64,000 nucleotides of DNA. Origin: Flagellimonas maritima. Its GTDB lineage: Bacteria; Bacteroidota; Bacteroidia; Flavobacteriales; Flavobacteriaceae. The position numbers and the translations under genes were made by a program. Positions 1 to 64,000 of this stretch are shown one piece after another; the first letter of the stretch is position 1, and each line of letters starts with the position of its first letter. Below the pieces are notes generated by a model that worked only from the letters and a program-made list of their open reading frames with translations, made no database searches and had not been told where the DNA came from. The stretch covers positions 3,195,001 to 3,259,000 of the forward strand of contig NZ_CP030104.1 of the NCBI RefSeq assembly GCF_003269425.1. The letters are read 5' to 3'.

Positions 1-203
1 GTATTGAGTTTGGCCTTTTCAAAGAATATCAGTTTACCGTTGGGTTTTGAGTGTGGGATATTTCCAGATGCTGTCAATTTGTACAGATAGCTTCTCGATA
101 TTCCGGTATAGTCACAGGTTTCTTCAAAGGTGAGTACTTCCTTATGGGCTGTTAAAAGCCGTTCTAAACGATCAAGTCGTTCAAGGATTAAAAAATTGTC
201 CAT
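1..203 (-). CDS. Excisionase-like helix-turn-helix protein (partial, C-terminus cut by window edge)
   Basis: The reverse strand reads an open frame from an ATG at 203 to the window edge, giving about 67 residues. It starts MDNFLILERLDRLERLL and continues with a compact MerR/excisionase-type winged helix (TFEETCDYTGISRSYLYKL, then SKPNGKLIFF). Small HTH_17 proteins of this kind are typical of Bacteroidota integrative elements, where they act in excision or regulate element genes. An AGGA-type ribosome site lies just before the start. The recombinase gene at 3386-4525 points the same way and supports a mobile-element role. The C-terminus lies outside the window, so completeness is unknown. The start and frame are clear; the exact role (excisionase or regulator) is inferred. 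Confidence 0.75.
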   Translation of the reverse strand, partial: MDNFLILERLDRLERLLTAHKEVLTFEETCDYTGISRSYLYKLTASGNIPHSKPNGKLIFFEKAKLN

Positions 204-389
204 TGGTTTCCTTTTTAGGGTTACGAAATGAACAAAAGCGCTTTTGTTTTCTTTTAAATAATTCTTGGGATAAAGGTAAAATAAAGGAAAGGGGGAAGCT
301 AGATTTTTTGATTTAAGTTATCCACAAAAAACTGATATACAATGACTTATGTTAAATGAATTCAAATGAAATCATATATAATTTGGAAA

Positions 390-419
390 TTTAGATTTGG
401 TTTCAAATGGCTTCAAATG
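390..419 (-). repeat. Three tandem 10-bp repeats upstream of the HTH gene
   Basis: Read on the minus strand, 410-419, 400-409 and 390-399 give CATTTGAAGC, CATTTGAAAC and CAAATCTAAA, in exact 10-bp register. Looser CAAATG copies occur nearby at 363-368 and, inverted, 423-428. The same 10-bp phased pattern appears in the opposite orientation at 4731-4760 next to the attachment site. A 10-bp period puts the copies on one face of the helix, as expected for a cooperatively bound protein such as the adjacent excisionase-like HTH protein. Binding is inferred. Confidence 0.55.
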
Positions 420-700
420 CTATCATTTGATTTTTGGCAAAAATCAAAGAATTTTGAGTTATCAACAATTTGAGATAGCTAAATACGAAAATGTTAGTTT
501 AAAAAAGGGTCGATTATATTGTTTTAGGAGCAGGCCATTACATAGTTGCTATTTGAAGAATGTTAACATGCATATGAAGGATGCTGTTCTATTATATTAA
601 AGGTTTGCTTCTTGAGACCAAAGAAATAAAGAAATTTTCTTTCTAGTCAATACCGATTAATATATCGACTTAATAGCAGGAGTCAAAATCTTTGAATAAA

Positions 701-734
701 CTTCACGAAATGAGCAAAACTCATTGCTGTGAAG
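701..734. repeat. Imperfect hairpin / inverted repeat
   Basis: CTTCAC at 701-706 pairs with GTGAAG at 729-734, and AATGAG at 709-714 pairs with CTCATT at 720-725, with a small internal bulge and a 5-nt loop. No T-run follows on the plus strand, so it does not look like an intrinsic terminator. It lies about 140 bp before the ABC permease gene. Its function is unknown. Confidence 0.45.
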
Positions 735-870
735 TTAGCTCGAGATTAATTTTATTCCTTGATATATGTTACTATAAAGGGATTTGTTATTTTTAATAAA
801 GAAGTATATAATTAATGTGAGTTATGCTACAAGCATTAATTATAGGATATTTTAAATTATTGAACATTCT

Positions 871-3168
871 ATGATACGTCATAATCTTAAACTTATAATC
901 AGGAATTTGTGGGCAAATAAAATATATACTTCTATTATTCTATTGAGCCTAGTAGTGGCTTTTGTATGTTGCAATATCCTCATATCATTTCTCGTTTATG
1001 AAACAAATACGGATAAATTTCATTCCAAGCAAGATAGGATATTCCAAGTATTCAGTAATGATCCATTTGGCGAAAGTGGCCGCATTCCCTATATACCCAA
1101 GTTTCTTTATGGCTATTTAACCAACAATTATCCAGAAATTGCCGATGTAAGTCAGATTGGAAATTTAGATAAAGCTTCAATTGAGGTTGAAAAAACCATT
1201 TTTAAAGATTTAAATATTTTGTTGGCCGATGAGTCATTCTTTTCAGTTTTTGATTTCCCTATTGGTCAAGGAAATAAAAGTGGGGGATTGTCACCTGGTA
1301 ATATTGTACTCACACAAGAAAAGGCTGCTATTTTATTTGGGGATTCGGAAGCGGTCGGTAAGTCTGTTTCTTTAATTACTCCCGATACTATCCAGCAAAT
1401 GACCGTTTCGGCTATTGCAAAAAAGTCGAACTCGAATAGTCATTTATCTTTTGATGCCTTAGTGCATCATTCCAATTTTGAAAATAGATGGAATGGCGGA
1501 CCCAGCTATGCTTTAATGACGAGCAATAGTTCTACGGAAGCCTTGCAAAGCAAGATCAAGGCAGATAGTATACGACCAGGATTACTTGGCCCTGGCAAAA
1601 TGGACTACTTCTTTGAGCCCTTAAGTAATTCTTATTTCACCGCTGAAAATAAAATGAAATACATGAAAACAAGAAACCCTACCTTTTTGAAGGTCGGGTA
1701 TATAGTTTGCGGCTTGATTCTCTTTATTGCAAGCTTTAATTTCATAAATCTATTCTTGCTTTTTTGGCAGGATAGAAGAAAGGAAATGGGTATTAAAAAA
1801 ACTCTTGGAATTACTCAAAAAGGATTGTTCTACTTCTCAATAGCAGAAGCAGGATTTTACATTATTACTAGTTTTTTATTATCGCTTATTATAACACTTC
1901 TAACAATTCCTGTATTCAATTCTGTTTTTGAGGCGAACCTATCACCAGAGTATTTGTTGAATATAGAGGTTGCTTCACATATAGCTTTAGTCATTCTTTT
2001 CTCGGCCGCCTTGATAGTAACATTTTCCGTATCCAAACAATGGAGGATGAAACCTGTCAATTTAATGAAAAACGAATCCTCCAAGGTTACCTTTAGTGGA
2101 TTTCTCTTCACTTTCCAGTTCATTATTTCAATTACACTAACAATATGCTCCATCTCGATTATTGAACAAATGAACTATATTGAGAATGCTCCGCTCGGTT
2201 TCAACCGAAATATTATTCAACTTGATACCCCCGACCCGAAATACTCGAAAGTTCTTCCTGTCCTCAAACAGAAAATTGGTCAGTTGCCAAATGTTAAAGG
2301 TGTAACCGTTAGTGGTGGAAACCCGATATCCGGAAATCGAATTGTGCGATATGAACTTGAAAATGAAAAGTATTATACACCCTTTTTATTTGGGGGTGAT
2401 AAAGATTTCATTGAAACGCTTAATTTAAATTTAATCGAAGGTAGTTTGCCTTCGGCAGTACATAACGGTAAACTTGTCAATCAAAAACTGATCCGTCAGT
2501 TTGACCTAAGTGATCCAATTGGAAAAAAAGTGCCCGGTACTGAGGATTTAATTGTTGGTGTTGTGGAAGATTTTACATGTGGTTCTTTTAAAGAGGAGAT
2601 TCCGCCAGTTATAATAGCTTACTATGAGGATGGACCTTCATTACTCATTGATTACCAAGGCACTAACTTAGGATTACTTCTTCCGGAAATTGAAACAAAA
2701 TGGAAAGAACTATTTCCAGATTATTTCTTTTCTTACAAAATTCTTGAAGAAGAACTCATGAAGAAGTATAAAGAGGACACATTTTTCTATAATATCATTG
2801 TGACTTTTGCAATTATAAGTATGATATTGGCAAGTTTCGGCTTGTTTGCTTTGTCATGGGCAGTTACTCAAAGTAGATCTAAAGAAATGGGAATTCGAAA
2901 AGTACTAGGAGCCTCGACAGGAGATATTGTGAACTTGTTGACTTACGCGTTTAGCAAACGTATACTCCTAGCTTTCATAATAGCAATCCCCATGGGCTAT
3001 TATTTGATGCATCAATGGCTTACACGTTTCGCAAACAGGATTGATCTCAGCATATGGATTTTTATTCTATCGGGCCTTATTGTAATTTTAATTTCTGTGT
3101 TGACTTTAAGTATGCAAACAATAAAAGCGACAAGAAAAAATCCAATCGAGGAAATAAGCACTGAGTAG
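871..3168 (+). CDS. ABC transporter permease, MacB/FtsX type (element cargo)
   Basis: This 765-residue inner-membrane protein has the usual Bacteroidota layout: an N-terminal membrane helix (about 20-45), a periplasmic MacB-like core domain, an FtsX block of helices (about 275-430), a second periplasmic domain and a C-terminal FtsX block (about 650-760). Both blocks carry the same signature after a helix, RRKEMGIKKTLG and RSKEMGIRKVLGAS, showing the internal duplication. Such permeases usually work with a LolD/MacB-like ATPase in mechanotransmission or export. No ATPase gene lies beside it here, so it must borrow one or have been carried alone. It sits between the HTH and recombinase genes and is therefore probably cargo of the integrated element. 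The family call is firm; the substrate is unknown. Confidence 0.85.
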   Translation: MIRHNLKLIIRNLWANKIYTSIILLSLVVAFVCCNILISFLVYETNTDKFHSKQDRIFQVFSNDPFGESGRIPYIPKFLYGYLTNNYPEIADVSQIGNLDKASIEVEKTIFKDLNILLADESFFSVFDFPIGQGNKSGGLSPGNIVLTQEKAAILFGDSEAVGKSVSLITPDTIQQMTVSAIAKKSNSNSHLSFDALVHHSNFENRWNGGPSYALMTSNSSTEALQSKIKADSIRPGLLGPGKMDYFFEPLSNSYFTAENKMKYMKTRNPTFLKVGYIVCGLILFIASFNFINLFLLFWQDRRKEMGIKKTLGITQKGLFYFSIAEAGFYIITSFLLSLIITLLTIPVFNSVFEANLSPEYLLNIEVASHIALVILFSAALIVTFSVSKQWRMKPVNLMKNESSKVTFSGFLFTFQFIISITLTICSISIIEQMNYIENAPLGFNRNIIQLDTPDPKYSKVLPVLKQKIGQLPNVKGVTVSGGNPISGNRIVRYELENEKYYTPFLFGGDKDFIETLNLNLIEGSLPSAVHNGKLVNQKLIRQFDLSDPIGKKVPGTEDLIVGVVEDFTCGSFKEEIPPVIIAYYEDGPSLLIDYQGTNLGLLLPEIETKWKELFPDYFFSYKILEEELMKKYKEDTFFYNIIVTFAIISMILASFGLFALSWAVTQSRSKEMGIRKVLGASTGDIVNLLTYAFSKRILLAFIIAIPMGYYLMHQWLTRFANRIDLSIWIFILSGLIVILISVLTLSMQTIKATRKNPIEEISTE

Positions 3169-3385
3169 AAATTGTTGTATCAACTAAAGGGCTTCGATTT
3201 TTTATTTTGTAACAATTTACGGTAAACAGTGCATTTTCTTCACGAATTCAAATAAAACGGCCATCTTGCAAGACTTATAGAAGTAGTATAACACATATTT
3301 ATCTCAGTCTCATTTTCCTCTTTTTTAATAGTTTAACAAAGTAACCTTTTATAAAATTCCATTAGACCCAAATTGGCTGGCTGCT

Positions 3386-4525
3386 TTAAACTGCAATGTT
3401 CATTTCTAATTCTGGGATCATGTTTGCCGCTGCTTTCATTTTTTCATCAATTATCTTGGTATAGATTTCTGTGGTTCGAATTTCCCGATGTCCTAATCTT
3501 TTGGACACCGTATAAATATCCGCTCCATTTTCTAACAGCAATACGGCGTTGGTATGCCTGGCACTATGGAAAGTAATATGTTTGGTTATTCCCGCCCGCA
3601 TGCACCAAGAAAGGATTTGAGCGTTGAAATGCGCACCATATTTAAGGCCTTTAAACACCTTGTCACTAGGGTTTTTTCGATAACCGAGTAATTTTCTTGC
3701 CTGTCCTGAAATATAGAGGTATTCCAATCCATCGGTTTTCTTCTGCCGGAAAATGACTCGTGCGCCTTGGTCTTCGTCCCTGACCTCAGACCATTTCAAT
3801 TTGGCGATGTCGCTCCATCGTAATCCAGTAAGGCAACTAAAGATAAAGGCACTTTTTAAAACAGGATATTTACAATGTGCATGGGACAACGCCTGTAATT
3901 CAGAATGGGTAAGATATTCCCGTACCGATTCCGCTTGCTCGAAACTTTTTACTGACTTAACAACATCCTGCAGGATAAAACTTTCGTTATAGGCCTCACG
4001 AAGTGCAGCCCTGAATTTATTGAAATAGGTGTATTTTGAATTCTGGGATAGGGGAGTACCTCCTTTGGTCATAGCTTTGGTATCCAAATATTTCTTGAAG
4101 TCTTTTACGAAATCGGAATCTATATCTTTCAATTGCACATGCTCTGGGCAGTATCTTTCGATATGTTTTAGAGCGGCATCCCAATTGCCATAGTTGGCAT
4201 TGCTTTCATAGCGCTCTTCTTTCATCTGGCGAAAGAAATCCAAAAAAGTGATTTGCCCTTTCTTTTCATTCCGCATGTTATATTTCCCCTTAATGAAATC
4301 TGACTGACGAATGGTAAGAATACTTTCTGCCAATTTCAATGCCTCTTTGTTCTTTCGTTGTTGTTCTGCATTTTGAGGTTTGTTATAGACGTATAGTTTC
4401 AAATATTCAAAACTCCTGACGTGCTTTTTCGTACCATTTTTGTCCTTTCGGCTTCCACCATAGTATTCGAGGTACAAACTGGACTTTCCACTTTTAAGTT
4501 TTTTCCGCTTTAGACTTATAATCAT
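3386..4525 (-). CDS. Tyrosine recombinase / integrase
   Basis: This 379-residue phage-type integrase has an N-terminal arm-binding domain (about 1-75, SLYLEYYGG), a SAM-like core-binding domain (about 90-190) and a C-terminal catalytic domain. The active-site set is visible: Arg236 (TGLRWSD), Lys263, His320 and Arg323 (HSARH), His346 (LGHREI) and Tyr355 (TEIYTKI). I start at 4525 because an AAGG site lies just before it and the residues then match the usual arm domain. The longer frame from 4576 would run over one of the five GTACACCT sites. The gene ends far from mnmE and its start faces the mnmE 3' end 241 bp away, the expected place for an integrase next to its attachment site. It appears intact. 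Confidence 0.92.
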   Translation of the reverse strand: MIISLKRKKLKSGKSSLYLEYYGGSRKDKNGTKKHVRSFEYLKLYVYNKPQNAEQQRKNKEALKLAESILTIRQSDFIKGKYNMRNEKKGQITFLDFFRQMKEERYESNANYGNWDAALKHIERYCPEHVQLKDIDSDFVKDFKKYLDTKAMTKGGTPLSQNSKYTYFNKFRAALREAYNESFILQDVVKSVKSFEQAESVREYLTHSELQALSHAHCKYPVLKSAFIFSCLTGLRWSDIAKLKWSEVRDEDQGARVIFRQKKTDGLEYLYISGQARKLLGYRKNPSDKVFKGLKYGAHFNAQILSWCMRAGITKHITFHSARHTNAVLLLENGADIYTVSKRLGHREIRTTEIYTKIIDEKMKAAANMIPELEMNIAV

Positions 4526-4543
4526 AACCTTAATTTTTAGATG

Positions 4544-4658
4544 AGTACACCTCGAAAAAAATCTCAAAGACAACAATTACAGTACCTGAGGTGAAATTGG
4601 TACACCTTTGGTACACCTTTTTGTTAAAATTGGGTTCGAGGTGTACTGGAGGTGTACT
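4544..4658. repeat. Cluster of five GTACACCT sites, probable integrase arm-type or operator sites
   Basis: GTACACCT occurs on the plus strand at 4545-4552, 4600-4607 and 4611-4618 and on the minus strand at 4639-4646 and 4650-4657. The middle pair is a perfect tandem 11-mer (TTGGTACACCT at 4597 and 4608). The right pair is a perfect GAGGTGTACT at 4638 and 4649, also 11 bp apart, and the left single copy is its exact reverse complement. All five lie between the integrase start and mnmE. Paired, oriented sites at one helical turn fit arm-type binding by integrase or a repressor of int. The pattern is directly visible; the binder is inferred. Confidence 0.7.
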
Positions 4659-4730
4659 AAAAGTATGAAAATGGGTAGAAAAAGGAAAATAAACGAGGAT
4701 AAAAATTTTTGTAACTATCTGATTTGCAAT

Positions 4731-4760
4731 CAAATGAAACCAAATGAGACCAAATAAAAC
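4731..4760 (+). repeat. Three tandem 10-bp repeats beside the attachment site
   Basis: CAAATGAAAC, CAAATGAGAC and CAAATAAAAC follow one another without gaps, ending 6 bp before the mnmE stop codon. They match the repeats at 390-419 in opposite orientation, sharing the string GAAACCAAAT. The position next to the crossover point suits a directionality factor or integrase accessory sites. Confidence 0.65.
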
Positions 4761-4766
4761 CAGCAG

Positions 4767-4784
4767 TTACTTCCCGATGCAAAA
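4767..4784 (-). other. Putative attachment site: last 18 bp of mnmE
   Basis: The coding strand of the mnmE 3' end reads TTTTGCATCGGGAAGTAA. From memory, the SGI1 attachment site in the 3' end of trmE/thdF is TTCTGTATTGGGAAGTAA, which would match at 15 of 18 positions. Both encode F-C-I-G-K-stop. Together with an adjacent integrase and phased repeats this marks the element-chromosome junction. The partner repeat at the other element end would lie left of this window; I did not find a second copy here. Confidence 0.65.
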
Positions 4785-6137
4785 ATTTGAGAATATATTT
4801 CCCAACAAATCGTCCGTAGTAACACTACCAGTAATCTCTCCCAAATGAAAAAGAGCCTGTCGAATATCGATGGCCATCAAATCACTGGCCAATCCTATTT
4901 CCATTCCTTCTTTTACTTTTTGTATTTCCTCAAGAGCTTTCAATAGAGCGTCATAATGTCTGCTATTGGAAATAATCGTACTATCACCCGTTAAAGAACC
5001 TGAATCCACTAAGGAAAGTAATTTATTTTCTAAATCATCTATGCCAACCCGATTTTTAGCCGAGAGAAAAATTGCATTTGGAAATTCTTTTTCCAAAGAA
5101 TCCAGCTGCGAATTTGTTAGCATATCGATTTTATTACAAATTGGTAAGATTTCCTTTTTTGGGTAGTTTGTTTCTATTCGTTTCAGTTCAGACCGGTCAA
5201 AATCAATAGTATCAAAAAGAAAAATAATAAGTCTTGCCGTCTCAATTTTACCGAAAGTTCGTTTGATTCCTATTTGCTCAACTACATCTTCTGTTTCTCG
5301 AATCCCTGCAGTATCGATAAACCTAAAATTTATTCCATTAAGGGTAATTTGGTCTTCAACCGTATCTCTGGTGGTACCTGCAATATCGCTCACTATGGCC
5401 CTTTCTTCATTCAATAGAACATTTAGCAGGGTTGACTTACCAACATTTGGCTGTCCAACAATGGCCACAGGAATACCATTCTTAATAACATTACCAAGGG
5501 TGAAGGAGTCGATAAGTTTTTTTAGGACTTCACTGATACGGTTTAACAATGCATTAAATTGGCTACGATTTGCAAATTCAACATCCTCTTGGGAAAAATC
5601 CAATTCCAGCTCAATAAGCGAAGCGAAATTCAGTAGTTCTTCACGTAATTTTTGAATTTCATTGCTAAAACCACCCCGCATTTGTTGCATGGCTATTTCG
5701 TGGGCGGCTTCACTATTGCTGGCTATTAAATCTGCTACAGCTTCTGCCTGACTTAGGTCCATTTTTCCGTTTAGGAAAGCCCGTAGCGTAAATTCACCCG
5801 CGGAGGCGGTCCTACAGCCCTTTCTCAAAAACAGTTGAATAATTTGTTGTTGAATGTATGGCGAACCATGGCAGGAAATTTCAATGACGTCTTCTCCAGT
5901 ATAAGAGTGCGGCCCTCTAAATAAAGAAATCAGTACCTTATCCAAAATTCTGCCATTTTCGGTAATGTGTCCCAAATGGATGCTGTGGCTCTTCTGATCA
6001 GATAATTTTTTATTTTTAATGGACTTAAAGACCGTATCCGAAATACTTATGGAACTAGGTCCTGAAACCCGAATAACCGCTATTGCCCCTGTTCCTGAAG
6101 GTGTTGCTAAAGCTATGATCGTTTCTGTATTGGACAT
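4767..6137 (-). CDS. mnmE: tRNA uridine-5-carboxymethylaminomethyl(34) synthesis GTPase MnmE
   Basis: MnmE works with MnmG to modify the wobble uridine of several tRNAs. The 456-residue protein has the N-terminal folate-binding domain (about 1-120), a helical domain split by a G domain, with P-loop GQPNVGKS at about 228-235, DTAGI (G3) and NKID (G4), and the invariant C-terminal CIGK whose Cys is needed for catalysis. I start at 6137 (MSNTETIIAL), matching the family; a longer frame to 6221 adds 28 unrelated residues. A TAnnTTTG box only 5 nt before this start suggests a very short leader. The 3' end doubles as the probable integration target of the neighbouring element and is still intact. 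Confidence 0.96.
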   Translation of the reverse strand: MSNTETIIALATPSGTGAIAVIRVSGPSSISISDTVFKSIKNKKLSDQKSHSIHLGHITENGRILDKVLISLFRGPHSYTGEDVIEISCHGSPYIQQQIIQLFLRKGCRTASAGEFTLRAFLNGKMDLSQAEAVADLIASNSEAAHEIAMQQMRGGFSNEIQKLREELLNFASLIELELDFSQEDVEFANRSQFNALLNRISEVLKKLIDSFTLGNVIKNGIPVAIVGQPNVGKSTLLNVLLNEERAIVSDIAGTTRDTVEDQITLNGINFRFIDTAGIRETEDVVEQIGIKRTFGKIETARLIIFLFDTIDFDRSELKRIETNYPKKEILPICNKIDMLTNSQLDSLEKEFPNAIFLSAKNRVGIDDLENKLLSLVDSGSLTGDSTIISNSRHYDALLKALEEIQKVKEGMEIGLASDLMAIDIRQALFHLGEITGSVTTDDLLGNIFSNFCIGK

Positions 6138-6142
6138 ATCCG

Positions 6143-6150
6143 CAAAAGTA
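6143..6150 (-). promoter_or_regulatory. Bacteroidota -7 box of mnmE (TACTTTTG)
   Basis: TACTTTTG on the minus strand fits the TAnnTTTG consensus of the Bacteroidota primary sigma factor. It ends 5 nt before the mnmE start codon, so transcription should begin at or next to the ATG, which suggests a leaderless or nearly leaderless mRNA. Confidence 0.45.
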
Positions 6151-6223
6151 CAAATTAGCGAATCGTTGTAACATTTTCTTGAATATATATACTGATATAA
6201 TACATCATTAAAATCAATCAAAA

Positions 6224-6583
6224 ATGGAAATTATTAATCAAAATGTAGTTAGAAAGGATAATACATTGTTATCCATCACACACCTTACACAATTATTGCA
6301 CTATGTTACTGGATTTGGGGGTTTTATTGTACCTCTGATTATCTGGTTGACATCAAGAAAAACTGTTGAAGGAATGGACGAGCATGGAAAATCCGTTATT
6401 AACCTTCAATTGAGCTTATTATTATACATTATTATAAGTATTCCTGCGATTTTATTATTGGGACTTGGAATTCTAGGCTTGATAGGAGTTGCCATCCTTG
6501 GTTTTGTACTTCCTATAATCAACGCGGTACGCGCTGCAAACGGGGAATCGCCATCAAACTTTATGACCATTCCTTTTGTGTAA
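6224..6583 (+). CDS. DUF4870 family small membrane protein
   Basis: This 119-residue protein has three hydrophobic segments: LLHYVTGFGGFIVPLIIWL, a glycine- and isoleucine-rich pair at about 62-85, and a final one at about 86-102. The DEHGKSVINLQLS stretch between helices is typical of DUF4870. The family has no established function; members are often linked to envelope or stress physiology. It is divergent from mnmE (86 bp between starts) and is followed by a perfect palindromic terminator. The family call rests on the pattern of helices and the conserved N-L-Q motif. Confidence 0.8.
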   Translation: MEIINQNVVRKDNTLLSITHLTQLLHYVTGFGGFIVPLIIWLTSRKTVEGMDEHGKSVINLQLSLLLYIIISIPAILLLGLGILGLIGVAILGFVLPIINAVRAANGESPSNFMTIPFV

Positions 6584-6585
6584 AA

Positions 6586-6613
6586 AAAAGCTAGAGCAAT
6601 TGCTCTAGCTTTT
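6586..6613. terminator. Bidirectional intrinsic terminator between DUF4870 gene and dnaN
   Basis: This is a perfect 28-bp palindrome (half-site AAAAGCTAGAGCAA) flanked by A-run on the left and T-run on the right, so it can fold on either strand. It lies 3 nt after the DUF4870 stop codon and 23 nt from the dnaN stop codon and probably ends both transcripts. Confidence 0.88.
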
Positions 6614-6636
6614 CAAGTATTTAGGTTGGAATATAG

Positions 6637-7755
6637 TTAATTATTTAGCATGACGGGCATCACCAACATTGTAACATGTTCCCCTTCGTCAAGTCCATCG
6701 GTCGGTGTCAATATTCCTGCTCTGTTCGGTAGGCTCATCTCCAAAGAAACTTCGTCTGAAGTCAAATTGTTTAGCATTTCTACGAGAAACCTGGAATTGA
6801 ATCCAATTTGCATGTCGTCTCCTTGGTAAGAGCAAGAAAGTCGCTCTTCTGCCTTATTGCTATAATCGACATCTTCTGCTGAAATATTTAATTCAGCTCC
6901 CGCAATTTTTAAGCGAATTTGGTGCGTGGTCTTATTTGAGAAAATAGAAACTCTACGCACAGAACTCAAAAATTGATTTCTTGAGATGGACAATCTATTA
7001 GGATTTTCTTTTGGAATGACAGCTTCGTAGTTGGGATATTTTCCATCAATAAGCCTGCAGATCAATTCTGAGTCATCAAAAATGAACTTTGCATTACTAT
7101 CATTGTACTCGATGGTAACTTCCGTTTCAGAGCCCGAGAGAATACCCTTTAAAAGGTTCAATGGTTTCTTTGGCATAATAAATTCTGCCACCTCGGAGGC
7201 ACTTACATCATTTCGCTGATATTTCACCAATTTATGTGCATCAGTAGCAACAAAAGTCAAATTTTCTGTTGAAAACTGAAAAAAAACACCGCTCATTACA
7301 GGGCGCAAGTCATCGTTTCCAGCGGCAAAGATCGTTTTGTTGATTGCTGTTGCCAAAATATCTCCAAGCAGGGTAGTGGAGCTAGGATTGGAAACTTCTA
7401 TAGCCTTCGGAAATTCAGCGCCATCTGCATAGGCAAGGGCATATTTACCATGATTGGAACTGATTTCCACGGTATTGTTGTCCTCTACAACAAAGGTCAG
7501 AGGTTGTTCCGGGAACGTTTTCAACGTATCCAACAAGAGTCTTGCCGGTACCGCAATTGTACCTTCGGCATCAGAATCAACATCCAAAACGGAACTCATT
7601 GTTGTTTCCAAATCTGAAGCGGAAACCGTCAGCTTATTTTGTTTTAAATCGAATAAAAAATTATCTAAAATGGGCAAGGTATTGCTGTTATTGATTACAC
7701 CTCCCAAAACCTGTAATTGTTTTAATAAATATGTACTGGATACAATAAACTTCAT
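6637..7755 (-). CDS. dnaN: DNA polymerase III beta subunit (sliding clamp)
   Basis: The 372-residue protein forms the dimeric clamp that tethers the replicative polymerase. It starts MKFIVSSTYLLKQLQVLGGVI and keeps the three-domain repeat (about 1-120, 130-245, 250-372), with FDDSELICRLIDGKYPNYEAV in the middle and a C-terminus of LVMPVML. I start at 7755, the family start; the longer frame to 7794 adds 13 residues. It lies downstream of gldF-gldG rather than beside dnaA. A TATATTTG box at 7830-7837 could give it its own promoter with a leader of roughly 65 nt. Confidence 0.97.
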   Translation of the reverse strand: MKFIVSSTYLLKQLQVLGGVINNSNTLPILDNFLFDLKQNKLTVSASDLETTMSSVLDVDSDAEGTIAVPARLLLDTLKTFPEQPLTFVVEDNNTVEISSNHGKYALAYADGAEFPKAIEVSNPSSTTLLGDILATAINKTIFAAGNDDLRPVMSGVFFQFSTENLTFVATDAHKLVKYQRNDVSASEVAEFIMPKKPLNLLKGILSGSETEVTIEYNDSNAKFIFDDSELICRLIDGKYPNYEAVIPKENPNRLSISRNQFLSSVRRVSIFSNKTTHQIRLKIAGAELNISAEDVDYSNKAEERLSCSYQGDDMQIGFNSRFLVEMLNNLTSDEVSLEMSLPNRAGILTPTDGLDEGEHVTMLVMPVMLNN

Positions 7756-7829
7756 TGAAGAAATTCTTTTTAAATTGATTGCCCTTTTGACCATTTTTTC
7801 TTGGACAGGGCCATTAAAATCGATAAAAG

Positions 7830-7837
7830 CAAATATA
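7830..7837 (-). promoter_or_regulatory. Candidate -7 box upstream of dnaN (TATATTTG)
   Basis: TATATTTG on the minus strand matches TAnnTTTG and lies between the gldG stop codon and the dnaN start. A second match (TAAATTTG, 7862-7869) lies just behind it. Either could uncouple dnaN from the gld operon. Confidence 0.35.
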
Positions 7838-7876
7838 TCTTAAAACGCTTTAGAAAAGAAACAAATTTATCAACAC

Positions 7877-9544
7877 CTAAGCGGCAAATTTTCTTTTTCT
7901 ATGGAAGTTGAAAAATATACCTAAAACCAATGTCAATAATACAGGAACCCCTATATTTAAAAGCTGCCATTTTGTTTTATGCTCGATAATTTTTTCAGTA
8001 TCTAGCAATGGAATGGAAACTTTCTTATTTCGAATGTTTATAAGTCCGTTGTCATCCAAAAGGTAATTAATACAGTTTACCAAAAATTCCTTATTGCCAT
8101 ATGAGCTATTGGTCCATTTATCATATCCCAATTCCAAAGGACGACCATTTCTTATCTGATTTTTAATTACGTCACCATCAGAGATAATGATCATTTTATT
8201 ATTAGGGCCTTCTTCTAAAGTATTCTTAAGTTTTATAGGTTTTACCCTATTCTTAAACGTGGAACTGAATTTACCTTCAATCAATACGGCAAGGGGTTGA
8301 TTACCATTAGTGTACAATTCTCTATTGGGCGGATTGTTCAAAACGTCAAGTCCTATTTGTTTGGGAGTGCCCTCTGTCTTTGATAATGGAGAGCTACGCA
8401 ATAAAATGGTTTTCTCGTAATCATTTTCAAGAATATCCATAGCGTTCGTAAACTGGTAACGGACTGCTTCAATATTCGTATTTATAGGATGGTCGTTTCT
8501 TGAAAACACCATAGGATTGTAGTACCATGGCACAGGATTGTACTGTGAATCATTACCTTCACCGGATGCCAATACTATCTGAGTAAAATATAGATCGTTT
8601 ATTAAAACGGGATTGATTCGAACACCATATTTAAAGAAGAAATCACTAAGGTTTAATTCACGGGGCAATGCCAAGGCACTACCCCCGTTCTTGAAAATAC
8701 TGTCCAGTTCTATCGCAACTTGATCAATCAACCAGATAGACTTGCCCCCGTTTGTTATGTACTGATCTAAAACGTATTTCTCTTCATCTGAAAATGCTTC
8801 TGTAGGTTTAGCTACAAGAGTTAGGTCAAAACCTTTTAATTGCTCTAAAACCTTTTGTGGATTGGTAGCGACCGAGTCCAAAGTAATTGCTCCGATATTA
8901 TAGTAATCTTTGATTGTGGTCAAGTAATCCGCTAAAAACTTATCTTCCAGTTCGCCATTTCCCTTAATTACAGCCACACGCCTTTTCTCTTTGATATTAA
9001 GCTTGGTGAAGGCGTCTGCAAAAACATATTCCAACTGCTGTACCGAATTATTTACTCTATCTTCAATAGACGATCCCAACTTATTCTTGAGCAATGGGAC
9101 CTTTACGGTCTGATTTTTATAATTGACCATTGCCCAAGGAAATACCATTTCTTGGGTAACTTTTCCGTTTTCTTCAACCGTAATATTTGCAGGAGTAAGT
9201 CCGATACGTTGCAAATCTGCAATGGTCTGTTGATTTTGTGATTGATTTTCCAAGGGATCGACCAAATTGTACTCGATATTTTTATTCTTAGCAGCAAAGG
9301 ATTTTATCAACTGAAGAGTCTCGATTTTTAGTTTTGAAAACTCAGCAGGAATATTACCTTCTAAAAGAATATCGATAACTACGGGAGCATCAAATTTTTC
9401 TGCCACTTCAATGGCCGGTTGTGACAAAGTGAAACGTTTATCCTCTGTAAGGTCGAAACGAGCGGACAAAAAGCTACCAATTATATTTAAAAGAACTACA
9501 ATCGCAAGTGCTTTAAAAACCGAAATCAAAAAAGCTGCCCTCAT
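7877..9544 (-). CDS. gldG: Gliding motility-associated ABC transporter protein GldG
   Basis: GldG is thought to form an ABC complex with GldA and GldF that is needed for gliding in some Flavobacteria. The 555-residue protein has an N-terminal anchor helix (FLISVFKALAIVVLLNIIG), the conserved opening LTEDKRFTLSQP after it, a large periplasmic ABC-auxiliary domain, and a C-terminal membrane helix (LLNIGVPVLLTLVLGIFFNF) with a short basic tail. Its start overlaps the gldF stop by 4 nt, so the two are translationally coupled. gldA is not in the window. Confidence 0.93.
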   Translation of the reverse strand: MRAAFLISVFKALAIVVLLNIIGSFLSARFDLTEDKRFTLSQPAIEVAEKFDAPVVIDILLEGNIPAEFSKLKIETLQLIKSFAAKNKNIEYNLVDPLENQSQNQQTIADLQRIGLTPANITVEENGKVTQEMVFPWAMVNYKNQTVKVPLLKNKLGSSIEDRVNNSVQQLEYVFADAFTKLNIKEKRRVAVIKGNGELEDKFLADYLTTIKDYYNIGAITLDSVATNPQKVLEQLKGFDLTLVAKPTEAFSDEEKYVLDQYITNGGKSIWLIDQVAIELDSIFKNGGSALALPRELNLSDFFFKYGVRINPVLINDLYFTQIVLASGEGNDSQYNPVPWYYNPMVFSRNDHPINTNIEAVRYQFTNAMDILENDYEKTILLRSSPLSKTEGTPKQIGLDVLNNPPNRELYTNGNQPLAVLIEGKFSSTFKNRVKPIKLKNTLEEGPNNKMIIISDGDVIKNQIRNGRPLELGYDKWTNSSYGNKEFLVNCINYLLDDNGLINIRNKKVSIPLLDTEKIIEHKTKWQLLNIGVPVLLTLVLGIFFNFHRKRKFAA

Positions 9545-10272
9545 CTTGGTAATTGTTTAAGTCTAACAAACGTGAGATATAAAAAAAACAGACTTATCGA
9601 AATAAAATAAATCAAGTCGCTAGTATACAAAATACCCCTTGCAATACTGTCAAAATGTGTTCTCGCCCCAATATTTTGAATGAACCGTTGGGTTTCTCCA
9701 TCTTTTGATACTGATGCCATAGCATCAAATCCATTATAAATTAAAAAACAGATTAGCACTCCTATTATAAATGATACAATTTGATTGTCCGATAACGTAG
9801 AAGAAAAAAGACCAATAGTTGTATATGATGCAATCAGGAACAAAAGGCCAAAATATGACCCCAAAACAACACCTAAATCATAATTTCCTTCTATTATACC
9901 TAAATCGGAAATTGAAAAAACATAGATTATTGTGGGTATAATGGCGATTACACATAAAATAAAAGCACCCCAGAATTTGCCCAAAACCAATTTCCACAAT
10001 GATATAGGTTTAATAAGCAATAATTCCAATGTGCCTACTTTTCGCTCTTCGGAAAAGCTCTTCATCGTAATTGCAGGAACCAAGAAAATGAAAATCCACG
10101 GAGCCAATAAAAAGAAATTGCCAAGGTCTGCAAAACCATACTCAAAAATATTATAATCACCTTTAAAAACCCATAAAAAAAGTCCATTAAGGAGCAAAAA
10201 AAGTCCAACGATCAAGTACCCTATCGGCGAAGTGAAGAAGGATTGTACTTCTCGCTTAAATATTGCGAACAT
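9541..10272 (-). CDS. gldF: Gliding motility-associated ABC transporter permease GldF
   Basis: This 243-residue ABC-2 type permease starts MFAIFKREVQSFFTSPIGYLI, the typical GldF opening, followed by about six membrane helices and the conserved cytoplasmic motif KSFSEERKVGTLELLLIKPIS. It is the membrane partner of GldG and of the ATPase GldA, encoded elsewhere. The 4-nt overlap with gldG indicates one operon. Confidence 0.93.
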   Translation of the reverse strand: MFAIFKREVQSFFTSPIGYLIVGLFLLLNGLFLWVFKGDYNIFEYGFADLGNFFLLAPWIFIFLVPAITMKSFSEERKVGTLELLLIKPISLWKLVLGKFWGAFILCVIAIIPTIIYVFSISDLGIIEGNYDLGVVLGSYFGLLFLIASYTTIGLFSSTLSDNQIVSFIIGVLICFLIYNGFDAMASVSKDGETQRFIQNIGARTHFDSIARGILYTSDLIYFISISLFFLYLTFVRLKQLPR

Positions 10273-10370
10273 AATATTCAGTTGTAAGTAAGCAGAAATT
10301 AATATTCAGTAGGGTATGATTACACGTTTTACAATTTCTTCTTTTCCACTTAAGCATGACAAGTCTTTTT

Positions 10371-10670
10371 CTAACTACTAATTTTTTGAACCCTCTCAAC
10401 GCTCCATGCTTCAGGTTTTTCAGAAAACAGTTTTTTTGTATCCCCCCAAACATTTTTAAAAAAATCCGAAACCCTGTAATTGTTCAAATCAGATTCAGTA
10501 GCCCAATGACTATAAGTGAAAAATATATTTGGATTATTGATGTCCTGATATGATTCTAACAAGGTACAGCCATTGAACTGCAAAATAATTGGTTTTGATT
10601 CTTCAAAAATCTGCTTAAAACTAGCAATATTTTCGGGTTTAAAAGTCAATTTTACAATGCGAATCAACAT
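10371..10670 (-). CDS. Antibiotic biosynthesis monooxygenase (ABM) domain protein
   Basis: This 99-residue ferredoxin-like ABM protein starts MLIRIVKLTFKPENIASFKQ, with an internal Y-Q-D-I-N-NPNIFFTYSHW strand and the helix ESDLNNYRVSDFFKNVW. Such proteins are quinol oxygenases or small-molecule-binding dimers; the substrate cannot be told from sequence. Its start directly abuts the SAM-hydrolase stop (10670/10671), so both are cotranscribed. Confidence 0.85.
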   Translation of the reverse strand: MLIRIVKLTFKPENIASFKQIFEESKPIILQFNGCTLLESYQDINNPNIFFTYSHWATESDLNNYRVSDFFKNVWGDTKKLFSEKPEAWSVERVQKISS

Positions 10671-11501
10671 TTACAGAAAATTTATGGTTACGATATCCCT
10701 ATAATTTAACCCTAGTAAGGTTGAAGCGCCACCAACGGTGTTCAAATCACTTTTATAGATGGCGAGTTCAATATACCCAACAGAATTGAAAAGAGCCAAA
10801 GCATCACCTGGTCCTTTGCGCTGCGCTTTATCCAAATCAAAATTGATGATGTCGTTATAACTTTCCTGAATGGTTTTCAACTTATTGGTTCTGGCTATTA
10901 CTTCAAAATCCCTTCCGTTTCGGTATGCTTCAAAAAGACTTTTTTGAATATTGGTGATTACATTACCATAATTATCAACGTATATCACATTGCCCGTAAT
11001 CGTTTTGCCATTATTTAGTATCCTAGGCTCAAATTGCCTTAATTCTTTAAGTGCATCGAAAGGTTTTCCTATAACTTCCAATTTTCCACCCCTTGCAATA
11101 TGACAGGCAGCCTGTACAAAAACATTTAAAACAGGAAAAGAGCCGGAGTTTATATTCGGAATGTTCAATTCTACAACTTTCTCTGGTTTTATTTCTGAAG
11201 TAATCAAAGAAATTACACCATTGTTGGCACTAACAAAATAATGACCGTCCACTTGAACCACTATGTGCTGATTCTCTGGAGACAATTCAGAGTCAACACC
11301 AACAATATGAACGGTTCCAGAAGGAAATGATCGATATGCGTTCTTGAGGATATATGCGCACTCTTGAATATTGAACGGACTGATGGCATGGGATATATCA
11401 ACAACACTGATTCCTGGCAGATTATTTAAAATAGTACCTTTAATGGCACCTACAAAGTGGTCTTTATACCCAAAATCTGTAGTTAATGTTATGATTGCCA
11501 T
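10671..11501 (-). CDS. SAM hydroxide adenosyltransferase (SAM hydrolase, former DUF62)
   Basis: The 276-residue protein belongs to the SAM hydrolase/chlorinase/fluorinase family, which cleaves S-adenosylmethionine to adenosine and methionine. It opens with ITLTTDFGYKDHFVGAIKG, with the conserved TDFG Asp at residue 9, followed by VDISHAISPFN and FPSGTVHIVGVDSE, and has the C-terminal VIYVDNYGNVITNI of the second domain. Nothing suggests the halogenase branch. Whether it recycles adenosine or controls SAM level is not established in this lineage. It is divergent from phoH. Confidence 0.92.
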   Translation of the reverse strand: MAIITLTTDFGYKDHFVGAIKGTILNNLPGISVVDISHAISPFNIQECAYILKNAYRSFPSGTVHIVGVDSELSPENQHIVVQVDGHYFVSANNGVISLITSEIKPEKVVELNIPNINSGSFPVLNVFVQAACHIARGGKLEVIGKPFDALKELRQFEPRILNNGKTITGNVIYVDNYGNVITNIQKSLFEAYRNGRDFEVIARTNKLKTIQESYNDIINFDLDKAQRKGPGDALALFNSVGYIELAIYKSDLNTVGGASTLLGLNYRDIVTINFL

Positions 11502-11546
11502 GCAATACTGTTGATATGTTTTTGTCTGTTCAAATTGATTTTTGGT

Positions 11547-11554
11547 TAAGTTTG
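11547..11554 (+). promoter_or_regulatory. Candidate -7 box of phoH (TAAGTTTG)
   Basis: TAAGTTTG matches TAnnTTTG, with a TTG 22 nt upstream (11522-11524). It would give a phoH leader of roughly 65 nt. The region is the divergent promoter with the SAM hydrolase gene. Confidence 0.4.
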
Positions 11555-11624
11555 CGAAGTAAAATTAACTAAAAAGAAACAATAAAGTCTCTTCAAAAAT
11601 AACCTTATAAACAGCCCACTCTTT

Positions 11625-12578
11625 TTGAACGAATTAATATTAGAACTTACGGAAATCAGCCCCCGAGAATTTTTTGGTCAGCGAAATGAGAACATTGAAC
11701 TACTTAAAAAATATTTCCCCAAACTAAAAATTGTTGCGAGAGGGAGCAAAATAAAAGTATACGGGGACGAAGAACTCTTAGAGGAGTTTGACAAACGCTT
11801 TGATATGCTCACTTCCCATTTTGCCAAATATAATAAGTTGGATGAGAATTCCATTGAGCGCTTGCTTACCAGTGACGGTAAAGAAGATCATGCCTCATCA
11901 AAAAGCAGCGGAGATGTTTTGGTACATGGAGTCAGTGGTAAGCTTATAAAAGCACAAACAGTTAATCAGCGTAGGCTTGTGGATGCCTGTAAAAAAGACG
12001 ATATGGTCTTTGCCATTGGCCCTGCCGGAACCGGAAAAACATATACAGGTGTGGCGTTGGCGGTAAAAGCTTTAAAGGAAAAACAGGTACGCCGTATCAT
12101 TTTAACCAGGCCAGCGGTAGAAGCTGGCGAAAATCTTGGTTTTCTTCCAGGGGATCTAAAAGAAAAGCTAGACCCTTACATGCAGCCTTTATACGATGCA
12201 TTGCGCGATATGATAGCACCGGAACGTTTGGACAAGTATATTGAAGATGGTACAATTCAAATAGCACCTATGGCATTTATGCGCGGTAGAACCTTGGATA
12301 ATGCTTTTGTTATTTTGGATGAAGCGCAGAACACGACCCATGCGCAAATGAAAATGTTCCTAACACGTATGGGAAAGAATGCCAAGTTTCTTTTAACAGG
12401 GGATCCAGGACAGATAGATTTGCCAAGACGGGTAATTTCAGGATTGAAAGAAGCGCTTTTGATTTTACAGAACGTTGAGGGAATCAGTATGATTTATTTG
12501 GATGACAAAGATGTGATTCGCCATAAACTCGTCAAAAAAGTCATAGACGCATATAAGAATATTGAACACCATAACTAG
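11625..12578 (+). CDS. phoH: PhoH family ATPase (PhoH-like/YbeZ)
   Basis: This is a 317-residue cytoplasmic P-loop ATPase. The Walker A GPAGTGKT is at 132-139 and the Walker B VILDEAQ at 229-235, with the family motifs TRPAVEAGENLGFLPGDLKEK and LTGDPGQIDLPR. An N-terminal KH-like region (about 1-90) implies RNA contact, as in YbeZ, which partners the ribosome-maturation nuclease YbeY. The family normally starts MNELILELTEI, and here that first codon is TTG with no good upstream ATG, so I accept the TTG start. Confidence 0.93.
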   Translation: MNELILELTEISPREFFGQRNENIELLKKYFPKLKIVARGSKIKVYGDEELLEEFDKRFDMLTSHFAKYNKLDENSIERLLTSDGKEDHASSKSSGDVLVHGVSGKLIKAQTVNQRRLVDACKKDDMVFAIGPAGTGKTYTGVALAVKALKEKQVRRIILTRPAVEAGENLGFLPGDLKEKLDPYMQPLYDALRDMIAPERLDKYIEDGTIQIAPMAFMRGRTLDNAFVILDEAQNTTHAQMKMFLTRMGKNAKFLLTGDPGQIDLPRRVISGLKEALLILQNVEGISMIYLDDKDVIRHKLVKKVIDAYKNIEHHN

Positions 12579-12765
12579 TTGTAAAATATGAAGTTAGAAT
12601 TACGAGGTCAGAAGTAAGAAATATGAAGCTTGTCTACACCGTATTCTTCGTATAATCTAATCTGAACTAGATTTAATGAAATGCATGCTTATTAAGTCCT
12701 TCGTGAAAATTCGTGAGATTTATGTCGTTTTAAAACCGCTTAAAAGTCTTTTATAAAACTATAAC

Positions 12766-13722
12766 ATGAAAAGTACCTTGATGGATACCAATTTTCAATT
12801 TCCAGGGCAAAAATCTGTCTACAAGGGAAAAGTTCGTGAAGTATATACTTTGGAGAATAATATTCTCGTGATGGTAGCAACAGATCGTTTATCCGCTTTC
12901 GATGTGGTAATGCCAAGAGGTATTCCTTACAAGGGACAAATCCTCAATCAAATTGCTACAAAAATGATGGCAGCTACCGAAGATATTGTTCCCAATTGGT
13001 TATTGGCAACCCCTGACCCAAACGTAGCGGTCGGAAAAGCATGTGAGCCCTTTAAGGTTGAAATGGTCATAAGGGGGTATCTTTCTGGCCATGCTGCTCG
13101 TGAATACAAGGCAGGGAAAAGAGTACTTTGTGGGGAGCCTATGCCAGATGGAATGAAGGAAAATGATAAGTTTCCCGATCCCATAATCACTCCAGCAACC
13201 AAGGCCGAAAAAGGAGATCATGATGAAGATATTTCCAAAACGGAAATATTGGATAGGGTAATAGTCTCCGCATCGGATTACGAAGTACTGGAAACATATA
13301 CAAAAACCTTATTTCAAAGAGGAACTGAAATTGCAGCTGAACGCGGGTTGATTCTTGTGGATACCAAATACGAATTTGGAAAAACCAAGGATGGCGAGAT
13401 TGTCCTGATTGATGAGATTCATACTCCAGATTCTTCACGTTACTTTTATGCTGAAGGATATTCAGAAAGACAATCGAGGGGAGAGGCCCAAAAACAGCTT
13501 TCCAAGGAATTTGTACGCCAGTGGCTTATTTCAAACGGTTTTCAAGGATTGAAAGGACAAAAACTCCCTAAAATGGAAGATTCTTACATAGAGTCTGTTT
13601 CAGAGCGCTACATAGAATTATATGAAAGTATTACTGGCGAAACCTTTGTGAAGGCCAATCTAGCTAATATAGAAGAACGTATACTGGCGAATGTCACGGA
13701 ATATCTAAAAACCATCAATTAA
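12766..13722 (+). CDS. purC: Phosphoribosylaminoimidazole-succinocarboxamide synthase (SAICAR synthetase)
   Basis: PurC joins CAIR and aspartate with ATP in purine synthesis. The 318-residue protein is the longer Bacteroidota/eukaryote-like form, with [11 protein letters not shown] at the start, [38 protein letters not shown], and [13 protein letters not shown] near the end. The 187-bp gap from phoH holds only degenerate short repeats. A long imperfect inverted repeat follows the stop codon. Confidence 0.97.
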
Positions 13723-13731
13723 CACCTCTTA

Positions 13732-13800
13732 TTTTAAGATTTTAACGTAGTTGTTGTCTACTTGGCATCAAAAATTTCGTTTAACTACATGATCTTAAAA
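13732..13800. repeat. Long imperfect inverted repeat after purC
   Basis: TTTTAAGAT at 13732-13740 pairs with ATCTTAAAA at 13792-13800, and GTAGTT at 13747-13752 pairs with AACTAC at 13783-13788, around a 30-nt centre. It could be a weak purC terminator or part of the control region of the next gene. There is no clean T-tract, so I keep it as an inverted repeat. Confidence 0.45.
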
Positions 13801-13821
13801 GTTTAACATTCCATATATACG

Positions 13822-13855
13822 TGCTAAATTAGTATATTTATGCTAATTAAGTATA
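13822..13855 (+). promoter_or_regulatory. Direct repeat, probable operator upstream of the IS1-like regulator gene
   Basis: TGCTAAATTAGTATA (13822-13836) and TGCTAATTAAGTATA (13841-13855) agree at 13 of 15 positions and start 19 bp apart. They end 6 bp before the start codon at 13862. AGTATA recurs downstream of the gene as TATACT (14277-14282) and AGTATA (14296-14301), ahead of the porin gene. This suggests one DNA-binding protein acting on both sides of the gene, possibly its own product. Binding is inferred. Confidence 0.5.
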
Positions 13856-13861
13856 GCTATT

Positions 13862-14275
13862 ATGGATGCATGTCCTAATTGTCAGTCAGATACGTTCATT
13901 AAGGCTGGAATAATCAAGAATAGACAACGTTACAAATGCAAATCATGTGGCTATTTTTTTACAACAGGTAAGTTAGGCAAACGAATTGATGATTACTACG
14001 TCAACAAGGCTTTACAGTTGTACTTGGAGGGACTCACTTATAGGGAGATAGAACGCATTTTAGGGGTTTCACACGTGTCTATAATGAACTGGGTCCGTAA
14101 ATATAACATTAAGCGGCCATATAACACGGCATATCATCCAACGTATAGGATTTTGAATCATTCAGAACTTCGGGATTACTTTCAAAAGACGTCTAATATA
14201 AAAGGAGCTGGCGTTCTGGTTACGGAGCTAGGTGATAAGTTTATGCTCATTAAGTGGGAGCGTTTCAGGGAATAA
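13862..14275 (+). CDS. IS1 InsA-like zinc-ribbon/HTH protein, probably a domesticated transcription regulator
   Basis: The 137-residue protein opens with a zinc ribbon (Cys4, Cys7, Cys26, Cys29; CPNC and CKSC), then a helix-turn-helix at about 55-82 (LTYREIERILGVSHVSIMNWV). This is the layout of IS1-family InsA and of the N-terminus of IS1595-type proteins. No DDE catalytic part (InsB) or IS ends are present. A further 50 residues without clear family identity follow. It is immediately upstream of, and in the same direction as, the porin-symporter-kinase-acs module, so I read it as a regulator of that module rather than a transposase. The domain call is firm; the role is inferred. Confidence 0.75.
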   Translation: MDACPNCQSDTFIKAGIIKNRQRYKCKSCGYFFTTGKLGKRIDDYYVNKALQLYLEGLTYREIERILGVSHVSIMNWVRKYNIKRPYNTAYHPTYRILNHSELRDYFQKTSNIKGAGVLVTELGDKFMLIKWERFRE

Positions 14276-14276
14276 C

Positions 14277-14301
14277 TATACTAAGTTACCAAAAAAGTAT
14301 A
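14277..14301. promoter_or_regulatory. Inverted TATACT / AGTATA pair before the porin gene
   Basis: TATACT at 14277-14282 and AGTATA at 14296-14301 form an inverted pair, and both copies echo the AGTATA ends of the repeats at 13822-13855. The pair lies about 73 bp upstream of the porin start codon, a plausible operator position. Confidence 0.35.
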
Positions 14302-14373
14302 TTAATTTTTATTTCACACTTTATTTTTAGGATGTTCGTAGTGCATGCAACAAATCACTAATAACAACTAAAA

Positions 14374-15603
14374 ATGAAAAAAATAGTCTTTGGACTGGCA
14401 ATCAGTTTGCTGGTTATACAGGTAATTCATTCTCAGGGTAGTACAGAGTATAGTGGTGGGTATAAGGTGAAGTTAAACGAAGATGGTTCTAAATACTTCA
14501 GGATTATCGCTTGGGGCCAGTTTTGGGCACAATACAACGACAATGTTGCTGATGACGCGAGCAAGTTCAACCTAAGTGTACGTAGGGCGAGACTCTTGAC
14601 CTATACGCAGTTGAACAAAAAGTTTTTGATATTGACACATTTCGGTTTAAACTCTTTAAATGGAAATAATCAAAGTGCAATAGGTACTGGGTCCAATTCG
14701 CAATTGTTCTTTCATGATTTCTGGGGAGAATGGTCTTACGATGACAAACATCAAATTGGTGCAGGGCTTCATTATTGGAACGGTATTTCACGATTGAACA
14801 GCGCAAGTACACTCAATTTTATGACATTGGACAATAACCGACAGTCATGGGCAGTACTTGGTCTTTCAGATCAGTTCGCAAGACACATAGGTGTATATAT
14901 GAAGGGAAAATTCGGCAAATTGTTTTACAATCTTTCTTTGGATGAGGCCGGTACTAACAATCTTCAGGCAGATATAGTACCAACACCCGATGGCGCAGCA
15001 ATTTATGGAGGCAGAAGATTACTAGGTTCCAGAGATGCTGGAAAATTGGTTCAAGGTTATTTCGCCTACAACTTTTTAGATCAGGAATCGAATTTTTTAC
15101 CCTATAAAGTTGGATCTTATTTAGGCAGTAAGGAAGTGTTCAATATCGGTGCTGGTTTTTTGGTACATCCGAACGGTTCGGTAGTTGCTAATACAGCTGG
15201 TGATTTATCAGGAGAAGATGTTTCGATTTTTGCGGTCGACGTTTTTTATGATGCTCCTTTGGGAGCTGACGGTAGTGCCATTACAGCATATGCAGTATAT
15301 CAAAACAATGACTACGGAAGGGACTTTACGTTAGGAACTACATACGACTCGGGCAATATGTTGTATGCCCATGTTGGATATTTACTTGCAGGGGAAACCG
15401 ACAAGACCAGATTTCAACCCTATGTTTCTTTCCAAAATAGAAATGTCGACGCCATGGATGATTCCGCAAATCGACTTGGAATAGGAGGGAATATTTACTT
15501 CACTGGACACCACTCCAAACTTTCTTTTGAGTATTCCAATTTTAAATATGGCGACAATGATAGCACCGGAGTGTTCACGGTGCAAGCAATGATTTATTTA
15601 TAA
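14374..15603 (+). CDS. Outer-membrane porin (phosphate-selective porin O/P-like)
   Basis: The 409-residue protein has a signal peptide (MKKIVFGLAISLLVIQVIHSQ) and then alternating beta strands ending in an aromatic-rich C-terminus (GVFTVQAMIYL), as in trimeric porins. The RRARL motif near residue 70 is typical of porin O/P relatives. It probably admits the substrate of the symporter encoded next; the substrate itself cannot be read from the sequence. The 15-bp gap to the DUF4212 gene supports cotranscription. Confidence 0.82.
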   Translation: MKKIVFGLAISLLVIQVIHSQGSTEYSGGYKVKLNEDGSKYFRIIAWGQFWAQYNDNVADDASKFNLSVRRARLLTYTQLNKKFLILTHFGLNSLNGNNQSAIGTGSNSQLFFHDFWGEWSYDDKHQIGAGLHYWNGISRLNSASTLNFMTLDNNRQSWAVLGLSDQFARHIGVYMKGKFGKLFYNLSLDEAGTNNLQADIVPTPDGAAIYGGRRLLGSRDAGKLVQGYFAYNFLDQESNFLPYKVGSYLGSKEVFNIGAGFLVHPNGSVVANTAGDLSGEDVSIFAVDVFYDAPLGADGSAITAYAVYQNNDYGRDFTLGTTYDSGNMLYAHVGYLLAGETDKTRFQPYVSFQNRNVDAMDDSANRLGIGGNIYFTGHHSKLSFEYSNFKYGDNDSTGVFTVQAMIYL

Positions 15604-15618
15604 AAACCACAACTAATT

Positions 15619-15882
15619 ATGTCAGAGAAACAAAAAAAGGCAACTGCCTATTGGAAAGAAAATCTAAGGTATCTGTTGATACTTTTGACCATATGGTTCG
15701 CGGTATCCTATGGAGCTGGAATCATTTTCAAAGATGTATTGAACAATATCAAGATCGGAGGATTTAAGCTCGGGTTTTGGTTTGCCCAACAGGGTTCCAT
15801 TTATGTATTCGTTATACTCATTTTTGTTTACGTGAGGTTAATGAACAAACTGGATAAAAAATACGGTTACGACGTCGATTAA
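15619..15882 (+). CDS. DUF4212 small subunit of sodium/substrate symporter
   Basis: The 87-residue protein has two membrane helices (YLLILLTIWFAVSYGAGIIF and GSIYVFVILIFVYVRLM) and the KAYDKKYG-like tail (LDKKYGYD) seen in DUF4212. DUF4212 proteins are encoded immediately before large SSS symporters of the VC_2705 type and are taken as their small subunits. Here it is 20 bp from the symporter gene, with a clear WKENLRYL opening. Confidence 0.92.
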   Translation: MSEKQKKATAYWKENLRYLLILLTIWFAVSYGAGIIFKDVLNNIKIGGFKLGFWFAQQGSIYVFVILIFVYVRLMNKLDKKYGYDVD

Positions 15883-15902
15883 CTAACTAAAAAAAATATC
15901 AC

Positions 15903-17618
15903 ATGAATGATGTTCAAATTTGGACCTATGCGTTGGTTATACTAACCTTTGGTCTCTACATAGGAATCGCAATATGGTCCAGAGCGGGATCTACCAAAGA
16001 ATTTTACATAGCAGGAGGAGGGGTCTCCCCACTGGCGAATGCCATGGCTACAGCGGCAGATTGGATGTCAGCCGCTTCCTTTATTTCCATGGCCGGAATC
16101 ATTGCATTTGCAGGCTATGATGGATCGGTATATTTAATGGGATGGACCGGGGGCTATGTGTTATTGGCACTTTTATTGGCACCATACCTACGGAAATTTG
16201 GAAAATTTACGGTTCCAGATTTTATTGGTGACCGCTATTATTCGAATTCTGCCAGAATGGTGGCCGTATTTTGCGCCTTGTTGGTTTCCTTTACTTACGT
16301 TGCAGGTCAAATGCGAGGCGTAGGTGTTGTTTTTTCGAGATTTTTGGAAGTTGATATCAATACAGGAGTTATTATTGGGATGGTAATTGTGCTGTTCTAT
16401 GCAGTTTTGGGTGGTATGAAAGGTATTACCTATACCCAGGTTGCCCAATACTGTGTATTGATTTTTGCCTTTATGGTTCCTGCAATTTTTATTTCGATAC
16501 AGATGACGGGCAATCCTATTCCACAATTGGGAATGGGAGGTACTGTGAATGATGGTTCAGGAATGTATTTACTGGATAAACTGAATGGCTTGTCAACCGA
16601 ACTTGGATTTTCCGAATATACATCTGGTTCTAAAAGTTTGATAGATGTTTTCGCCATTACTTTGGCATTAATGGTGGGAACAGCTGGACTCCCCCATGTA
16701 ATAGTCCGATTTTTCACCGTGAAAAGAGTGAAAGATGCACGTAAATCCGCTGGATTGGCACTTCTTTTGATTGCCATACTTTATACAACAGCACCGGCAG
16801 TTGCTGTTTTTGCAAGAACGAATATGATTGAGACCGTTAGCAACGAAGAATACTCCGCAATGCCTGAATGGTTCAAGAATTGGGAAGGCACTGGTCTGCT
16901 TGCTTTCGATGACAAGAATAAGGATGGAAAAATCCAATATGTTGCGGATAAGGCAAAGAATGAGTTGACAGTTGATAGGGATATCATGGTATTGGCAAAT
17001 CCTGAAATTGCAAATTTACCAGCGTGGGTGATCGCTTTGGTAGCCGCTGGTGGCTTGGCGGCAGCACTTTCCACTGCTGCTGGTCTTCTACTGGTAATCT
17101 CGTCATCGGTGTCCCACGATTTGGTCAAGAAGATCTTCGTTCCCAACATATCCGAAAAAGGAGAACTATGGGCAGCCAGGGGTGCCGCTACCGTTGCTGT
17201 CGTTATTGCTGGTTATTTTGGAATCAATCCACCTGGTTTCGTTGCAGCCGTGGTTGCGTTGGCATTTGGTCTGGCGGCCGCTTCATTTTTTCCAGCCATT
17301 GTGCTAGGTATTTTCTACAAAAAAATGAACAAGGAAGGTGCAGTAGCGGGAATGGTGGTCGGTATTTTGCTCATGCTGTTCTATATGTTAAAATTTAAAT
17401 TTGGAATTTTTGATGGAGGTAAAGCTGCGGTAGAAGGTTTAAAAGCGTCCTGGTGGTTCGGTATTTCGCCTGAAGGCTTTGGTACCATTGCCATGCTGGT
17501 CAATTTTACGGTTTCTTTGGTGGTAAATAAATTTACTAACGCACCGCCAGAACAAGTACAGGAAATCGTTGAGAACATAAGAATCCCTAGTGGTGCAGGT
17601 GATGCTTCATCACATTGA
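15903..17618 (+). CDS. Sodium:solute symporter, VC_2705/ActP-like (probable acetate or carboxylate uptake)
   Basis: The 571-residue SSS (SLC5) transporter has about 13 membrane helices. The first core helices carry EFYIAGGGVSPLANAMATAADWMSAASF, and later come GGMKGITYTQVAQY and AAALSTAAGLLLVISSSVSHDL, the Na-site helix region. An extra-membrane loop at about 310-372 contains DKNKDGKI (337-344), resembling the first two-thirds of an EF-hand calcium loop. Its neighbours (porin, DUF4212, SSS-kinase, acs) suggest acetate or another short acid as substrate, but this is context only. A terminator follows at 17637. Confidence 0.9.
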   Translation: MNDVQIWTYALVILTFGLYIGIAIWSRAGSTKEFYIAGGGVSPLANAMATAADWMSAASFISMAGIIAFAGYDGSVYLMGWTGGYVLLALLLAPYLRKFGKFTVPDFIGDRYYSNSARMVAVFCALLVSFTYVAGQMRGVGVVFSRFLEVDINTGVIIGMVIVLFYAVLGGMKGITYTQVAQYCVLIFAFMVPAIFISIQMTGNPIPQLGMGGTVNDGSGMYLLDKLNGLSTELGFSEYTSGSKSLIDVFAITLALMVGTAGLPHVIVRFFTVKRVKDARKSAGLALLLIAILYTTAPAVAVFARTNMIETVSNEEYSAMPEWFKNWEGTGLLAFDDKNKDGKIQYVADKAKNELTVDRDIMVLANPEIANLPAWVIALVAAGGLAAALSTAAGLLLVISSSVSHDLVKKIFVPNISEKGELWAARGAATVAVVIAGYFGINPPGFVAAVVALAFGLAAASFFPAIVLGIFYKKMNKEGAVAGMVVGILLMLFYMLKFKFGIFDGGKAAVEGLKASWWFGISPEGFGTIAMLVNFTVSLVVNKFTNAPPEQVQEIVENIRIPSGAGDASSH

Positions 17619-17636
17619 TAATAATTAGTTGGTTGT

Positions 17637-17673
17637 AAAAAACGGTTTGGTACTTCACCACGCCGTTTTTTTT
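17637..17673 (+). terminator. Intrinsic terminator after the symporter gene
   Basis: AAAAAACGG (17637-17645) pairs with CCGTTTTTT (17663-17671), with further GGT/ACC pairing in the loop, and T continues to 17673. It splits the module into a transport half and a sensing half and may act as a partial terminator to lower expression of the kinase genes. Confidence 0.8.
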
Positions 17674-17699
17674 ATAATTTTAAAAGAATATCGCTTTCT

Positions 17700-17900
17700 A
17701 TGAAGATGAAAAAAAGGCATCAACAGAAACTTGTTGTACTTTCCATATTGATTTTCTTTTTATGGAATGTTCCGTTTATTACCATTTTTGATGTGGATTA
17801 TCAGATTATGGGATTTCCGGCTTTTTACATTTTCATTTTCGTAAGTTGGTTTATAGCGGTTATCGTATCCTATATTATTCTAAGAAAGTACTATGAGTAA
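17700..17900 (+). CDS. Small two-helix membrane protein (DUF3311-like), sensor-kinase accessory
   Basis: The 66-residue protein starts MKMKKRHQQKLVVLSILIFF and has two hydrophobic helices separated by a short FDVDYQIMGFP loop, ending in a Tyr/Arg-rich cytoplasmic tail. Its pattern resembles DUF3311 and other small subunits paired with SSS transporters. Its last 8 nt overlap the start of the SSS-histidine kinase gene, so the two are coupled, and it is likely a small subunit for the SSS domain of the kinase. The family assignment is tentative; the gene itself looks real. Confidence 0.7.
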   Translation: MKMKKRHQQKLVVLSILIFFLWNVPFITIFDVDYQIMGFPAFYIFIFVSWFIAVIVSYIILRKYYE

Positions 17901-20580
17901 TTATGGTTTGATATTGGTCATCATATGCTACTTAGGCTTACTTTTTGGACTGGCTTATTTCGCCGAAAGAAACAGAAACAGCAGATGGATAAATAATCCA
18001 TACATCTATGTACTGTCCTTGGCCGTTTATTGCACGGCGTGGACATACTATGGCAGTGTGGGCATTGCTTCCAAATCCGGAATCAGTTTTTTGACCATTT
18101 ATTTGGGACCCGTGATTGCCTTACCGCTTTGGATTGTGTTGATGCGAAAGGTAATACGTATATCGAAGCAGCATAAAATTTCCAGTATAGCGGATTTCAT
18201 CTCCATGCGTTACGGCAACAATAGACCTTTAGGGGCCTTAGTGACCATTACCTGCCTTTTGGCAATTATACCCTATATCGCTTTACAGATAAAAGCGATT
18301 TCAGAAACTTTTAATATCGTTTCCAGTGCCAATAGCTATATGTCTACAGGTATTTTGGACGACTCCACTTTTTATATCGCCTTGTTGATTGCAATTTTCG
18401 TGGCGTTTTTTGGCACACTCTCCACCGATGCATCCAAGGGAAAGAAGGGAATTATGGCAACGGTGGCTTTGGAATCCATTTTGAAATTGGTTTTTTTTCT
18501 AATTGTAGGGATCTACGTTACCTTCTATTTATTCGACGGAACCACGGATTTATATCAAAAGGCAGCCCAATCTGAAAATTTTAAACAGTTGTCCTCTTTC
18601 GGGGGACTGGAAAATGGGTTTAATTGGTTGTTTACCATATGCCTATCTTTTTTTGCTATTTTCTTGTTGCCCAGACAATTTCACGTTGCCGTGGTAGAAA
18701 ATCAAAAAGAAAAACATTTAAAAAAGGCTATTTGGCTTTTTCCTTTATATCTGCTGTTGTTCAATGTATTTGTAATTTTCATCGCTTGGGCAGGAATATT
18801 AAAATTACCGGATACATTAAATCCTGATTACTATTCACTATTGCTGCCTTTGCAAGAAGGAAATATTTTTCTTTCCATGTTGGTTTTTATTGGAGGTTTT
18901 TCAGCTGTTATTTCGATGATTGTGGTTTCTACACTTGCTTTGTCCACTATGGTGAGTAATAATGTCATTATTCCTTACGGCTTTATAAAAAAGTTGGTGG
19001 AAGGCAATCCAGAAGAAAATGCAAAACGCATTAAGAACATTAGAAGGATTGCCATCTTTATATTAATAATTTCCGCATATTTCTTTTACATAAAGTTTTC
19101 CACCCAGCTATCACTTTACTCGATAGGGTTGATTTCTTTTGTAGTGATCGCACAATTGGCACCTTCGTTTTTTTTGGGACTTTTTTGGAGAAGAGGAACG
19201 GCTAAAGCGGCCAAAATAGGAATAGTCGTAGGACTTTTAGTGGTATGCTACACGCTTATTTTTCCGATAGTTGCAAATGCAATCTCACCAAATATTAGTT
19301 TTTTGAACGAAGGTTTTTTCGGCTACGGCTGGCTTAGACCAACCCAACTGTTTGGCTTGGAATACTTAACCCCAGAGAGCAATACTTTTTTATGGAGCCT
19401 TACATTCAATACACTTGGCTTCGCGATTTTTTCCTTATTGGCCAAAGGTAATTACAGAGAACGGAACTATGCCGAAATGTTCGTGAACAATGCCAATTAC
19501 GAAAACTTACAAGAAGAAGCTTTTATATGGAAGGGTGAAGCGTACGTGGCAGATATAAAAAAACTATTATATCGATTTCTTGGTATACAGAGAACAGACC
19601 GTGCGCTCAATATTTTCAACAGAAAATATAATATTCCCGAACAACAGGAGAAAGCTGATGCCAGACTCATCAATTTTTCAGAAAAACTATTGACAGGAAG
19701 TATTGGTAGTGCTTCGGCTAAAATTTTACTGGCATCGGTGTCTAAGGAAAAGCCGATCAGCTTGGTTGAAGTAATCAAGATTTTAGAGGAAAGCAAAGAA
19801 ACAAAAGAGAGTAACAAGCTGCTCACGGAAAAGTCACAAGAACTCTCCATCATGACCGAACAATTACAGATGGCCAATGAGGAGCTTCGTTCTTTGGATA
19901 AGCTTAAGGATGAGTTTTTGGATACTGTGGCGCATGAATTAAAAACCCCTATTACATCAATAAAAGCTGCCTCAGAAGTATTGGAAGATGATGAAATGCC
20001 TTCAGAACTGCGAAAACAATTCTTGGAAAATATCGGTAGGGATACAGAGCGTTTGGCAATCTTGATCCATAATATTCTCGATTTAGAAAAATTATCAGGT
20101 AAGCGGGCGGAACTTGATATCAAAAGACGGGAAATCAATAGAACAATTGCCAAGGCCATTAAGGGAATTGAGCAGATTGCTTCCAAAAACCGTGTTCAGA
20201 TTAAATTCGAGGAAGGAAACAATTCTCAAGGACTTTATGATGAGGATAGAATATTGCAGGTATTGACCAATTTGCTTTCCAACGCCTTGAAATTTGTGAA
20301 ATATGGAAAGGGGATAATTCGCATTGCAACACAAGACAATGAAAAGGAAGTAACCATAGTAGTGGAAGATAATGGTAAGGGAATTCCAAAGGAAGAACTA
20401 AAATATATATTCGATAAGTTTTACCAATCACAAAACCAAAACATCAAAAAACCACAAGGCAGTGGTTTTGGGTTGGCTATCTGTAAAAAGATTGTGGAAA
20501 GCCATGGTGGTAGTATTTGGGCGGACAAGAACTTTAAGAAGGGAGCAAGATTAGTGTTTACAATACCTAAAGCAAGATGA
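17893..20580 (+). CDS. SSS-domain sensor histidine kinase (CbrA/CrbS-type)
   Basis: The 895-residue protein has an N-terminal SLC5-like transporter domain of about 13 helices (1-500), a linker with a coiled coil (about 620-670), then a HisKA/HATPase kinase. The H-box DTVAHELKTPIT places the phospho-accepting His at residue 681. The N box, VEDNGKGIP and GSGFGLAICKKIV follow. There is no receiver domain. CbrA and CrbS have this layout, and CrbS controls acs in Vibrio and Pseudomonas. The gene for a receiver-only regulator overlaps its stop codon by 4 nt. Confidence 0.93.
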   Translation: MSNYGLILVIICYLGLLFGLAYFAERNRNSRWINNPYIYVLSLAVYCTAWTYYGSVGIASKSGISFLTIYLGPVIALPLWIVLMRKVIRISKQHKISSIADFISMRYGNNRPLGALVTITCLLAIIPYIALQIKAISETFNIVSSANSYMSTGILDDSTFYIALLIAIFVAFFGTLSTDASKGKKGIMATVALESILKLVFFLIVGIYVTFYLFDGTTDLYQKAAQSENFKQLSSFGGLENGFNWLFTICLSFFAIFLLPRQFHVAVVENQKEKHLKKAIWLFPLYLLLFNVFVIFIAWAGILKLPDTLNPDYYSLLLPLQEGNIFLSMLVFIGGFSAVISMIVVSTLALSTMVSNNVIIPYGFIKKLVEGNPEENAKRIKNIRRIAIFILIISAYFFYIKFSTQLSLYSIGLISFVVIAQLAPSFFLGLFWRRGTAKAAKIGIVVGLLVVCYTLIFPIVANAISPNISFLNEGFFGYGWLRPTQLFGLEYLTPESNTFLWSLTFNTLGFAIFSLLAKGNYRERNYAEMFVNNANYENLQEEAFIWKGEAYVADIKKLLYRFLGIQRTDRALNIFNRKYNIPEQQEKADARLINFSEKLLTGSIGSASAKILLASVSKEKPISLVEVIKILEESKETKESNKLLTEKSQELSIMTEQLQMANEELRSLDKLKDEFLDTVAHELKTPITSIKAASEVLEDDEMPSELRKQFLENIGRDTERLAILIHNILDLEKLSGKRAELDIKRREINRTIAKAIKGIEQIASKNRVQIKFEEGNNSQGLYDEDRILQVLTNLLSNALKFVKYGKGIIRIATQDNEKEVTIVVEDNGKGIPKEELKYIFDKFYQSQNQNIKKPQGSGFGLAICKKIVESHGGSIWADKNFKKGARLVFTIPKAR

Positions 20581-20945
20581 GTATAAAGAAAATATTAATT
20601 GTTGACGATGAACCAAATATTGTAATGTCGTTGGAGTATGCTTTTAAAAAAAGAGCATTTGAGGTTTTTGTGGCCAGGGATGGAACAGAGGCCTTGGAAA
20701 TTTCCGAAAAACAGTTGCCAGATGTAATTCTTTTGGATATCATGATGCCGCAAATGGATGGTTACGAAACCTTAAAAAAGTTAAGAGCCAATAAATACCT
20801 GGAAAAGACGAAGGTTATCTTCCTTTCCGCGAAAAGCAAAATGGCAGATGTTGAAAAAGGACTTGAAATGGGAGCTGACAGTTATATGACCAAACCTTTT
20901 TCCATTAAAAAAGTCGTAGCCGATGTAGAAAAATTAATAATGTAA
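20577..20945 (+). CDS. Receiver-only response regulator
   Basis: The 122-residue CheY-like protein has the acidic pair after VDDEPN, the phospho-accepting Asp in VILLDIMMP (about residue 54), the Ser/Thr switch (FLSAKS) and the Lys in MTKPFS. The whole protein is one receiver domain. It cannot bind DNA by itself, unlike the LuxR-type CrbR that usually pairs with CrbS, so its output must pass through another protein. It overlaps the kinase gene by 4 nt (ATGA) and lies 40 bp before acs. Confidence 0.93.
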   Translation: MSIKKILIVDDEPNIVMSLEYAFKKRAFEVFVARDGTEALEISEKQLPDVILLDIMMPQMDGYETLKKLRANKYLEKTKVIFLSAKSKMADVEKGLEMGADSYMTKPFSIKKVVADVEKLIM

Positions 20946-20985
20946 AAAAGTAAAGCTTAAATAAACATAACTAAAACAACAAATC

Positions 20986-22893
20986 ATGAGCAACTACCAT
21001 ATTAAAAACTTTGAAGAGTACTATCAAGTCTATCGTAAATCGGTCAGAAATCCAGAAAATTTTTGGGAAGAAGTTGCCGAAGAACATTTTGTATGGCGAA
21101 AAAAATGGGACAGCGTTCTGGAATGGGATTTCTCCAAACCTGAAATCAAATGGTTTCAAGGCGCTAAGTTGAACATTACCGAAAACTGTCTTGACCGCCA
21201 TTTACCGGTTAGGGGAGATAAAACGGCAATACTTTTCGAGCCGAATGACCCAAAAGAAGAGGCCCAACACATTACCTACAAACAATTGCATGAAAAGGTA
21301 TGTAGGTTTGCCAATGTATTGAAAGATAATGGTATCGAAAAAGGGGATAGGGTGGTGATATACTTACCGATGATTCCAGAATTGGCCGTTTCACTTTTGG
21401 CCTGCGCGCGCATTGGAGCAATACACTCGGTGGTTTTTGCTGGATTTTCATCAACTGCCCTGGCTACCCGAATCAATGATTGTAAAGCAAAGATGGTAGT
21501 AACGTCTGATGGCTCATACCGTGGTGCAAAGACCATTGACCTTAAAGGAATTGTAGATGAAGCTTTGGAAAAATGCCCTGGCGTGGAAACCGTTTTGGTT
21601 GCAAAGCGAACAAAATCAAAGATAACCATGAAGGAAGGTAGAGATCAATGGTTACAACCTTTATTGGATAAAGCATACGCTGATTACACAGCAGATATTA
21701 TGGATGCCGAAGATCCGCTCTTCATTCTTTACACATCCGGTTCCACGGGTAAGCCAAAAGGAATGATGCATACTATAGGTGGTTACATGGTCTATACGGC
21801 CTACACCTTTAAAAATGTATTCCAATATCGTGAAGAGGATGTGTACTGGTGTACGGCTGATATTGGCTGGATTACAGGACATTCTTATATCGTTTACGGC
21901 CCTTTGGCGAACGGGGCAACTACGGTAATGTTTGAAGGAGTACCGTCCTATCCTGATTTTGGTCGCTTTTGGGACGTTGTTCAAAAACATAAAATCAACC
22001 AATTTTATACGGCACCAACAGCGATAAGGGCATTGGCCAAAGAAAATCTGGATTTTGTTACCGAATACGACCTTTCTTGCTTGAAAGTTTTGGGTACCGT
22101 AGGCGAGCCCATCAACGAAGAAGCTTGGCACTGGTACAATGATCATGTAGGCGAAAAAAAATGCCCAATCGTAGATACTTGGTGGCAGACAGAAACCGGT
22201 GGAATCCTAATTTCCCCAATTCCATTTTCGACACCTACCAAACCAACATATGCAACCTTACCAATGCCAGGGATACAACCTGCTTTGATGGATGAAAATG
22301 GAAAGGAAATCAAGGGGAACCAAGTTGACGGACGTTTATGCATAAAGTTTCCTTGGCCTTCTATTGCTAGGACTATTTGGGGTGATCATCAGCGTTACAA
22401 GGATACCTATTTTAGTGCTTTTAAAGGTATGTATTTTACGGGTGACGGCGCTTTACGGGATGAGGTCGGTTACTACAGAATTACGGGTAGGGTAGATGAT
22501 GTGATTATTGTTTCAGGACACAATTTGGGTACTGCCCCAATCGAAGATGCGATTAATGAGCACCCAGCTGTTGCAGAATCCGCAATTGTGGGATTCCCTC
22601 ATGATGTTAAGGGAAATGCACTCTATGGTTATGTAATTTTAAAGGAAACCGGCCAATCGCGTGACAGGGATAATCTAAAGAAAGAAATCAATCAAGTGAT
22701 TACCGAGCATATTGGTCCTATAGCGAAGTTGGATAAAATTCAGTTTGTACCTGGACTTCCAAAAACCCGTAGCGGTAAGATTATGCGCCGTATTTTACGA
22801 AAGATTGCATCTAAGGACACCGGAAATTTAGGGGATACATCAACACTGCTGAATCCAGAAGTAGTGGATATAATTATGCGAGAGAGTTTATAG
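20986..22893 (+). CDS. acs: Acetate--CoA ligase (acetyl-CoA synthetase)
   Basis: This enzyme converts acetate, ATP and CoA to acetyl-CoA via acetyl-AMP. The 635-residue protein shows the AMP-binding core (LYTSGSTGKPKG), the WWQTETGG substrate-binding motif and the C-terminal TRSGKIMRRILRKIA. Lys598 in the last motif is the residue that is acetylated to switch Acs off in other bacteria, so reversible acetylation is likely. It is the last gene of the acetate module and ends 7 bp from a convergent gene. Confidence 0.97.
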   Translation: MSNYHIKNFEEYYQVYRKSVRNPENFWEEVAEEHFVWRKKWDSVLEWDFSKPEIKWFQGAKLNITENCLDRHLPVRGDKTAILFEPNDPKEEAQHITYKQLHEKVCRFANVLKDNGIEKGDRVVIYLPMIPELAVSLLACARIGAIHSVVFAGFSSTALATRINDCKAKMVVTSDGSYRGAKTIDLKGIVDEALEKCPGVETVLVAKRTKSKITMKEGRDQWLQPLLDKAYADYTADIMDAEDPLFILYTSGSTGKPKGMMHTIGGYMVYTAYTFKNVFQYREEDVYWCTADIGWITGHSYIVYGPLANGATTVMFEGVPSYPDFGRFWDVVQKHKINQFYTAPTAIRALAKENLDFVTEYDLSCLKVLGTVGEPINEEAWHWYNDHVGEKKCPIVDTWWQTETGGILISPIPFSTPTKPTYATLPMPGIQPALMDENGKEIKGNQVDGRLCIKFPWPSIARTIWGDHQRYKDTYFSAFKGMYFTGDGALRDEVGYYRITGRVDDVIIVSGHNLGTAPIEDAINEHPAVAESAIVGFPHDVKGNALYGYVILKETGQSRDRDNLKKEINQVITEHIGPIAKLDKIQFVPGLPKTRSGKIMRRILRKIASKDTGNLGDTSTLLNPEVVDIIMRESL

Positions 22894-22899
22894 ACGATA

Positions 22900-23580
22900 T
22901 CAAAGACTATATTTAGAAGGATGCTGTTTTTTAATAAGCTCCTTGAGATTGTTTGGCTTTAATTTATCGACAATAGCAAGAAAGGCAATGGAAGTAATCA
23001 ATGCATCACCCAATGCAGTGTGTCTATCTTTTTTTGAGATACTGAATTTTTCGGCCAAATCGTCCAAAGTGTATTGCTCTTTTCGCTGAAGTAGGGTGGT
23101 AGTCAAGAGTGTCTTCTTGTAGAGTAAAGCAGTGTCCAGAGTTTTGTTCTTAAGTTTGGGCAGACCATTTCGTTTTAAGGCTTCATTGACCATGTTTACA
23201 TCGAACATGACATGATGCCCCACCAAAGCGTGATTTTTTATATACCCAAGAAATAGTTCCAAGGCTTGCAATTCAGAGATTTGTGCTTTTTTATCTTTCT
23301 TAAGAATACCATGAATCTCAGCACTTTCAGCATCATAGTGTGTTTGTGAAATATAAATTTCCAAACTTTCTTTTACCGATATTTTATTATTTTTCAACTT
23401 TAGGGCTCCAATACAAAGTATTCGGTCCCTTTTATAATCCAAACCAGTGGTTTCGGTATCAAAAACTACAAATTGGTTCGCTTCAATAGTATCGGGCAAC
23501 TTATTTTTGAAATAGTCGTAATAATTTGACCAAAACACGGGTAACTTTAATTTGCTTTTCTTTTTGAAGAATCCCATCAC
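22900..23580 (-). CDS. DEDDh 3'-5' exonuclease (DNA polymerase III epsilon-like)
   Basis: The 226-residue protein has the exonuclease fold with FDTETTGLDY (first Asp and Glu), VGHHVMFDVNMVN (middle Asp) and DRHTALGDALIT (His and last Asp). It is longer at the N-terminus than plain epsilon (a basic PVFWSNYYDYFKNKLP segment). The start codon overlaps the stop of the upstream CBS/DUF294 gene by 4 nt, so the nuclease is coupled to a signalling protein. It may be a repair or RNA-trimming enzyme; it is not necessarily the replicase subunit. Confidence 0.9.
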   Translation of the reverse strand: MMGFFKKKSKLKLPVFWSNYYDYFKNKLPDTIEANQFVVFDTETTGLDYKRDRILCIGALKLKNNKISVKESLEIYISQTHYDAESAEIHGILKKDKKAQISELQALELFLGYIKNHALVGHHVMFDVNMVNEALKRNGLPKLKNKTLDTALLYKKTLLTTTLLQRKEQYTLDDLAEKFSISKKDRHTALGDALITSIAFLAIVDKLKPNNLKELIKKQHPSKYSL

Positions 23581-25496
23581 CCCAAAATATTCTTTACCTG
23601 AAACCGTAATTGCAGCAATTCCTGTATTTCCTTGATTGTTTTAAAAGTTCTTTTCAATTTTATTTTTTCCTCTTTATTTAATTTATCCAAAGCAATAAAT
23701 CTTCCCGAGTCGTTATGTAATAGTCCTTGGATAGTCCTAAATTTCAATAAAGCTTTGCTCGCATAAGAACAGGAGAGGTAAAATTCTTTGTTTTGGGGTT
23801 CTAGTTCTGCAAGTTTTTCATAGCGTTCTGATGTGTTGTTTATAGATTTTATGGAATGCGACAGGATTAAGACCCTTGCAGCATCTATCATGGGCATTAG
23901 CGCCCTAAGTTTTAAATCGAAGAAATCTTTGTGCGCTCCATCTTGTTCTACCAAAAAACTTCTAAAAAAACCTGTTGGAGAGGGATTTTGCAATGCTCCG
24001 CTTGCCAAATGTGTTAAAAACAAGGGATGCTTTTTTATTTGTTGAAATATATGGGCCGATAATTTCGTAACAAGGGACTTATCGCCATACGTCACATTAT
24101 AGTCAAAAAAGATTGAGGAGAGGAGCACCTCGTCAGGGCCCGGGTTACCGATCCAGTAGGAAGTTACATCTTTCCATTCGCTAAGACTATGGCACCACAA
24201 TGGATTTGAGGCCATCATTTCTGCTGGACAATATTCGTAACCTATGGTATTCAATTCTTTTGTAATAAGGCTCCCCAATTTTAAAAAATAAGCTTGTGTT
24301 TCTTTTGATTTATTTTTAGGAACATCTTCAAATAGTATGGCATTGTCCTGATCGGTGGTCAATAATTGTTCACCTCTTCCTTGGCTGCCCATCGCTAACC
24401 AAGCAAAATTGACAGGGGGTTGTTTTTCCATCTTTTTAACTACCACGTATATCAATTGTTTTATAATGGCGTCATTTAGTTCAGAGATAATTTTAGAAAC
24501 CAATCGTATAGGGATATTCTGGTCTAGATAACCTCTAAGCAAGTTCATCATGGCACGCCTTACAGACTTTAATTTTTGAGTGTCCTTACATCTTTTTATG
24601 GCCCTCATCATTACTGCAGGATTATTTCCCACTGCAAGCATGACATCATGCTTGGATAAGATTCCAACAGCTGGAGTTTCAGGTGTGCCATCTTCTGTTA
24701 GGCACAAATGACTTATGTTGCTTTTCATCATGGCCATTTGTGCCTGAGTAATGGTCAAGTTTTTTGGATAGGTGATGACAGGTGTTGTCATAACTTTTTT
24801 TGCGGTCCCGGTAACGGGAACATTACCGGAAAAAACTTTATTTCTAATATCCTTGTCAGTAATAATCCCTACGGGTAAATTATCTTTTACAACCAAAATA
24901 CAGCCTACATTGTTAGCTGTCATTTTGTTTGCCAGAGTTTTAATAGTGGTAGTTTCAGAACAGGTGACCAAATTGGTTGAATACCCAACAGGTTGTAAAT
25001 CCAAAAGTTTATTTTCAGGTGGGTTGCTTGTATCGTTTGGTAGCCCATACAACTTACCACGATGTTTTAAGGAGTATGGGTTACGGGTATTGGAAGCAAA
25101 GCTTTCTATCAAAAAATTCCCCACCCGTTGATTTTCAAGAGCCAATGGTTTAAATTCTTTTATAGGGATAGCGTACAAAATGCTTTCTTCATGGGCCTTT
25201 GCTTCAAGTTTGTATTTTTCGTTCGCCATTAGTGGGCGTAGACCAAAAATATCGCCCTCATCACAGATATCCATTATAGTTTTGGAATCCTTTTTTGCCA
25301 ATGCTATTGCACCTTTATGGACGATATAAAAATGATCGTGCGGAACTTCTTTCTCGGTAAATATTATACTATTGTTCTCTTTATATATAATCGAAACCTC
25401 GTAAGATAGTTTTTGTAGTTGATTTTCTTCAAGGATATTGAAAGGTGGATAATTCTTCAAGAAATCCGATACCCGTTCTGAAACAGTATTTTTCAT
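23577..25496 (-). CDS. cNMP-binding / CBS / DUF294 nucleotidyltransferase-like signalling protein
   Basis: The 639-residue protein has four parts: a cyclic-nucleotide-binding domain (about 15-130), paired CBS domains (about 170-300), a DUF294 nucleotidyltransferase domain with MGSQGRGEQLLTTDQDNAI (a G-S followed by D-x-D, as in GlnD) at about 370-390, and a DUF294 C-terminal domain. The domain set suggests an adenine-nucleotide-sensing uridylyl- or adenylyltransferase whose target is unknown. It lies convergent to acs, which fits a link to energy or acetate state, but that is inference. Confidence 0.9.
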   Translation of the reverse strand: MKNTVSERVSDFLKNYPPFNILEENQLQKLSYEVSIIYKENNSIIFTEKEVPHDHFYIVHKGAIALAKKDSKTIMDICDEGDIFGLRPLMANEKYKLEAKAHEESILYAIPIKEFKPLALENQRVGNFLIESFASNTRNPYSLKHRGKLYGLPNDTSNPPENKLLDLQPVGYSTNLVTCSETTTIKTLANKMTANNVGCILVVKDNLPVGIITDKDIRNKVFSGNVPVTGTAKKVMTTPVITYPKNLTITQAQMAMMKSNISHLCLTEDGTPETPAVGILSKHDVMLAVGNNPAVMMRAIKRCKDTQKLKSVRRAMMNLLRGYLDQNIPIRLVSKIISELNDAIIKQLIYVVVKKMEKQPPVNFAWLAMGSQGRGEQLLTTDQDNAILFEDVPKNKSKETQAYFLKLGSLITKELNTIGYEYCPAEMMASNPLWCHSLSEWKDVTSYWIGNPGPDEVLLSSIFFDYNVTYGDKSLVTKLSAHIFQQIKKHPLFLTHLASGALQNPSPTGFFRSFLVEQDGAHKDFFDLKLRALMPMIDAARVLILSHSIKSINNTSERYEKLAELEPQNKEFYLSCSYASKALLKFRTIQGLLHNDSGRFIALDKLNKEEKIKLKRTFKTIKEIQELLQLRFQVKNILG

Positions 25497-25647
25497 ATCA
25501 CAAATTTAATCCAAGTCGAATTAGTTTGGATACTGAAAATGAAAAACAGCTTTTAATTATTTAGATTTTATCTTAGCGATTTTAGATTAAAAAGTGTTGA
25601 TTTAAGAAACATTCAACTCAATTTGAATACATTTAGCATCTTGGTCT

Positions 25648-27420
25648 ATGCAACAGCCTATTTCCTATTACAATGAGCGCATTAAAATACTTGAACAAGA
25701 GATACAAAAAAATCGAAGTGCTCTCAATCTCATAAGTTTTCTAAGATTATCCGTTTTTGTGGGCACTGTTTTATTGGTCTACTTATTTTTTGAAAATAGC
25801 TATTTGGCATGGGCAATCGCGATTGTTGGAATTTCACTTTTTCTTTTACTATTGAAAATGTATGTGTCCCGTAAGCACCAATATAATTTCAACAAAGAAT
25901 TAATAGCGATCAATGAAGAAGAAATTAAAATTCTGGATAATGATTATTTAGAACGGTTTGATGGTTCTGAATTTGATGATACGATGCATTTTTTCAGTTC
26001 GGACATTGATTTGTTCGGTAGGGGTTCTTTTTTTCAATATACCAATAGAACAGGACTAACAGAAGGTACTAAAAAATTAGTTGAACTACTCACGGCAAAC
26101 AGTATTTGTGATGTTGAAAAACGACAAGCTGGCATAAAAGAACTTTCGGGCAAAAATGAATGGAGACAAAAGTATACTGCTATCGCCCGTACAATTAAGA
26201 GCGAAACATCGAATGAATCAATAATCCAATGGCTAAACAATTATAAACCGTTTCTTCCCGGTTTTTATAAATGGGTGGTCATGTCATTTGGTTTGGTTTC
26301 AACACTCTTGATACTAGGCTTGGTTTTAAAACTTATAAACCCATTACTGCTGCTCTGTTGGTTTATATTCGGTTTGGCGCTTACTTTAGTTTATGTAAGA
26401 AAGGTTAATATTTTAAGTTTAAAAACCAGTCGAATAAAAGAGACCATTCAGCAATACGCCCAATTACTTGATATAATAGAAGAAACAGAATTCATTTCAC
26501 CACTTCTAAAAGAGGAAAAGGATAAGATAAGATCTAAGGGGTTAATGGCCTCCCGGATTTTTAAAAACTTTTCAAAAGCACTCGATGCATTGGACAATCG
26601 AAACAATCTCATAGTTGCTTTGGTGGGAAATGGACTTTTTCTCTGGGATATACAATGTTCTTTGAAAATAGAAAAATGGATTTTGAAGTATAGGGATACA
26701 GTGGACCAATGGTTTACGACCATTGCATTTTTTGATGCATTTAACTCATTTGCAACCTTTGCATATAACCATCCAAATTTTGCTTACCCGGATATACGTG
26801 AAAGCAATACTGTATCAATTGATATAAAATCTTTGGGGCATCCTTTGATACCTTATGAAGATAGAGTTACAAGTGATTTGGTCTTGGACAGTACCGATTT
26901 TTTTATAATTACGGGTGCAAATATGGCCGGTAAGAGTACTTTTTTACGATCAGTATCACTTTTTATAATAATGGCGAATGCGGGTCTTCCAGTTTGCGCA
27001 GAGAAAAGCTACTATAAGCCTACTAAACTTATAACCAGCATGAGAACAAGCGATTCGTTAACAGACAATAGCTCATACTTTTTTGCGGAGTTAAAACGAT
27101 TGCAGTTTATTGTTAAACAGTTACAAAAAGATTCTTACCTAGTGGTATTGGATGAAATCTTAAAAGGGACCAACAGTATAGATAAAGCCGCAGGTTCCAA
27201 AAAGCTCATTGAGAAATTAGTGGAGATGGGCGTTTCCGGTATTATAGCAACGCATGATCTAAGTCTTTGTAAAATAGCCGATAATCTAGAAAGTGTAAAG
27301 AACTATTTTTTTGAAACTGAAATACGGGATGATGAACTTTTTTTTGATTATAAACTAAAACAGGGGGTGTGCAAGAATATGAATGCCTCGTTCTTGTTGC
27401 GTAAAATGAATATTACGTAG
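25648..27420 (+). CDS. Membrane-anchored MutS-like ATPase
   Basis: The 590-residue protein starts with a helix and two membrane spans (about 26-70), a linker with LFGRGSFFQYTNRT, a second pair of spans (about 206-250), a MutS core-like helical region, then the MutS ATPase domain with Walker A TGANMAGKS (422-430), Walker B LVVLDEILKGTNS and the ATHD motif. It lacks the MutS mismatch-recognition domain. Such proteins are known in Bacteroidota, but their role is not. ATPase residues are intact. It is unlikely to be classical MutS. Confidence 0.88.
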   Translation: MQQPISYYNERIKILEQEIQKNRSALNLISFLRLSVFVGTVLLVYLFFENSYLAWAIAIVGISLFLLLLKMYVSRKHQYNFNKELIAINEEEIKILDNDYLERFDGSEFDDTMHFFSSDIDLFGRGSFFQYTNRTGLTEGTKKLVELLTANSICDVEKRQAGIKELSGKNEWRQKYTAIARTIKSETSNESIIQWLNNYKPFLPGFYKWVVMSFGLVSTLLILGLVLKLINPLLLLCWFIFGLALTLVYVRKVNILSLKTSRIKETIQQYAQLLDIIEETEFISPLLKEEKDKIRSKGLMASRIFKNFSKALDALDNRNNLIVALVGNGLFLWDIQCSLKIEKWILKYRDTVDQWFTTIAFFDAFNSFATFAYNHPNFAYPDIRESNTVSIDIKSLGHPLIPYEDRVTSDLVLDSTDFFIITGANMAGKSTFLRSVSLFIIMANAGLPVCAEKSYYKPTKLITSMRTSDSLTDNSSYFFAELKRLQFIVKQLQKDSYLVVLDEILKGTNSIDKAAGSKKLIEKLVEMGVSGIIATHDLSLCKIADNLESVKNYFFETEIRDDELFFDYKLKQGVCKNMNASFLLRKMNIT

Positions 27421-27471
27421 ATTTTAGAACGAAGCATTCACAAGTTATAAACTATTTGAGCAGTTATGTGT

Positions 27472-28416
27472 TTACTTAAATTTTATTGCCCGTAAAGAAA
27501 CAGAATCACCAGATTCGGTTATGTAAAGAACTTTTCTCAAATGATCTGCAGTGATACCATTTGGCCTATCAAAAGATGCTTGCATCAGATTGCCATCCGT
27601 TGTTGTTTTTTCCCCGCTACCCGCAAATATTTTTGCCTCACCTGACATTGAAACCCTGTAGATCACATTTTCCCCTATTCCCGTTGCAAATATAGAACCT
27701 GCAAAATAGGTAATATATCCAATAACCAGTCCTTCTACAACAGTCGGTAGAGTTGCCAATGATTCAATGGAAGCATCGCTATTAATTTTCAATATTTCTC
27801 CACTATTAAAATTTCCAACAAAAAGATTTCCCTTTTCATCAAAAGTTATTCCTACACAATACAATAACCTTTGGTCGCTAACGAAAACACTGACTTCACC
27901 TTCTGGGGTTATTTTGTGCACTCCTGGAAAATAATAGTTTGCGGCAAATATGTTACCCTTACGGTCAATAGCTATTCCAGATGGAAAACCTGGTAAGGTT
28001 GCCAAAACCGTTCGAGTACCGTCACTATCAATTCGTACTATGTCTCCTTGCAACAGACCAGAGTCAGGGGCAATTTTTCTTATGTTATTCGCTACATATA
28101 TAGACCCATTTTTATCGATTACGTTTCCTGTTGGCGCCACTAGACTATCTACGGCTGCTTCAACAGATGCTGTTCTTGGATTTACCTTGAAAATTTGCGT
28201 TCCACTATATCCAGAGAAATTACTGGCATAAACGTTTCCTGATCGGTCAACAGAAAGACCATCGTTTGCCGGAAAGTCAGCTACAATGGTTTCCACTCGG
28301 GCTTTTTTAAGCACTGGACCAATAAAATCCTCGGTACAGGAAAATTGTATTCCCGTAAAGGCCGCAAGAACTAAAATTAAAAATTTAAACTTTTTGATAC
28401 GGTTGACTACATTCAT
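27472..28416 (-). CDS. NHL/SMP-30-like beta-propeller lipoprotein
   Basis: The 314-residue protein has a lipoprotein signal (FLILVLAAFTGIQFSC, Cys27) and then repeated blades such as VDRSGNVYASNF, IDRKGNIFAANY and FDEKGNLFVGNF, with about 40 residues per blade. These fit an NHL-type or gluconolactonase-like propeller. It is probably exposed on the cell surface or in the periplasm. No catalytic site is clear. It is 73 bp downstream of an AraC-type regulator gene on the same strand. Confidence 0.8.
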   Translation of the reverse strand: MNVVNRIKKFKFLILVLAAFTGIQFSCTEDFIGPVLKKARVETIVADFPANDGLSVDRSGNVYASNFSGYSGTQIFKVNPRTASVEAAVDSLVAPTGNVIDKNGSIYVANNIRKIAPDSGLLQGDIVRIDSDGTRTVLATLPGFPSGIAIDRKGNIFAANYYFPGVHKITPEGEVSVFVSDQRLLYCVGITFDEKGNLFVGNFNSGEILKINSDASIESLATLPTVVEGLVIGYITYFAGSIFATGIGENVIYRVSMSGEAKIFAGSGEKTTTDGNLMQASFDRPNGITADHLRKVLYITESGDSVSLRAIKFK

Positions 28417-28489
28417 AATATTTTGAATTAAAATTTCAACAATTCTAATTCATTTACTAGTGAAAATCGCCCGTTTATATAGAGTAGAA

Positions 28490-29611
28490 CTACTTTATAG
28501 CATGTTTTTTTATGTAACCACTTGGTGTATCGTCAACTACTTCCCTAAAAGCTTTATTAAACGTTGACTTAGAGTTGAAACCAACCTCTAAAGAAAGTGA
28601 GAATAGGGTTTTGCTCAAATGCTCCCTATTCTTGATCTTTCTCAAAAAAGCACTTACCCTTTGTTGGTTTATATAATTGTAAAAGCTTTTTTTATAAATA
28701 TTGTTCAATAACCAAGAAAGATTGTTGGTTGAGGTATTCAACCTTTTAGAAAGTTCAACGAGCGTAAGTTCGTTGTCCAGATAGACTTTCTCTTTATCCA
28801 TAAGTACTTCCAAATTCTGTTTTAAATGAATAATTTCTTCATCTTCCAATTTGAACTTAACAGCATTGGGCTTGTCTTTATTTGTGGAAATCCTGAATAT
28901 TTCGGGCTGCCTTAATGCATAGTATCCTACAACATAAATTAAAATAGGTATTCCGATCCAAATGATATTATAACTGATAATATCGATATTGTAGTTTAAA
29001 AAGTATTTACTGATAAAACCCAAAACCCATAAAAATAAAATACTCCCAATCACGAATAGGACAATTTTCACAAAAGATATAGCTCGCTGTGAAAAGGATA
29101 GTTGGTGCTTTTGATTCTTCTGGTACGATAAAAAAAGGCGGCCACACAAGTACCAATAATAAATATTCAAAATCAATGCAGCAGTCTCAGCAACAAGAAA
29201 TGGAATATAAAACTTACCTGATGACAATCTACTTATATATTCTTTATCGGTATAATTCGCAATGACCAGTAAAAAAGAAAAGTACAGTAGGGCAGGAATA
29301 TAGTGAACCCAACCCAAAGTGTAGTTTTGTTGATTTTTTTCTAAAAGTCTTTTTAAATACATATAACCCAAAGGGCCATACATAAAAATAAAGGTCTCTA
29401 CAATACAGATATACCGTATAATCCATATTTCTTCCGCTTTGTAGATAATCATCCTCATTAAAAGCATAAGACAGGCAAAAATCAATTGTAGCGAAAGAAT
29501 GATATTTGCAGAAGTGTTCTTTTGGTGGACTATAGGTAAAGTAATACCTAAAAACAAACCTTGGGCTATACCTATCAAAAAAATTACATCAACAAAATTA
29601 AAACTGCTCAT
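28490..29611 (-). CDS. AraC-family regulator with an integral-membrane sensor half
   Basis: The 373-residue protein has about seven N-terminal membrane helices (roughly 1-235) and a C-terminal AraC HTH pair (roughly 270-373), with TLVELSKRLNTSTNNLSWLLN and SLEVGFNSKSTFNKAFREV. Membrane-bound AraC proteins are common in Bacteroidota and sense an unknown ligand at the membrane. The divergent upstream DNA leads to the tRNA; the lipoprotein gene 73 bp downstream may be a target. Confidence 0.9.
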   Translation of the reverse strand: MSSFNFVDVIFLIGIAQGLFLGITLPIVHQKNTSANIILSLQLIFACLMLLMRMIIYKAEEIWIIRYICIVETFIFMYGPLGYMYLKRLLEKNQQNYTLGWVHYIPALLYFSFLLVIANYTDKEYISRLSSGKFYIPFLVAETAALILNIYYWYLCGRLFLSYQKNQKHQLSFSQRAISFVKIVLFVIGSILFLWVLGFISKYFLNYNIDIISYNIIWIGIPILIYVVGYYALRQPEIFRISTNKDKPNAVKFKLEDEEIIHLKQNLEVLMDKEKVYLDNELTLVELSKRLNTSTNNLSWLLNNIYKKSFYNYINQQRVSAFLRKIKNREHLSKTLFSLSLEVGFNSKSTFNKAFREVVDDTPSGYIKKHAIK

Positions 29612-29849
29612 AAAAGATTATTGGATTGCACAAATTTATTCTTTAAAGTTTGACAGCACGTGCGGATATATAGAATCGTACCATATAAACTTTATAATAG
29701 CACATAATTTTGCTATGATTCATTTTAAGAAGAATTAAATGCTATTCGTATAAATACTGATTATCTTGAAATTGCATTTTTTTGCTTTTGGAATGTTAAT
29801 AATAAATAACGATTATCATTCTCTGGAGCAAAGCATTGAATATTTGGGA

Positions 29850-29887
29850 AAAAAAGAAAATCCAAGATGTACATCTTGGATTTTCTT
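29850..29887 (-). terminator. Intrinsic terminator downstream of tRNA-Met
   Basis: A perfect 34-bp palindrome (29854-29887, half-site AAGAAAATCCAAGATGT) followed on the minus strand by a T-run (29846-29855). It lies 10 nt from the tRNA 3' end and almost certainly ends the tRNA transcript. Confidence 0.88.
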
Positions 29888-29897
29888 AGTTAAAATG

Positions 29898-29971
29898 TAG
29901 CGAGAGAGGGACTTGAACCCTCGGCCTCCGGGTTATGAATCCGACGCTCTAACCAGCTGAGCTACCTCGCC
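29898..29971 (-). tRNA. tRNA-Met (anticodon CAT)
   Basis: The minus strand folds as a 74-nt cloverleaf. The acceptor starts GGCGAGG, the D arm is GCTC...GAGC, the anticodon loop is TTCATAA, and the T arm is GAGGG-TTCAAGT-CCCTC. The CCA end is not encoded. The CAT anticodon plus a U-initial T/A pattern resembling common Bacteroidota elongator Met tRNAs favours elongator Met; initiator or lysidine-Ile cannot be excluded strictly, but the acceptor lacks the initiator 1:72 mismatch pattern. Confidence 0.93.
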
Positions 29972-30106
29972 AAGGTGCTTTTTAGCGGGTGCAAATATAA
30001 AGTTTAATTTTTGCTCAATCAAAATTCATTATTAATTTATTATTTGATATTAATTTTTATATCTTCCCAAATTATATCAATATTGAAAGAAAAATTGAGT
30101 ATCATA

Positions 30107-30490
30107 ATGAGTGATAAGATTAAATTTGAAATAGAATTTGTTATTCAAGCTTCGCCACAATTACTTTACCAGTACATATCTACCCCTTCCGGTCTATCTG
30201 AATGGTATGCGGACAACGTAAATTCCCGTAGTGAATTATTTACTTTCATATGGGATGGTTCTGAAGAAAATGCAAAAATGCTAAAGAAAAAAAGTGATGA
30301 ATTCGTTAAGTTTTCTTGGGAGGAAAATGATGATGATAGTTTTTTTGAAATTCGCATAATTGTAGATGAGATTACAAAAGATGTGTCCCTTTTTATAACT
30401 GACTTTGCTGATGAAGATGAGGTTGATGAAGCTAAAATGTTATGGGAAAATCAAGTTTCCGATTTAAAACAAGTACTGGGTTCAAAATAA
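30107..30490 (+). CDS. START-like domain protein (SRPBCC superfamily)
   Basis: The 127-residue cytoplasmic protein begins MSDKIKFEIEFVIQASPQLLYQYI and keeps the SRPBCC signature LSEWYADNV, with an acid-rich strand region and a C-terminal helix (EAKMLWENQVSDLKQVLG). I start at 30107 because the 32 residues ahead of it in the open frame are hydrophobic and unlike the family. This family is conserved in Bacteroidota without a known ligand. A hairpin with six T follows at 30516. Confidence 0.8.
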   Translation: MSDKIKFEIEFVIQASPQLLYQYISTPSGLSEWYADNVNSRSELFTFIWDGSEENAKMLKKKSDEFVKFSWEENDDDSFFEIRIIVDEITKDVSLFITDFADEDEVDEAKMLWENQVSDLKQVLGSK

Positions 30491-30507
30491 AATTCTTAAC
30501 TATACCT

Positions 30508-30515
30508 TATATTTG
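30508..30515 (+). promoter_or_regulatory. Candidate -7 box (TATATTTG) abutting a hairpin
   Basis: TATATTTG fits TAnnTTTG and directly touches the 5' arm of the terminator hairpin at 30516. If used, transcription of the aminotransferase gene would begin inside the hairpin and leave a leader of about 20 nt. Confidence 0.4.
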
Positions 30516-30541
30516 GTCCCGATAAAAATCGGGACTTTTTT
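30516..30541 (+). terminator. Intrinsic terminator touching the next start codon
   Basis: GTCCCGAT (30516-30523) pairs perfectly with ATCGGGAC (30528-30535) around AAAA, followed by six T. The start codon of the aminotransferase gene comes at the very next base (30542). It probably ends the START-protein transcript. Confidence 0.8.
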
Positions 30542-31393
30542 ATGTTCAATTTTAACGGGGAACTCTTTTCCAAAGACAGAGAGATCTTAAATTACAACAA
30601 TAGAGGATTTAAATACGGTGATGCGCTCTTTGAAACGATTCGCTGCATTAATGGCAACGTTTTCTTTTGGGAGGATCACTATTTTAGGTTAATGTCATCC
30701 ATGCGTATTTTAAGAATGGAAATCCCAATGGAATTTACTTTGGAATTTTTGGAAGAAGAGATAAAGAAAGTAGTTGCAAACAACGGTTTGGAAAATACTG
30801 CTGCAAGAGTTAGACTTACAATATTCAGAAAAGATGGTGGTCTTTACAGTCCTATAACCAATGACGTGTCGTATTTAATAGAGGTAGGTACATTGGAGTC
30901 TCCGTTCTACCTTCTTAGCTCCGATAGTTATGAAGTTGAGCTTTTTAAGGATTATTTTGTAAATAAGGATATGCTGTCCAATCTAAAAACCACCAATAAA
31001 ATTCTAAATGTAGTTGCAGGCGTTTATGCACAGGAGAACGGATATGAAAATTGTATTCTCATAAATAATGATAAACAAGTCGTTGAGGTCATCAACGGCA
31101 ATCTTTTCTTGGTAAAAGATAATGCAATAAAAACCCCACCTTTGAGCGATGGTTGTTTGGACGGGATAATCAGAAAAAAATTAATCGAAATTATTAAGAA
31201 AACCGAAGGTCTTGAATTACAAGAGGATTCGATTTCCCCATTTGAACTTCAAAAGGCCGATGAACTTTTTATTACCAATAGTATAAGTGGTATACGACCG
31301 ATAACTAAATACAGAAAAAAGGATTATAGAAATAGTACGGGCAAAAGCCTTTTGGGAAAACTGAACGCAAAGGCCAGAATAGATCAGTTTTAA
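30542..31393 (+). CDS. Class IV PLP aminotransferase (D-amino-acid transaminase/aminodeoxychorismate lyase family)
   Basis: The 283-residue protein starts MFNFNGELFSKDREILNYNNRGFKYGDALFETI, a family hallmark, with the PLP-lysine stretch NLKTTNKILN and the later NGNLFLVKDNAIKTPPLSDGCLDG. It may be a 4-amino-4-deoxychorismate lyase, a branched-chain or a D-amino-acid transaminase; sequence alone does not decide. The start is unusual because a hairpin and six T touch the ATG and leave no space for a normal ribosome site. It overlaps the yqgE-like gene by 4 nt, convergently. Confidence 0.85.
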   Translation: MFNFNGELFSKDREILNYNNRGFKYGDALFETIRCINGNVFFWEDHYFRLMSSMRILRMEIPMEFTLEFLEEEIKKVVANNGLENTAARVRLTIFRKDGGLYSPITNDVSYLIEVGTLESPFYLLSSDSYEVELFKDYFVNKDMLSNLKTTNKILNVVAGVYAQENGYENCILINNDKQVVEVINGNLFLVKDNAIKTPPLSDGCLDGIIRKKLIEIIKKTEGLELQEDSISPFELQKADELFITNSISGIRPITKYRKKDYRNSTGKSLLGKLNAKARIDQF

Positions 31394-31950
31394 TTCAATG
31401 ATGGATTTTCCGGTGCGTTGGACCATAAGAGATAGTCACCACCAAGTTCCACCATTTTTTCTTTCCAAAAAGCATTGGAAGATTTTTCTAAAATACCGCT
31501 TTCATATTCATTTTGAACAACTATCCAAGATTTTGAAGAAAGTTCTTGGTCCAATTGACTTGAATCCCAGCCCGAATAACCTAAAAAGAATCGTATATCT
31601 TGTGCGGTAATGGTCTCACTATTGATAAGTTCTACCGTTTTTTCAAAATCCCCTCCCCAAAATATACCATCGGAAATTTCAATACTGTCTTTGATCAGAT
31701 GTGGCACTTTGTGAATAAAATATAGATTATCCTGTTCTACGGGACCTCCATTAAAAACCTCAAATGGAACGGTTATTTCTGAAATAAGGTCGTTTAAAGT
31801 ATAATCCAAAGGTTTGTTGAGGATAAAACCTACTGATCCTTCATTGTTATGTTCAGCAAGCAAAACTACTGACCTATTAAAAGAAACGTCGCCTGTCAAT
31901 GTAGGTTCAGCAACCAGTAGTTTCCCTTTTTTTGGCTTAAGGCTAACCAT
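31390..31950 (-). CDS. YqgE/AlgH family protein
   Basis: The 186-residue protein opens with the conserved LLVAEPTLTGDVSFNRSVVLL, then GSVGFILNKPL and FNGGPVEQDNL, and has FFLGYSGWDSSQLDQEL near the end. This is a strongly conserved family whose molecular function is still unsettled. It is convergent with and overlaps the aminotransferase gene by 4 nt. Confidence 0.93.
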   Translation of the reverse strand: MVSLKPKKGKLLVAEPTLTGDVSFNRSVVLLAEHNNEGSVGFILNKPLDYTLNDLISEITVPFEVFNGGPVEQDNLYFIHKVPHLIKDSIEISDGIFWGGDFEKTVELINSETITAQDIRFFLGYSGWDSSQLDQELSSKSWIVVQNEYESGILEKSSNAFWKEKMVELGGDYLLWSNAPENPSLN

Positions 31951-32030
31951 AAAAATATAAATTCATATTACTAAATGTAATATAATAGTATGATAATTAC
32001 AAGAAACGCCATAATATGGTCAAAATAAAA

Positions 32031-32054
32031 AGCACCTCTTAATTAAGAGGTGCT
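32031..32054 (-). terminator. Intrinsic terminator downstream of the HU gene
   Basis: A perfect 24-bp palindrome (half-site AGCACCTCTTAA) followed on the minus strand by a T-rich tail. It is 26 nt downstream of the HU stop codon. Confidence 0.87.
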
Positions 32055-32079
32055 CCAATATATTTTAAAACCTAATTGA

Positions 32080-32352
32080 TTAGTTTACTGCACCACTCAA
32101 TTCTGCGCCTGCCTTGAACTTAACTACGTTCTTAGCTGCAATTTTAATAGTAGCTCCAGTTTGTGGATTTCTACCTTCTCTTGCATTTCTTCTGGATACT
32201 GACCAAGAACCAAATCCAACCAAAGAAACTCTGTTTCCTTTTTTAAGCGATCCCTCTACATTTCCTAAGAAAGATTCCAATGCTTTTTTGGCTGCTGCCT
32301 TAGTGATGCCTGCATCAGCTGCCATAGCATCGATTAATTCTGTTTTGTTCAT
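32080..32352 (-). CDS. HU family DNA-binding protein
   Basis: This 90-residue nucleoid protein starts MNKTELIDAMAADAGITKAAAKKALESF and has the arm core RRNAREGRNPQTGATIKI. Length and sequence match HU. It bends DNA and helps compact the chromosome and assist recombination. A good promoter lies upstream (32397-32426) and a terminator downstream, so it is transcribed alone. Confidence 0.96.
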   Translation of the reverse strand: MNKTELIDAMAADAGITKAAAKKALESFLGNVEGSLKKGNRVSLVGFGSWSVSRRNAREGRNPQTGATIKIAAKNVVKFKAGAELSGAVN

Positions 32353-32396
32353 AATGGAATTAAATTAATTGTTGTTAAAATAACTTTAATGCTGAA

Positions 32397-32426
32397 CAAA
32401 TTTATATGGATTTGTGTTTAACGCAA
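32397..32426 (-). promoter_or_regulatory. Promoter of the HU gene
   Basis: On the minus strand TTG (32426-32424), a 19-nt spacer and TAAATTTG (32404-32397) fit the Bacteroidota consensus TTG-N19-TAnnTTTG exactly. Transcription would start about 32390, giving a leader of about 40 nt. Confidence 0.6.
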
Positions 32427-32527
32427 GTAAAACCAAGGGAAATAGGGTTTTTTGTTAATAACTTGAAACGTTTGTTGATAAAGTAGAAAAAAATAGAGGT
32501 CATTTATGAGCCTAGTAAAAATAAGGC

Positions 32528-33490
32528 TTAGCGGAGATATGCATTTTTATCGAGATTAAGACCGTTCAGAATATCAGCTATTTCCATTTTTCGCTTCCCG
32601 GGCAATTGTACTTCCAGGATTCTTAAAAAACCATCTTTTGTGGCAACATTCAATTCCTTTTTTTCTAAAATCAACTTTCCAATTTCATAGTCATGTTCCG
32701 TAGGTTCCATTTTGGCCTTGTAAATTTTGATGGGCTCTTCTTTTTTGCCATTAACAATGTAACACCATGCAGCAGGGTAAGGACTCAAGCCTCTTATAAA
32801 GTCATGAATTTTTTTCAGTGATATATTCCAATCAATTTTACGATTCTCTTTATTGAGTTTGGGAGCAGGTTTCAAATTTTCAAAATTCTTTTGTACCGTA
32901 ATAGAAACATCATCATCGGCAATTCTTTTACAGGTTTCCACAACCAGTTTGGCACCAAGGTCCATCAACCTGTCATGAAGTGTACCTACCGTATCGTCCA
33001 AATGTATTTTTTCTTTTTTTTGAAGAATAACGCTTCCCGTATCTATCTTTTCATCAATAAAGAACGTAGTGACCCCGGTTTCGGTTTCGCCATTGATGAT
33101 AGCCCAATTTATTGGAGCGGCTCCCCTGTATTGTGGGAGTAGGGATGCATGAAGATTAAATGTCCCATATTTTGGTATTTGCCAAACAACCTTTGGCAAC
33201 ATTCTAAAGGCGACCACAATATAAAGGTTGGCCTCTAAGCTCTTGAGTTCATCCAGAAAACTTTCGTCTTTTAGATTAACGGGCTGTAGCACCTTTAAAT
33301 TTTGAGCTACCGCAAAACTTTTAACTGCGGATTCTTGAATCTTTCTTCCCCTGCCTGCAGGTCTATCAGGTGCCGTAATGACAGCCGCTACCAAGTAACC
33401 TGATTCTACAATGGTTCTTAAACTTCCAACGGCAAAGTCGGGAGTTCCCATGAATACTATTCGCAATGACTTTTTATTGTTTGATGACAT
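32528..33490 (-). CDS. fmt: Methionyl-tRNA formyltransferase
   Basis: The 320-residue enzyme formylates initiator Met-tRNA with 10-formyl-THF. It has IVFMGTPDFAVGSLRTI at the start, APDRPAGRGR, and the catalytic NLHASLLPQYRGAAPINWAI block (Asn and His), followed by the C-terminal tRNA-binding domain. Its start overlaps the recQ stop by 17 nt, so recQ and fmt form an operon. Confidence 0.96.
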   Translation of the reverse strand: MSSNNKKSLRIVFMGTPDFAVGSLRTIVESGYLVAAVITAPDRPAGRGRKIQESAVKSFAVAQNLKVLQPVNLKDESFLDELKSLEANLYIVVAFRMLPKVVWQIPKYGTFNLHASLLPQYRGAAPINWAIINGETETGVTTFFIDEKIDTGSVILQKKEKIHLDDTVGTLHDRLMDLGAKLVVETCKRIADDDVSITVQKNFENLKPAPKLNKENRKIDWNISLKKIHDFIRGLSPYPAAWCYIVNGKKEEPIKIYKAKMEPTEHDYEIGKLILEKKELNVATKDGFLRILEVQLPGKRKMEIADILNGLNLDKNAYLR

Positions 33491-35366
33491 ATTCGTTGTT
33501 ATGATTCAATAGTAGCACTTCGTCTTCAAGTAATTGTCGAAGATTTTCCAAAAGTACCTTTTCCTCAACAGCAAAATAGGGAACAAGTTCTCTTGAAGTT
33601 TTAGGTTCGGTTTTTAAACAATTAATGATTTCTTCCTTTATATCTGTTTGCGCAGCGCCTTTATTTTCCAGACAAATATCGCAAGAACCACAATCTTCTT
33701 TGGTTTTTTCACCAAAATACCTCAATATGAAGGTACTTCTGCATAAACTGGAATTGTTAACATAATCCAACATAGTTCGCATATTTTTTTCTTTCACGAT
33801 ATTGAAATCAGTGATTTTTTTCGCGAAAATGTTTATCGTACGTTCATCTTCACGAGGCACCAAAAAAGTTATTTCTAAATCGTTGGATGAGCTTTTGTAT
33901 GCTACAATCCCGTCAATATGCATTTGGTGAAGAATAATTTTTATATATTTTTCGGTCTTCCCCGTTTTTTGTGAAATCAAATGAATATTGATTTTGGTCT
34001 CGTATTCAGTTATTCCGCCGTAAGTCCTTAAAATTGTCTGTATAAGCGGTGCAACTTTTCTGTTGTGGTTCAAGTAATCAAAAATCCCCTCTTTTGAAGC
34101 AATAAACCTAAGCATGTTTTTTTCATTGTACCGATCTGATAATGCTATTACAGAATTTTGGTCAAGAATTCTCAGCCCATTATAGGTCATGCTTGGATTA
34201 AAACTGTATCGCTTACAAAATAAATTAAACTCTAATCCGAATGTCTCCATGGTTGATTCACCATAGGAAATTTGAAAATAGTTGTTCAATTCAAGATATA
34301 GTCTTTTTACAAAACCTACATTCGGCAAAGAAGATAAAAACTGTTGTTTTGCCAAGTCTTCATCCTCTTTAGTAATCAGCATTAGTGCCGTAGCTCTCTG
34401 GCCATCCCTACCAGCTCTGCCAGCTTCTTGGAAGTAACTCTCCAAACTATCAGGAATTTGGTAATGTAAAACCGAGCGAACGTTTGATTTGTCCACACCC
34501 ATTCCAAAAGCATTTGTAGCTACTATAATTTTAATATCTTCTTTTAGCCACAAATTCAATTTCTCCTCTTTTTCAATCTTGGCAATGCCGCCATGATAAA
34601 AAGAGGCTGTAAACCCATTTTTATTCAAAAATTCCGAAAGTGATACGGACATTTTCCGTGACCTTACATAAACAATTCCACTACCCTTGGAAGTGGAAAA
34701 GTATTTTTTTAGTTGATATAGTTTATCCTCGGTTTGTTTTACCTTAAAACTTATATTAGACCTTGAAAAAGAATCCTTGAATAGCTGAACCTGTTCCAGT
34801 TTTAAGTTTTCTAAAATGTCCTGCACAACTTTAGGCGTAGCTGTTGCCGTAAGGGCTATCATGGGTGCCTTTGGAGCGAGTTCTTTTAAGATTGCGCAGT
34901 CCAAATAGGCAGGTCTAAAATCATTGCCCCATTGTGAGATGCAGTGAGCTTCATCAATGGCAATGGTGTTTACGTTCATTTCTCTTATTCTTTCTTGCAC
35001 CATGGTCTGTTGCAAACGCTCAGGAGATAGGTAAAGAAATTTATAATTTCCAAAACAACAATTATCCAGTAGATTGATCAGCTCTTCATGAGATATACCC
35101 CCAATTAGGGCAATAGCTTTTATTCCTTTTGATTTTAATTGATTTACTTGGTCTTGGATTAAAGCCACTAAAGGTGATACTACAATGCAAATACCTTCTT
35201 TGGCCAGACCGGGAATTTGGTAACAGATAGATTTACCGCCTCCAGTGGGCAATAACGCCAAAACATCATTACCCGTAATTACGGAATCGATAATTTTCTT
35301 TTGTGACCCCCTAAACGCATCATGGCCCCAAAATTCCTTTAAAATAGATTTAGGTTGCTTCTGCAC
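33474..35366 (-). CDS. recQ: ATP-dependent DNA helicase RecQ
   Basis: The 630-residue 3'-5' helicase has the Walker A LLPTGGGKS, the DEAH box AIDEAHCISQWGNDFRPAY, motif VI QEAGRAGRDGQ, and the zinc-binding cysteines CGSCDIC in the RQC region. A C-terminal winged/HRDC-like part is short, so an HRDC domain is probably absent. The start codon is GTG, sharing one base with the TAG of the upstream NTPase gene, so the genes are coupled. Confidence 0.94.
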   Translation of the reverse strand: MQKQPKSILKEFWGHDAFRGSQKKIIDSVITGNDVLALLPTGGGKSICYQIPGLAKEGICIVVSPLVALIQDQVNQLKSKGIKAIALIGGISHEELINLLDNCCFGNYKFLYLSPERLQQTMVQERIREMNVNTIAIDEAHCISQWGNDFRPAYLDCAILKELAPKAPMIALTATATPKVVQDILENLKLEQVQLFKDSFSRSNISFKVKQTEDKLYQLKKYFSTSKGSGIVYVRSRKMSVSLSEFLNKNGFTASFYHGGIAKIEKEEKLNLWLKEDIKIIVATNAFGMGVDKSNVRSVLHYQIPDSLESYFQEAGRAGRDGQRATALMLITKEDEDLAKQQFLSSLPNVGFVKRLYLELNNYFQISYGESTMETFGLEFNLFCKRYSFNPSMTYNGLRILDQNSVIALSDRYNEKNMLRFIASKEGIFDYLNHNRKVAPLIQTILRTYGGITEYETKINIHLISQKTGKTEKYIKIILHQMHIDGIVAYKSSSNDLEITFLVPREDERTINIFAKKITDFNIVKEKNMRTMLDYVNNSSLCRSTFILRYFGEKTKEDCGSCDICLENKGAAQTDIKEEIINCLKTEPKTSRELVPYFAVEEKVLLENLRQLLEDEVLLLNHNNEYVIKQ

Positions 35367-35929
35367 TAGATTGGGTTGAGAGTTGACAAAACAAACGATA
35401 TTCGTTCTTCAACGGTATTTTTTGGAACTGTAATCGGCTTGTAACCAAATCGAGTATAAGTGCCCATAAGCACTTCATGGATTTCTTCAGCTTCATCAAA
35501 ACTTTCAAGGCGTTCATTGTCAGAAACATAGATTTCTTTCCAGGGCGGTACAATATAAATTTCATCATAGCGATTGTTCTCACAGGCAGCTATAAAATCC
35601 TCATTATAATCTTGTCCAAAGAAATCCATATAAGCAAGCACATCTGGGATCCCTCGGTCAAAAAAACTGATGGCGATATCCAAATCAAGCGATTTTTTAA
35701 AATGTTGGGTTCTGGCGTAAAGCAAATCTTTGTTGAACTGCCGTGCATCCTTAACAAAGACCAATGGATTTGATCCTACAACATCAGATTTGATATTGTT
35801 CCTGGCTTTTGAGGTCATGTCCCTAATGATTTCATGGAAACAATAGAACCCTTTATCTTCCAATCTATTGATCAGGGATGTCTTTCCTGTTCCGGGGGCA
35901 CCTGTAATGACTACTTTTTTCGTGTTCAA
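35366..35929 (-). CDS. AAA family NTPase (NadR/AAA_28-like kinase fold)
   Basis: The protein has a P-loop ITGAPGTGKTSLINRL near the N-terminus and FFDRGIPDVLAYMDFFGQDY in the middle, the pattern of small AAA_28 ATPases. Function is unknown. I start at a TTG at 35929 (LNTKKVVITG, 187 residues). The frame also stays open to an ATG at 35968, but those 13 residues are not family-like and contain a TTACTTTG promoter-like string. It overlaps recQ by one base. Confidence 0.8.
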   Translation of the reverse strand: MNTKKVVITGAPGTGKTSLINRLEDKGFYCFHEIIRDMTSKARNNIKSDVVGSNPLVFVKDARQFNKDLLYARTQHFKKSLDLDIAISFFDRGIPDVLAYMDFFGQDYNEDFIAACENNRYDEIYIVPPWKEIYVSDNERLESFDEAEEIHEVLMGTYTRFGYKPITVPKNTVEERISFVLSTLNPI

Positions 35930-36017
35930 AAAATATATTTTTTCCACGCAAAGTAATGAATTAGGCACTAGGAAAAAAAATCGTGGACTAACCCATATAT
36001 TTGTATAAAATTAAAAC

Positions 36018-36305
36018 ATGGATAAAGAGAAATCCGACGAATTTTATGCCAGGTTAAAGGAACAATTGTTGGAGAGTACTTCATGGCCTTCAAACTATCT
36101 ATATAAGTTCATAGTTCCAACGGATAAAAAAAGAATTGAGCAGATTACGAATATCTTCAACATGCCCGGGGCTGTCATTGAATCGAAAAAATCAAAAAAA
36201 GGGACTTATACAAGCGTTTCCATTACGATACATTTAAAAAATCCAGACGAAGTTATTGCAAAGTATAAGGAAGTTTCCTCGGTCGAAGGAGTAATTTCTT
36301 TATAA
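36018..36305 (+). CDS. DUF493 family protein (YbeD-like)
   Basis: This 95-residue protein has a ferredoxin-like ACT fold pattern: STSWPSNYLYKFIVPTDKKRIEQI, then a helix and the KGTYTSVSITIHLKNPDEV strand. DUF493/YbeD members bind lipoate-related partners or regulate in a poorly known way. It is divergent from the NTPase gene. Confidence 0.87.
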   Translation: MDKEKSDEFYARLKEQLLESTSWPSNYLYKFIVPTDKKRIEQITNIFNMPGAVIESKKSKKGTYTSVSITIHLKNPDEVIAKYKEVSSVEGVISL

Positions 36306-36390
36306 AAGCTCCAATTGCCATAATTTTAGTATTTTGCGGACGTTATTGGATATACTTCCCGATAATTTAATTTCATTAAACTCTTTCAAT

Positions 36391-37044
36391 TTGAATCTAG
36401 TAGAAAATTTACAATATAATACAGAGCGAACTAAGCTCATTATTCCTGAATACGGTCGTCATTTCCAAAAAATGGTAGACCACGCCGTCTCCATAGAAGA
36501 TAAGGAAGAACGCAATAAAGTTGCAAAGTCAATCATTAGCGTAATGGGCAATTTGCAGCCCCATTTGCGCGATGTTGCCGATTTTCAACATAAACTATGG
36601 GATCAGCTCTTTATTATGTCCGATTTTAAATTGGATGTAGAATCACCGTTCCCGATTACTCCAAAAGAAGTTTTGCAACAGCGTCCTGAACCATTGGAAT
36701 ATCCACAGAACTTTCCAAAATATCGATTTTATGGAAACAACATCAAAAGAATGATAGATGTAGCCATAAAATGGGAAAAAGGCGATATGCGTTCCGGGTT
36801 GGAATATGCCATAGCGAACCATATGAAAAAATGCTACTTAAACTGGAACAAGGATACTGTTGAAGATTCCGCAATATTTGCACATTTAAAGGAACTGAGC
36901 AATGGCGAAATTGATTTAGCCCCAAATGGTGAAAGCCTGACCGATAGTGGGCAGTTTCTTAAAAACCGTTCTGCCAAGTCAAATAGGAACGGTAGCAACA
37001 ATAAAAAAGGACAGCGCAACAACAGAGGTAAAAAAAGGTATTAA
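36391..37044 (+). CDS. DUF4290 domain protein
   Basis: This is a Bacteroidota-specific family of unknown function. The conserved core LIIPEYGRHFQKMVDHAVSIEDKEERNK and NLQPHLRDVADFQHKLWDQLFIMSDF is present, followed by a basic, Asn-rich tail (residues about 190-217: many N, K, R) that may bind nucleic acid. The start is unclear: TTG at 36391 (217 residues) fits family length, and a TTG at 36334 would add 19 residues across a promoter-like TATTTTG. murA starts 15 bp downstream, so the two form an operon. Confidence 0.82.
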   Translation: MNLVENLQYNTERTKLIIPEYGRHFQKMVDHAVSIEDKEERNKVAKSIISVMGNLQPHLRDVADFQHKLWDQLFIMSDFKLDVESPFPITPKEVLQQRPEPLEYPQNFPKYRFYGNNIKRMIDVAIKWEKGDMRSGLEYAIANHMKKCYLNWNKDTVEDSAIFAHLKELSNGEIDLAPNGESLTDSGQFLKNRSAKSNRNGSNNKKGQRNNRGKKRY

Positions 37045-37059
37045 ATTCCAAAGGAATCC

Positions 37060-38367
37060 ATGGGAACATTTCGGATAGAAGGTGGTCACCAACTACATGG
37101 TGAAATTACCCCTCAGGGTGCAAAGAACGAAGCACTACAGATTCTTTGTGCGGTATTGCTTTCAGGTGAAAAAATTACGATCAACAATATCCCCGATATA
37201 ATCGATGTAAATAAGCTCATCAGTTTATTGGAAGATTTAGGAGTTAAAATCCAAAAGAAAGGCAAGGGCTCCTATACGTTCAAAGCGGATGACATTAATT
37301 TGGATTATTTACAATCCGACCAATTTAAGCAGGATGGGCGTGGTCTAAGAGGTTCCATTATGTTGGTAGGGCCATTACTGGCCAGATTTGGTAAAGGATA
37401 CATTCCAAAACCGGGAGGGGACAAAATCGGGAGAAGGCGTTTGGACACTCATTTTGAAGGGTTTATAAAACTTGGAGCCAAGTTCCGATACAACAAAGAG
37501 GAATACTTTTATGGAGTTGAAGCTGAAAAGTTGAAAGGAACCTACATGCTTTTGGACGAGGCTTCCGTAACAGGGACCGCTAACATTTTAATGGCCGCGG
37601 TTTTGGCCGAGGGAACAACGACAATATATAACGCAGCTTGCGAACCCTATTTGCAACAATTGTGCAAAATGTTGAATAGGATGGGGGCAAAGATTTCCGG
37701 AATCGGTTCAAACCTATTAAAGGTGGAAGGGGTGGAAACCTTGGGTGGTACAGAACATACCATGTTACCGGATATGATAGAAATAGGTAGCTGGATCGGG
37801 TTGGCTGCTATGACACGTAGTGAGTTGACCATTAAGAATGTGAGTTGGGATGATTTGGGACAAATACCCAATGCTTTCCAAAAATTGGGAATACAAGTGA
37901 AGCGTAAGGGAGATGATATTTATATTCCCAAGCACAAAAACGGGTATGAAGTGCAGAATTATATTGATGGTTCAATTCTTACCATCGCGGACGCACCATG
38001 GCCAGGATTGACCCCAGATTTATTAAGTATACTGTTGGTTGTTTCAATTCAAGCAAAAGGAGAGGTGGTAATCCATCAAAAAATGTTTGAAAGTCGGCTT
38101 TTCTTTGTGGATAAGCTAATAGACATGGGGGCAAAGATTATTTTATGCGATCCACATCGTGCCACGGTCATTGGACACAATTTTAAGTCTACTTTGAAAG
38201 CTACTACCATGGTATCGCCAGATATTAGGGCAGGGGTTTCACTTTTGATAGCTGCACTTTCTGCAAAAGGCATCTCTACAATTCACAATATTGAACAAAT
38301 AGATCGCGGTTACGAGAATATCGATGAACGTTTAAGGGCTATTGGAGCAGCTATTACGCGCGTGTAA
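37060..38367 (+). CDS. murA: UDP-N-acetylglucosamine 1-carboxyvinyltransferase MurA (Cys-to-Asp variant)
   Basis: MurA transfers enolpyruvate from PEP to UDP-GlcNAc in the first committed step of peptidoglycan synthesis. The 435-residue protein has KNEAL near the start and the two-domain inside-out barrel. The loop that carries the reactive Cys in E. coli (GGCxIG) reads GGDKIG here, with Asp121 in that position. Asp variants are catalytically competent and insensitive to fosfomycin. It has the usual RGYE-type ending. It is cotranscribed with the DUF4290 gene. Confidence 0.96.
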   Translation: MGTFRIEGGHQLHGEITPQGAKNEALQILCAVLLSGEKITINNIPDIIDVNKLISLLEDLGVKIQKKGKGSYTFKADDINLDYLQSDQFKQDGRGLRGSIMLVGPLLARFGKGYIPKPGGDKIGRRRLDTHFEGFIKLGAKFRYNKEEYFYGVEAEKLKGTYMLLDEASVTGTANILMAAVLAEGTTTIYNAACEPYLQQLCKMLNRMGAKISGIGSNLLKVEGVETLGGTEHTMLPDMIEIGSWIGLAAMTRSELTIKNVSWDDLGQIPNAFQKLGIQVKRKGDDIYIPKHKNGYEVQNYIDGSILTIADAPWPGLTPDLLSILLVVSIQAKGEVVIHQKMFESRLFFVDKLIDMGAKIILCDPHRATVIGHNFKSTLKATTMVSPDIRAGVSLLIAALSAKGISTIHNIEQIDRGYENIDERLRAIGAAITRV

Positions 38368-38773
38368 AAACCGTAATCGCAGTCCAAAAGAATACGGAAG
38401 ACCATAAAAACGTTCGTAACCAATTGTTCTTTTCAAGACCTTTTAAAATTTTTGAATCAAATTTTATCGATGAGATTTGATTGTGTATTGGTACAAATTG
38501 GGAAAACGTAGAAATCCATGCACAAGTTATCAATACGAAACTCCCAATAGTATACAAAGATGTAATTTGATATAGCTGCCATAAGCTCACAAACAATTGC
38601 CCAAACATTAAAGGAACAACTACATAGGAGATACGTTTAACGTAAGTCTGATGCCATTTTATGAGATTGTTCTTTTCATAAAAGATAAAACTTGGGTAAA
38701 TAATAAGCTGTACCATCCAAATAAGTACAAATAAACCAAAATCAAACAACAGCCTGAGCAATTCTATTTTCAT
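38354..38773 (-). CDS. Four-helix integral membrane protein of unknown function
   Basis: The 139-residue protein has four hydrophobic segments (LLFDFGLFVLIWMVQLIIY, VVVPLMFGQLFVSLWQLY, LYTIGSFVLITCAWISTF and FLWSSVFFWTAITVFTRA). It matches no family I can name. I start at 38773 because the ATG there overlaps the upstream stop codon (ATGA), with GGAA just before it; a longer frame adds 5 residues. Its 3' end overlaps murA by 14 nt on the opposite strand. Confidence 0.7.
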   Translation of the reverse strand: MKIELLRLLFDFGLFVLIWMVQLIIYPSFIFYEKNNLIKWHQTYVKRISYVVVPLMFGQLFVSLWQLYQITSLYTIGSFVLITCAWISTFSQFVPIHNQISSIKFDSKILKGLEKNNWLRTFLWSSVFFWTAITVFTRA

Positions 38774-39156
38774 TCCGTCAATTTCCATTTGTATTCAATA
38801 TGTACTTTTCTTAAAATGAGATAAAATGGAACCCACCAGATAAAATCGTTTGTGATCAATGTATAGATAAATTCAAATGGTACTATATCTTGCAGATAGT
38901 TGAAGAGAAATCCCAACGGCCCAAATATTTTACCAAGAAACCCAACGGCGACTATAGGCCAATGTCTCATGGGATCATAAGAAGCCCACCAATAGCCAAG
39001 ACCATAAACTCCAATGACCATGCCCATTCCTTGCCATACCATAGGATGATTTAAAGGGTTCATACCCACAAGGTCAAAAAAGTGGTCAGGAAATAAAACT
39101 ACCCAAGCTCCCCAGAGTACGTTATAGATTGCGGCTAGTTTTAACGTAAGCTTCAT
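38770..39156 (-). CDS. Four-helix integral membrane protein, Trp-rich
   Basis: The 128-residue protein has about four membrane helices with many Trp, Gly and Pro (GAWVVLFPDHFFDLVGM, GMGMVIGVYGLGYWWASYD, WPIVAVGFLGKIFGPLGFLF, DFIWWVPFYLIL). I do not recognise the family. It starts at the base after the pirin stop (39157), and overlaps the next gene by 4 nt, so pirin and the two membrane genes are one operon. Confidence 0.75.
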   Translation of the reverse strand: MKLTLKLAAIYNVLWGAWVVLFPDHFFDLVGMNPLNHPMVWQGMGMVIGVYGLGYWWASYDPMRHWPIVAVGFLGKIFGPLGFLFNYLQDIVPFEFIYTLITNDFIWWVPFYLILRKVHIEYKWKLTE

Positions 39157-40158
39157 TTATTTTTCAATCAAAGTACCATCTGGGTATTTGGCAAAACGCC
39201 CTTTTTCCCTATCATGAACGTTATCCGCATAAGGCCATGGCCAACCACCAAATTGGGTCAATTGATATTCTTCCATAGCTTTTTGAATCTCTTCGTCGGT
39301 ATTCATTACAAAAGGGCCATATTTTGAAACAGGTTCATTAATGGGCTTTCCCTGTAGCATTAGAAAATGTGCCTTTTTATCTCCTATTTTAATGGTAATT
39401 TCTTGAGAGGCATCCAATAGTATTCCAAAATTTGGATTCACTTTTCGGTTTCCGATATAAATTTCGGATCCTTCATAGAAGTAAAGTGTACGATTTACAT
39501 TTGTTTTCGCTTTTGGCAAGACAAACTCCTGATCTGCATCCACGTGAATATTCCAAATAGCGACTTCGTTATCAGTATTTGCGGCCCATGAATTGGGCGC
39601 TGGCTCATTGGCCTGCGAACCCTTATAATTTCCAGCTATCACTTTTATTTGTGCATTCTCTTCATTAATGACCGGAATGTCCTCATGCCATAGCATTTTA
39701 AAATGGGGTTCTGTAAATTTATCCGCTTTTGGAAGATTTAGCCAAATCTGAAAAAGTTCTAGGGTATTACCACTCTCCATATTCAGTAGAGGAAACATTT
39801 CAGAATGTTGAACGCCTCTACCTGCTGTCATCCATTGGGTATCGCCTTCACCAAATCTTCCAGCGGCACCCAGCGAATCTGAATGGTCACAATATCCTTT
39901 ATTTACAATAGTTATCGTCTCAAACCCTCGGTGAGGATGATTTGGAAACCCTGGGATGGTCTGCCCGTGATACATCCGCCATCCGTCTTTCAAGGTAAAA
40001 TCATTGCCTAAATCCCTACCTTCCAACAATTCAGGGTCGGGACCCATTGTTTCGTTTCCTTTTGTATAGTGATCTAAATGATACACACAGAAAAGAAAAG
40101 GGTCTTGGGTCTGCCAAGGAAAACCTAAAGGAATGATGTTTACAATAGCACTACTCAT
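39157..40158 (-). CDS. Pirin family protein
   Basis: The 333-residue bicupin has the conserved PNHPHRGFETITIVNKG metal-binding stretch (His-x-His) and the later GDTQWMTAGRGVQHSEMFP, followed by the C-terminal cupin. Pirins bind iron and some act as quercetinases or regulators. Its start overlaps the VOC stop by 4 nt. The role here is unknown; no quinone or flavonoid genes are adjacent. Confidence 0.92.
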   Translation of the reverse strand: MSSAIVNIIPLGFPWQTQDPFLFCVYHLDHYTKGNETMGPDPELLEGRDLGNDFTLKDGWRMYHGQTIPGFPNHPHRGFETITIVNKGYCDHSDSLGAAGRFGEGDTQWMTAGRGVQHSEMFPLLNMESGNTLELFQIWLNLPKADKFTEPHFKMLWHEDIPVINEENAQIKVIAGNYKGSQANEPAPNSWAANTDNEVAIWNIHVDADQEFVLPKAKTNVNRTLYFYEGSEIYIGNRKVNPNFGILLDASQEITIKIGDKKAHFLMLQGKPINEPVSKYGPFVMNTDEEIQKAMEEYQLTQFGGWPWPYADNVHDREKGRFAKYPDGTLIEK

Positions 40159-40625
40159 GACTTATGCGTTGCGGTATTTATCTCTATCCAGTAACCTTCG
40201 GGGTCTTGAATGTAAATTTGTTTTACGCCATCCGCCCGATCGGTGACCGAGCCCTTATTACCTGGCCAATCATAAAAATCAATATTATTTTTGATTAAGT
40301 GTTCAATAAATTTTTCTAAACTCCCTATGGCCAAGCATAGATGTATGCTCTTGTCCTTTTTGAATTCAACTATATCCTTTTTAATAAGGTGCAACTGAGA
40401 ATTTCCATAAATGCTGAACCATCTAAAGCCAAGTTTTTTTTCTGGATGCGGTATTTCTTCAAAACCAAAAACATTTTTATAAAAATCACCTGTTTCCCTC
40501 AGTTTGGTTACGACGAGCGACTGGTGATCAAAAGTAAAATTAAAATTTGGTCCGTTTTCTTGACCATAAGATTGCATAAGTAAAACCAGGGCAAATAAAA
40601 TTATAATTTTCTTCATCATAAACAA
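40155..40625 (-). CDS. Secreted VOC (glyoxalase-like) domain protein
   Basis: The 156-residue protein starts with a signal peptide (KKIIILFALVLLMQSYGQ), then a VOC fold: FDHQSLVVTKLRETGDFYKNVFGFEEIP, IYGNSQLHLI, SIHLCLAIGSLEKFIEHL and the metal-ligand-containing YIQDPEGYWIEIN. A signal peptide is unusual for this family. It is the first gene of the VOC-pirin-membrane operon. Confidence 0.85.
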   Translation of the reverse strand: MFMMKKIIILFALVLLMQSYGQENGPNFNFTFDHQSLVVTKLRETGDFYKNVFGFEEIPHPEKKLGFRWFSIYGNSQLHLIKKDIVEFKKDKSIHLCLAIGSLEKFIEHLIKNNIDFYDWPGNKGSVTDRADGVKQIYIQDPEGYWIEINTATHKS

Positions 40626-40713
40626 TGGTGAGAAACTATTCCGGTAAGTTTAAAACCATGGAAGTTTCTATAATTTAGAATAGTATTTTCTTGTTTTTGA
40701 ACAGCTACTTTTT

Positions 40714-42141
40714 TTAATTTTCTCCAATCGGTGGTGGTCCATCGATCATGGCTTCGTATTTTTCGTCCCCTTTACGGGTCTTGTATTCTTCTTTTACCTT
40801 CTCAACCAACTTTGGATTTTCAAAAAGATCTGCCATGGTCATTGCCATAGCTTTAGAAGCATAGACCATTCCTTTGTGACCGATACTCATACCTCCACAA
40901 GCAACAACGGCCCATGAGTGCCAAGGCGTGTCTTTTGGTGCAACAGTCACGCCCAAATTGATATTGGGCACGTTCCAACTTACATCACCAACATCGGTAG
41001 AGCCTCCCCCAGGGTTCTCTTCCGTATCCCGTAACGGTTCAATTTTACTGTCCATTCCAATTTCTGGCTTTCCCGTCGCTTTTTGAATCGCCTTTCCAAA
41101 AGCGGTTTCCTCGTCCGTGTAGGAGATTGGACCCAACAATTCGAGATTATTTTGCATGATTTCACCCCCTGAACGATTCACCAATGTTTCATAAATTCCT
41201 GAAACCAATGATATTTTATAATCCACATTGGCCATAATAGCTGCACCTTCGGCCATTTTTTTGACCTGCTCATAAGTTGGCAGCATAATTTTTCTTTTTG
41301 GATCTCGTACCCGTACCCAAATTTTAGAATAGTCCGGTACTACATTGACAACTTGGCCTCCATCCTGAATATGGTAATGGATACGCGAAGTAGGCCTTAT
41401 ATGTTCTCTATAGTAGTTGATGCCGGTGGTATAAAGTTCCAATGCATCAGACGCACTGCGACCGTTCCAAGGGTCAGCAGAAGCATGGGCCGCTTGTCCT
41501 GTAAACTCCACTATAAAATCTATCAAAGAAAGACCACTCTGTACGTCTGCTTCTATTTTGGAACTTGGATGCCAGCTAACATTAACATCTACATCATCCC
41601 AAAGACCAGCTTCTACCATCCAAACTTTTGCAAAATATTTTTCCTCGGCAGGTGTACCTAAAAATTTAACCGTCCCCTTCAATTTTCCTGCTTCAATCTG
41701 TTCCTTGATTGCGATGGCAGCTCCCAAACTGGCAGCACCGAACATATTATGGCCACATCCATGCCCTGGGGCACCATCAATTCTTGGATTTTTGGTTGGG
41801 ACCGTGTTTTGTGAAAGGCCTGGCAGGGCATCAAATTCCCCTAGAACGCTGATTACCGGTTTCCCAGAACCGTAAGTGGCGGTAAATGCCGTAGGAATAT
41901 TTGCCACACCCCTGGTAACATTGAGACCATTTTTTTCCGCATAACTGGCCAAAACCTCTGCCGATTTAGATTCGTTGAACGCGGTTTCTGCAAAGGTCCA
42001 AATAGAGTCACTTATTTTAATAAGATTCTCTTTATGGTTTTCTACTGATGCAATGACTCCTTTTTTGCTATTGCTCATTTTCTGGGCCGATATGCCACAT
42101 ATGGTTAGTGAAGTCAGTAATAATAATACGATTTTCCTCAT
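40714..42141 (-). CDS. M20 family amidohydrolase (AbgB-like), exported
   Basis: The 475-residue protein has a signal peptide (KIVLLLLTSLTICGISAQ) and then the M20 metallo-hydrolase core: VISVLGEFDALPGL, GAPGHGCGHNMFGAASLGAA and GTPAEE, with a dimerisation domain and a C-terminal GGGSTDVGDVSW metal-binding region. It resembles aminobenzoyl-glutamate utilisation protein B. The substrate is probably an N-acyl amino acid or peptide. It stands alone. Confidence 0.92.
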   Translation of the reverse strand: MRKIVLLLLTSLTICGISAQKMSNSKKGVIASVENHKENLIKISDSIWTFAETAFNESKSAEVLASYAEKNGLNVTRGVANIPTAFTATYGSGKPVISVLGEFDALPGLSQNTVPTKNPRIDGAPGHGCGHNMFGAASLGAAIAIKEQIEAGKLKGTVKFLGTPAEEKYFAKVWMVEAGLWDDVDVNVSWHPSSKIEADVQSGLSLIDFIVEFTGQAAHASADPWNGRSASDALELYTTGINYYREHIRPTSRIHYHIQDGGQVVNVVPDYSKIWVRVRDPKRKIMLPTYEQVKKMAEGAAIMANVDYKISLVSGIYETLVNRSGGEIMQNNLELLGPISYTDEETAFGKAIQKATGKPEIGMDSKIEPLRDTEENPGGGSTDVGDVSWNVPNINLGVTVAPKDTPWHSWAVVACGGMSIGHKGMVYASKAMAMTMADLFENPKLVEKVKEEYKTRKGDEKYEAMIDGPPPIGEN

Positions 42142-42353
42142 TTTTAAATGGAATTAGTTGGTTCTGCGTATGTTTTGAAAGAAAAAATGTTCTTACGTAA
42201 ATATACCATTTTATGTCGTTTTATAGGAGTAACTAGAATTATAACATAATGTACTGATTTATAATTATTTAGTATATAATCAGACAATATAGAAGCGTGT
42301 TTTGCGTTAGACATCAACTGTTTGTAATCGTTTTAATTTTAAGCCTGACCACC

Positions 42354-43403
42354 ATGAAACTTTTTGCCCATATCTTTTTAATCTTCATATTTACCTACAC
42401 ATTGATTAGTTGTAGTGCTACGAATAAATTGACCCTTGGAGTGACCGAACCCGCGATTCTTTCATTGCCTTCAGATGTTGGCACTATTGGAATCATTAAC
42501 AGAAGTTTAGCTTCGGAAAAGAACAATGTTATTGATAAACTTGATAAGATTCTTTCTTTAGAAGGATTGAATTTGGATAGGGAAGGAGCATTGGCTGCCA
42601 TTACAGGTCTATATACCGAACTAGAAAGGAATAGCCAGTTTGAAACAATAAAAATAATAGATTCTATTGATGTCATACGAAAAGGGTTAAGCGTTTTTCC
42701 TGCCCAGCTATCTTGGGAGCTAGTAGAACAGATTTGTAATGAAAACAATGTTGATGTATTGTTTTCACTGGAATTCTATGATACGGATACTCGAGCGGAT
42801 TACCAAGCCACCATAGTGAACATACCCAACAATTTTGGTATCAATGCCAAAGTTCCTGGTCATAGGGTTACCCTACAAACCATGATTAAAAACGGATGGC
42901 GTGTTTACAATCCCATTAACAAACAAATCTTGGACGAATTTATTTCCAAAGACCAGATAGTTTCCACTGGTGAGGGAATCAATCCTGTAAAAGCTATTGA
43001 AGCTGTAATGGCAAGAAAAGAGGCTGTTATACAGCTTAGCAACCAGTTGGGGAATAACTATGGGCTCAATTTAAGACAAATGCGCAGAAGGGTTGCAAGA
43101 GATTATTTTGTTAGAGGCACGGATAACTTTGTTATTGCCAAAAGAAGAGCACAAACAGGCGACTGGGATGGTGCAGCAGCTTTATGGAATACAGAAGTGG
43201 AACATCCAAAAAGAAAAATCGCTGGAAGAGCCCATTATAACATGGCGATAATCAATGAAATTAATGGGAATCTGGAAAAAGCCATTGATTGGGCTTCTAA
43301 ATCCTACTCTGATTTTGGGATTAGGGAAGGTCTTCGTTATATCAATATTCTGAGAAGGAGAGTAGCAGATCACCAAGAAATAGAAAGACAACTCTCCAAA
43401 TAG
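42354..43403 (+). CDS. DUF6340-like lipoprotein
   Basis: The 349-residue protein has a lipoprotein signal peptide ending in YTLISC, then an SSS-like stretch (VTEPAILSLPSDVGTIGIINRS) followed by LDREGALAAITGLYTELERN and a C-terminal TPR-like region (DNFVIAKRRAQTGDWDGAAALWN). I start at 42354 (MKLFAHIFLI) because the signal peptide begins there; the longer frame adds 19 residues. This matches DUF6340, a Bacteroidota lipoprotein family of unknown function. Confidence 0.78.
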   Translation: MKLFAHIFLIFIFTYTLISCSATNKLTLGVTEPAILSLPSDVGTIGIINRSLASEKNNVIDKLDKILSLEGLNLDREGALAAITGLYTELERNSQFETIKIIDSIDVIRKGLSVFPAQLSWELVEQICNENNVDVLFSLEFYDTDTRADYQATIVNIPNNFGINAKVPGHRVTLQTMIKNGWRVYNPINKQILDEFISKDQIVSTGEGINPVKAIEAVMARKEAVIQLSNQLGNNYGLNLRQMRRRVARDYFVRGTDNFVIAKRRAQTGDWDGAAALWNTEVEHPKRKIAGRAHYNMAIINEINGNLEKAIDWASKSYSDFGIREGLRYINILRRRVADHQEIERQLSK

Positions 43404-43415
43404 ACTTTGTATAAA

Positions 43416-44723
43416 TTACCCTACAGCTTCTTTATAAACCTTCAAACAGCGTTCCCTTGCCTCTTTATGGTCTACCATTTTATCAGGGTATGTCATTTCC
43501 TGTAAATCAGGCACCCATTTGTTGATATACTCCTTCTGTTTATCAAATTTATCTACTTGGGTCATTGGGTTGAATATTCTAAAATAGGGAGCAGCATCCA
43601 CACCGCTACCTGCTGCCCATTGCCAGTTGCCTACATTGGAACTCATTTCGTAATCCAACAACTTCTCGGCAAAATAGGCCTCGCCCCAGCGCCAATCTAT
43701 TAATAAGTGCTTGCACAAAAAACTTGCTACGAGCATTCGTACTCTGTTGTGCATATATCCGGTCTTGTTTAATTCCCGCATACCTGCATCGACCAACGCA
43801 TAGCCTGTTTCACCATTCTTCCATTTTTCAAACTCATTCTCATTGTTACGCCACTCAATACGATCATATTTTGGTCTAAATGCCTCTTCCTGCGTATGTG
43901 GAAAATGCCAAAGAATCTGCATAAAAAATTCACGCCATATAAGTTCGCTCCAAAAGACCTCATTTTTTTCCGCAATTGCTTTTTTAATCATTTTGCGGAT
44001 AGAAACCGTTCCAAAGCGCAAATGTGGCCCCAATCTTGAAGTACCGTTTTCTTTTGCGGGAAAATTTCTGGTATCCTCATAGTTTTCAATAAGGGTAGGG
44101 GTAACGGTATAGTCGGGAACTTTGATCGAAGAAGTCTTAAAACCAATATCCGAAAGTGAAAGATTGGGCAAGCGCGAATGTTCTATCAAATTATCCATAT
44201 ACTGGCTTGTATAGTGGATTTTTAGGTTATCCTCTTTAAAGATTGACTTCCATTTATTTTTATAAGGGGTGTAAACAACATAGGGATCTCCATCGTCTTT
44301 AACAACTTCATCTTTTTCAAAAATTACTTGATCTTTATAAGTTTTGAATTCGATGTCCTTCTTGGAAAGCAGCTTTTTTATTTGTTCATCGCGTTCTTTG
44401 GCATAGGGCTCGTGATCATGGTTTGTAAATACTGTTTTAATTGTAAAATCATTTATTAATTTCTTAAAAACAGTTTCTGGGTCTCCATGGTATATCGCTA
44501 TGGAACTGTTGTATTGGTCTTGAAGCTCGTTTCTCATTTTTTGAAGTGTTTCATGCAAAAATGTGACCCTGGCATCATCCTGGGGAAGTTTGTCCAGAAT
44601 TTCCGAATCAAAAATAAAAATTGGAAGAACAGGGAAATCTCCTTTCAAGGCTTCAAGAAAGCCGACATTGTCATCTAGCCGTAAATCCCTTCTAAACCAA
44701 AAAACTGAAACTTCTTTATCCAT
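43416..44723 (-). CDS. DNA photolyase / cryptochrome family protein
   Basis: The 435-residue protein has an N-terminal antenna-binding domain (VSVFWFRRDLRLDDNVGFL) and the FAD-binding domain with MLVASFLCKHLLIDWRWGE and NVGNWQWAAGSGVDAAPYFRIFNP. It resembles class I CPD photolyases, which repair UV dimers in light. It is the last gene of the SRPBCC-SDR-photolyase operon, abutting the SDR gene (44724). Confidence 0.93.
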   Translation of the reverse strand: MDKEVSVFWFRRDLRLDDNVGFLEALKGDFPVLPIFIFDSEILDKLPQDDARVTFLHETLQKMRNELQDQYNSSIAIYHGDPETVFKKLINDFTIKTVFTNHDHEPYAKERDEQIKKLLSKKDIEFKTYKDQVIFEKDEVVKDDGDPYVVYTPYKNKWKSIFKEDNLKIHYTSQYMDNLIEHSRLPNLSLSDIGFKTSSIKVPDYTVTPTLIENYEDTRNFPAKENGTSRLGPHLRFGTVSIRKMIKKAIAEKNEVFWSELIWREFFMQILWHFPHTQEEAFRPKYDRIEWRNNENEFEKWKNGETGYALVDAGMRELNKTGYMHNRVRMLVASFLCKHLLIDWRWGEAYFAEKLLDYEMSSNVGNWQWAAGSGVDAAPYFRIFNPMTQVDKFDKQKEYINKWVPDLQEMTYPDKMVDHKEARERCLKVYKEAVG

Positions 44724-44724
44724 T

Positions 44725-45417
44725 TTAGCTAATATTTAAAGTGGACATTCCGCCATCCACACCTACAATTTGTCCTGTCATCCATGAGCTTTCTTCCCCA
44801 AGTAGAAACAAAGCTATGTTTGCTATATCTTCAGGTTTCCCCACTCTTTTTAGTGGATGTCTTTGCGACATCATTTCTACTTTTTTGTCATTGCTGAGCA
44901 GACGTTTTGCCAATGGCGTGTCAACCAATGAAGGTGCTACAACATTTATTCTGATTTTTGGGGCATATTCTGCGGCCATGGACTTTGCAAAACCTTCAAT
45001 AGCTCCTTTAGCGGAAGCTACACTAGTATGGAAAGGCATACCCGTACCAACCGCAACTGTACTAAAAAATACCATGCTACTGTCATCTGCCATTCTTCCT
45101 ATAATATTCTTTACTGTATTTACCAGACCAAAAAAATTCAGCTGCATATCTTCTTGAAAAGTCTCCAAACTCATCATTTTAAAAGGTTTTAGGTTTATGC
45201 TACCGGGACAGTAGGCAAACCCGTGTATTTCATTAGGGAGTTTGGAGACATCCAATGTATCCGTAGTCACGTCAAAAGGAATATGGGTCACATTTATATT
45301 TCCCATTTCCTCGTTGGTACGTGAAGCTATATACACATTATTTGCTTTTTGTAACCGTTCTGCCATTGCAAAACCGATACCATGTGATCCTCCTATTAAA
45401 AGAATATTCTTTTCCAT
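44725..45417 (-). CDS. SDR family oxidoreductase with unusual active site
   Basis: The 230-residue Rossmann protein starts ILLIGGSHGIGFAMAERL (cofactor loop) and has SSMVFFSTVAVGTGMPFH with the catalytic Ser119 position. In the YxxxK motif the Lys is present (K137) but the Tyr position is Val133 (SVASAKGAIEG). It is an SDR of the group linked to photolyases in Flavobacteria. Loss of Tyr suggests a shifted mechanism or a non-catalytic role. It is coupled to the photolyase gene. Confidence 0.87.
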   Translation of the reverse strand: MEKNILLIGGSHGIGFAMAERLQKANNVYIASRTNEEMGNINVTHIPFDVTTDTLDVSKLPNEIHGFAYCPGSINLKPFKMMSLETFQEDMQLNFFGLVNTVKNIIGRMADDSSMVFFSTVAVGTGMPFHTSVASAKGAIEGFAKSMAAEYAPKIRINVVAPSLVDTPLAKRLLSNDKKVEMMSQRHPLKRVGKPEDIANIALFLLGEESSWMTGQIVGVDGGMSTLNIS

Positions 45418-45420
45418 AGA

Positions 45421-45918
45421 TTAAAATGATTTAAATTGTAAGTCTGTTTTGGAACCTGCAATAGAACCAAATAATTCTGTTAATTTTTGCTCTCTAAATG
45501 TAAAAATTGACTCCAACTGACCTTTTACCAATAATGGGTGTGCTATTTGTCCCAAAAAGCCCAACGGTATTTTGTAGTCGATAATGTCTTCCATTTCTAC
45601 ACCACCCTCAATTTCATATATAAAATGTTTATGGTGCCAAAGTGCGTATGGACCAAATAACTGTTCGTCCACAAAATACTCCCCTTCTTTTACATGAGTA
45701 ATTTCCGATACCCACTTTGTTTTAAAACCAAGAAACGGGGAAACGCTATATTGAATGATTTGTCCTTCAAACATGGGTCTATCTGCTCCAGATAGAATAT
45801 GGAATCCCATTTTTTCAGGTGTAATGACCTTTAGATTTTTTGGGTCCGATAGAAATTCCCATGCTGTGGTCTTGGGTATGGGTAATTGTTGCTTAGCGTG
45901 CAATTGATATAATTTCAT
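45421..45918 (-). CDS. SRPBCC family protein (ligand-binding)
   Basis: The 165-residue protein opens MKLYQLHAKQQLPIPKTTAWEFLSDPKNLKVITPEKMGF, the usual START/SRPBCC opening, with a conserved YFVDEQLFGPYALWHHKHFIYE strand block. It is the first gene of the light-linked operon. Its ligand is unknown. A TATATTTG box at 45932-45939 lies close to its start. Confidence 0.87.
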   Translation of the reverse strand: MKLYQLHAKQQLPIPKTTAWEFLSDPKNLKVITPEKMGFHILSGADRPMFEGQIIQYSVSPFLGFKTKWVSEITHVKEGEYFVDEQLFGPYALWHHKHFIYEIEGGVEMEDIIDYKIPLGFLGQIAHPLLVKGQLESIFTFREQKLTELFGSIAGSKTDLQFKSF

Positions 45919-45931
45919 TGAACAGTTTTTA

Positions 45932-45939
45932 CAAATATA
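45932..45939 (-). promoter_or_regulatory. Candidate -7 box of the SRPBCC-SDR-photolyase operon
   Basis: TATATTTG on the minus strand matches TAnnTTTG and lies 13 nt before the start codon, implying a very short leader. A TTG lies 16 nt further upstream, slightly closer than consensus. Confidence 0.35.
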
Positions 45940-46038
45940 CTTTCAAATTGTTTAACAAAAAACTAAAGAAGTTAAACATAATCATTTTAGCTAATATTTT
46001 TTGAACATAGTCTCAGGTTTTATCGCTACTTTGAAACC

Positions 46039-47180
46039 ATGCACAACTTTTTGCAAAATATAGTACAAAGCATCTCTCTAATGTTTCTTTTCATTGGTAC
46101 GGGTATTTATGCCCAAACTGATGTTGTTGAGGTTTCCAATTTAGAAGAACAAATTGAAGAAACATCAGGATTGATTTATCTGGATGGAAGATTGATAACA
46201 CATAACGATTCTGGAAACAGTGCCGAGCTTTTTGAAATCGACCCTATGGACGGCAGAATTTTAAGGACTGTAACTATTACCAATGCTGAAAACACCGATT
46301 GGGAGGATCTTGCCCAAGATGAAGATTATATTTATATAGGAGATTTTGGAAATTTTAATGGAAACAGAAGGGATTTACGAATTTATAGAATCTCCAAGAC
46401 AGACTATATAAGTTCGGATGATGTGATTGCTGAAACAATTTCTTTCAACTATGAAGACCAATCAGATTTTGCAAACATGCCAAATAGTGATTGGGATGCA
46501 GAAGCGTTCTTTGTTTTTGAAAATACACTCATCATTTTGACCAAACAGTGGGAAAGTGCAGGAACAGTTGCATACAAATTGCCTAAAACTTCTGGAAACT
46601 ATGTGGCCGAAAGATTGGATTCTTATCAGGTTGAGGGTTTGATCACAGGCGCAACCTATAGTGACATCCAACAACGTTTGGTCTTGGTAGGTTATTCACG
46701 ATTGTTGTTGCCTTTTTTTGTAGAGATAACGGGTTTGAGCGATTCTGCTATCTTTTCGGGAGTTGTTTCAAAAACTTCATTCAATCTAGGCATTGCACAG
46801 GTAGAATCCATTGCACATTTTGAAAACACCTATTTTTTTACATCTGAAAAATATGTGAATTCTTCATTTCAAATTGAATCTCCGTCACGTCTTTTTTTTT
46901 TGAGTTTGAACCAAAAATAATACCTGAAAGTTCAAATTCAAATACTGAATTATTATTGTACCATCAACCTGAAACTCATACTTTACATTATCTATTAACT
47001 ACGGAAGATAATTCTTTTGGGTATGGTGTTTTTGATAGTACTGGCAAGAATATCCTTTATAATCCACAAAGTTTTTTGAAAACCGGTGCGATTGATACTT
47101 CTATTTTAAGACCATCTGTATACTTCATATCTTTTTATTTGCAGAAAGAAAGAGTGGCGAAGCCATTTGTTGTTCGATAA
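46039..47180 (+). pseudogene. Secreted beta-propeller protein with T9SS sorting domain, split by a frameshift at a T10 tract
   Basis: The first frame (46039-46920, 293 residues) starts with a signal peptide (SISLMFLFIGTGIYAQ) and propeller-like strands rich in DGRILRTVTITNAENTDWEDLAQDEDYIYIGDFG-type turns. It hits a stop 19 bases after a run of ten T (46892-46901). The other frame from that run reads on to 47180 and encodes a typical T9SS type A sorting domain (YGVFDSTGKNIL, SVYFISFYL, KPFVV). One more T (or two fewer) would join them into about 381 residues. It could be a true pseudogene, a sequencing error or a phase-variable gene. Confidence 0.75.
46892..46901 (+). repeat. Poly-T(10) tract at the frameshift point
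   Basis: This is the longest homopolymer I notice inside a gene in the window, and it sits exactly where the reading frame must change to reach the T9SS domain. Tracts of this kind undergo slipped-strand replication and transcriptional slippage. Confidence 0.7.
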
Positions 47181-47230
47181 CAGATTTTTCTTTTAAGGGT
47201 TTCTTAACAAAGCGAACATGCCTTTATATT

Positions 47231-47238
47231 TAGTTTTG
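47231..47238 (+). promoter_or_regulatory. Candidate -7 box of the DUF2911 gene (TAGTTTTG)
   Basis: TAGTTTTG matches TAnnTTTG, 29 nt upstream of the start codon. No clear TTG lies at the -33 distance. Confidence 0.4.
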
Positions 47239-47267
47239 CTCTACTAACAATACTAAAACACTTTCAA

Positions 47268-48113
47268 ATGAAAAAATTAATTTTATTATTATGTGTTGTA
47301 TCTGTATCATTCAGCATGAATGCACAGATTACGACTCCTGCACCTAGTCCTGCTTCAAAAATTGAGCAAAAAGTTGGCTTAACTGATGTTACTGTGGATT
47401 ATTCTAGACCTTCAATGCGTGGAAGAACTATTTTTGGCAATTTGGTTCCTTATGACAAATTATGGCGAACGGGTGCCAATGCGTACACTACGATTGAGTT
47501 TAGCACTGATGTGACCATAGATGGAAAAGAGCTAAAAGCGGGAAAATATTCTATTTTTACAAAACCGACCGCATCCAACTGGGAAGTATTCTTTTATACG
47601 GATACCCAAGGTGGTGGAACTCCAAGAGATTGGGATGAGAGTAAAGTAGCCGCAAAAACCACAGTTCAAACGTATCCTATACCAATGGATATTGAGACAT
47701 TCACCATAAGTATTGATGATTTAACGAACAACGGCGCGAATTTAGGAATGATGTGGGAAAAAACATATGTTGGCATTCCTTTCACCGTTCCTACGGATAC
47801 TACTGTGATGAAAGATATCGAGTCAACAATGGCAGGTCCAAGTGCTGGCGATTACTACACTGCGGCAGTCTATTATTTGGATGAGGACAAGGATATTTCC
47901 AAAGCCAAAGAATGGATGGATAAAGCAATGTCCATGACAAAAGAACCTAGATTTTGGCAATTACGTCAGCAGTCATTGATATATGCAAAGGCAGGAGATA
48001 AAAAAGCAGCGATAGAAACGGCAAAAAAATCTCTTACTGCAGCAGAGGCGGCCGGTAATGATGATTACGTTAAAATGAATAAAGACTCCTTAAAGGAATG
48101 GGGAGCTCTCTAA
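47268..48113 (+). CDS. DUF2911 domain protein with signal peptide
   Basis: The 281-residue exported protein (signal MKKLILLLCVVSVSFSMNAQ) has the conserved DUF2911 region (KIEQKVGLTDVTVDYSRPSMRGR, IFGNLVPYDKLWRTGANAYT, WEVFFYTD) and a C-terminal helical repeat region. The family has no known activity. A TAGTTTTG box lies 29 nt before the start and a terminator follows. Confidence 0.88.
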   Translation: MKKLILLLCVVSVSFSMNAQITTPAPSPASKIEQKVGLTDVTVDYSRPSMRGRTIFGNLVPYDKLWRTGANAYTTIEFSTDVTIDGKELKAGKYSIFTKPTASNWEVFFYTDTQGGGTPRDWDESKVAAKTTVQTYPIPMDIETFTISIDDLTNNGANLGMMWEKTYVGIPFTVPTDTTVMKDIESTMAGPSAGDYYTAAVYYLDEDKDISKAKEWMDKAMSMTKEPRFWQLRQQSLIYAKAGDKKAAIETAKKSLTAAEAAGNDDYVKMNKDSLKEWGAL

Positions 48114-48135
48114 GAGTTGTAAAACAAAATTCAAG

Positions 48136-48161
48136 AACCCACTTACCAGTGGGTTTTTTTA
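48136..48161 (+). terminator. Intrinsic terminator after the DUF2911 gene
   Basis: AACCCACT (48136-48143) pairs with AGTGGGTT (48148-48155) around TACC and is followed by more T. The tail overlaps the stop codon of the convergent symporter gene (48159-48161). Confidence 0.85.
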
Positions 48162-49865
48162 TGTTTTTAATTCAGATTTCTTGCTGAGACTATCAAAACT
48201 TTGTAGGAGTATTGCCAAACAAATGACCAAGATACATCCAAAAGCGTTGAGCCACAAATAAGACATCCAATCTAAATACCATCCAAGGATTACGATAACC
48301 TGAGTTATCAATGCAGCAATAAAAACTGCGTTTCCTTTAATGAATTTTAAAAAGAATGCCAATAGAAAAATACCTAGTACATTTCCATAAAAAATAGAAC
48401 CGATAATATTTACCAACTGTATAAGGTTATCAAATAGATTGGCCACACAGGCAATTAGTATAGCTATAATTCCCCAAATGAGCGTGAAAATTTTTGTAAC
48501 TGTTACAAAATGTTTTTCGTCCATATCTCTTTTGAGATTCCTCCGATATAAATCCAATGCAGTTATGGTTCCCAGTGCGTTTAATTCAGAAGCTGTAGAT
48601 GACATTGCTGCAGATAAAATTACCGCAAGCAGCAACCCGATAAGACCTGTTGGTAAATTGTTTAAGATAAAATGGATGAACACATAATCTTTATCATTTG
48701 TCTCAACTGAATCATCAGCTTTATTTATCAATATTTTGGCAGTATCCCTACTGGCTCTTTCCTTCTGATTGATTTTGACAATATCTTGTTTTGCCTGTTC
48801 CACGGCATTGTACTCCTTTAGTTCCAATGCTGCCGAAAAAGCATCTTGGGCCATTTTCTTCTCTTTTTCCAAAGATTGATGTTCCAGTTCAAGTGCCCTA
48901 TATTCTTCAACATATTCAGATTCCATTACAGCTTTTGTTGCAGCAGGGTTAAAATTCAATGGCGATGAATTGTACTGATAGAAAACAAAAACCATGGCAC
49001 CGACCAATAGGATAAAAAATTGCATGGGAATCTTAAAAATACCATTGAATACCAATCCCAGTTGACTCTCCCTAACGGACTTACCGGATAAATAACGCTG
49101 TACTTGACTTTGATCGGTCCCAAAATAAGCAAGGGCCAAGAAGAATCCACCCGTTATACCGCTCCAAAATGTGTAGCGGTTATTGGTATCAAGGCTGAAA
49201 TCCAAAATCTTCAATTTATCGTTCGCTCCCGCTATTTTCAATGCGTCGCCAAACGAAACTTCTGTGGGCAGTGACCCCAATATAAAAAAGAAGGCAAAGA
49301 ACATGCCCACCATAATAATGAACATTTGTTGTTTTTGTGTAACACTTACTGCTTTTGTTCCACCGGATACGGTATAGATAATTACCAAAACACCTATAAT
49401 AATATTTAAGGTTCTCAAATCCCAGCCCAATACTGCAGATAGGATAATGGATGGGGCAAAAATTGTGATACCAGCCGCAAGCCCCCTTTGAATTAAAAAG
49501 AGGATGGCAGTTAGGGTACGGGTCTTTAAATCAAACCTTCCCTCTAACATTTCATATGCAGTAAATACTTTGAGTCTCTTGTAGATGGGAATAAATACCA
49601 AACATATAAAAATCATTGCCAAGGGCAGGCCAAAATAAAATTGAACAAATCCCAGCCCATCATGGAAAGCTTGCCCTGGTGTGGACAGAAAAGTAATGGC
49701 GCTGGCCTGCGTAGCCATTACCGAAAGCCCAATGGTCCACCATTTGGTATCATCTCCGCCACGCACATAGTCATTTACATTTTTGCTTCCACGGGTTTTC
49801 CAAACACCAAAAACAACGATAAACAGCAGTGCACTACCAAGAATAATCCAATCAAGTATACCCAT
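48159..49865 (-). CDS. Sodium:solute symporter (SSS family) with a coiled-coil insertion
   Basis: The 568-residue transporter has about 13 membrane helices, with STPGQAFHDGLGFVQFY, GGTKAVSVTQKQQMF and AVILSAAMSSTASELNALGT (Na-site region). Between two membrane segments there is an extra hydrophilic stretch of about 80 residues (about 315-395) rich in Glu, Lys and Ala that reads like a coiled coil. The substrate is unknown; a sugar or amide released by the upstream deacetylase is possible. It starts 7 bp after the 39-residue peptide gene, so all three genes form an operon. Confidence 0.9.
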   Translation of the reverse strand: MGILDWIILGSALLFIVVFGVWKTRGSKNVNDYVRGGDDTKWWTIGLSVMATQASAITFLSTPGQAFHDGLGFVQFYFGLPLAMIFICLVFIPIYKRLKVFTAYEMLEGRFDLKTRTLTAILFLIQRGLAAGITIFAPSIILSAVLGWDLRTLNIIIGVLVIIYTVSGGTKAVSVTQKQQMFIIMVGMFFAFFFILGSLPTEVSFGDALKIAGANDKLKILDFSLDTNNRYTFWSGITGGFFLALAYFGTDQSQVQRYLSGKSVRESQLGLVFNGIFKIPMQFFILLVGAMVFVFYQYNSSPLNFNPAATKAVMESEYVEEYRALELEHQSLEKEKKMAQDAFSAALELKEYNAVEQAKQDIVKINQKERASRDTAKILINKADDSVETNDKDYVFIHFILNNLPTGLIGLLLAVILSAAMSSTASELNALGTITALDLYRRNLKRDMDEKHFVTVTKIFTLIWGIIAILIACVANLFDNLIQLVNIIGSIFYGNVLGIFLLAFFLKFIKGNAVFIAALITQVIVILGWYLDWMSYLWLNAFGCILVICLAILLQSFDSLSKKSELKT

Positions 49866-49871
49866 TAAGGT

Positions 49872-49991
49872 TTAGTTATTTAGTATCATGATGAAGTAAA
49901 AGACCAAAATATAAAAAATGTTCAGCAAAAGGACGATGGTATATTCTTTCTTCCAATCTGCTTTATTATCGTTTATATTATCCTTTGACAT
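49872..49991 (-). CDS. 39-residue single-helix membrane peptide in the deacetylase-symporter operon
   Basis: On the minus strand ATG at 49991 opens MSKDNINDNKADWKKEYTIV and the rest is one strongly hydrophobic helix ending in IMILNN before a TAA. Its first 14 nt overlap the 3' end of the deacetylase gene and its stop is 7 nt before the symporter start, so it is coupled on both sides. It has a hydrophilic, charged N-terminus and one helix of about 20 residues. It may be a small subunit of the symporter, as DUF4212 is for other SSS proteins; this role is inference. Confidence 0.65.
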   Translation of the reverse strand: MSKDNINDNKADWKKEYTIVLLLNIFYILVFYFIMILNN

Positions 49992-52509
49992 TACTTTCAT
50001 TTTTAACTTCACTCTTACCTATGGAAAGCATATTGGCAAAAAGTTTATAGGCACCTGATACTCCAGCGGGCAGTTCCCTGAAAAAACTCAAACCCGTGTA
50101 AATATAGTGTCCTTTTCCATATGGCGCGACCAGAAGGCTACCTTCTGTGGGACTTTCACCTTCGTCGCTCATGGATAATATAGGTGTAAATTCCGGACTC
50201 CATTCTTTTGGAAAATATAATCCTCGTTCTTGGACCCATCCATCAAAATCACCTTTGTTGATGGTATTTGGGAAATTTACCAAGGCGTGATCATTCGCGA
50301 TGATATTTACTTCTGCCGATTCATCAGTTACTCTATTTCTTGATAGGGTCAGACCATACGGAGCTATATTTTCAAATTGCTTGCTCCATCTACCGGCGGT
50401 GTTGTATTGTACAATGAGATTTCCGCCATTTTCAACATAGTCAAAAAGAATAGGTTGCTTAAATTTTAGGTCGTCCACGATATTGTAAGCCCTAATTCCG
50501 ACTACAATGGCATCATATTTTTCCAGTTCTCCTTTTTGAACAGAACTAGGATCAATCATGTGGACTTGATATCCTATTTGTTCCAAACTTTCTGGAACTT
50601 TATCACCTGCACCCATAATGTAACCGATATGTTCCCCGGTTTTCCGAATGTTCATACGAACTGCCTTGGCTTCAGAGGGCAATAAGACCGATTGTTTTGG
50701 AATGTGATCATAAGTAATCTCCACAAGCTCACGAGTATAGGTTTTACCATCAACAGTTGCTATTGGTAATAGTTTACCCTCACTATCGTTTGAAGGCGGA
50801 GTAACCTTAAATGTAACGGATTGTTCCTGTCCTTTTTGAAGAATTGAAAAGTCAATGCTTTCTGGGACTACACTCCAGCCCATTGGGTGTCTTAGTTCTA
50901 TTTTACCTTTAATGTCGTTTTTGCCCGCCCTAATGTTTACAGTTACATTTTTGGTGTTTTCATCAGAAAAAATCAAGACTTTTTCTGTAATCTTCGTAGT
51001 GACCGATGGTAAAACAACAAAGGGTTCGTAGAGTTCACCTTTGTCCGGTTTTGAATAGCGGTGGATAACTGGCTTTTTAAATGTAATCTCGGTGCCGCTA
51101 AAATCAAGAATAAAATATGCATTGAATGCATTTGGTGTTTCAGCTTTACCAATCATGTTTTGGTCTTTTACACTGTACATTCCCAAGCTACCTGTTTCGT
51201 TTAGCCAATATGGTCCTGAAGTTTTAAAGGAAGTTGGAACAGAAAATTCCATTTTTAAGTCTTCCCTGTTATTATTTCCAAGAATTTTATTTGGGGTAAT
51301 AGTTACATTTGCCCCATCAATTCTTATTTCTTTGAGAAGGATATTCCGGGGGCTTCTGTTCAATGCCTCTACGTTCACATTAACAATGCTTCCAGGAGTT
51401 GTTGAAGGTGATTCCGCATTTAGTTCCAAATACATTCCTGCACAGTCTAGAATGATGGACGCCAATTCTTCGGATTTTAGTTTCTTCCAGTGCTCGTCAT
51501 CAATATTTTGTAATAATTGATAAGCTTTTATTAGTTCGGGAATGTGTTTTGAAGGGTCGGAATAATCAAAGTTATCTTCTATTTTATATAAAATATCACC
51601 AATTGCCTTACCTCCCTTTATTCTTGACCAAGTCGTATCAATGCCATCGAAAAGGTTGCCATTGGAAGGAAATTCACCTTTTAAAAGCTCAACATATTCA
51701 TCCTCTGAACCACGAGTGGTCAATCTACCAAAACCCTGGCATAGGTGTTGACTGCTCGCCATTGATGCTATCTCATTATTGGAAAGACCCAATTCTGGAT
51801 AGAAAGTACCGATATCCAATTTCAATAGGTTTGATTTATCAGCCTTTTCAAAGTTTTCCCTACTTCCATAAAACCACCATGATGTATTGAAGAAAATCCT
51901 TTTGGGTTGCCAGGTCGAAGTTAAGTCCAACTGTTTCTTGTAGGCATTGGAATCGTTAGCCAAATCAAAAGCTTCCATACTTAACATGGCAGAAGAGGTA
52001 TGATGACCATGAGTGGAACCAGGACTTCTATGATCAAACCGATTTATGATGATATCTGGTTTTAAATTTCTGATGGCCCAAACTACATCACCCAAAACTT
52101 CATCTTTATCCCATATTTTAAGTGTTTCCTTAGGATGCTTTGAATACCCAAAATCATTGGCCCTGGTAAACCATTGTTCCCCACCATCTATTCTTCTGGC
52201 CGCCAATAGCTCTTGCGTTCTTAGAACACCAAGAAGTTCTCTCAGCTCAGAACCAATAAGATTTTGTCCCCCATCACCTCGCGTAAGCGATAGATAAGCG
52301 GTGCGTGCTTTATTATGGTTGGATAAATAGGAAATCAATCTTGTATTCTCGTCATCTGGGTGTGCTGCAATGTAAAGCGCTGTTCCCAAAAAATTTAATT
52401 TTTGTAGGTTATGATGAATTTCTGTAGATGATGGTTTGCTTGGCTTTTGTGCAAAAGAATTTGGAGCGAAGGCTACTACAGCAAATAAGCTGATCCAAAA
52501 GTTTCGCAT
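49978..52509 (-). CDS. Exported PIG-L (LmbE-like) deacetylase with C-terminal domains
   Basis: The 843-residue protein has a signal peptide (NFWISLFAVVAFAPNSFAQ), then the PIG-L zinc-deacetylase domain with YIAAHPDDENTRLISYL (HPDDE) and later GSTHGHHTSSAML, then beta-sandwich domains and a C-terminal amidotransferase-like region (YDAIVVGIRAYNIVDDL). I start at 52509, because the signal peptide begins there; the longer frame adds 14 residues. It probably removes N-acetyl groups from a glycan or glycoside. The operon ends with an SSS symporter. Confidence 0.9.
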   Translation of the reverse strand: MRNFWISLFAVVAFAPNSFAQKPSKPSSTEIHHNLQKLNFLGTALYIAAHPDDENTRLISYLSNHNKARTAYLSLTRGDGGQNLIGSELRELLGVLRTQELLAARRIDGGEQWFTRANDFGYSKHPKETLKIWDKDEVLGDVVWAIRNLKPDIIINRFDHRSPGSTHGHHTSSAMLSMEAFDLANDSNAYKKQLDLTSTWQPKRIFFNTSWWFYGSRENFEKADKSNLLKLDIGTFYPELGLSNNEIASMASSQHLCQGFGRLTTRGSEDEYVELLKGEFPSNGNLFDGIDTTWSRIKGGKAIGDILYKIEDNFDYSDPSKHIPELIKAYQLLQNIDDEHWKKLKSEELASIILDCAGMYLELNAESPSTTPGSIVNVNVEALNRSPRNILLKEIRIDGANVTITPNKILGNNNREDLKMEFSVPTSFKTSGPYWLNETGSLGMYSVKDQNMIGKAETPNAFNAYFILDFSGTEITFKKPVIHRYSKPDKGELYEPFVVLPSVTTKITEKVLIFSDENTKNVTVNIRAGKNDIKGKIELRHPMGWSVVPESIDFSILQKGQEQSVTFKVTPPSNDSEGKLLPIATVDGKTYTRELVEITYDHIPKQSVLLPSEAKAVRMNIRKTGEHIGYIMGAGDKVPESLEQIGYQVHMIDPSSVQKGELEKYDAIVVGIRAYNIVDDLKFKQPILFDYVENGGNLIVQYNTAGRWSKQFENIAPYGLTLSRNRVTDESAEVNIIANDHALVNFPNTINKGDFDGWVQERGLYFPKEWSPEFTPILSMSDEGESPTEGSLLVAPYGKGHYIYTGLSFFRELPAGVSGAYKLFANMLSIGKSEVKNESNVKG

Positions 52510-52598
52510 AGGAAGTTTTTTAGTGGTTGCACCAAATATAGAAAGATTCAAATAACGCAGGATATTTTTAGAACATCTTTAACAGGGAATAACTGATT

Positions 52599-53555
52599 TT
52601 AAAGGCCTAAACTATCTCTTAATATTACATCCTTGTTTGAATTTTGGCCCCAGTAGGGAGTTTTTAAAGATTTTAATTTTGTAGCTTTTGTTGTCATTTG
52701 TTTTGCACCTGGACCAAACCCACTTGTAAAATCTTCTGTCCAACCCTCAATAGTATATGGAAAGTCAGTAGAAAAATCTATATTGAGTGTTCTTTTTAGT
52801 TCGGGATAGTTGATAGCGTAGGTTGTAATTCCGTCTTTGGAATTTAATGATGCATTTGCATCATAGGCCTTAATTTCTTTATGTCTAAGCCGAATAAATT
52901 CCAATGAGGGGATCATCTTCAATTTTCCTATCGGCAAATCGTTCGGATTTATTCTGATTTTTGTCCAAATTTCATTCTCCATCATATTTTTATCCAGAGT
53001 CAAATTTTGGTCGGCTTCTCCTTCAAAATAAGAGTGGGAAGTAAACTCAAATGTATCCCTGTTGTTGATTTGCGAGTACACATGGCCACACCATTCCTGA
53101 ATTGATAAACTGGTCTTTATGGCATGTTGATTATCATAAACCGGATAAAAAGTGCTGCCCATTACAGAATAGGGGTAAATACCGGTCAAATAATTCTTAG
53201 TGGCATTGAGTTTTAAAACGGGGATATTATCGGGGTTACTTCTATCGGCCTTTACTTGCTTTCCCGCTAAAAAAGGTTCTGTAACGTAAATCAAAACCGA
53301 ATTCCCATTCCTTATTTCACCATATCTTGCTTGCTCCAATGTGTAAGAAGTGATCTCTGCATCGCCAGCATACCAGTATGTTTTAAAATCTTCTGAAAGT
53401 TGCTTTTTAGGAAGCGCTGTTTTTTCTTTAGTTTCTTCATTGTTTAGGACAAGCTCTTTATTGGAAGCATCAGTTTTCTTTACGCAAGAAGCTAGAGCCA
53501 ATAACACTAAGAATAACGTAAAAGCATATATCTTAATTTGAAATACTCTTTTCAT
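52599..53555 (-). CDS. Lipoprotein of unknown function, Flavobacteria-specific
   Basis: The 318-residue protein has a lipoprotein signal (FTLFLVLLALASC) and then a beta-rich domain with TYWYAGDAEITSYTLEQARYGEIRNG and HVYSQINNRDTFEFTSHSYF. It is 37 bp after the maf gene on the same strand and is therefore often misnamed a Maf protein, but it has no Maf motifs. I start at 53555 (MKRVFQIKIYAF); the longer frame adds 11 residues. Confidence 0.75.
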   Translation of the reverse strand: MKRVFQIKIYAFTLFLVLLALASCVKKTDASNKELVLNNEETKEKTALPKKQLSEDFKTYWYAGDAEITSYTLEQARYGEIRNGNSVLIYVTEPFLAGKQVKADRSNPDNIPVLKLNATKNYLTGIYPYSVMGSTFYPVYDNQHAIKTSLSIQEWCGHVYSQINNRDTFEFTSHSYFEGEADQNLTLDKNMMENEIWTKIRINPNDLPIGKLKMIPSLEFIRLRHKEIKAYDANASLNSKDGITTYAINYPELKRTLNIDFSTDFPYTIEGWTEDFTSGFGPGAKQMTTKATKLKSLKTPYWGQNSNKDVILRDSLGL

Positions 53556-53591
53556 GGCAAGTAAGGTTTCTGTAAAATTAAGCATCATGGG

Positions 53592-54194
53592 CTAAGAAAC
53601 CATATCCGTTAACGTTTTATAAACTAAGTGTGTGGGCAAGCCAACTACATTATTGTATGACCCCCTTATCCCGGAAATACCTATCATTCCTATCCATTCT
53701 TGAATACCATAGGCTCCCGCTTTATCAAAAGGTTTGTAGTTGTTTATGTAATATTTTATTTCAGCATCGGTAAAATCCATAATACTTACTGAAGTTTTTT
53801 CACAAACAGTTTTCTGACTGGTCTTGGTTGTGAAGCAAACCGATGTAATCACTTCATGCCAATCCCCGGATAGTGTGCGCAACATTTGAAAAGCCTCTAT
53901 CTCATTCGAAGCCTTGGCAAGTGACTTTTCATTATGCCATACCACTGTATCCGAAGTAAGCACAATTTCATTATCTTTTAGTTCCCGTTTAAAAGGCACA
54001 GCTTTTAATTGGGCCAAATAATTCGATATATCTTTGCCTTGAAGTTTTTCTGGATAGATTTCATCGATGGACTTGGTCTTTACTTCAAAATCCAACCCCA
54101 TTTCTTCAAGGAATTTTTTGCGCCGTGGCGAACCTGAACCCAGAATCAGCTTATGACCTTTCAGCTTTTCTTTCAAAGGGTTATCCTTAATCAT
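53592..54194 (-). CDS. maf: Maf family nucleoside triphosphate pyrophosphatase
   Basis: The 200-residue protein has LILGSGSPRRKKFLEEMGLDFEV at the start, VLTSDTVVWHNEKSLAKASN and the GAYGIQEWIGMIGISGI ending, all typical of Maf. It hydrolyses non-canonical nucleotides (dTTP/UTP or modified ones). Its start overlaps the HAD gene by 8 nt. Confidence 0.95.
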   Translation of the reverse strand: MIKDNPLKEKLKGHKLILGSGSPRRKKFLEEMGLDFEVKTKSIDEIYPEKLQGKDISNYLAQLKAVPFKRELKDNEIVLTSDTVVWHNEKSLAKASNEIEAFQMLRTLSGDWHEVITSVCFTTKTSQKTVCEKTSVSIMDFTDAEIKYYINNYKPFDKAGAYGIQEWIGMIGISGIRGSYNNVVGLPTHLVYKTLTDMVS

Positions 54195-54714
54195 TCTTTG
54201 CGCTATAATTATCGTTCCAGTCCCCTCTTACTTTTAGAACTTGTTCAATAATATCCCGGACACACCCTTCACCACCATTTTTGTGGGATACGTAATCTGA
54301 AATAGCTTTTACTTCAGCTACCGCATTTTGTGGAGAAGTTGCCAAAGCAACCATTTTCATGGGAGGGATGTCAGGTAGGTCATCACCCATGTAAAGAACA
54401 TTCACGGGGTCAATATTATAAATATCCAAGTACTCCTCTAAAGGTTCCTGTTTATGATGTGCACCCAAGTAGATATCCGTAACTCCCAAACCTTTTAACC
54501 GTTCTTTGACACCTTCATTTGTGCCACCGGAGATTATACAGACATTGTAGCCTTTTTGCAAAGCGGTTTTTAGGGCGTAACCATCCTTAACGTTCATTTT
54601 CCTGAGCATTTCACCTTTACTGGTCACCAATATGGAACCGTCCGTAAAAACCCCGTCCACATCAAAAACAAAGGTGTTGATAGCACTTAATAATTCTTTA
54701 TAATTTTTTTTCAT
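54187..54714 (-). CDS. KdsC-like HAD phosphatase
   Basis: The 175-residue HAD protein has VFDVDGVFTDGSI (nucleophile Asp and general acid), MGDDLPDIPPM (motif IV), and NGGEGCVRDIIEQVL near the end, as in KDO 8-phosphate phosphatase. It lacks a cap domain. It lies between maf and a DUF2520 gene, with overlaps on both sides. KDO phosphatase activity is likely but not certain. Confidence 0.85.
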   Translation of the reverse strand: MKKNYKELLSAINTFVFDVDGVFTDGSILVTSKGEMLRKMNVKDGYALKTALQKGYNVCIISGGTNEGVKERLKGLGVTDIYLGAHHKQEPLEEYLDIYNIDPVNVLYMGDDLPDIPPMKMVALATSPQNAVAEVKAISDYVSHKNGGEGCVRDIIEQVLKVRGDWNDNYSAKND

Positions 54715-55465
54715 GTTCCTCTTTTATAGCCTCACTCAATAAGGTGTAAAGTTCGGTTTGTTTTTTGTTTTTCAATAGATGTAAATGACTTTCCATAGTT
54801 TTTATATCGTCTCTTAAAGCAGGGCCTGTCTGTGCTTCACAAGGGGAAAAGTAATTTATTTTATCGGCGGTTTCTTTGATAAGGGGATGCAAAAGGGAAA
54901 AGGGCAAATCTTCTTCAGCACATATCTTCTCGCTTACGTAATAAAGGTGGTTTACAAAATTGTTGGCGAATACTGCAGCAAGGTGAAGTTTTCTTCTTTG
55001 GGGCGATGATATTTCGTAAACCTTATTTGATATAGAGCTTCCCAATTTGTGAAGCATTTGGAGTCCTGATTGCTGTTTGGCTTCAATGCATATTGGGATA
55101 GAATTAAAATCTAGGCTTTTACCTTTTGTAAAAGTTTGTATAGGATAAAACACACCGCTGTTTTTTTGTTTTAAAATGTCCATTGATATTGCACCGGAAG
55201 TATGCACTACAATATTTTCTTTATCTGAAAGATATTGGGAAACGAGCGGTATAGCATCATCTTTTACTGCTATGATGTAAAAATCGGCATCAACAATTTT
55301 ATTGAAATTATCGGATATCAATGTATTGTTTGCAAACTCCTTCAACCTGTCCATGTTTCGGCCAACAACCTGTGCAACATGGATCTTCTCGGATTGTGTG
55401 AATGCGACAAAGAGATGTTCGGCCACGTTCCCTGTACCTAAAATTACGACAGTAAGCATCATCAA
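54698..55465 (-). CDS. Rossmann-like/DUF2520 domain protein
   Basis: The 255-residue protein has a Rossmann motif TVVILGTGNVAEHLFVAF, a central KQNSGVFYPIQTFTKG block and a C-terminal DUF2520 helix region (AAVFANNFVNHLYYV). It resembles F420- or NADP-binding oxidoreductases of unknown substrate. It is first in the DUF2520-HAD-maf-lipoprotein operon, overlapping the HAD gene by 17 nt. The true start may be the third Met. Confidence 0.85.
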   Translation of the reverse strand: MMMLTVVILGTGNVAEHLFVAFTQSEKIHVAQVVGRNMDRLKEFANNTLISDNFNKIVDADFYIIAVKDDAIPLVSQYLSDKENIVVHTSGAISMDILKQKNSGVFYPIQTFTKGKSLDFNSIPICIEAKQQSGLQMLHKLGSSISNKVYEISSPQRRKLHLAAVFANNFVNHLYYVSEKICAEEDLPFSLLHPLIKETADKINYFSPCEAQTGPALRDDIKTMESHLHLLKNKKQTELYTLLSEAIKEEHEKKL

Positions 55466-55561
55466 AACTACAAATTTAGCAGTAGATATGTTTTGTAATA
55501 ATTAACAATTTTGTTTAACCTTTTCTAAGCAAAGCCACATCAATAAATCGTAAAAAGGTGG

Positions 55562-55569
55562 TATTTTTG
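55562..55569 (+). promoter_or_regulatory. Candidate -7 box of the ccsBA gene (TATTTTTG)
   Basis: TATTTTTG matches TAnnTTTG and lies 26 nt before the start codon, implying a leader of about 20 nt. Confidence 0.4.
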
Positions 55570-55595
55570 CGTGCTGAAAACCCATCTTCAGTTAG

Positions 55596-58500
55596 ATGAT
55601 AGAAACTCTTAAAAAAACTCTTTTTTCCACAAGACTTATGGCGGTTCTTTTTTTGGTTTTTGCTGCGGCAATGGCCATAGGGACTTTTGTTGAAAGTAGT
55701 TATAGCACGGAAACAGCTAGAATTTATATATACAACGCTACGTGGTTCGAAGCTATAATGGTTTTTTTCGTCATCAATTTTATCGGCAACATGTTTCGGT
55801 ACAATCTTTTCAGCTTTAAAAAATGGCCTGTGCTAATGCTGCATTTGTCATGGATTCTAATCATTATCGGAGCTTTTGTAACTCGATATATTAGCTATGA
55901 GGGAATGATGCCCATACGTGAAGGAAACACCGAAAAGCGATTTTACTCCGATAAAACATATTTAACTGCTTTTGTTGATGGCGATATTGGTGGTGAAACC
56001 AAGCGTAGGATTTTGGAAGATGATATAATTGTCACTCCGGAAGGAATGCGATCTAGTTTGCCATGGAAATCAGATTTTAATGGTCAACCTTTTTCCATTG
56101 CTTATGTGGATTTCATAGATGGTGCCAAAGAAGGGCTTGTTCCAAATGAAAATGGAGGGGAGTATCTAAAAATCGTAGAGGCGGGTGATGGTCAACGACA
56201 TGAGCATTATTTGGAAAATGGTAAGGTCGCCAGCATTCACAATGTGTTATTTTCTTTGAACAATGAAACGGATGGAGCAATAAATTTCTATACCAACGGG
56301 AATAATTATCAAATCAAATCTCCTTTTGCAGGAGATTTTATGCGTATGGCCGACCAATTTAAAGGAGAGGTTAGTAAAGACAGTTTGCAGACGTTGCAGT
56401 TGCGCTCCCTTTATAATATGGCGGGAATGCAATTTGTTATCCCAGAACCCCTAATAAAAGGAAGTTATGGAGTTGTTAAGGTGCCGGAAGAAGAAATTAC
56501 CGACGCTACCCAAGATGCTCTGGTAGTTGCCATATCAGCAAATGGGGAAACGGTTGAAAAAAAATTATTGGGTGGACAGGGGACTTCCAATTTTTCTGAT
56601 AAAATACGGGTAGGCGGATTGGATTTTTCATTGAGTTATGGCTCCAAAGTATACGAACTTCCGTTCTCTATTCAATTAAATGACTTTATTGCTGAAAAAT
56701 ATCCCGGTACCGAAGCGGGCTATGCATCTTTCATGAGTAAAATTACTGTGGATGACGAACGGCCTTTTGATTATGACATTTATATGAACCATGTCTTGGA
56801 TCATAGGGGATACCGATTTTTTCAATCTAGTTTCCATCCTGATGAAAAAGGAACGGTTTTATCGGTAAACCATGATTTTTGGGGAACTTGGATTACCTAT
56901 ATAGGCTACTTTTTATTGTATCTCGGCTTAATGGGTATCATGTTCTTTGGGAAAACTCGTTTTAAAGATCTGGCAAAATCTTTGGAAAAAGTAAAAGCAA
57001 AGAAAGCTACTCTAACAGCTGTTGCTTTCTTCTTTATGACGGCTTTTGCTGAAGCACAAGAAAGCGCTTCCGAGGAGCATCTACATGTAAATCTTCCAAA
57101 CCAGACCCAAGTCGACTCCATGATAAATACTACAATGGTAGACGAGGAGCACGCAGAAAAATTTGGTGCTTTGGTCATTCAAGATGAAGGAGGGCGTATG
57201 AAGCCTATACATACTTTCGCTTCTGAGATGCTCCGAAAATTGAGTCTAAAGGACAAGTTCGGGGATATGAATCCTGACCAGGTTTTTTTATCTATGATGC
57301 TCAATCCACCTATTTGGTACAATACTGAATTTATTGCGGTAGATAAAAAAGGACAGAACGATAGCATTCGCAATGTTTTGGGTATTCCCAAAGATCAAAA
57401 ATTTATTAAAGCAACTGACTTTTTTGATGACAGGGGTGTATATAAGTTGGGGCCATTTTTAGATGAAGCAACCAAAGCACTTAATCCGAATAAATTTCAA
57501 CAGGATTTAAAAGATGCCAATATTCGCTTAAATCTTCTGGATCAAGCCTTGAGCGGAAAAATCATTAAGATTTTTCCGTTATTGAATCATGAAAATAACA
57601 AATGGATATCCGCTGTGGAGTATCGCGGAGGACAATATCAGGTTTCAGATTCCTTATATGCCAATTTCATTAGAAATGCGATACCTTATTATTTAAGATC
57701 GCTCCAAACCGCCATTGCTTCAGGTGACTATTCACAAGCTGATAAGTTATTGGAAGCTTTTAAACAAAATCAAAAAAATCATGGTTCTGAAGTATTACCG
57801 AGCGAACAAAAAGTGAAAACGGAGATTATTTATAATAAGCTCGATATTTTTAATCGCCTTTATAAATATTACGCAATGGTTGGAGCTTTCCTATTATTTG
57901 TTTTAATATTTAGGATTTTCAAGGAAAGAGAGATTTGGAAGGCCTCCTCATACTTTTTAAAAGGTATAATTATTCTATTTTTTCTATGGCATACCGCAGG
58001 GCTTGTTCTAAGATGGTATATTTCTGGACACGCACCTTGGAGCGATGCCTATGAAAGTATTCTTTATGTTTCTTGGGCCACCATGGCAATGGGTTTGGCG
58101 TTTGGTAGAAAAAGTGAACTGACCATTGCCGCAAGCGCATTTGTTACCTCCATGCTTTTGTGGATAGCCCACCAAAGTTGGATTGACCCTTCAATTGCAA
58201 ACTTGCAGCCTGTTCTTGACAGCTATTGGCTTATGATTCATGTTGCTGTAATCGTTGGAAGTTATGGTCCGCTTACCGTAGGAATGATTTTAGGTGTTGT
58301 ATCGCTATTATTGATTATACTCACTACAAAAAAGAACAAGAAACGAATGGACCTTAACATAAAAGAGCTAATCATCATAAACGAGTTAGTGCTTACCGTA
58401 GGTCTTATTATGTTGACCATAGGTAACTTTTTGGGAGGGCAATGGGCCAATGAGAGTTGGGGGCGTTACTGGGGCTGGGATCCAAAAGAAACTTGGGCGC

Positions 58501-58769
58501 TGATTTCAATAATGGTTTATGCCTTTGTGTTGCATATGCGTCTAGTGCCTGGATTAAGAGGGAAATGGACCTTTAGTTTTGCCAGTATCATTGCGTTTGC
58601 CAGTATAATGATGACTTATTTTGGAGTTAACTTTTATTTGGTTGGCTTACATAGCTATGCCAGTGGCGACCAGGTAATAACACCAAGTTTTATTTGGTAT
58701 ACCGTTTTGGGAGTATTTATTTTAGGAGGAGTGAGCTTTTGGAGATATCGGGTGAACTATGTCAAGTAA
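55596..58769 (+). CDS. Fused cytochrome c biogenesis protein CcsBA
   Basis: The 1057-residue protein joins ResB/CcsB (N-terminal: helices at about 10-30, 45-70, 75-100, then a large periplasmic domain) with CcsA (C-terminal, about 765-1057, seven or more helices). CcsA carries the haem-handling WGWDP motif (959-963, inside WGRYWGWDPKETWALI). It exports haem and attaches it to apocytochromes c (system II). A fused form is usual in Bacteroidota. It stands alone with its own promoter. Confidence 0.93.
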   Translation: MIETLKKTLFSTRLMAVLFLVFAAAMAIGTFVESSYSTETARIYIYNATWFEAIMVFFVINFIGNMFRYNLFSFKKWPVLMLHLSWILIIIGAFVTRYISYEGMMPIREGNTEKRFYSDKTYLTAFVDGDIGGETKRRILEDDIIVTPEGMRSSLPWKSDFNGQPFSIAYVDFIDGAKEGLVPNENGGEYLKIVEAGDGQRHEHYLENGKVASIHNVLFSLNNETDGAINFYTNGNNYQIKSPFAGDFMRMADQFKGEVSKDSLQTLQLRSLYNMAGMQFVIPEPLIKGSYGVVKVPEEEITDATQDALVVAISANGETVEKKLLGGQGTSNFSDKIRVGGLDFSLSYGSKVYELPFSIQLNDFIAEKYPGTEAGYASFMSKITVDDERPFDYDIYMNHVLDHRGYRFFQSSFHPDEKGTVLSVNHDFWGTWITYIGYFLLYLGLMGIMFFGKTRFKDLAKSLEKVKAKKATLTAVAFFFMTAFAEAQESASEEHLHVNLPNQTQVDSMINTTMVDEEHAEKFGALVIQDEGGRMKPIHTFASEMLRKLSLKDKFGDMNPDQVFLSMMLNPPIWYNTEFIAVDKKGQNDSIRNVLGIPKDQKFIKATDFFDDRGVYKLGPFLDEATKALNPNKFQQDLKDANIRLNLLDQALSGKIIKIFPLLNHENNKWISAVEYRGGQYQVSDSLYANFIRNAIPYYLRSLQTAIASGDYSQADKLLEAFKQNQKNHGSEVLPSEQKVKTEIIYNKLDIFNRLYKYYAMVGAFLLFVLIFRIFKEREIWKASSYFLKGIIILFFLWHTAGLVLRWYISGHAPWSDAYESILYVSWATMAMGLAFGRKSELTIAASAFVTSMLLWIAHQSWIDPSIANLQPVLDSYWLMIHVAVIVGSYGPLTVGMILGVVSLLLIILTTKKNKKRMDLNIKELIIINELVLTVGLIMLTIGNFLGGQWANESWGRYWGWDPKETWALISIMVYAFVLHMRLVPGLRGKWTFSFASIIAFASIMMTYFGVNFYLVGLHSYASGDQVITPSFIWYTVLGVFILGGVSFWRYRVNYVK

Positions 58770-58813
58770 TTTAGGTACTATACTACTCTCATTTTAAATC
58801 AACCCCCATAAGA

Positions 58814-60112
58814 TTAATCAATATCTAAAAGCCGCATCAGCTCTTCTGCCGCAACCCGTCCCTTTAATTTTAAGAAATCCCGTGGAGTATCATCGCCCAG
58901 TTCAAAAACAATGGAAGGCATTTTGTGTTCCACAAAGAAATAGGTTCGTGAAACCATGGTAGGTTCCAGTTGGCCGGAGGGTTTTACGTTACTCTTTTTC
59001 TGGGGGAGCCTTTTGCTAATATTTTCAATCCAATCGAATACAATTTTACCTTTGCTTCCAGTAGCGATAGTATCCAAGGGATAATAAATGTCATCCCACG
59101 TGGAATGAAAATCTGCTCCAAAAACAAATTCATAGCCTTCGCTACTTTTATTATTTAGAAAATTGCGAACACTTTTAGTTTCTGGCTGATTGAAGTTTTC
59201 CCAATCGCGATTTAGGTCGACCCCGCCCATATTATGTCTCCAATGTCCATTATCCACACCATCCGGGTTCATTAATGGAACAACAAAAATGGAATGGCTC
59301 TTTCTGAATTTTTTGGCCTGTGCACTTTCCCCGGCAATAGTTTCAATAAAGGATTTCATGGCAATAAAACCTGTCACCTCTGGTGGATGCTGTCTGGATA
59401 TGATCATCAAGGCCTTTTTCGCGGTACTGTCCTTACTTATTTCCATGAGGTGTAAAGGGCGTTTCTCTGAAGTTCTTCCAATCTCATAAGAAGTAACAAA
59501 AGGTTTTGTTGCAAGGGAATCTATCCAGCTTTTTACACGTTTTGAAGAATAAAGTTCCTGTGCTGTAATCCAAGTTGGTTCTTGGTCAATTCGAACTTTG
59601 AGTTCAACAAATTCTGGAACGGCCTTGATACCAAAATCGCCTTCGCCCGGGTTTATAGCTTTGAAATCAGTACTGTCCAAAGGTTTAAAATTGATACCAT
59701 CGGTACTTATTTTGGGATAGTAACGGCTTCGGGAATCTTGGTAAGAAAGCTTAATGGTGATTTCCCTAGGATTTTTCGTCCAAACTTTAAAGGCATACCA
59801 TGGACTAACGTTGATCGGAGTGTTCTCAGCGGTAATCCATATAGTGTAATGGTCGTTCCCATCGGCAGCGACCCCGTTCAAACGGGCACCATCAAAATCA
59901 TTGGTAAAATATGTAGTATCATTATCAAAAGACCAAACACCTTTCCATTGCTTTTGCACAGGTTTGTTCACGGTAGGGACAATAGGATTTTTTCCTTGTC
60001 CTTGATAGCCTGAGGGTGCATCAGTACTTTCCTTAGTGATGGGTCCAGCAGTATTTTTACAGGAAATTAGGGCTATCAAAACAAAAAAAGAAAATATTGG
60101 AGTATATCGCAT
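58814..60112 (-). CDS. M14 family zinc carboxypeptidase-like lipoprotein
   Basis: The 432-residue protein has a lipoprotein signal (FFVLIALISC) and a beta domain before the M14 catalytic part. The zinc set is visible: ISRQHPPEVTGF (His and Glu), GVDLNRDWENF (Arg region), FGADFHSTWDD (His) and the final FELGDDTPRDF (catalytic Glu). It probably trims a peptide or cell-wall-derived substrate outside the inner membrane. Confidence 0.9.
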   Translation of the reverse strand: MRYTPIFSFFVLIALISCKNTAGPITKESTDAPSGYQGQGKNPIVPTVNKPVQKQWKGVWSFDNDTTYFTNDFDGARLNGVAADGNDHYTIWITAENTPINVSPWYAFKVWTKNPREITIKLSYQDSRSRYYPKISTDGINFKPLDSTDFKAINPGEGDFGIKAVPEFVELKVRIDQEPTWITAQELYSSKRVKSWIDSLATKPFVTSYEIGRTSEKRPLHLMEISKDSTAKKALMIISRQHPPEVTGFIAMKSFIETIAGESAQAKKFRKSHSIFVVPLMNPDGVDNGHWRHNMGGVDLNRDWENFNQPETKSVRNFLNNKSSEGYEFVFGADFHSTWDDIYYPLDTIATGSKGKIVFDWIENISKRLPQKKSNVKPSGQLEPTMVSRTYFFVEHKMPSIVFELGDDTPRDFLKLKGRVAAEELMRLLDID

Positions 60113-60258
60113 GCTCAGCGGTTCTTTGGTTTGGTCATTAAACTACGAATATTGTAAGATTGTACAAAATTTTGAACTAAAGACACATACCAAAGCCTAT
60201 TTCAAATTTTTTTACTTTATTTGTACCATCATGAAGTTATAAGAATTATGTACACTAT

Positions 60259-60319
60259 AGATGTCATGGGCTTAAAGCCAAGAAAGTAACCGAAAAACTT
60301 TTCGGACTACATGACATTT
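60259..60319 (+). ncRNA. Three-way-junction leader, possible riboswitch or attenuator (unclassified)
   Basis: ATGTCATG (60261-60268) pairs with CATGACAT (60310-60317), extended by two pairs. Inside are a 4-bp hairpin (GGCT 60269-60272 with AGCC 60276-60279) and a 6-bp hairpin (CCGAAA 60290-60295 with TTTCGG 60300-60305). T-rich sequence follows. It lies 31 nt before the MATE start codon. No known class matches; the purine class was considered because ACTA precedes the closing helix, but its core TTTCTACC is absent. A terminator-like function is possible. Confidence 0.4.
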
Positions 60320-60349
60320 TTATTCTTTTTTCACACATAATTTTTTATA

Positions 60350-61759
60350 ATGACACATATCAATATATCTTTTTTTAAAAAATCACTTCGCTATTTCTGG
60401 ATTGCTATTTCTGGGAAAGAAACAGATTTTACTACTGGGAGTATACGCAAAGCTATTTTTATGCTTTCCATTCCCATGATTCTGGAAATGCTGATGGAAT
60501 CCATTTTTGCTCTTGTGGACATTGCCTACGTCTCACAGGTCAGTGTAAACGCTGTAGCTACCATAGGTTTGACCGAATCCGTAATTACATTGGTTTATGC
60601 GTTGGCAATAGGCCTAAGCATGGCTGCTACCGCTATAGTTGCCCGCAGAATAGGGGAGAAGGATGTTCAAGGTGCTAGAGTGGCCGCAGTACAGGCCATT
60701 GGTCTAGGGGTTCTTATTTCAATTATGCTGGGCATAGTGGGTATATTTTATGCCAAGGAGATTCTGGCATTGATGGGGGGTGAGCCCGATTTAATCGAAG
60801 AAGGCTACGGCTACACTAAATTTTTAATTGGCGGTAACATTACGATTATGCTATTGTTCATGATCAATGCTATTTTTAGGGGAGCAGGAGATGCCTCAAT
60901 AGCAATGTGGGCTTTGGTACTTTCCAATGGCTTAAATATAGTTTTAGACCCAATATTTATATTTGGCTGGGGACCTATTCCGGAATATGGAGTAATGGGA
61001 GCTGCCATTGCAACCAATATAGGCCGTGGAACAGCAGTACTTTTCCAATTGGGAATTTTATTCTTTGGGTGGAGCAAGATAAAACTCGTTTTGAAAGACC
61101 TGATACTCGATATGAAGGTCATGGTCAATTTAGTTAAGGTTTCGTTGGGAGGTATTGCACAATTTTTAATTGGAACTTCAAGCTGGGTATTTTTAATGCG
61201 GATAATGTCCGAGTTTGGTAGTGAAGTTCTGGCAGGGTACACTATTGCCATTAGAGTGATGATGTTTACACTAATGCCATCATGGGGAATGAGCAATGCT
61301 GCTGCAACATTGGTAGGACAGAATCTTGGAGCCAAACAGCCTGAAAGGGCTGAAGTATCTGTTTGGAAAACAGGAAAGTATAATGCTTATTTCATGGGAT
61401 TGGTTTCCTTAGTTTATTTGATTTTTGCCAAGAGTATTATTTCGTGGTTCAATGCAACACCAAGTGTCGTAGCGAATGGAGCTTTATGTCTTCAGGTAAT
61501 TGCAATAGGATATGTATTCTATGCATATGGGATGGTGGTGACGCAAGCGTTTAATGGTTCTGGCGATACCAAGACCCCCACAAAAATCAATTTTTTCTCT
61601 TTTTGGATGTTCCAGTTGCCTTTGGCATACATTGCGGCCATAGTTTTGGATTGGGGAGCGATGGGTGTTTTTGTCGCAATAACGGCGGCCGAGGTTCTAT
61701 TGGCCATTATGGCAATTATATGGTTTAAAAAAGGAAATTGGAAGCAGGTACAAGTGTAG
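60350..61759 (+). CDS. MATE family efflux transporter
   Basis: The 469-residue protein has about twelve membrane helices and the usual IRKAIFMLSIPMILEMLMES opening, with the duplicated halves beginning near residues 30 and 250. It exports cationic drugs or metabolites using Na or H gradients. Substrate unknown. The next gene starts 34 bp downstream. Confidence 0.92.
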   Translation: MTHINISFFKKSLRYFWIAISGKETDFTTGSIRKAIFMLSIPMILEMLMESIFALVDIAYVSQVSVNAVATIGLTESVITLVYALAIGLSMAATAIVARRIGEKDVQGARVAAVQAIGLGVLISIMLGIVGIFYAKEILALMGGEPDLIEEGYGYTKFLIGGNITIMLLFMINAIFRGAGDASIAMWALVLSNGLNIVLDPIFIFGWGPIPEYGVMGAAIATNIGRGTAVLFQLGILFFGWSKIKLVLKDLILDMKVMVNLVKVSLGGIAQFLIGTSSWVFLMRIMSEFGSEVLAGYTIAIRVMMFTLMPSWGMSNAAATLVGQNLGAKQPERAEVSVWKTGKYNAYFMGLVSLVYLIFAKSIISWFNATPSVVANGALCLQVIAIGYVFYAYGMVVTQAFNGSGDTKTPTKINFFSFWMFQLPLAYIAAIVLDWGAMGVFVAITAAEVLLAIMAIIWFKKGNWKQVQV

Positions 61760-61793
61760 GTGTTTTGTATATTTAACCTAAAGTTTTTCTATT

Positions 61794-62957
61794 ATGGACC
61801 AAAAAGGTATAAATACCACGTGTACCCATACGGGAGAGTTGGAAGATCTACAATTTAAAGGGGCTGTTTCTCCACTGTATATGAGTACTTCGTATCAATT
61901 TGAAGATGTAGCTATAAAACGATATCCAAGATATTTCAACACACCCAATCAAGAAGCACTATGTAAAAAATTAGCGGCTTTGGAACATGCCGAAGCCGCT
62001 TTGATTTTTGGTAGTGGAATGGCGGCGATCAGCACGGCCTTAATGGCATTTTTAAGAGCGGATGATCATATTGTGCTCCAGCAAACGTTATATGGAGGAA
62101 CTTACAACTTTGCCGTTACCCAGTTTGAAAAATATGGGATAAGCTATTCTTTTACCAATGGATGGACCGTTGCTGATTTTGAAAAAGAAATCAAACCGAA
62201 TACGAAAGTGATTTATATAGAAACCCCTTCTAATCCATTATTGACGATAACAGATTTAAAAGGAATTGGTCAGTTGGCACAAAAGCATGGTATATTATCC
62301 ATGATAGACAATACGTTTGCAAGCCCCATAAACCAAAACCCGATTGATTTTGGGATTGACATAGTACTCCACAGTGCTACAAAGTATATGGGCGGACATT
62401 CGGATATTTGTGCAGGAGTAATTGCTTCGTCCCAAGAAAACATGGATATGATTTTTCAGACGGCAATCTGTTTCGGTGGCAGTTTAAGTGATTACACGGT
62501 TTGGCTTTTGGAAAGGAGCATCAAGACTATGGCGATTCGGGTCAAGGCCCAAAATGAAAATGCCATGAAGATGGCCACTTATCTAAGTGAAAGCAGAGAT
62601 GTTGAAAATGTCTATTATCCTGGTCTTGAAACCCATCCAGACCACGAATTGGCCAAATCACAAATGAGGGGATTTGGTGGAATGCTTTCTTTTGAATTGG
62701 ATTCCAGTATCGATGCATCTTTATTTTTTAAAAATCTTCGACTCGTAAAACCTTCAATGAGCTTGGCAGGAATAGAAAGTACAATGCTTTCACCAACACA
62801 GACATCACATGCATTAATGACCCCTGAAGACAGGGAAAAACAAAGCATTAAGGACACACTTATAAGATTTTCCTTGGGGATTGAAGAAATGGAGGATTTG
62901 ATTCAAGATATTGAACAAGCTATTGCCAAGGTAAAATCAATATCTGTACCTGTATAA
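61794..62957 (+). CDS. Trans-sulfuration PLP enzyme (cystathionine gamma-synthase / methionine gamma-lyase family)
   Basis: The 387-residue protein has AALIFGSGMAAISTALMAF (PLP phosphate-binding), IYIETPSNPLLTITDL, and the PLP lysine in LHSATKYMGGHSDI. The C-terminal SLAGIESTMLSPTQTSHA is typical. It could be a cystathionine synthase or lyase or a methionine gamma-lyase; the family is too uniform to tell by eye. It is 9 bp upstream of bshB1, linking it to cysteine supply for bacillithiol. Confidence 0.9.
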   Translation: MDQKGINTTCTHTGELEDLQFKGAVSPLYMSTSYQFEDVAIKRYPRYFNTPNQEALCKKLAALEHAEAALIFGSGMAAISTALMAFLRADDHIVLQQTLYGGTYNFAVTQFEKYGISYSFTNGWTVADFEKEIKPNTKVIYIETPSNPLLTITDLKGIGQLAQKHGILSMIDNTFASPINQNPIDFGIDIVLHSATKYMGGHSDICAGVIASSQENMDMIFQTAICFGGSLSDYTVWLLERSIKTMAIRVKAQNENAMKMATYLSESRDVENVYYPGLETHPDHELAKSQMRGFGGMLSFELDSSIDASLFFKNLRLVKPSMSLAGIESTMLSPTQTSHALMTPEDREKQSIKDTLIRFSLGIEEMEDLIQDIEQAIAKVKSISVPV

Positions 62958-62966
62958 AAGAAATTT

Positions 62967-63689
62967 ATGAAATTAGATATTTTAGTATTTGGTGCTCACC
63001 CTGATGATGCGGAATTGGGTGCCGGGGGAACCATCGCAAAAGAAATTTCCAGAGGAAAAAAAGTTGGAATTATTGATTTAACACGTGGTGAACTTGGAAC
63101 AAGGGGTTCCGCAGAGATTAGAGATAAGGAAGCTACTAGAGCTGGTCAAATTTTGGGTGTTACTGTCCGGGAAAATATGGAATTCTCCGATGGTTTTTTT
63201 GTCAATGACAAAGCCCATCAACTTGAAATCATTAAAATGGTAAGAAAATACCGCCCCAATATTGTGCTCTGTAATGCAATAGATGATCGCCACATCGACC
63301 ACGCAAAGGGGAGTCGATTGGTCAGTGACGCCTGTTTTTTAAGCGGTTTGGTGAAAATTGATACTAAAATGGACGGTGATGAAGAATGGCAGAATGCATG
63401 GCGTCCCAAGGTTGTTTATCATTACATACAATGGAAAAATATAGAACCTGATTTTGCAGTCGATGTTTCAGGTTTTATCGAAAAAAAAACAGACTCCATC
63501 CTTGCATACAGTTCCCAATTTTTTGACCCGGACAGTGATGAACCGGAAACTCCCATAAGTAGCAAAAATTTTATAGACAGTGTAAATTACAGAGCTAGGG
63601 ATTTAGGGCGATTAATAGGTGTGGAACATGCGGAAGGGTTTACTGCGGAAAGGCATTTAGCCGTAGATAATTTGGATGATTTGATTTGA
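62967..63689 (+). CDS. bshB1: Bacillithiol biosynthesis deacetylase BshB1
   Basis: The 240-residue PIG-L enzyme removes the acetyl group from GlcNAc-malate. It starts LDILVFGAHPDDAELGAGGTI (HPDD zinc motif), then DLTRGELGTRGSAEIRDKEA, and DDRHIDHAKGSRL carries the third ligand. The product is joined to cysteine by BshC. Its presence implies bacillithiol as the low-molecular-weight thiol. It ends exactly where the convergent kinase gene ends. Confidence 0.95.
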   Translation: MKLDILVFGAHPDDAELGAGGTIAKEISRGKKVGIIDLTRGELGTRGSAEIRDKEATRAGQILGVTVRENMEFSDGFFVNDKAHQLEIIKMVRKYRPNIVLCNAIDDRHIDHAKGSRLVSDACFLSGLVKIDTKMDGDEEWQNAWRPKVVYHYIQWKNIEPDFAVDVSGFIEKKTDSILAYSSQFFDPDSDEPETPISSKNFIDSVNYRARDLGRLIGVEHAEGFTAERHLAVDNLDDLI

Positions 63690-64000
63690 TTAGCTTGCTT
63701 GTTGATACTTTTTTTCCGCTTTTGGTAAGGTAAAATGGAAAGATGAACCTTTGCGCAATATACTTTCTACCCAAATTTGACCTTTATTTTTAAGAATCAT
63801 TTCCTTGCACAAGGAAAGTCCGAGTCCAGTACCTTTTTCATTGTTGGTGCCGTAAGTAGTAATATTGGTCGTATTCTTAAAAATTTTATTCTGGATTTCT
63901 TTATTCATGCCAATACCGGTATCCCTGATTATAATTTCCCACATATCAGATTTTTCCTGAGCTTCAATTGTAATCAGACCATTTTCAGGGGTAAACTTTA
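63690..64000 (-). CDS. Sensor histidine kinase (partial, C-terminal ATPase end only)
   Basis: The frame is open from the window edge to 63690 and gives about 103 residues of a HATPase domain: FTPENGLITIEAQ, the G1 box IRDTGIGM, F box IFKN, and the G2 box GTGLGLSLCKEM. The H-box and sensor parts lie beyond the window, so the signal is unknown. Confidence 0.85.
   Translation of the reverse strand, partial: KFTPENGLITIEAQEKSDMWEIIIRDTGIGMNKEIQNKIFKNTTNITTYGTNNEKGTGLGLSLCKEMILKNKGQIWVESILRKGSSFHFTLPKAEKKYQQAS

Follow-up and report, generated by a model that had tools for sequence, protein, structure and literature searches.

Does the tyrosine recombinase gene that starts 241 bp behind the stop codon of mnmE in Flagellimonas maritima, on the same strand, belong to an element inserted into the 3' end of that gene, the target of SGI1-type islands, and if so, how has mnmE been kept intact? 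The window analysed here, the whole 64-kb stretch G000:C1:3195001-3259000 of a one-contig 3.77-Mb genome (NZ_CP030104.1), carries, as an earlier note on it had claimed, an intact tyrosine recombinase gene facing the 3' end of mnmE, its start and not its end being turned toward the target, and the last 18 bp of mnmE read as stated there, TTTTGCATCGGGAAGTAA (Table 1). The note had inferred an element in the 3' end of mnmE, at the same target as SGI1, and this is supported by a distal core copy and by a patchy gene order in relatives: with a probability of about 0.93, an integrative and probably mobilizable element of 16.5 kb, here element A, has one of its ends in this region. At the level of sequence this reading is carried by the repeat, the motifs, the gene content and a relic of an older element, and by the patchy distribution, two relatives with empty-site synteny, the association of the integrase family with mnmE and the movement of the integrase from host to host.

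Table 1. Element A, its target gene and related sites; positions refer to the window unless a genome or locus is named.
Feature	Position	Strand	Basis
Element A, right-hand 4.8 kb in the window; remaining 11.7 kb left of the window, to G000:C1:3183286	1-4766		two core copies
Excisionase-like helix-turn-helix gene, 95 aa, crossing the left window edge	1-203 (G000:C1:3194916-3195203)	-	NCBIfam TIGR01764 'excise', E 1.3e-10, 41.5 bits vs cut-off 28.8
MacB/FtsX-type permease	871-3168	+	PF02687, PF12704; NCBIfam ADOP and DarB below cut-off
Tyrosine recombinase (integrase), 379 aa, intact	3386-4525	-	PF00589 Phage_integrase, PF13102 SAM-like_5, PF17293 Arm-DNA-bind_5
Five RGGTGTACY copies between integrase and core, presumed arm-type sites	4544-4658 (starts 4544, 4599, 4610, 4639, 4650)		motif search
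16-bp repeat TGCATCGGGAAGTAAC, common to the distal copy G000:C1:3183270-3183285	4766-4781	-	exact matching
mnmE (trmE/thdF), intact target gene	4767-6137	-	PF12631 E 3.1e-55, PF10396 E 2.4e-42
Last 18 bp of mnmE, codons F-C-I-G-K-stop, integrase-proximal junction	4767-4784	-	sequence, read from 4784 to 4767
Two far-end RGGTGTACY copies, 11 bp apart, about 40 bp inside the distal core	G000:C1:3183327, 3183338		motif search
TFCIGK-stop cores on viral-class contigs	L300:7801, L301:4668, L306:4897, L308:4216, L295:119		

A second copy of the core, which the earlier note had proposed to seek to the left, was found 16,496 bp away, with a common stretch of 15 bases, or 16 if the next, flanking base is counted. 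The 14-base core GCATCGGGAAGTAA has two exact matches in the 3.77-Mb genome, at the mnmE end and at C1:3183271-3183284 on the same strand; with up to one mismatch it occurs at three places, the third of which (C1:2293172) was taken as chance. Chance was likewise assumed for G000:C1:3145169, a site with four mismatches on the opposite strand and the sole core-like one (up to four mismatches) in the 88 kb further left. The ends are also marked by the AGGTGTAC motifs, which at the near end include two pairs 11 bp apart. RGGTGTACY matches six times in the window, the sixth at 41650, against 0.76 expected, a number reached by none of 100 shuffles, and twice in the 20 kb left of the window against 0.21 expected (two matches in 5 of 200 shuffles), where nothing beyond the far-end pair was found. 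The motifs at both ends are likely arm-type integrase sites, which would mark the extremities of the element independently of the core. The two exact copies genome-wide and the motifs at both ends rule out a chance repeat, and they also speak against the view that the integrase was inherited along with mnmE as a resident gene and that the core repeat is a coincidence, a view taken up below with the distribution of the gene.

With an integrase gene and direct repeats at both extremities, element A has the makings of an integrative element. Its near and far ends further have six 9-mers in common, while 66 internal windows gave a mean of 0.41 and a maximum of 2. Among 13 other candidate elements, ten show 9-mers common to both ends and three (G308, G021, G071) none; in four of them (G309, G314, G175, G121) the count is above that of every internal control window. 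G+C content does not mark element A (0.354 vs 0.374 right of the element and 0.354 in the 80 kb further left). At the far end (G000:C1:3183271-3183310, about L008:8271-8310, L008 being the sequence left of the window), an inverted CCCGATGC is located some 20 bp inward of the distal GCATCGGG core, the pair forming an 8-bp perfect inverted repeat.

The distal core is followed by an arm region similar to element A's and by fragments of a related integrase in the same orientation, one corresponding to residues 331-379 at 78% identity and one to residues 158-216 at 59% with two stops. The most likely reading of these remains is that element A inserted between mnmE and an earlier, since-decayed element. 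The genes beyond the relic have no match in any of eight integrase-free congeners.

In an alignment of the integrase with 17 relatives, R236, K263, H320, R323, H346 and Y355, which we take to be its catalytic residues, are invariant in all 18 rows (row L031 being out of frame in its first part). Leftward from mnmE the integrase is followed by the permease, probably cargo, the excisionase-like gene, a Toprim/CHC2 primase, a NikA-like mobilization protein (Pfam, E 3.8e-20) and a MobA/VirD2 relaxase (E 4e-31), and then by a 151-aa ORF without NCBIfam family, Drt3b, Drt3a, a DUF2779 protein, AbiEii/AbiEi, a ParD-like antitoxin and an HTH_3 regulator. The adjacent reverse transcriptases that define DRT type 3 are both present (PADLOC, Drt3a E 2.8e-112, Drt3b E 2.6e-201), their ORFs abutting at L008:14971/14972. 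Together with the neighbouring AbiEi/AbiEii and DUF2779 genes they make up a compact defence load (L008:13643-17011, G000:C1:3188643-3192011). No mating-pore gene was found among those proteins of element A that were scanned. By its content element A looks like a mobilizable island with a defence load, and its own relaxase without a pore gene among the proteins scanned is the canonical arrangement of integrative and mobilizable elements (IMEs) of Bacteroidota. NBU elements carry an integrase, an excisionase-like gene and a primase as element A does. NBU1 integrates in a tRNA gene, whereas the target of element A is a protein-coding gene. NBU1/NBU2-type IMEs of Bacteroidota resemble it in having their own relaxase without a mating pore (class in PMC5704250). 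In eleven other candidate elements, 140 ORFs compared with Pfam included ten Phage_integrase, six Relaxase and six Toprim_2 matches, and parts of type I restriction-modification systems, with three ORFs each, were among the top-matched PADLOC families (25 of 281 families listed).

Relatives of the integrase also occur on viral-class contigs, and element A might accordingly be thought a prophage or phage satellite rather than a conjugatively mobilized island. Five of the 80 such contigs kept have an attP-like order, in which TFCIGK-stop stands shortly before a related integrase without MnmE coding upstream (Table 1); L300 and L301 look alike near the core, and two further contigs show an MnmE end before the integrase. 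The relaxase, its NikA-like partner and the primase point the other way, and no phage structural protein was found among the ten proteins scanned with Pfam and the permease, which makes a phage origin quite unlikely. From their order, the five viral-class cores are likely attP sites of excised or tandem elements.

How far the integrase family is bound to mnmE was read from loci at increasing distance. At E 1e-60 or better, a relative of the integrase is present in 56 of the 299 genomes examined for the bacterial family, with 58 matches in all (its own, 29 fetched loci, 27 further ones and one at a contig edge, G041, which was left out). In all 29 fetched loci and in 20 of the 27 further ones, mnmE lies upstream in the same orientation at a distance of no more than about 1.2 kb. 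The seven misses are a short contig and six loci with 38.7-43.9% identity; among the 20 at mnmE, four have identities as low as these or lower (33.8-42.6%). In the phylum, 30 of 395 genomes reach E 1e-55 or better. Of the 29 loci other than the own one, 17 have mnmE up to 1.4 kb upstream, and L200, which is among the misses, is the same place as L160 of the family survey. For named genomes, 74 of the best 80 of at least 578 relatives stand 0.2-1.2 kb behind mnmE, and the six misses are four contig ends and two real ones (L230, L267). These best 80 of at least 578 are all from Bacteroidota, judged by genome names, their carriers including Flavobacteriaceae, Chryseobacterium, Elizabethkingia, Dysgonomonas, Sphingobacterium, Algoriphagus, Fulvivirga and others. 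Relatives at 45% identity or less are mixed, some at mnmE and some elsewhere. The integrase family is thus largely tied to mnmE. The groups away from mnmE indicate that the choice of target or neighbour has changed within the family, and ARAGORN found no tRNA in 30 loci, which were mostly, not all, loci with the integrase away from mnmE. Six related integrases (37-40% identity; L160, L200, L201, L202, L203, L205, the first two from one genome) stand behind a gene ending VEFEEVK or similar, in most of them with a gene of about 200 aa in between; from its last letters, read by eye, the former gene would be dnaK. Four others (L186, L187, L189, L190) stand beside a divergent gene with SDHLPLLL near its end.

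The integrase indeed stands behind mnmE in nearly all of its own close relatives, as a resident gene would. Within the genus, on the other hand, gene order is not common to all, a comparison that the earlier note had also proposed: among 23 genomes with a readable mnmE 3' end, the own one included, seven carry the integrase within 1.5 kb behind mnmE and 16 lack it there, and eight of these 16, read for 20 kb behind mnmE, contain no integrase. FastTree trees of integrase and MnmE, built from 90 loci (91 selected, one short locus dropped), have 11 of 87 splits in common, and of the 51 integrase splits with good support, 40 are contradicted by a MnmE split that is itself well supported. Patchiness and tree conflict rule out vertical inheritance of the integrase with mnmE, and with them the resident-gene view is refuted for the family as a whole and for the present locus has next to no probability left, while a vertically inherited sub-clade could still exist.

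Movement between hosts can be read directly from single pairs. The integrases of L038 and L039 are 100% identical over 1005 nt while their mnmE genes are 72.5% identical, and those of Soonwooa buanensis and Chryseobacterium echinoideorum are 99.1% identical with mnmE at 71.7% over 374 aligned nt. Of 1469 pairs that could be compared, only 705, about half, have a higher identity in the integrase than in mnmE, and in 126 the difference is above 10 points. The MnmE proteins of the nearest named genomes among the fetched loci, Flagellimonas pelagia and [Muricauda] okinawensis, are 80% identical to that encoded in the window. Such sequence comparisons show that the integrase has moved between hosts.

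Empty sites are seen through the patchiness in the genus and through two other carriers, not through the element of the window itself. In G302, a run of four genes that starts 84 bp beyond the distal core corresponds, at about 64-84% identity, to the run starting 51 bp after mnmE in the integrase-free congener G320. In G308, what follows the distal core is located 1-2 kb past mnmE in G315, which lacks the integrase, and most of these genes are 85-97% identical. For G309 and G314, the genes in common with G316, likewise without the integrase, lie farther away, and ten of the 14 carriers with a usable candidate copy, the window's own included, have no ordered match in eight integrase-free congeners. 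Within the 6.6 to 65 kb read downstream, a distal copy of the carrier's own last 15 mnmE bases occurs with up to two mismatches in 15 of 29 carriers and with up to one in 9 of 29. Control 15-mers from the same mnmE genes reached two mismatches or fewer in 79 of 580 trials and one or fewer in 5 of 580, one control being exact; the reversed core gave one match in 37 sequences, and one of eight integrase-free congeners (G299) has a copy with up to two mismatches. Since the controls reach it in only 5 of 580 trials, the copies with no or one mismatch are significant as a set. Copies with two mismatches and no further evidence are weak candidates; those of G302 and G308 are of this kind but have the evidence of their flanks. 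The copy in G094 is probably chance, and a 10-base agreement between the distal flank of G177 and integrase-free G229 was given no weight, the two being from different genera.

Where within the last codons the strands are exchanged was approached by comparing loci whose element ends are alike (at least 80% over 100 bp) and whose mnmE genes differ (below 80% over 300 bp), which gave 113 pairs from 50 loci that are not independent. In these pairs, wobble mismatch at core positions 3/6/9/12/15/18 is 0.52/0.06/0.37/0.04/0.03/0.00, as against 0.49/0.31/0.36/0.64/0.50/0.30 when all 9730 pairs among 140 carriers are taken. Position 9 follows the host and positions 12 to 18 follow the element, which indicates that the element brings the last nine bases, Gly-Lys-stop. 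This rests on family-wide statistics, the two cores of the window's own element being identical over 15 bp, and by the same wobble pattern the final 9 bp of mnmE in the window (4775-4767) would stem from the element. Variation at position 6 is lower than would be expected of unconstrained host sequence, perhaps because of a requirement of the integrase. In sixteen integrase-free genomes of the genus the values are 0.53/0.53/0.12/0.72/0.50/0.23, position 9 there being little variable. A crossover after position 12, as looser pairs might suggest (0.32/0.24/0.04/0.01 at 9/12/15/18), was dropped, as closer element ends put the step between 9 and 12; core-copy differences within one genome fit any crossover position and were given no evidential role.

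Taken as a mechanism, the integrase would recombine the attP of a circle, which would carry a copy of the mnmE tail and read far end, TGCATCGGGAAGTAA, integrase end, with the mnmE tail of the host. Strand exchange would fall amid the FCIGK codons, host DNA being kept to about the Ile codon, the nine Gly-Lys-stop bases of mnmE would arrive with the element, and the displaced original tail would come to lie at the far junction. Because the element would supply these nine bases, the MnmE protein would be left unchanged, which may explain why such islands are harmless to a conserved gene. Excision, formation of the circle, mobilization by a helper element and activity of the copy in this genome are inferred.

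SGI1 uses the last 18 bp of trmE/mnmE as its target (PMC2297512, PMC2972765, PMC9035990), with an mnmE-side repeat that is island-derived and identical in the compared serovars and a distal repeat that is the host's own tail (same sources). Element A likewise sits in these last 18 bp. The two appear alike in int and xis lying by the mnmE-side repeat, in direct repeats that are imperfect, and in the replacement of the mnmE tail by the last 9 bp from attP (PMC9035990). In S. Typhimurium, strand exchange of SGI1 is placed upstream of position 9 (PMC2297512), whereas in the Bacteroidota elements position 9 still tracks the host. They differ in phylum, in cargo, which is phage defence here, and in mobilization, a MobA/VirD2 relaxase here and SGI1's own module there. 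The arm domain of the integrase would presumably differ as well, SGI1 Int being of the DUF4102 arm type. General family scans, not a directed search, named no protein of the SGI1 backbone (rep, sgaDC, tra) among the element proteins, and a published SGI1 int primer has no match in the viral contigs. By relaxase type, cargo and probably integrase domain make-up, element A is not a relative of SGI1 as far as its content was scanned.

The earlier note had counted 15 of 18 bases in common with the SGI1 attB, which is right for the letters quoted there; the full 18 letters have no match in the one paper searched for them. Any two mnmE ends from the 140 carriers differ on average by 2.6 over the six wobble positions counted and thus share about 15.4 of 18, so that this likeness is at the level given by protein constraint alone. 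Published pieces of the SGI1 site are the end of its attP, GGGAAGTAA (PMC9035990), and a T at position 9 (PMC2297512).

Of the note's further statement, that a quite different integrase has come to use mnmE convergently, the first part stands by the domain make-up and by the best relatives, and convergence is likely, not proven. It may instead be that a single ancestor specific for mnmE gave rise both to the Bacteroidota integrases at this gene and to those of SGI1-type islands, the target being inherited: the gene and its end are the same, the integrase lies beside the mnmE side in both, the crossover position is almost the same, and in SGI1 too the copy on the mnmE side receives its last 9 bp from the island (PMC9035990). 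The Arm-DNA-bind_5/SAM_5 make-up of the integrase here, the confinement of the best 80 of at least 578 relatives in named genomes to Bacteroidota, and the other family groups off mnmE, with six loci by the presumed dnaK, by which target choice has changed, argue against such an ancestor and leave it improbable. On balance, independent evolution in two phyla of integrases for the five last codons of mnmE, with a near-identical cut and a synonymous Gly-Lys-stop tail repaid, is the reading we would favour, if with some reserve.

The 3' end of mnmE is described as an island hot spot with tandem arrays in a survey that covered alpha-, beta- and gammaproteobacteria (PMC9035990), and MGIVchHai6 of Vibrio cholerae, GIPmi1, GIPvu1 and GIPvu2 are islands at the 3' end of trmE (PMC5704250, PMC9035990); these are gammaproteobacterial and are likened to element A by target, not by integrase. 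While mnmE was thus already known as a hot spot in gammaproteobacteria, Bacteroidota are served by an integrase family of their own. No description of mnmE as an integration target in Bacteroidota was found in the open-licence literature searched, and element A, as a genomic island at a hot-spot gene, is of a familiar kind, here met in a phylum for which that literature yielded none. The 10K island of Riemerella anatipestifer, also of Bacteroidota, has a tyrosine integrase shown to integrate and excise, its site being 53 bp in an Arg-tRNA gene (PMC6764341). The dusA-specific integrases likewise form a family tied to one tRNA-modification gene across many species, in their case to the 5' end, and mnmE is mentioned there once, as the target of SGI1 (PMC4482086).

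The mnmE end is a defined place to seek mobile defence cargo in Bacteroidota, and it comes with an integrase whose site, being under protein constraint, occurs in many hosts. If the independent origin holds, mobile islands would find in mnmE a docking site that is nearly universal, owing to the constancy of FCIGK, and the integrase would have moved freely between genera, families and orders of Bacteroidota because its site is the same everywhere.

Two minor observations concern other sequences at the mnmE end. Four E. coli genomes with half coverage at mnmE (L207-L210) have no annotated integrase there and carry one extra annotated effector-type gene between mnmE and tnaC. In the integrase-free congener G299 (L090), the first approximately 790 bases behind mnmE hold a 786-bp cassette with two small ORFs that by eye resemble a toxin-antitoxin pair, bounded by a second mnmE tail long enough for LGNIFSNFCIGK-stop, and G303 (L091) has the cassette without a second tail; the cassette of G299 may be either a different mode of docking at the mnmE end or a decayed element.
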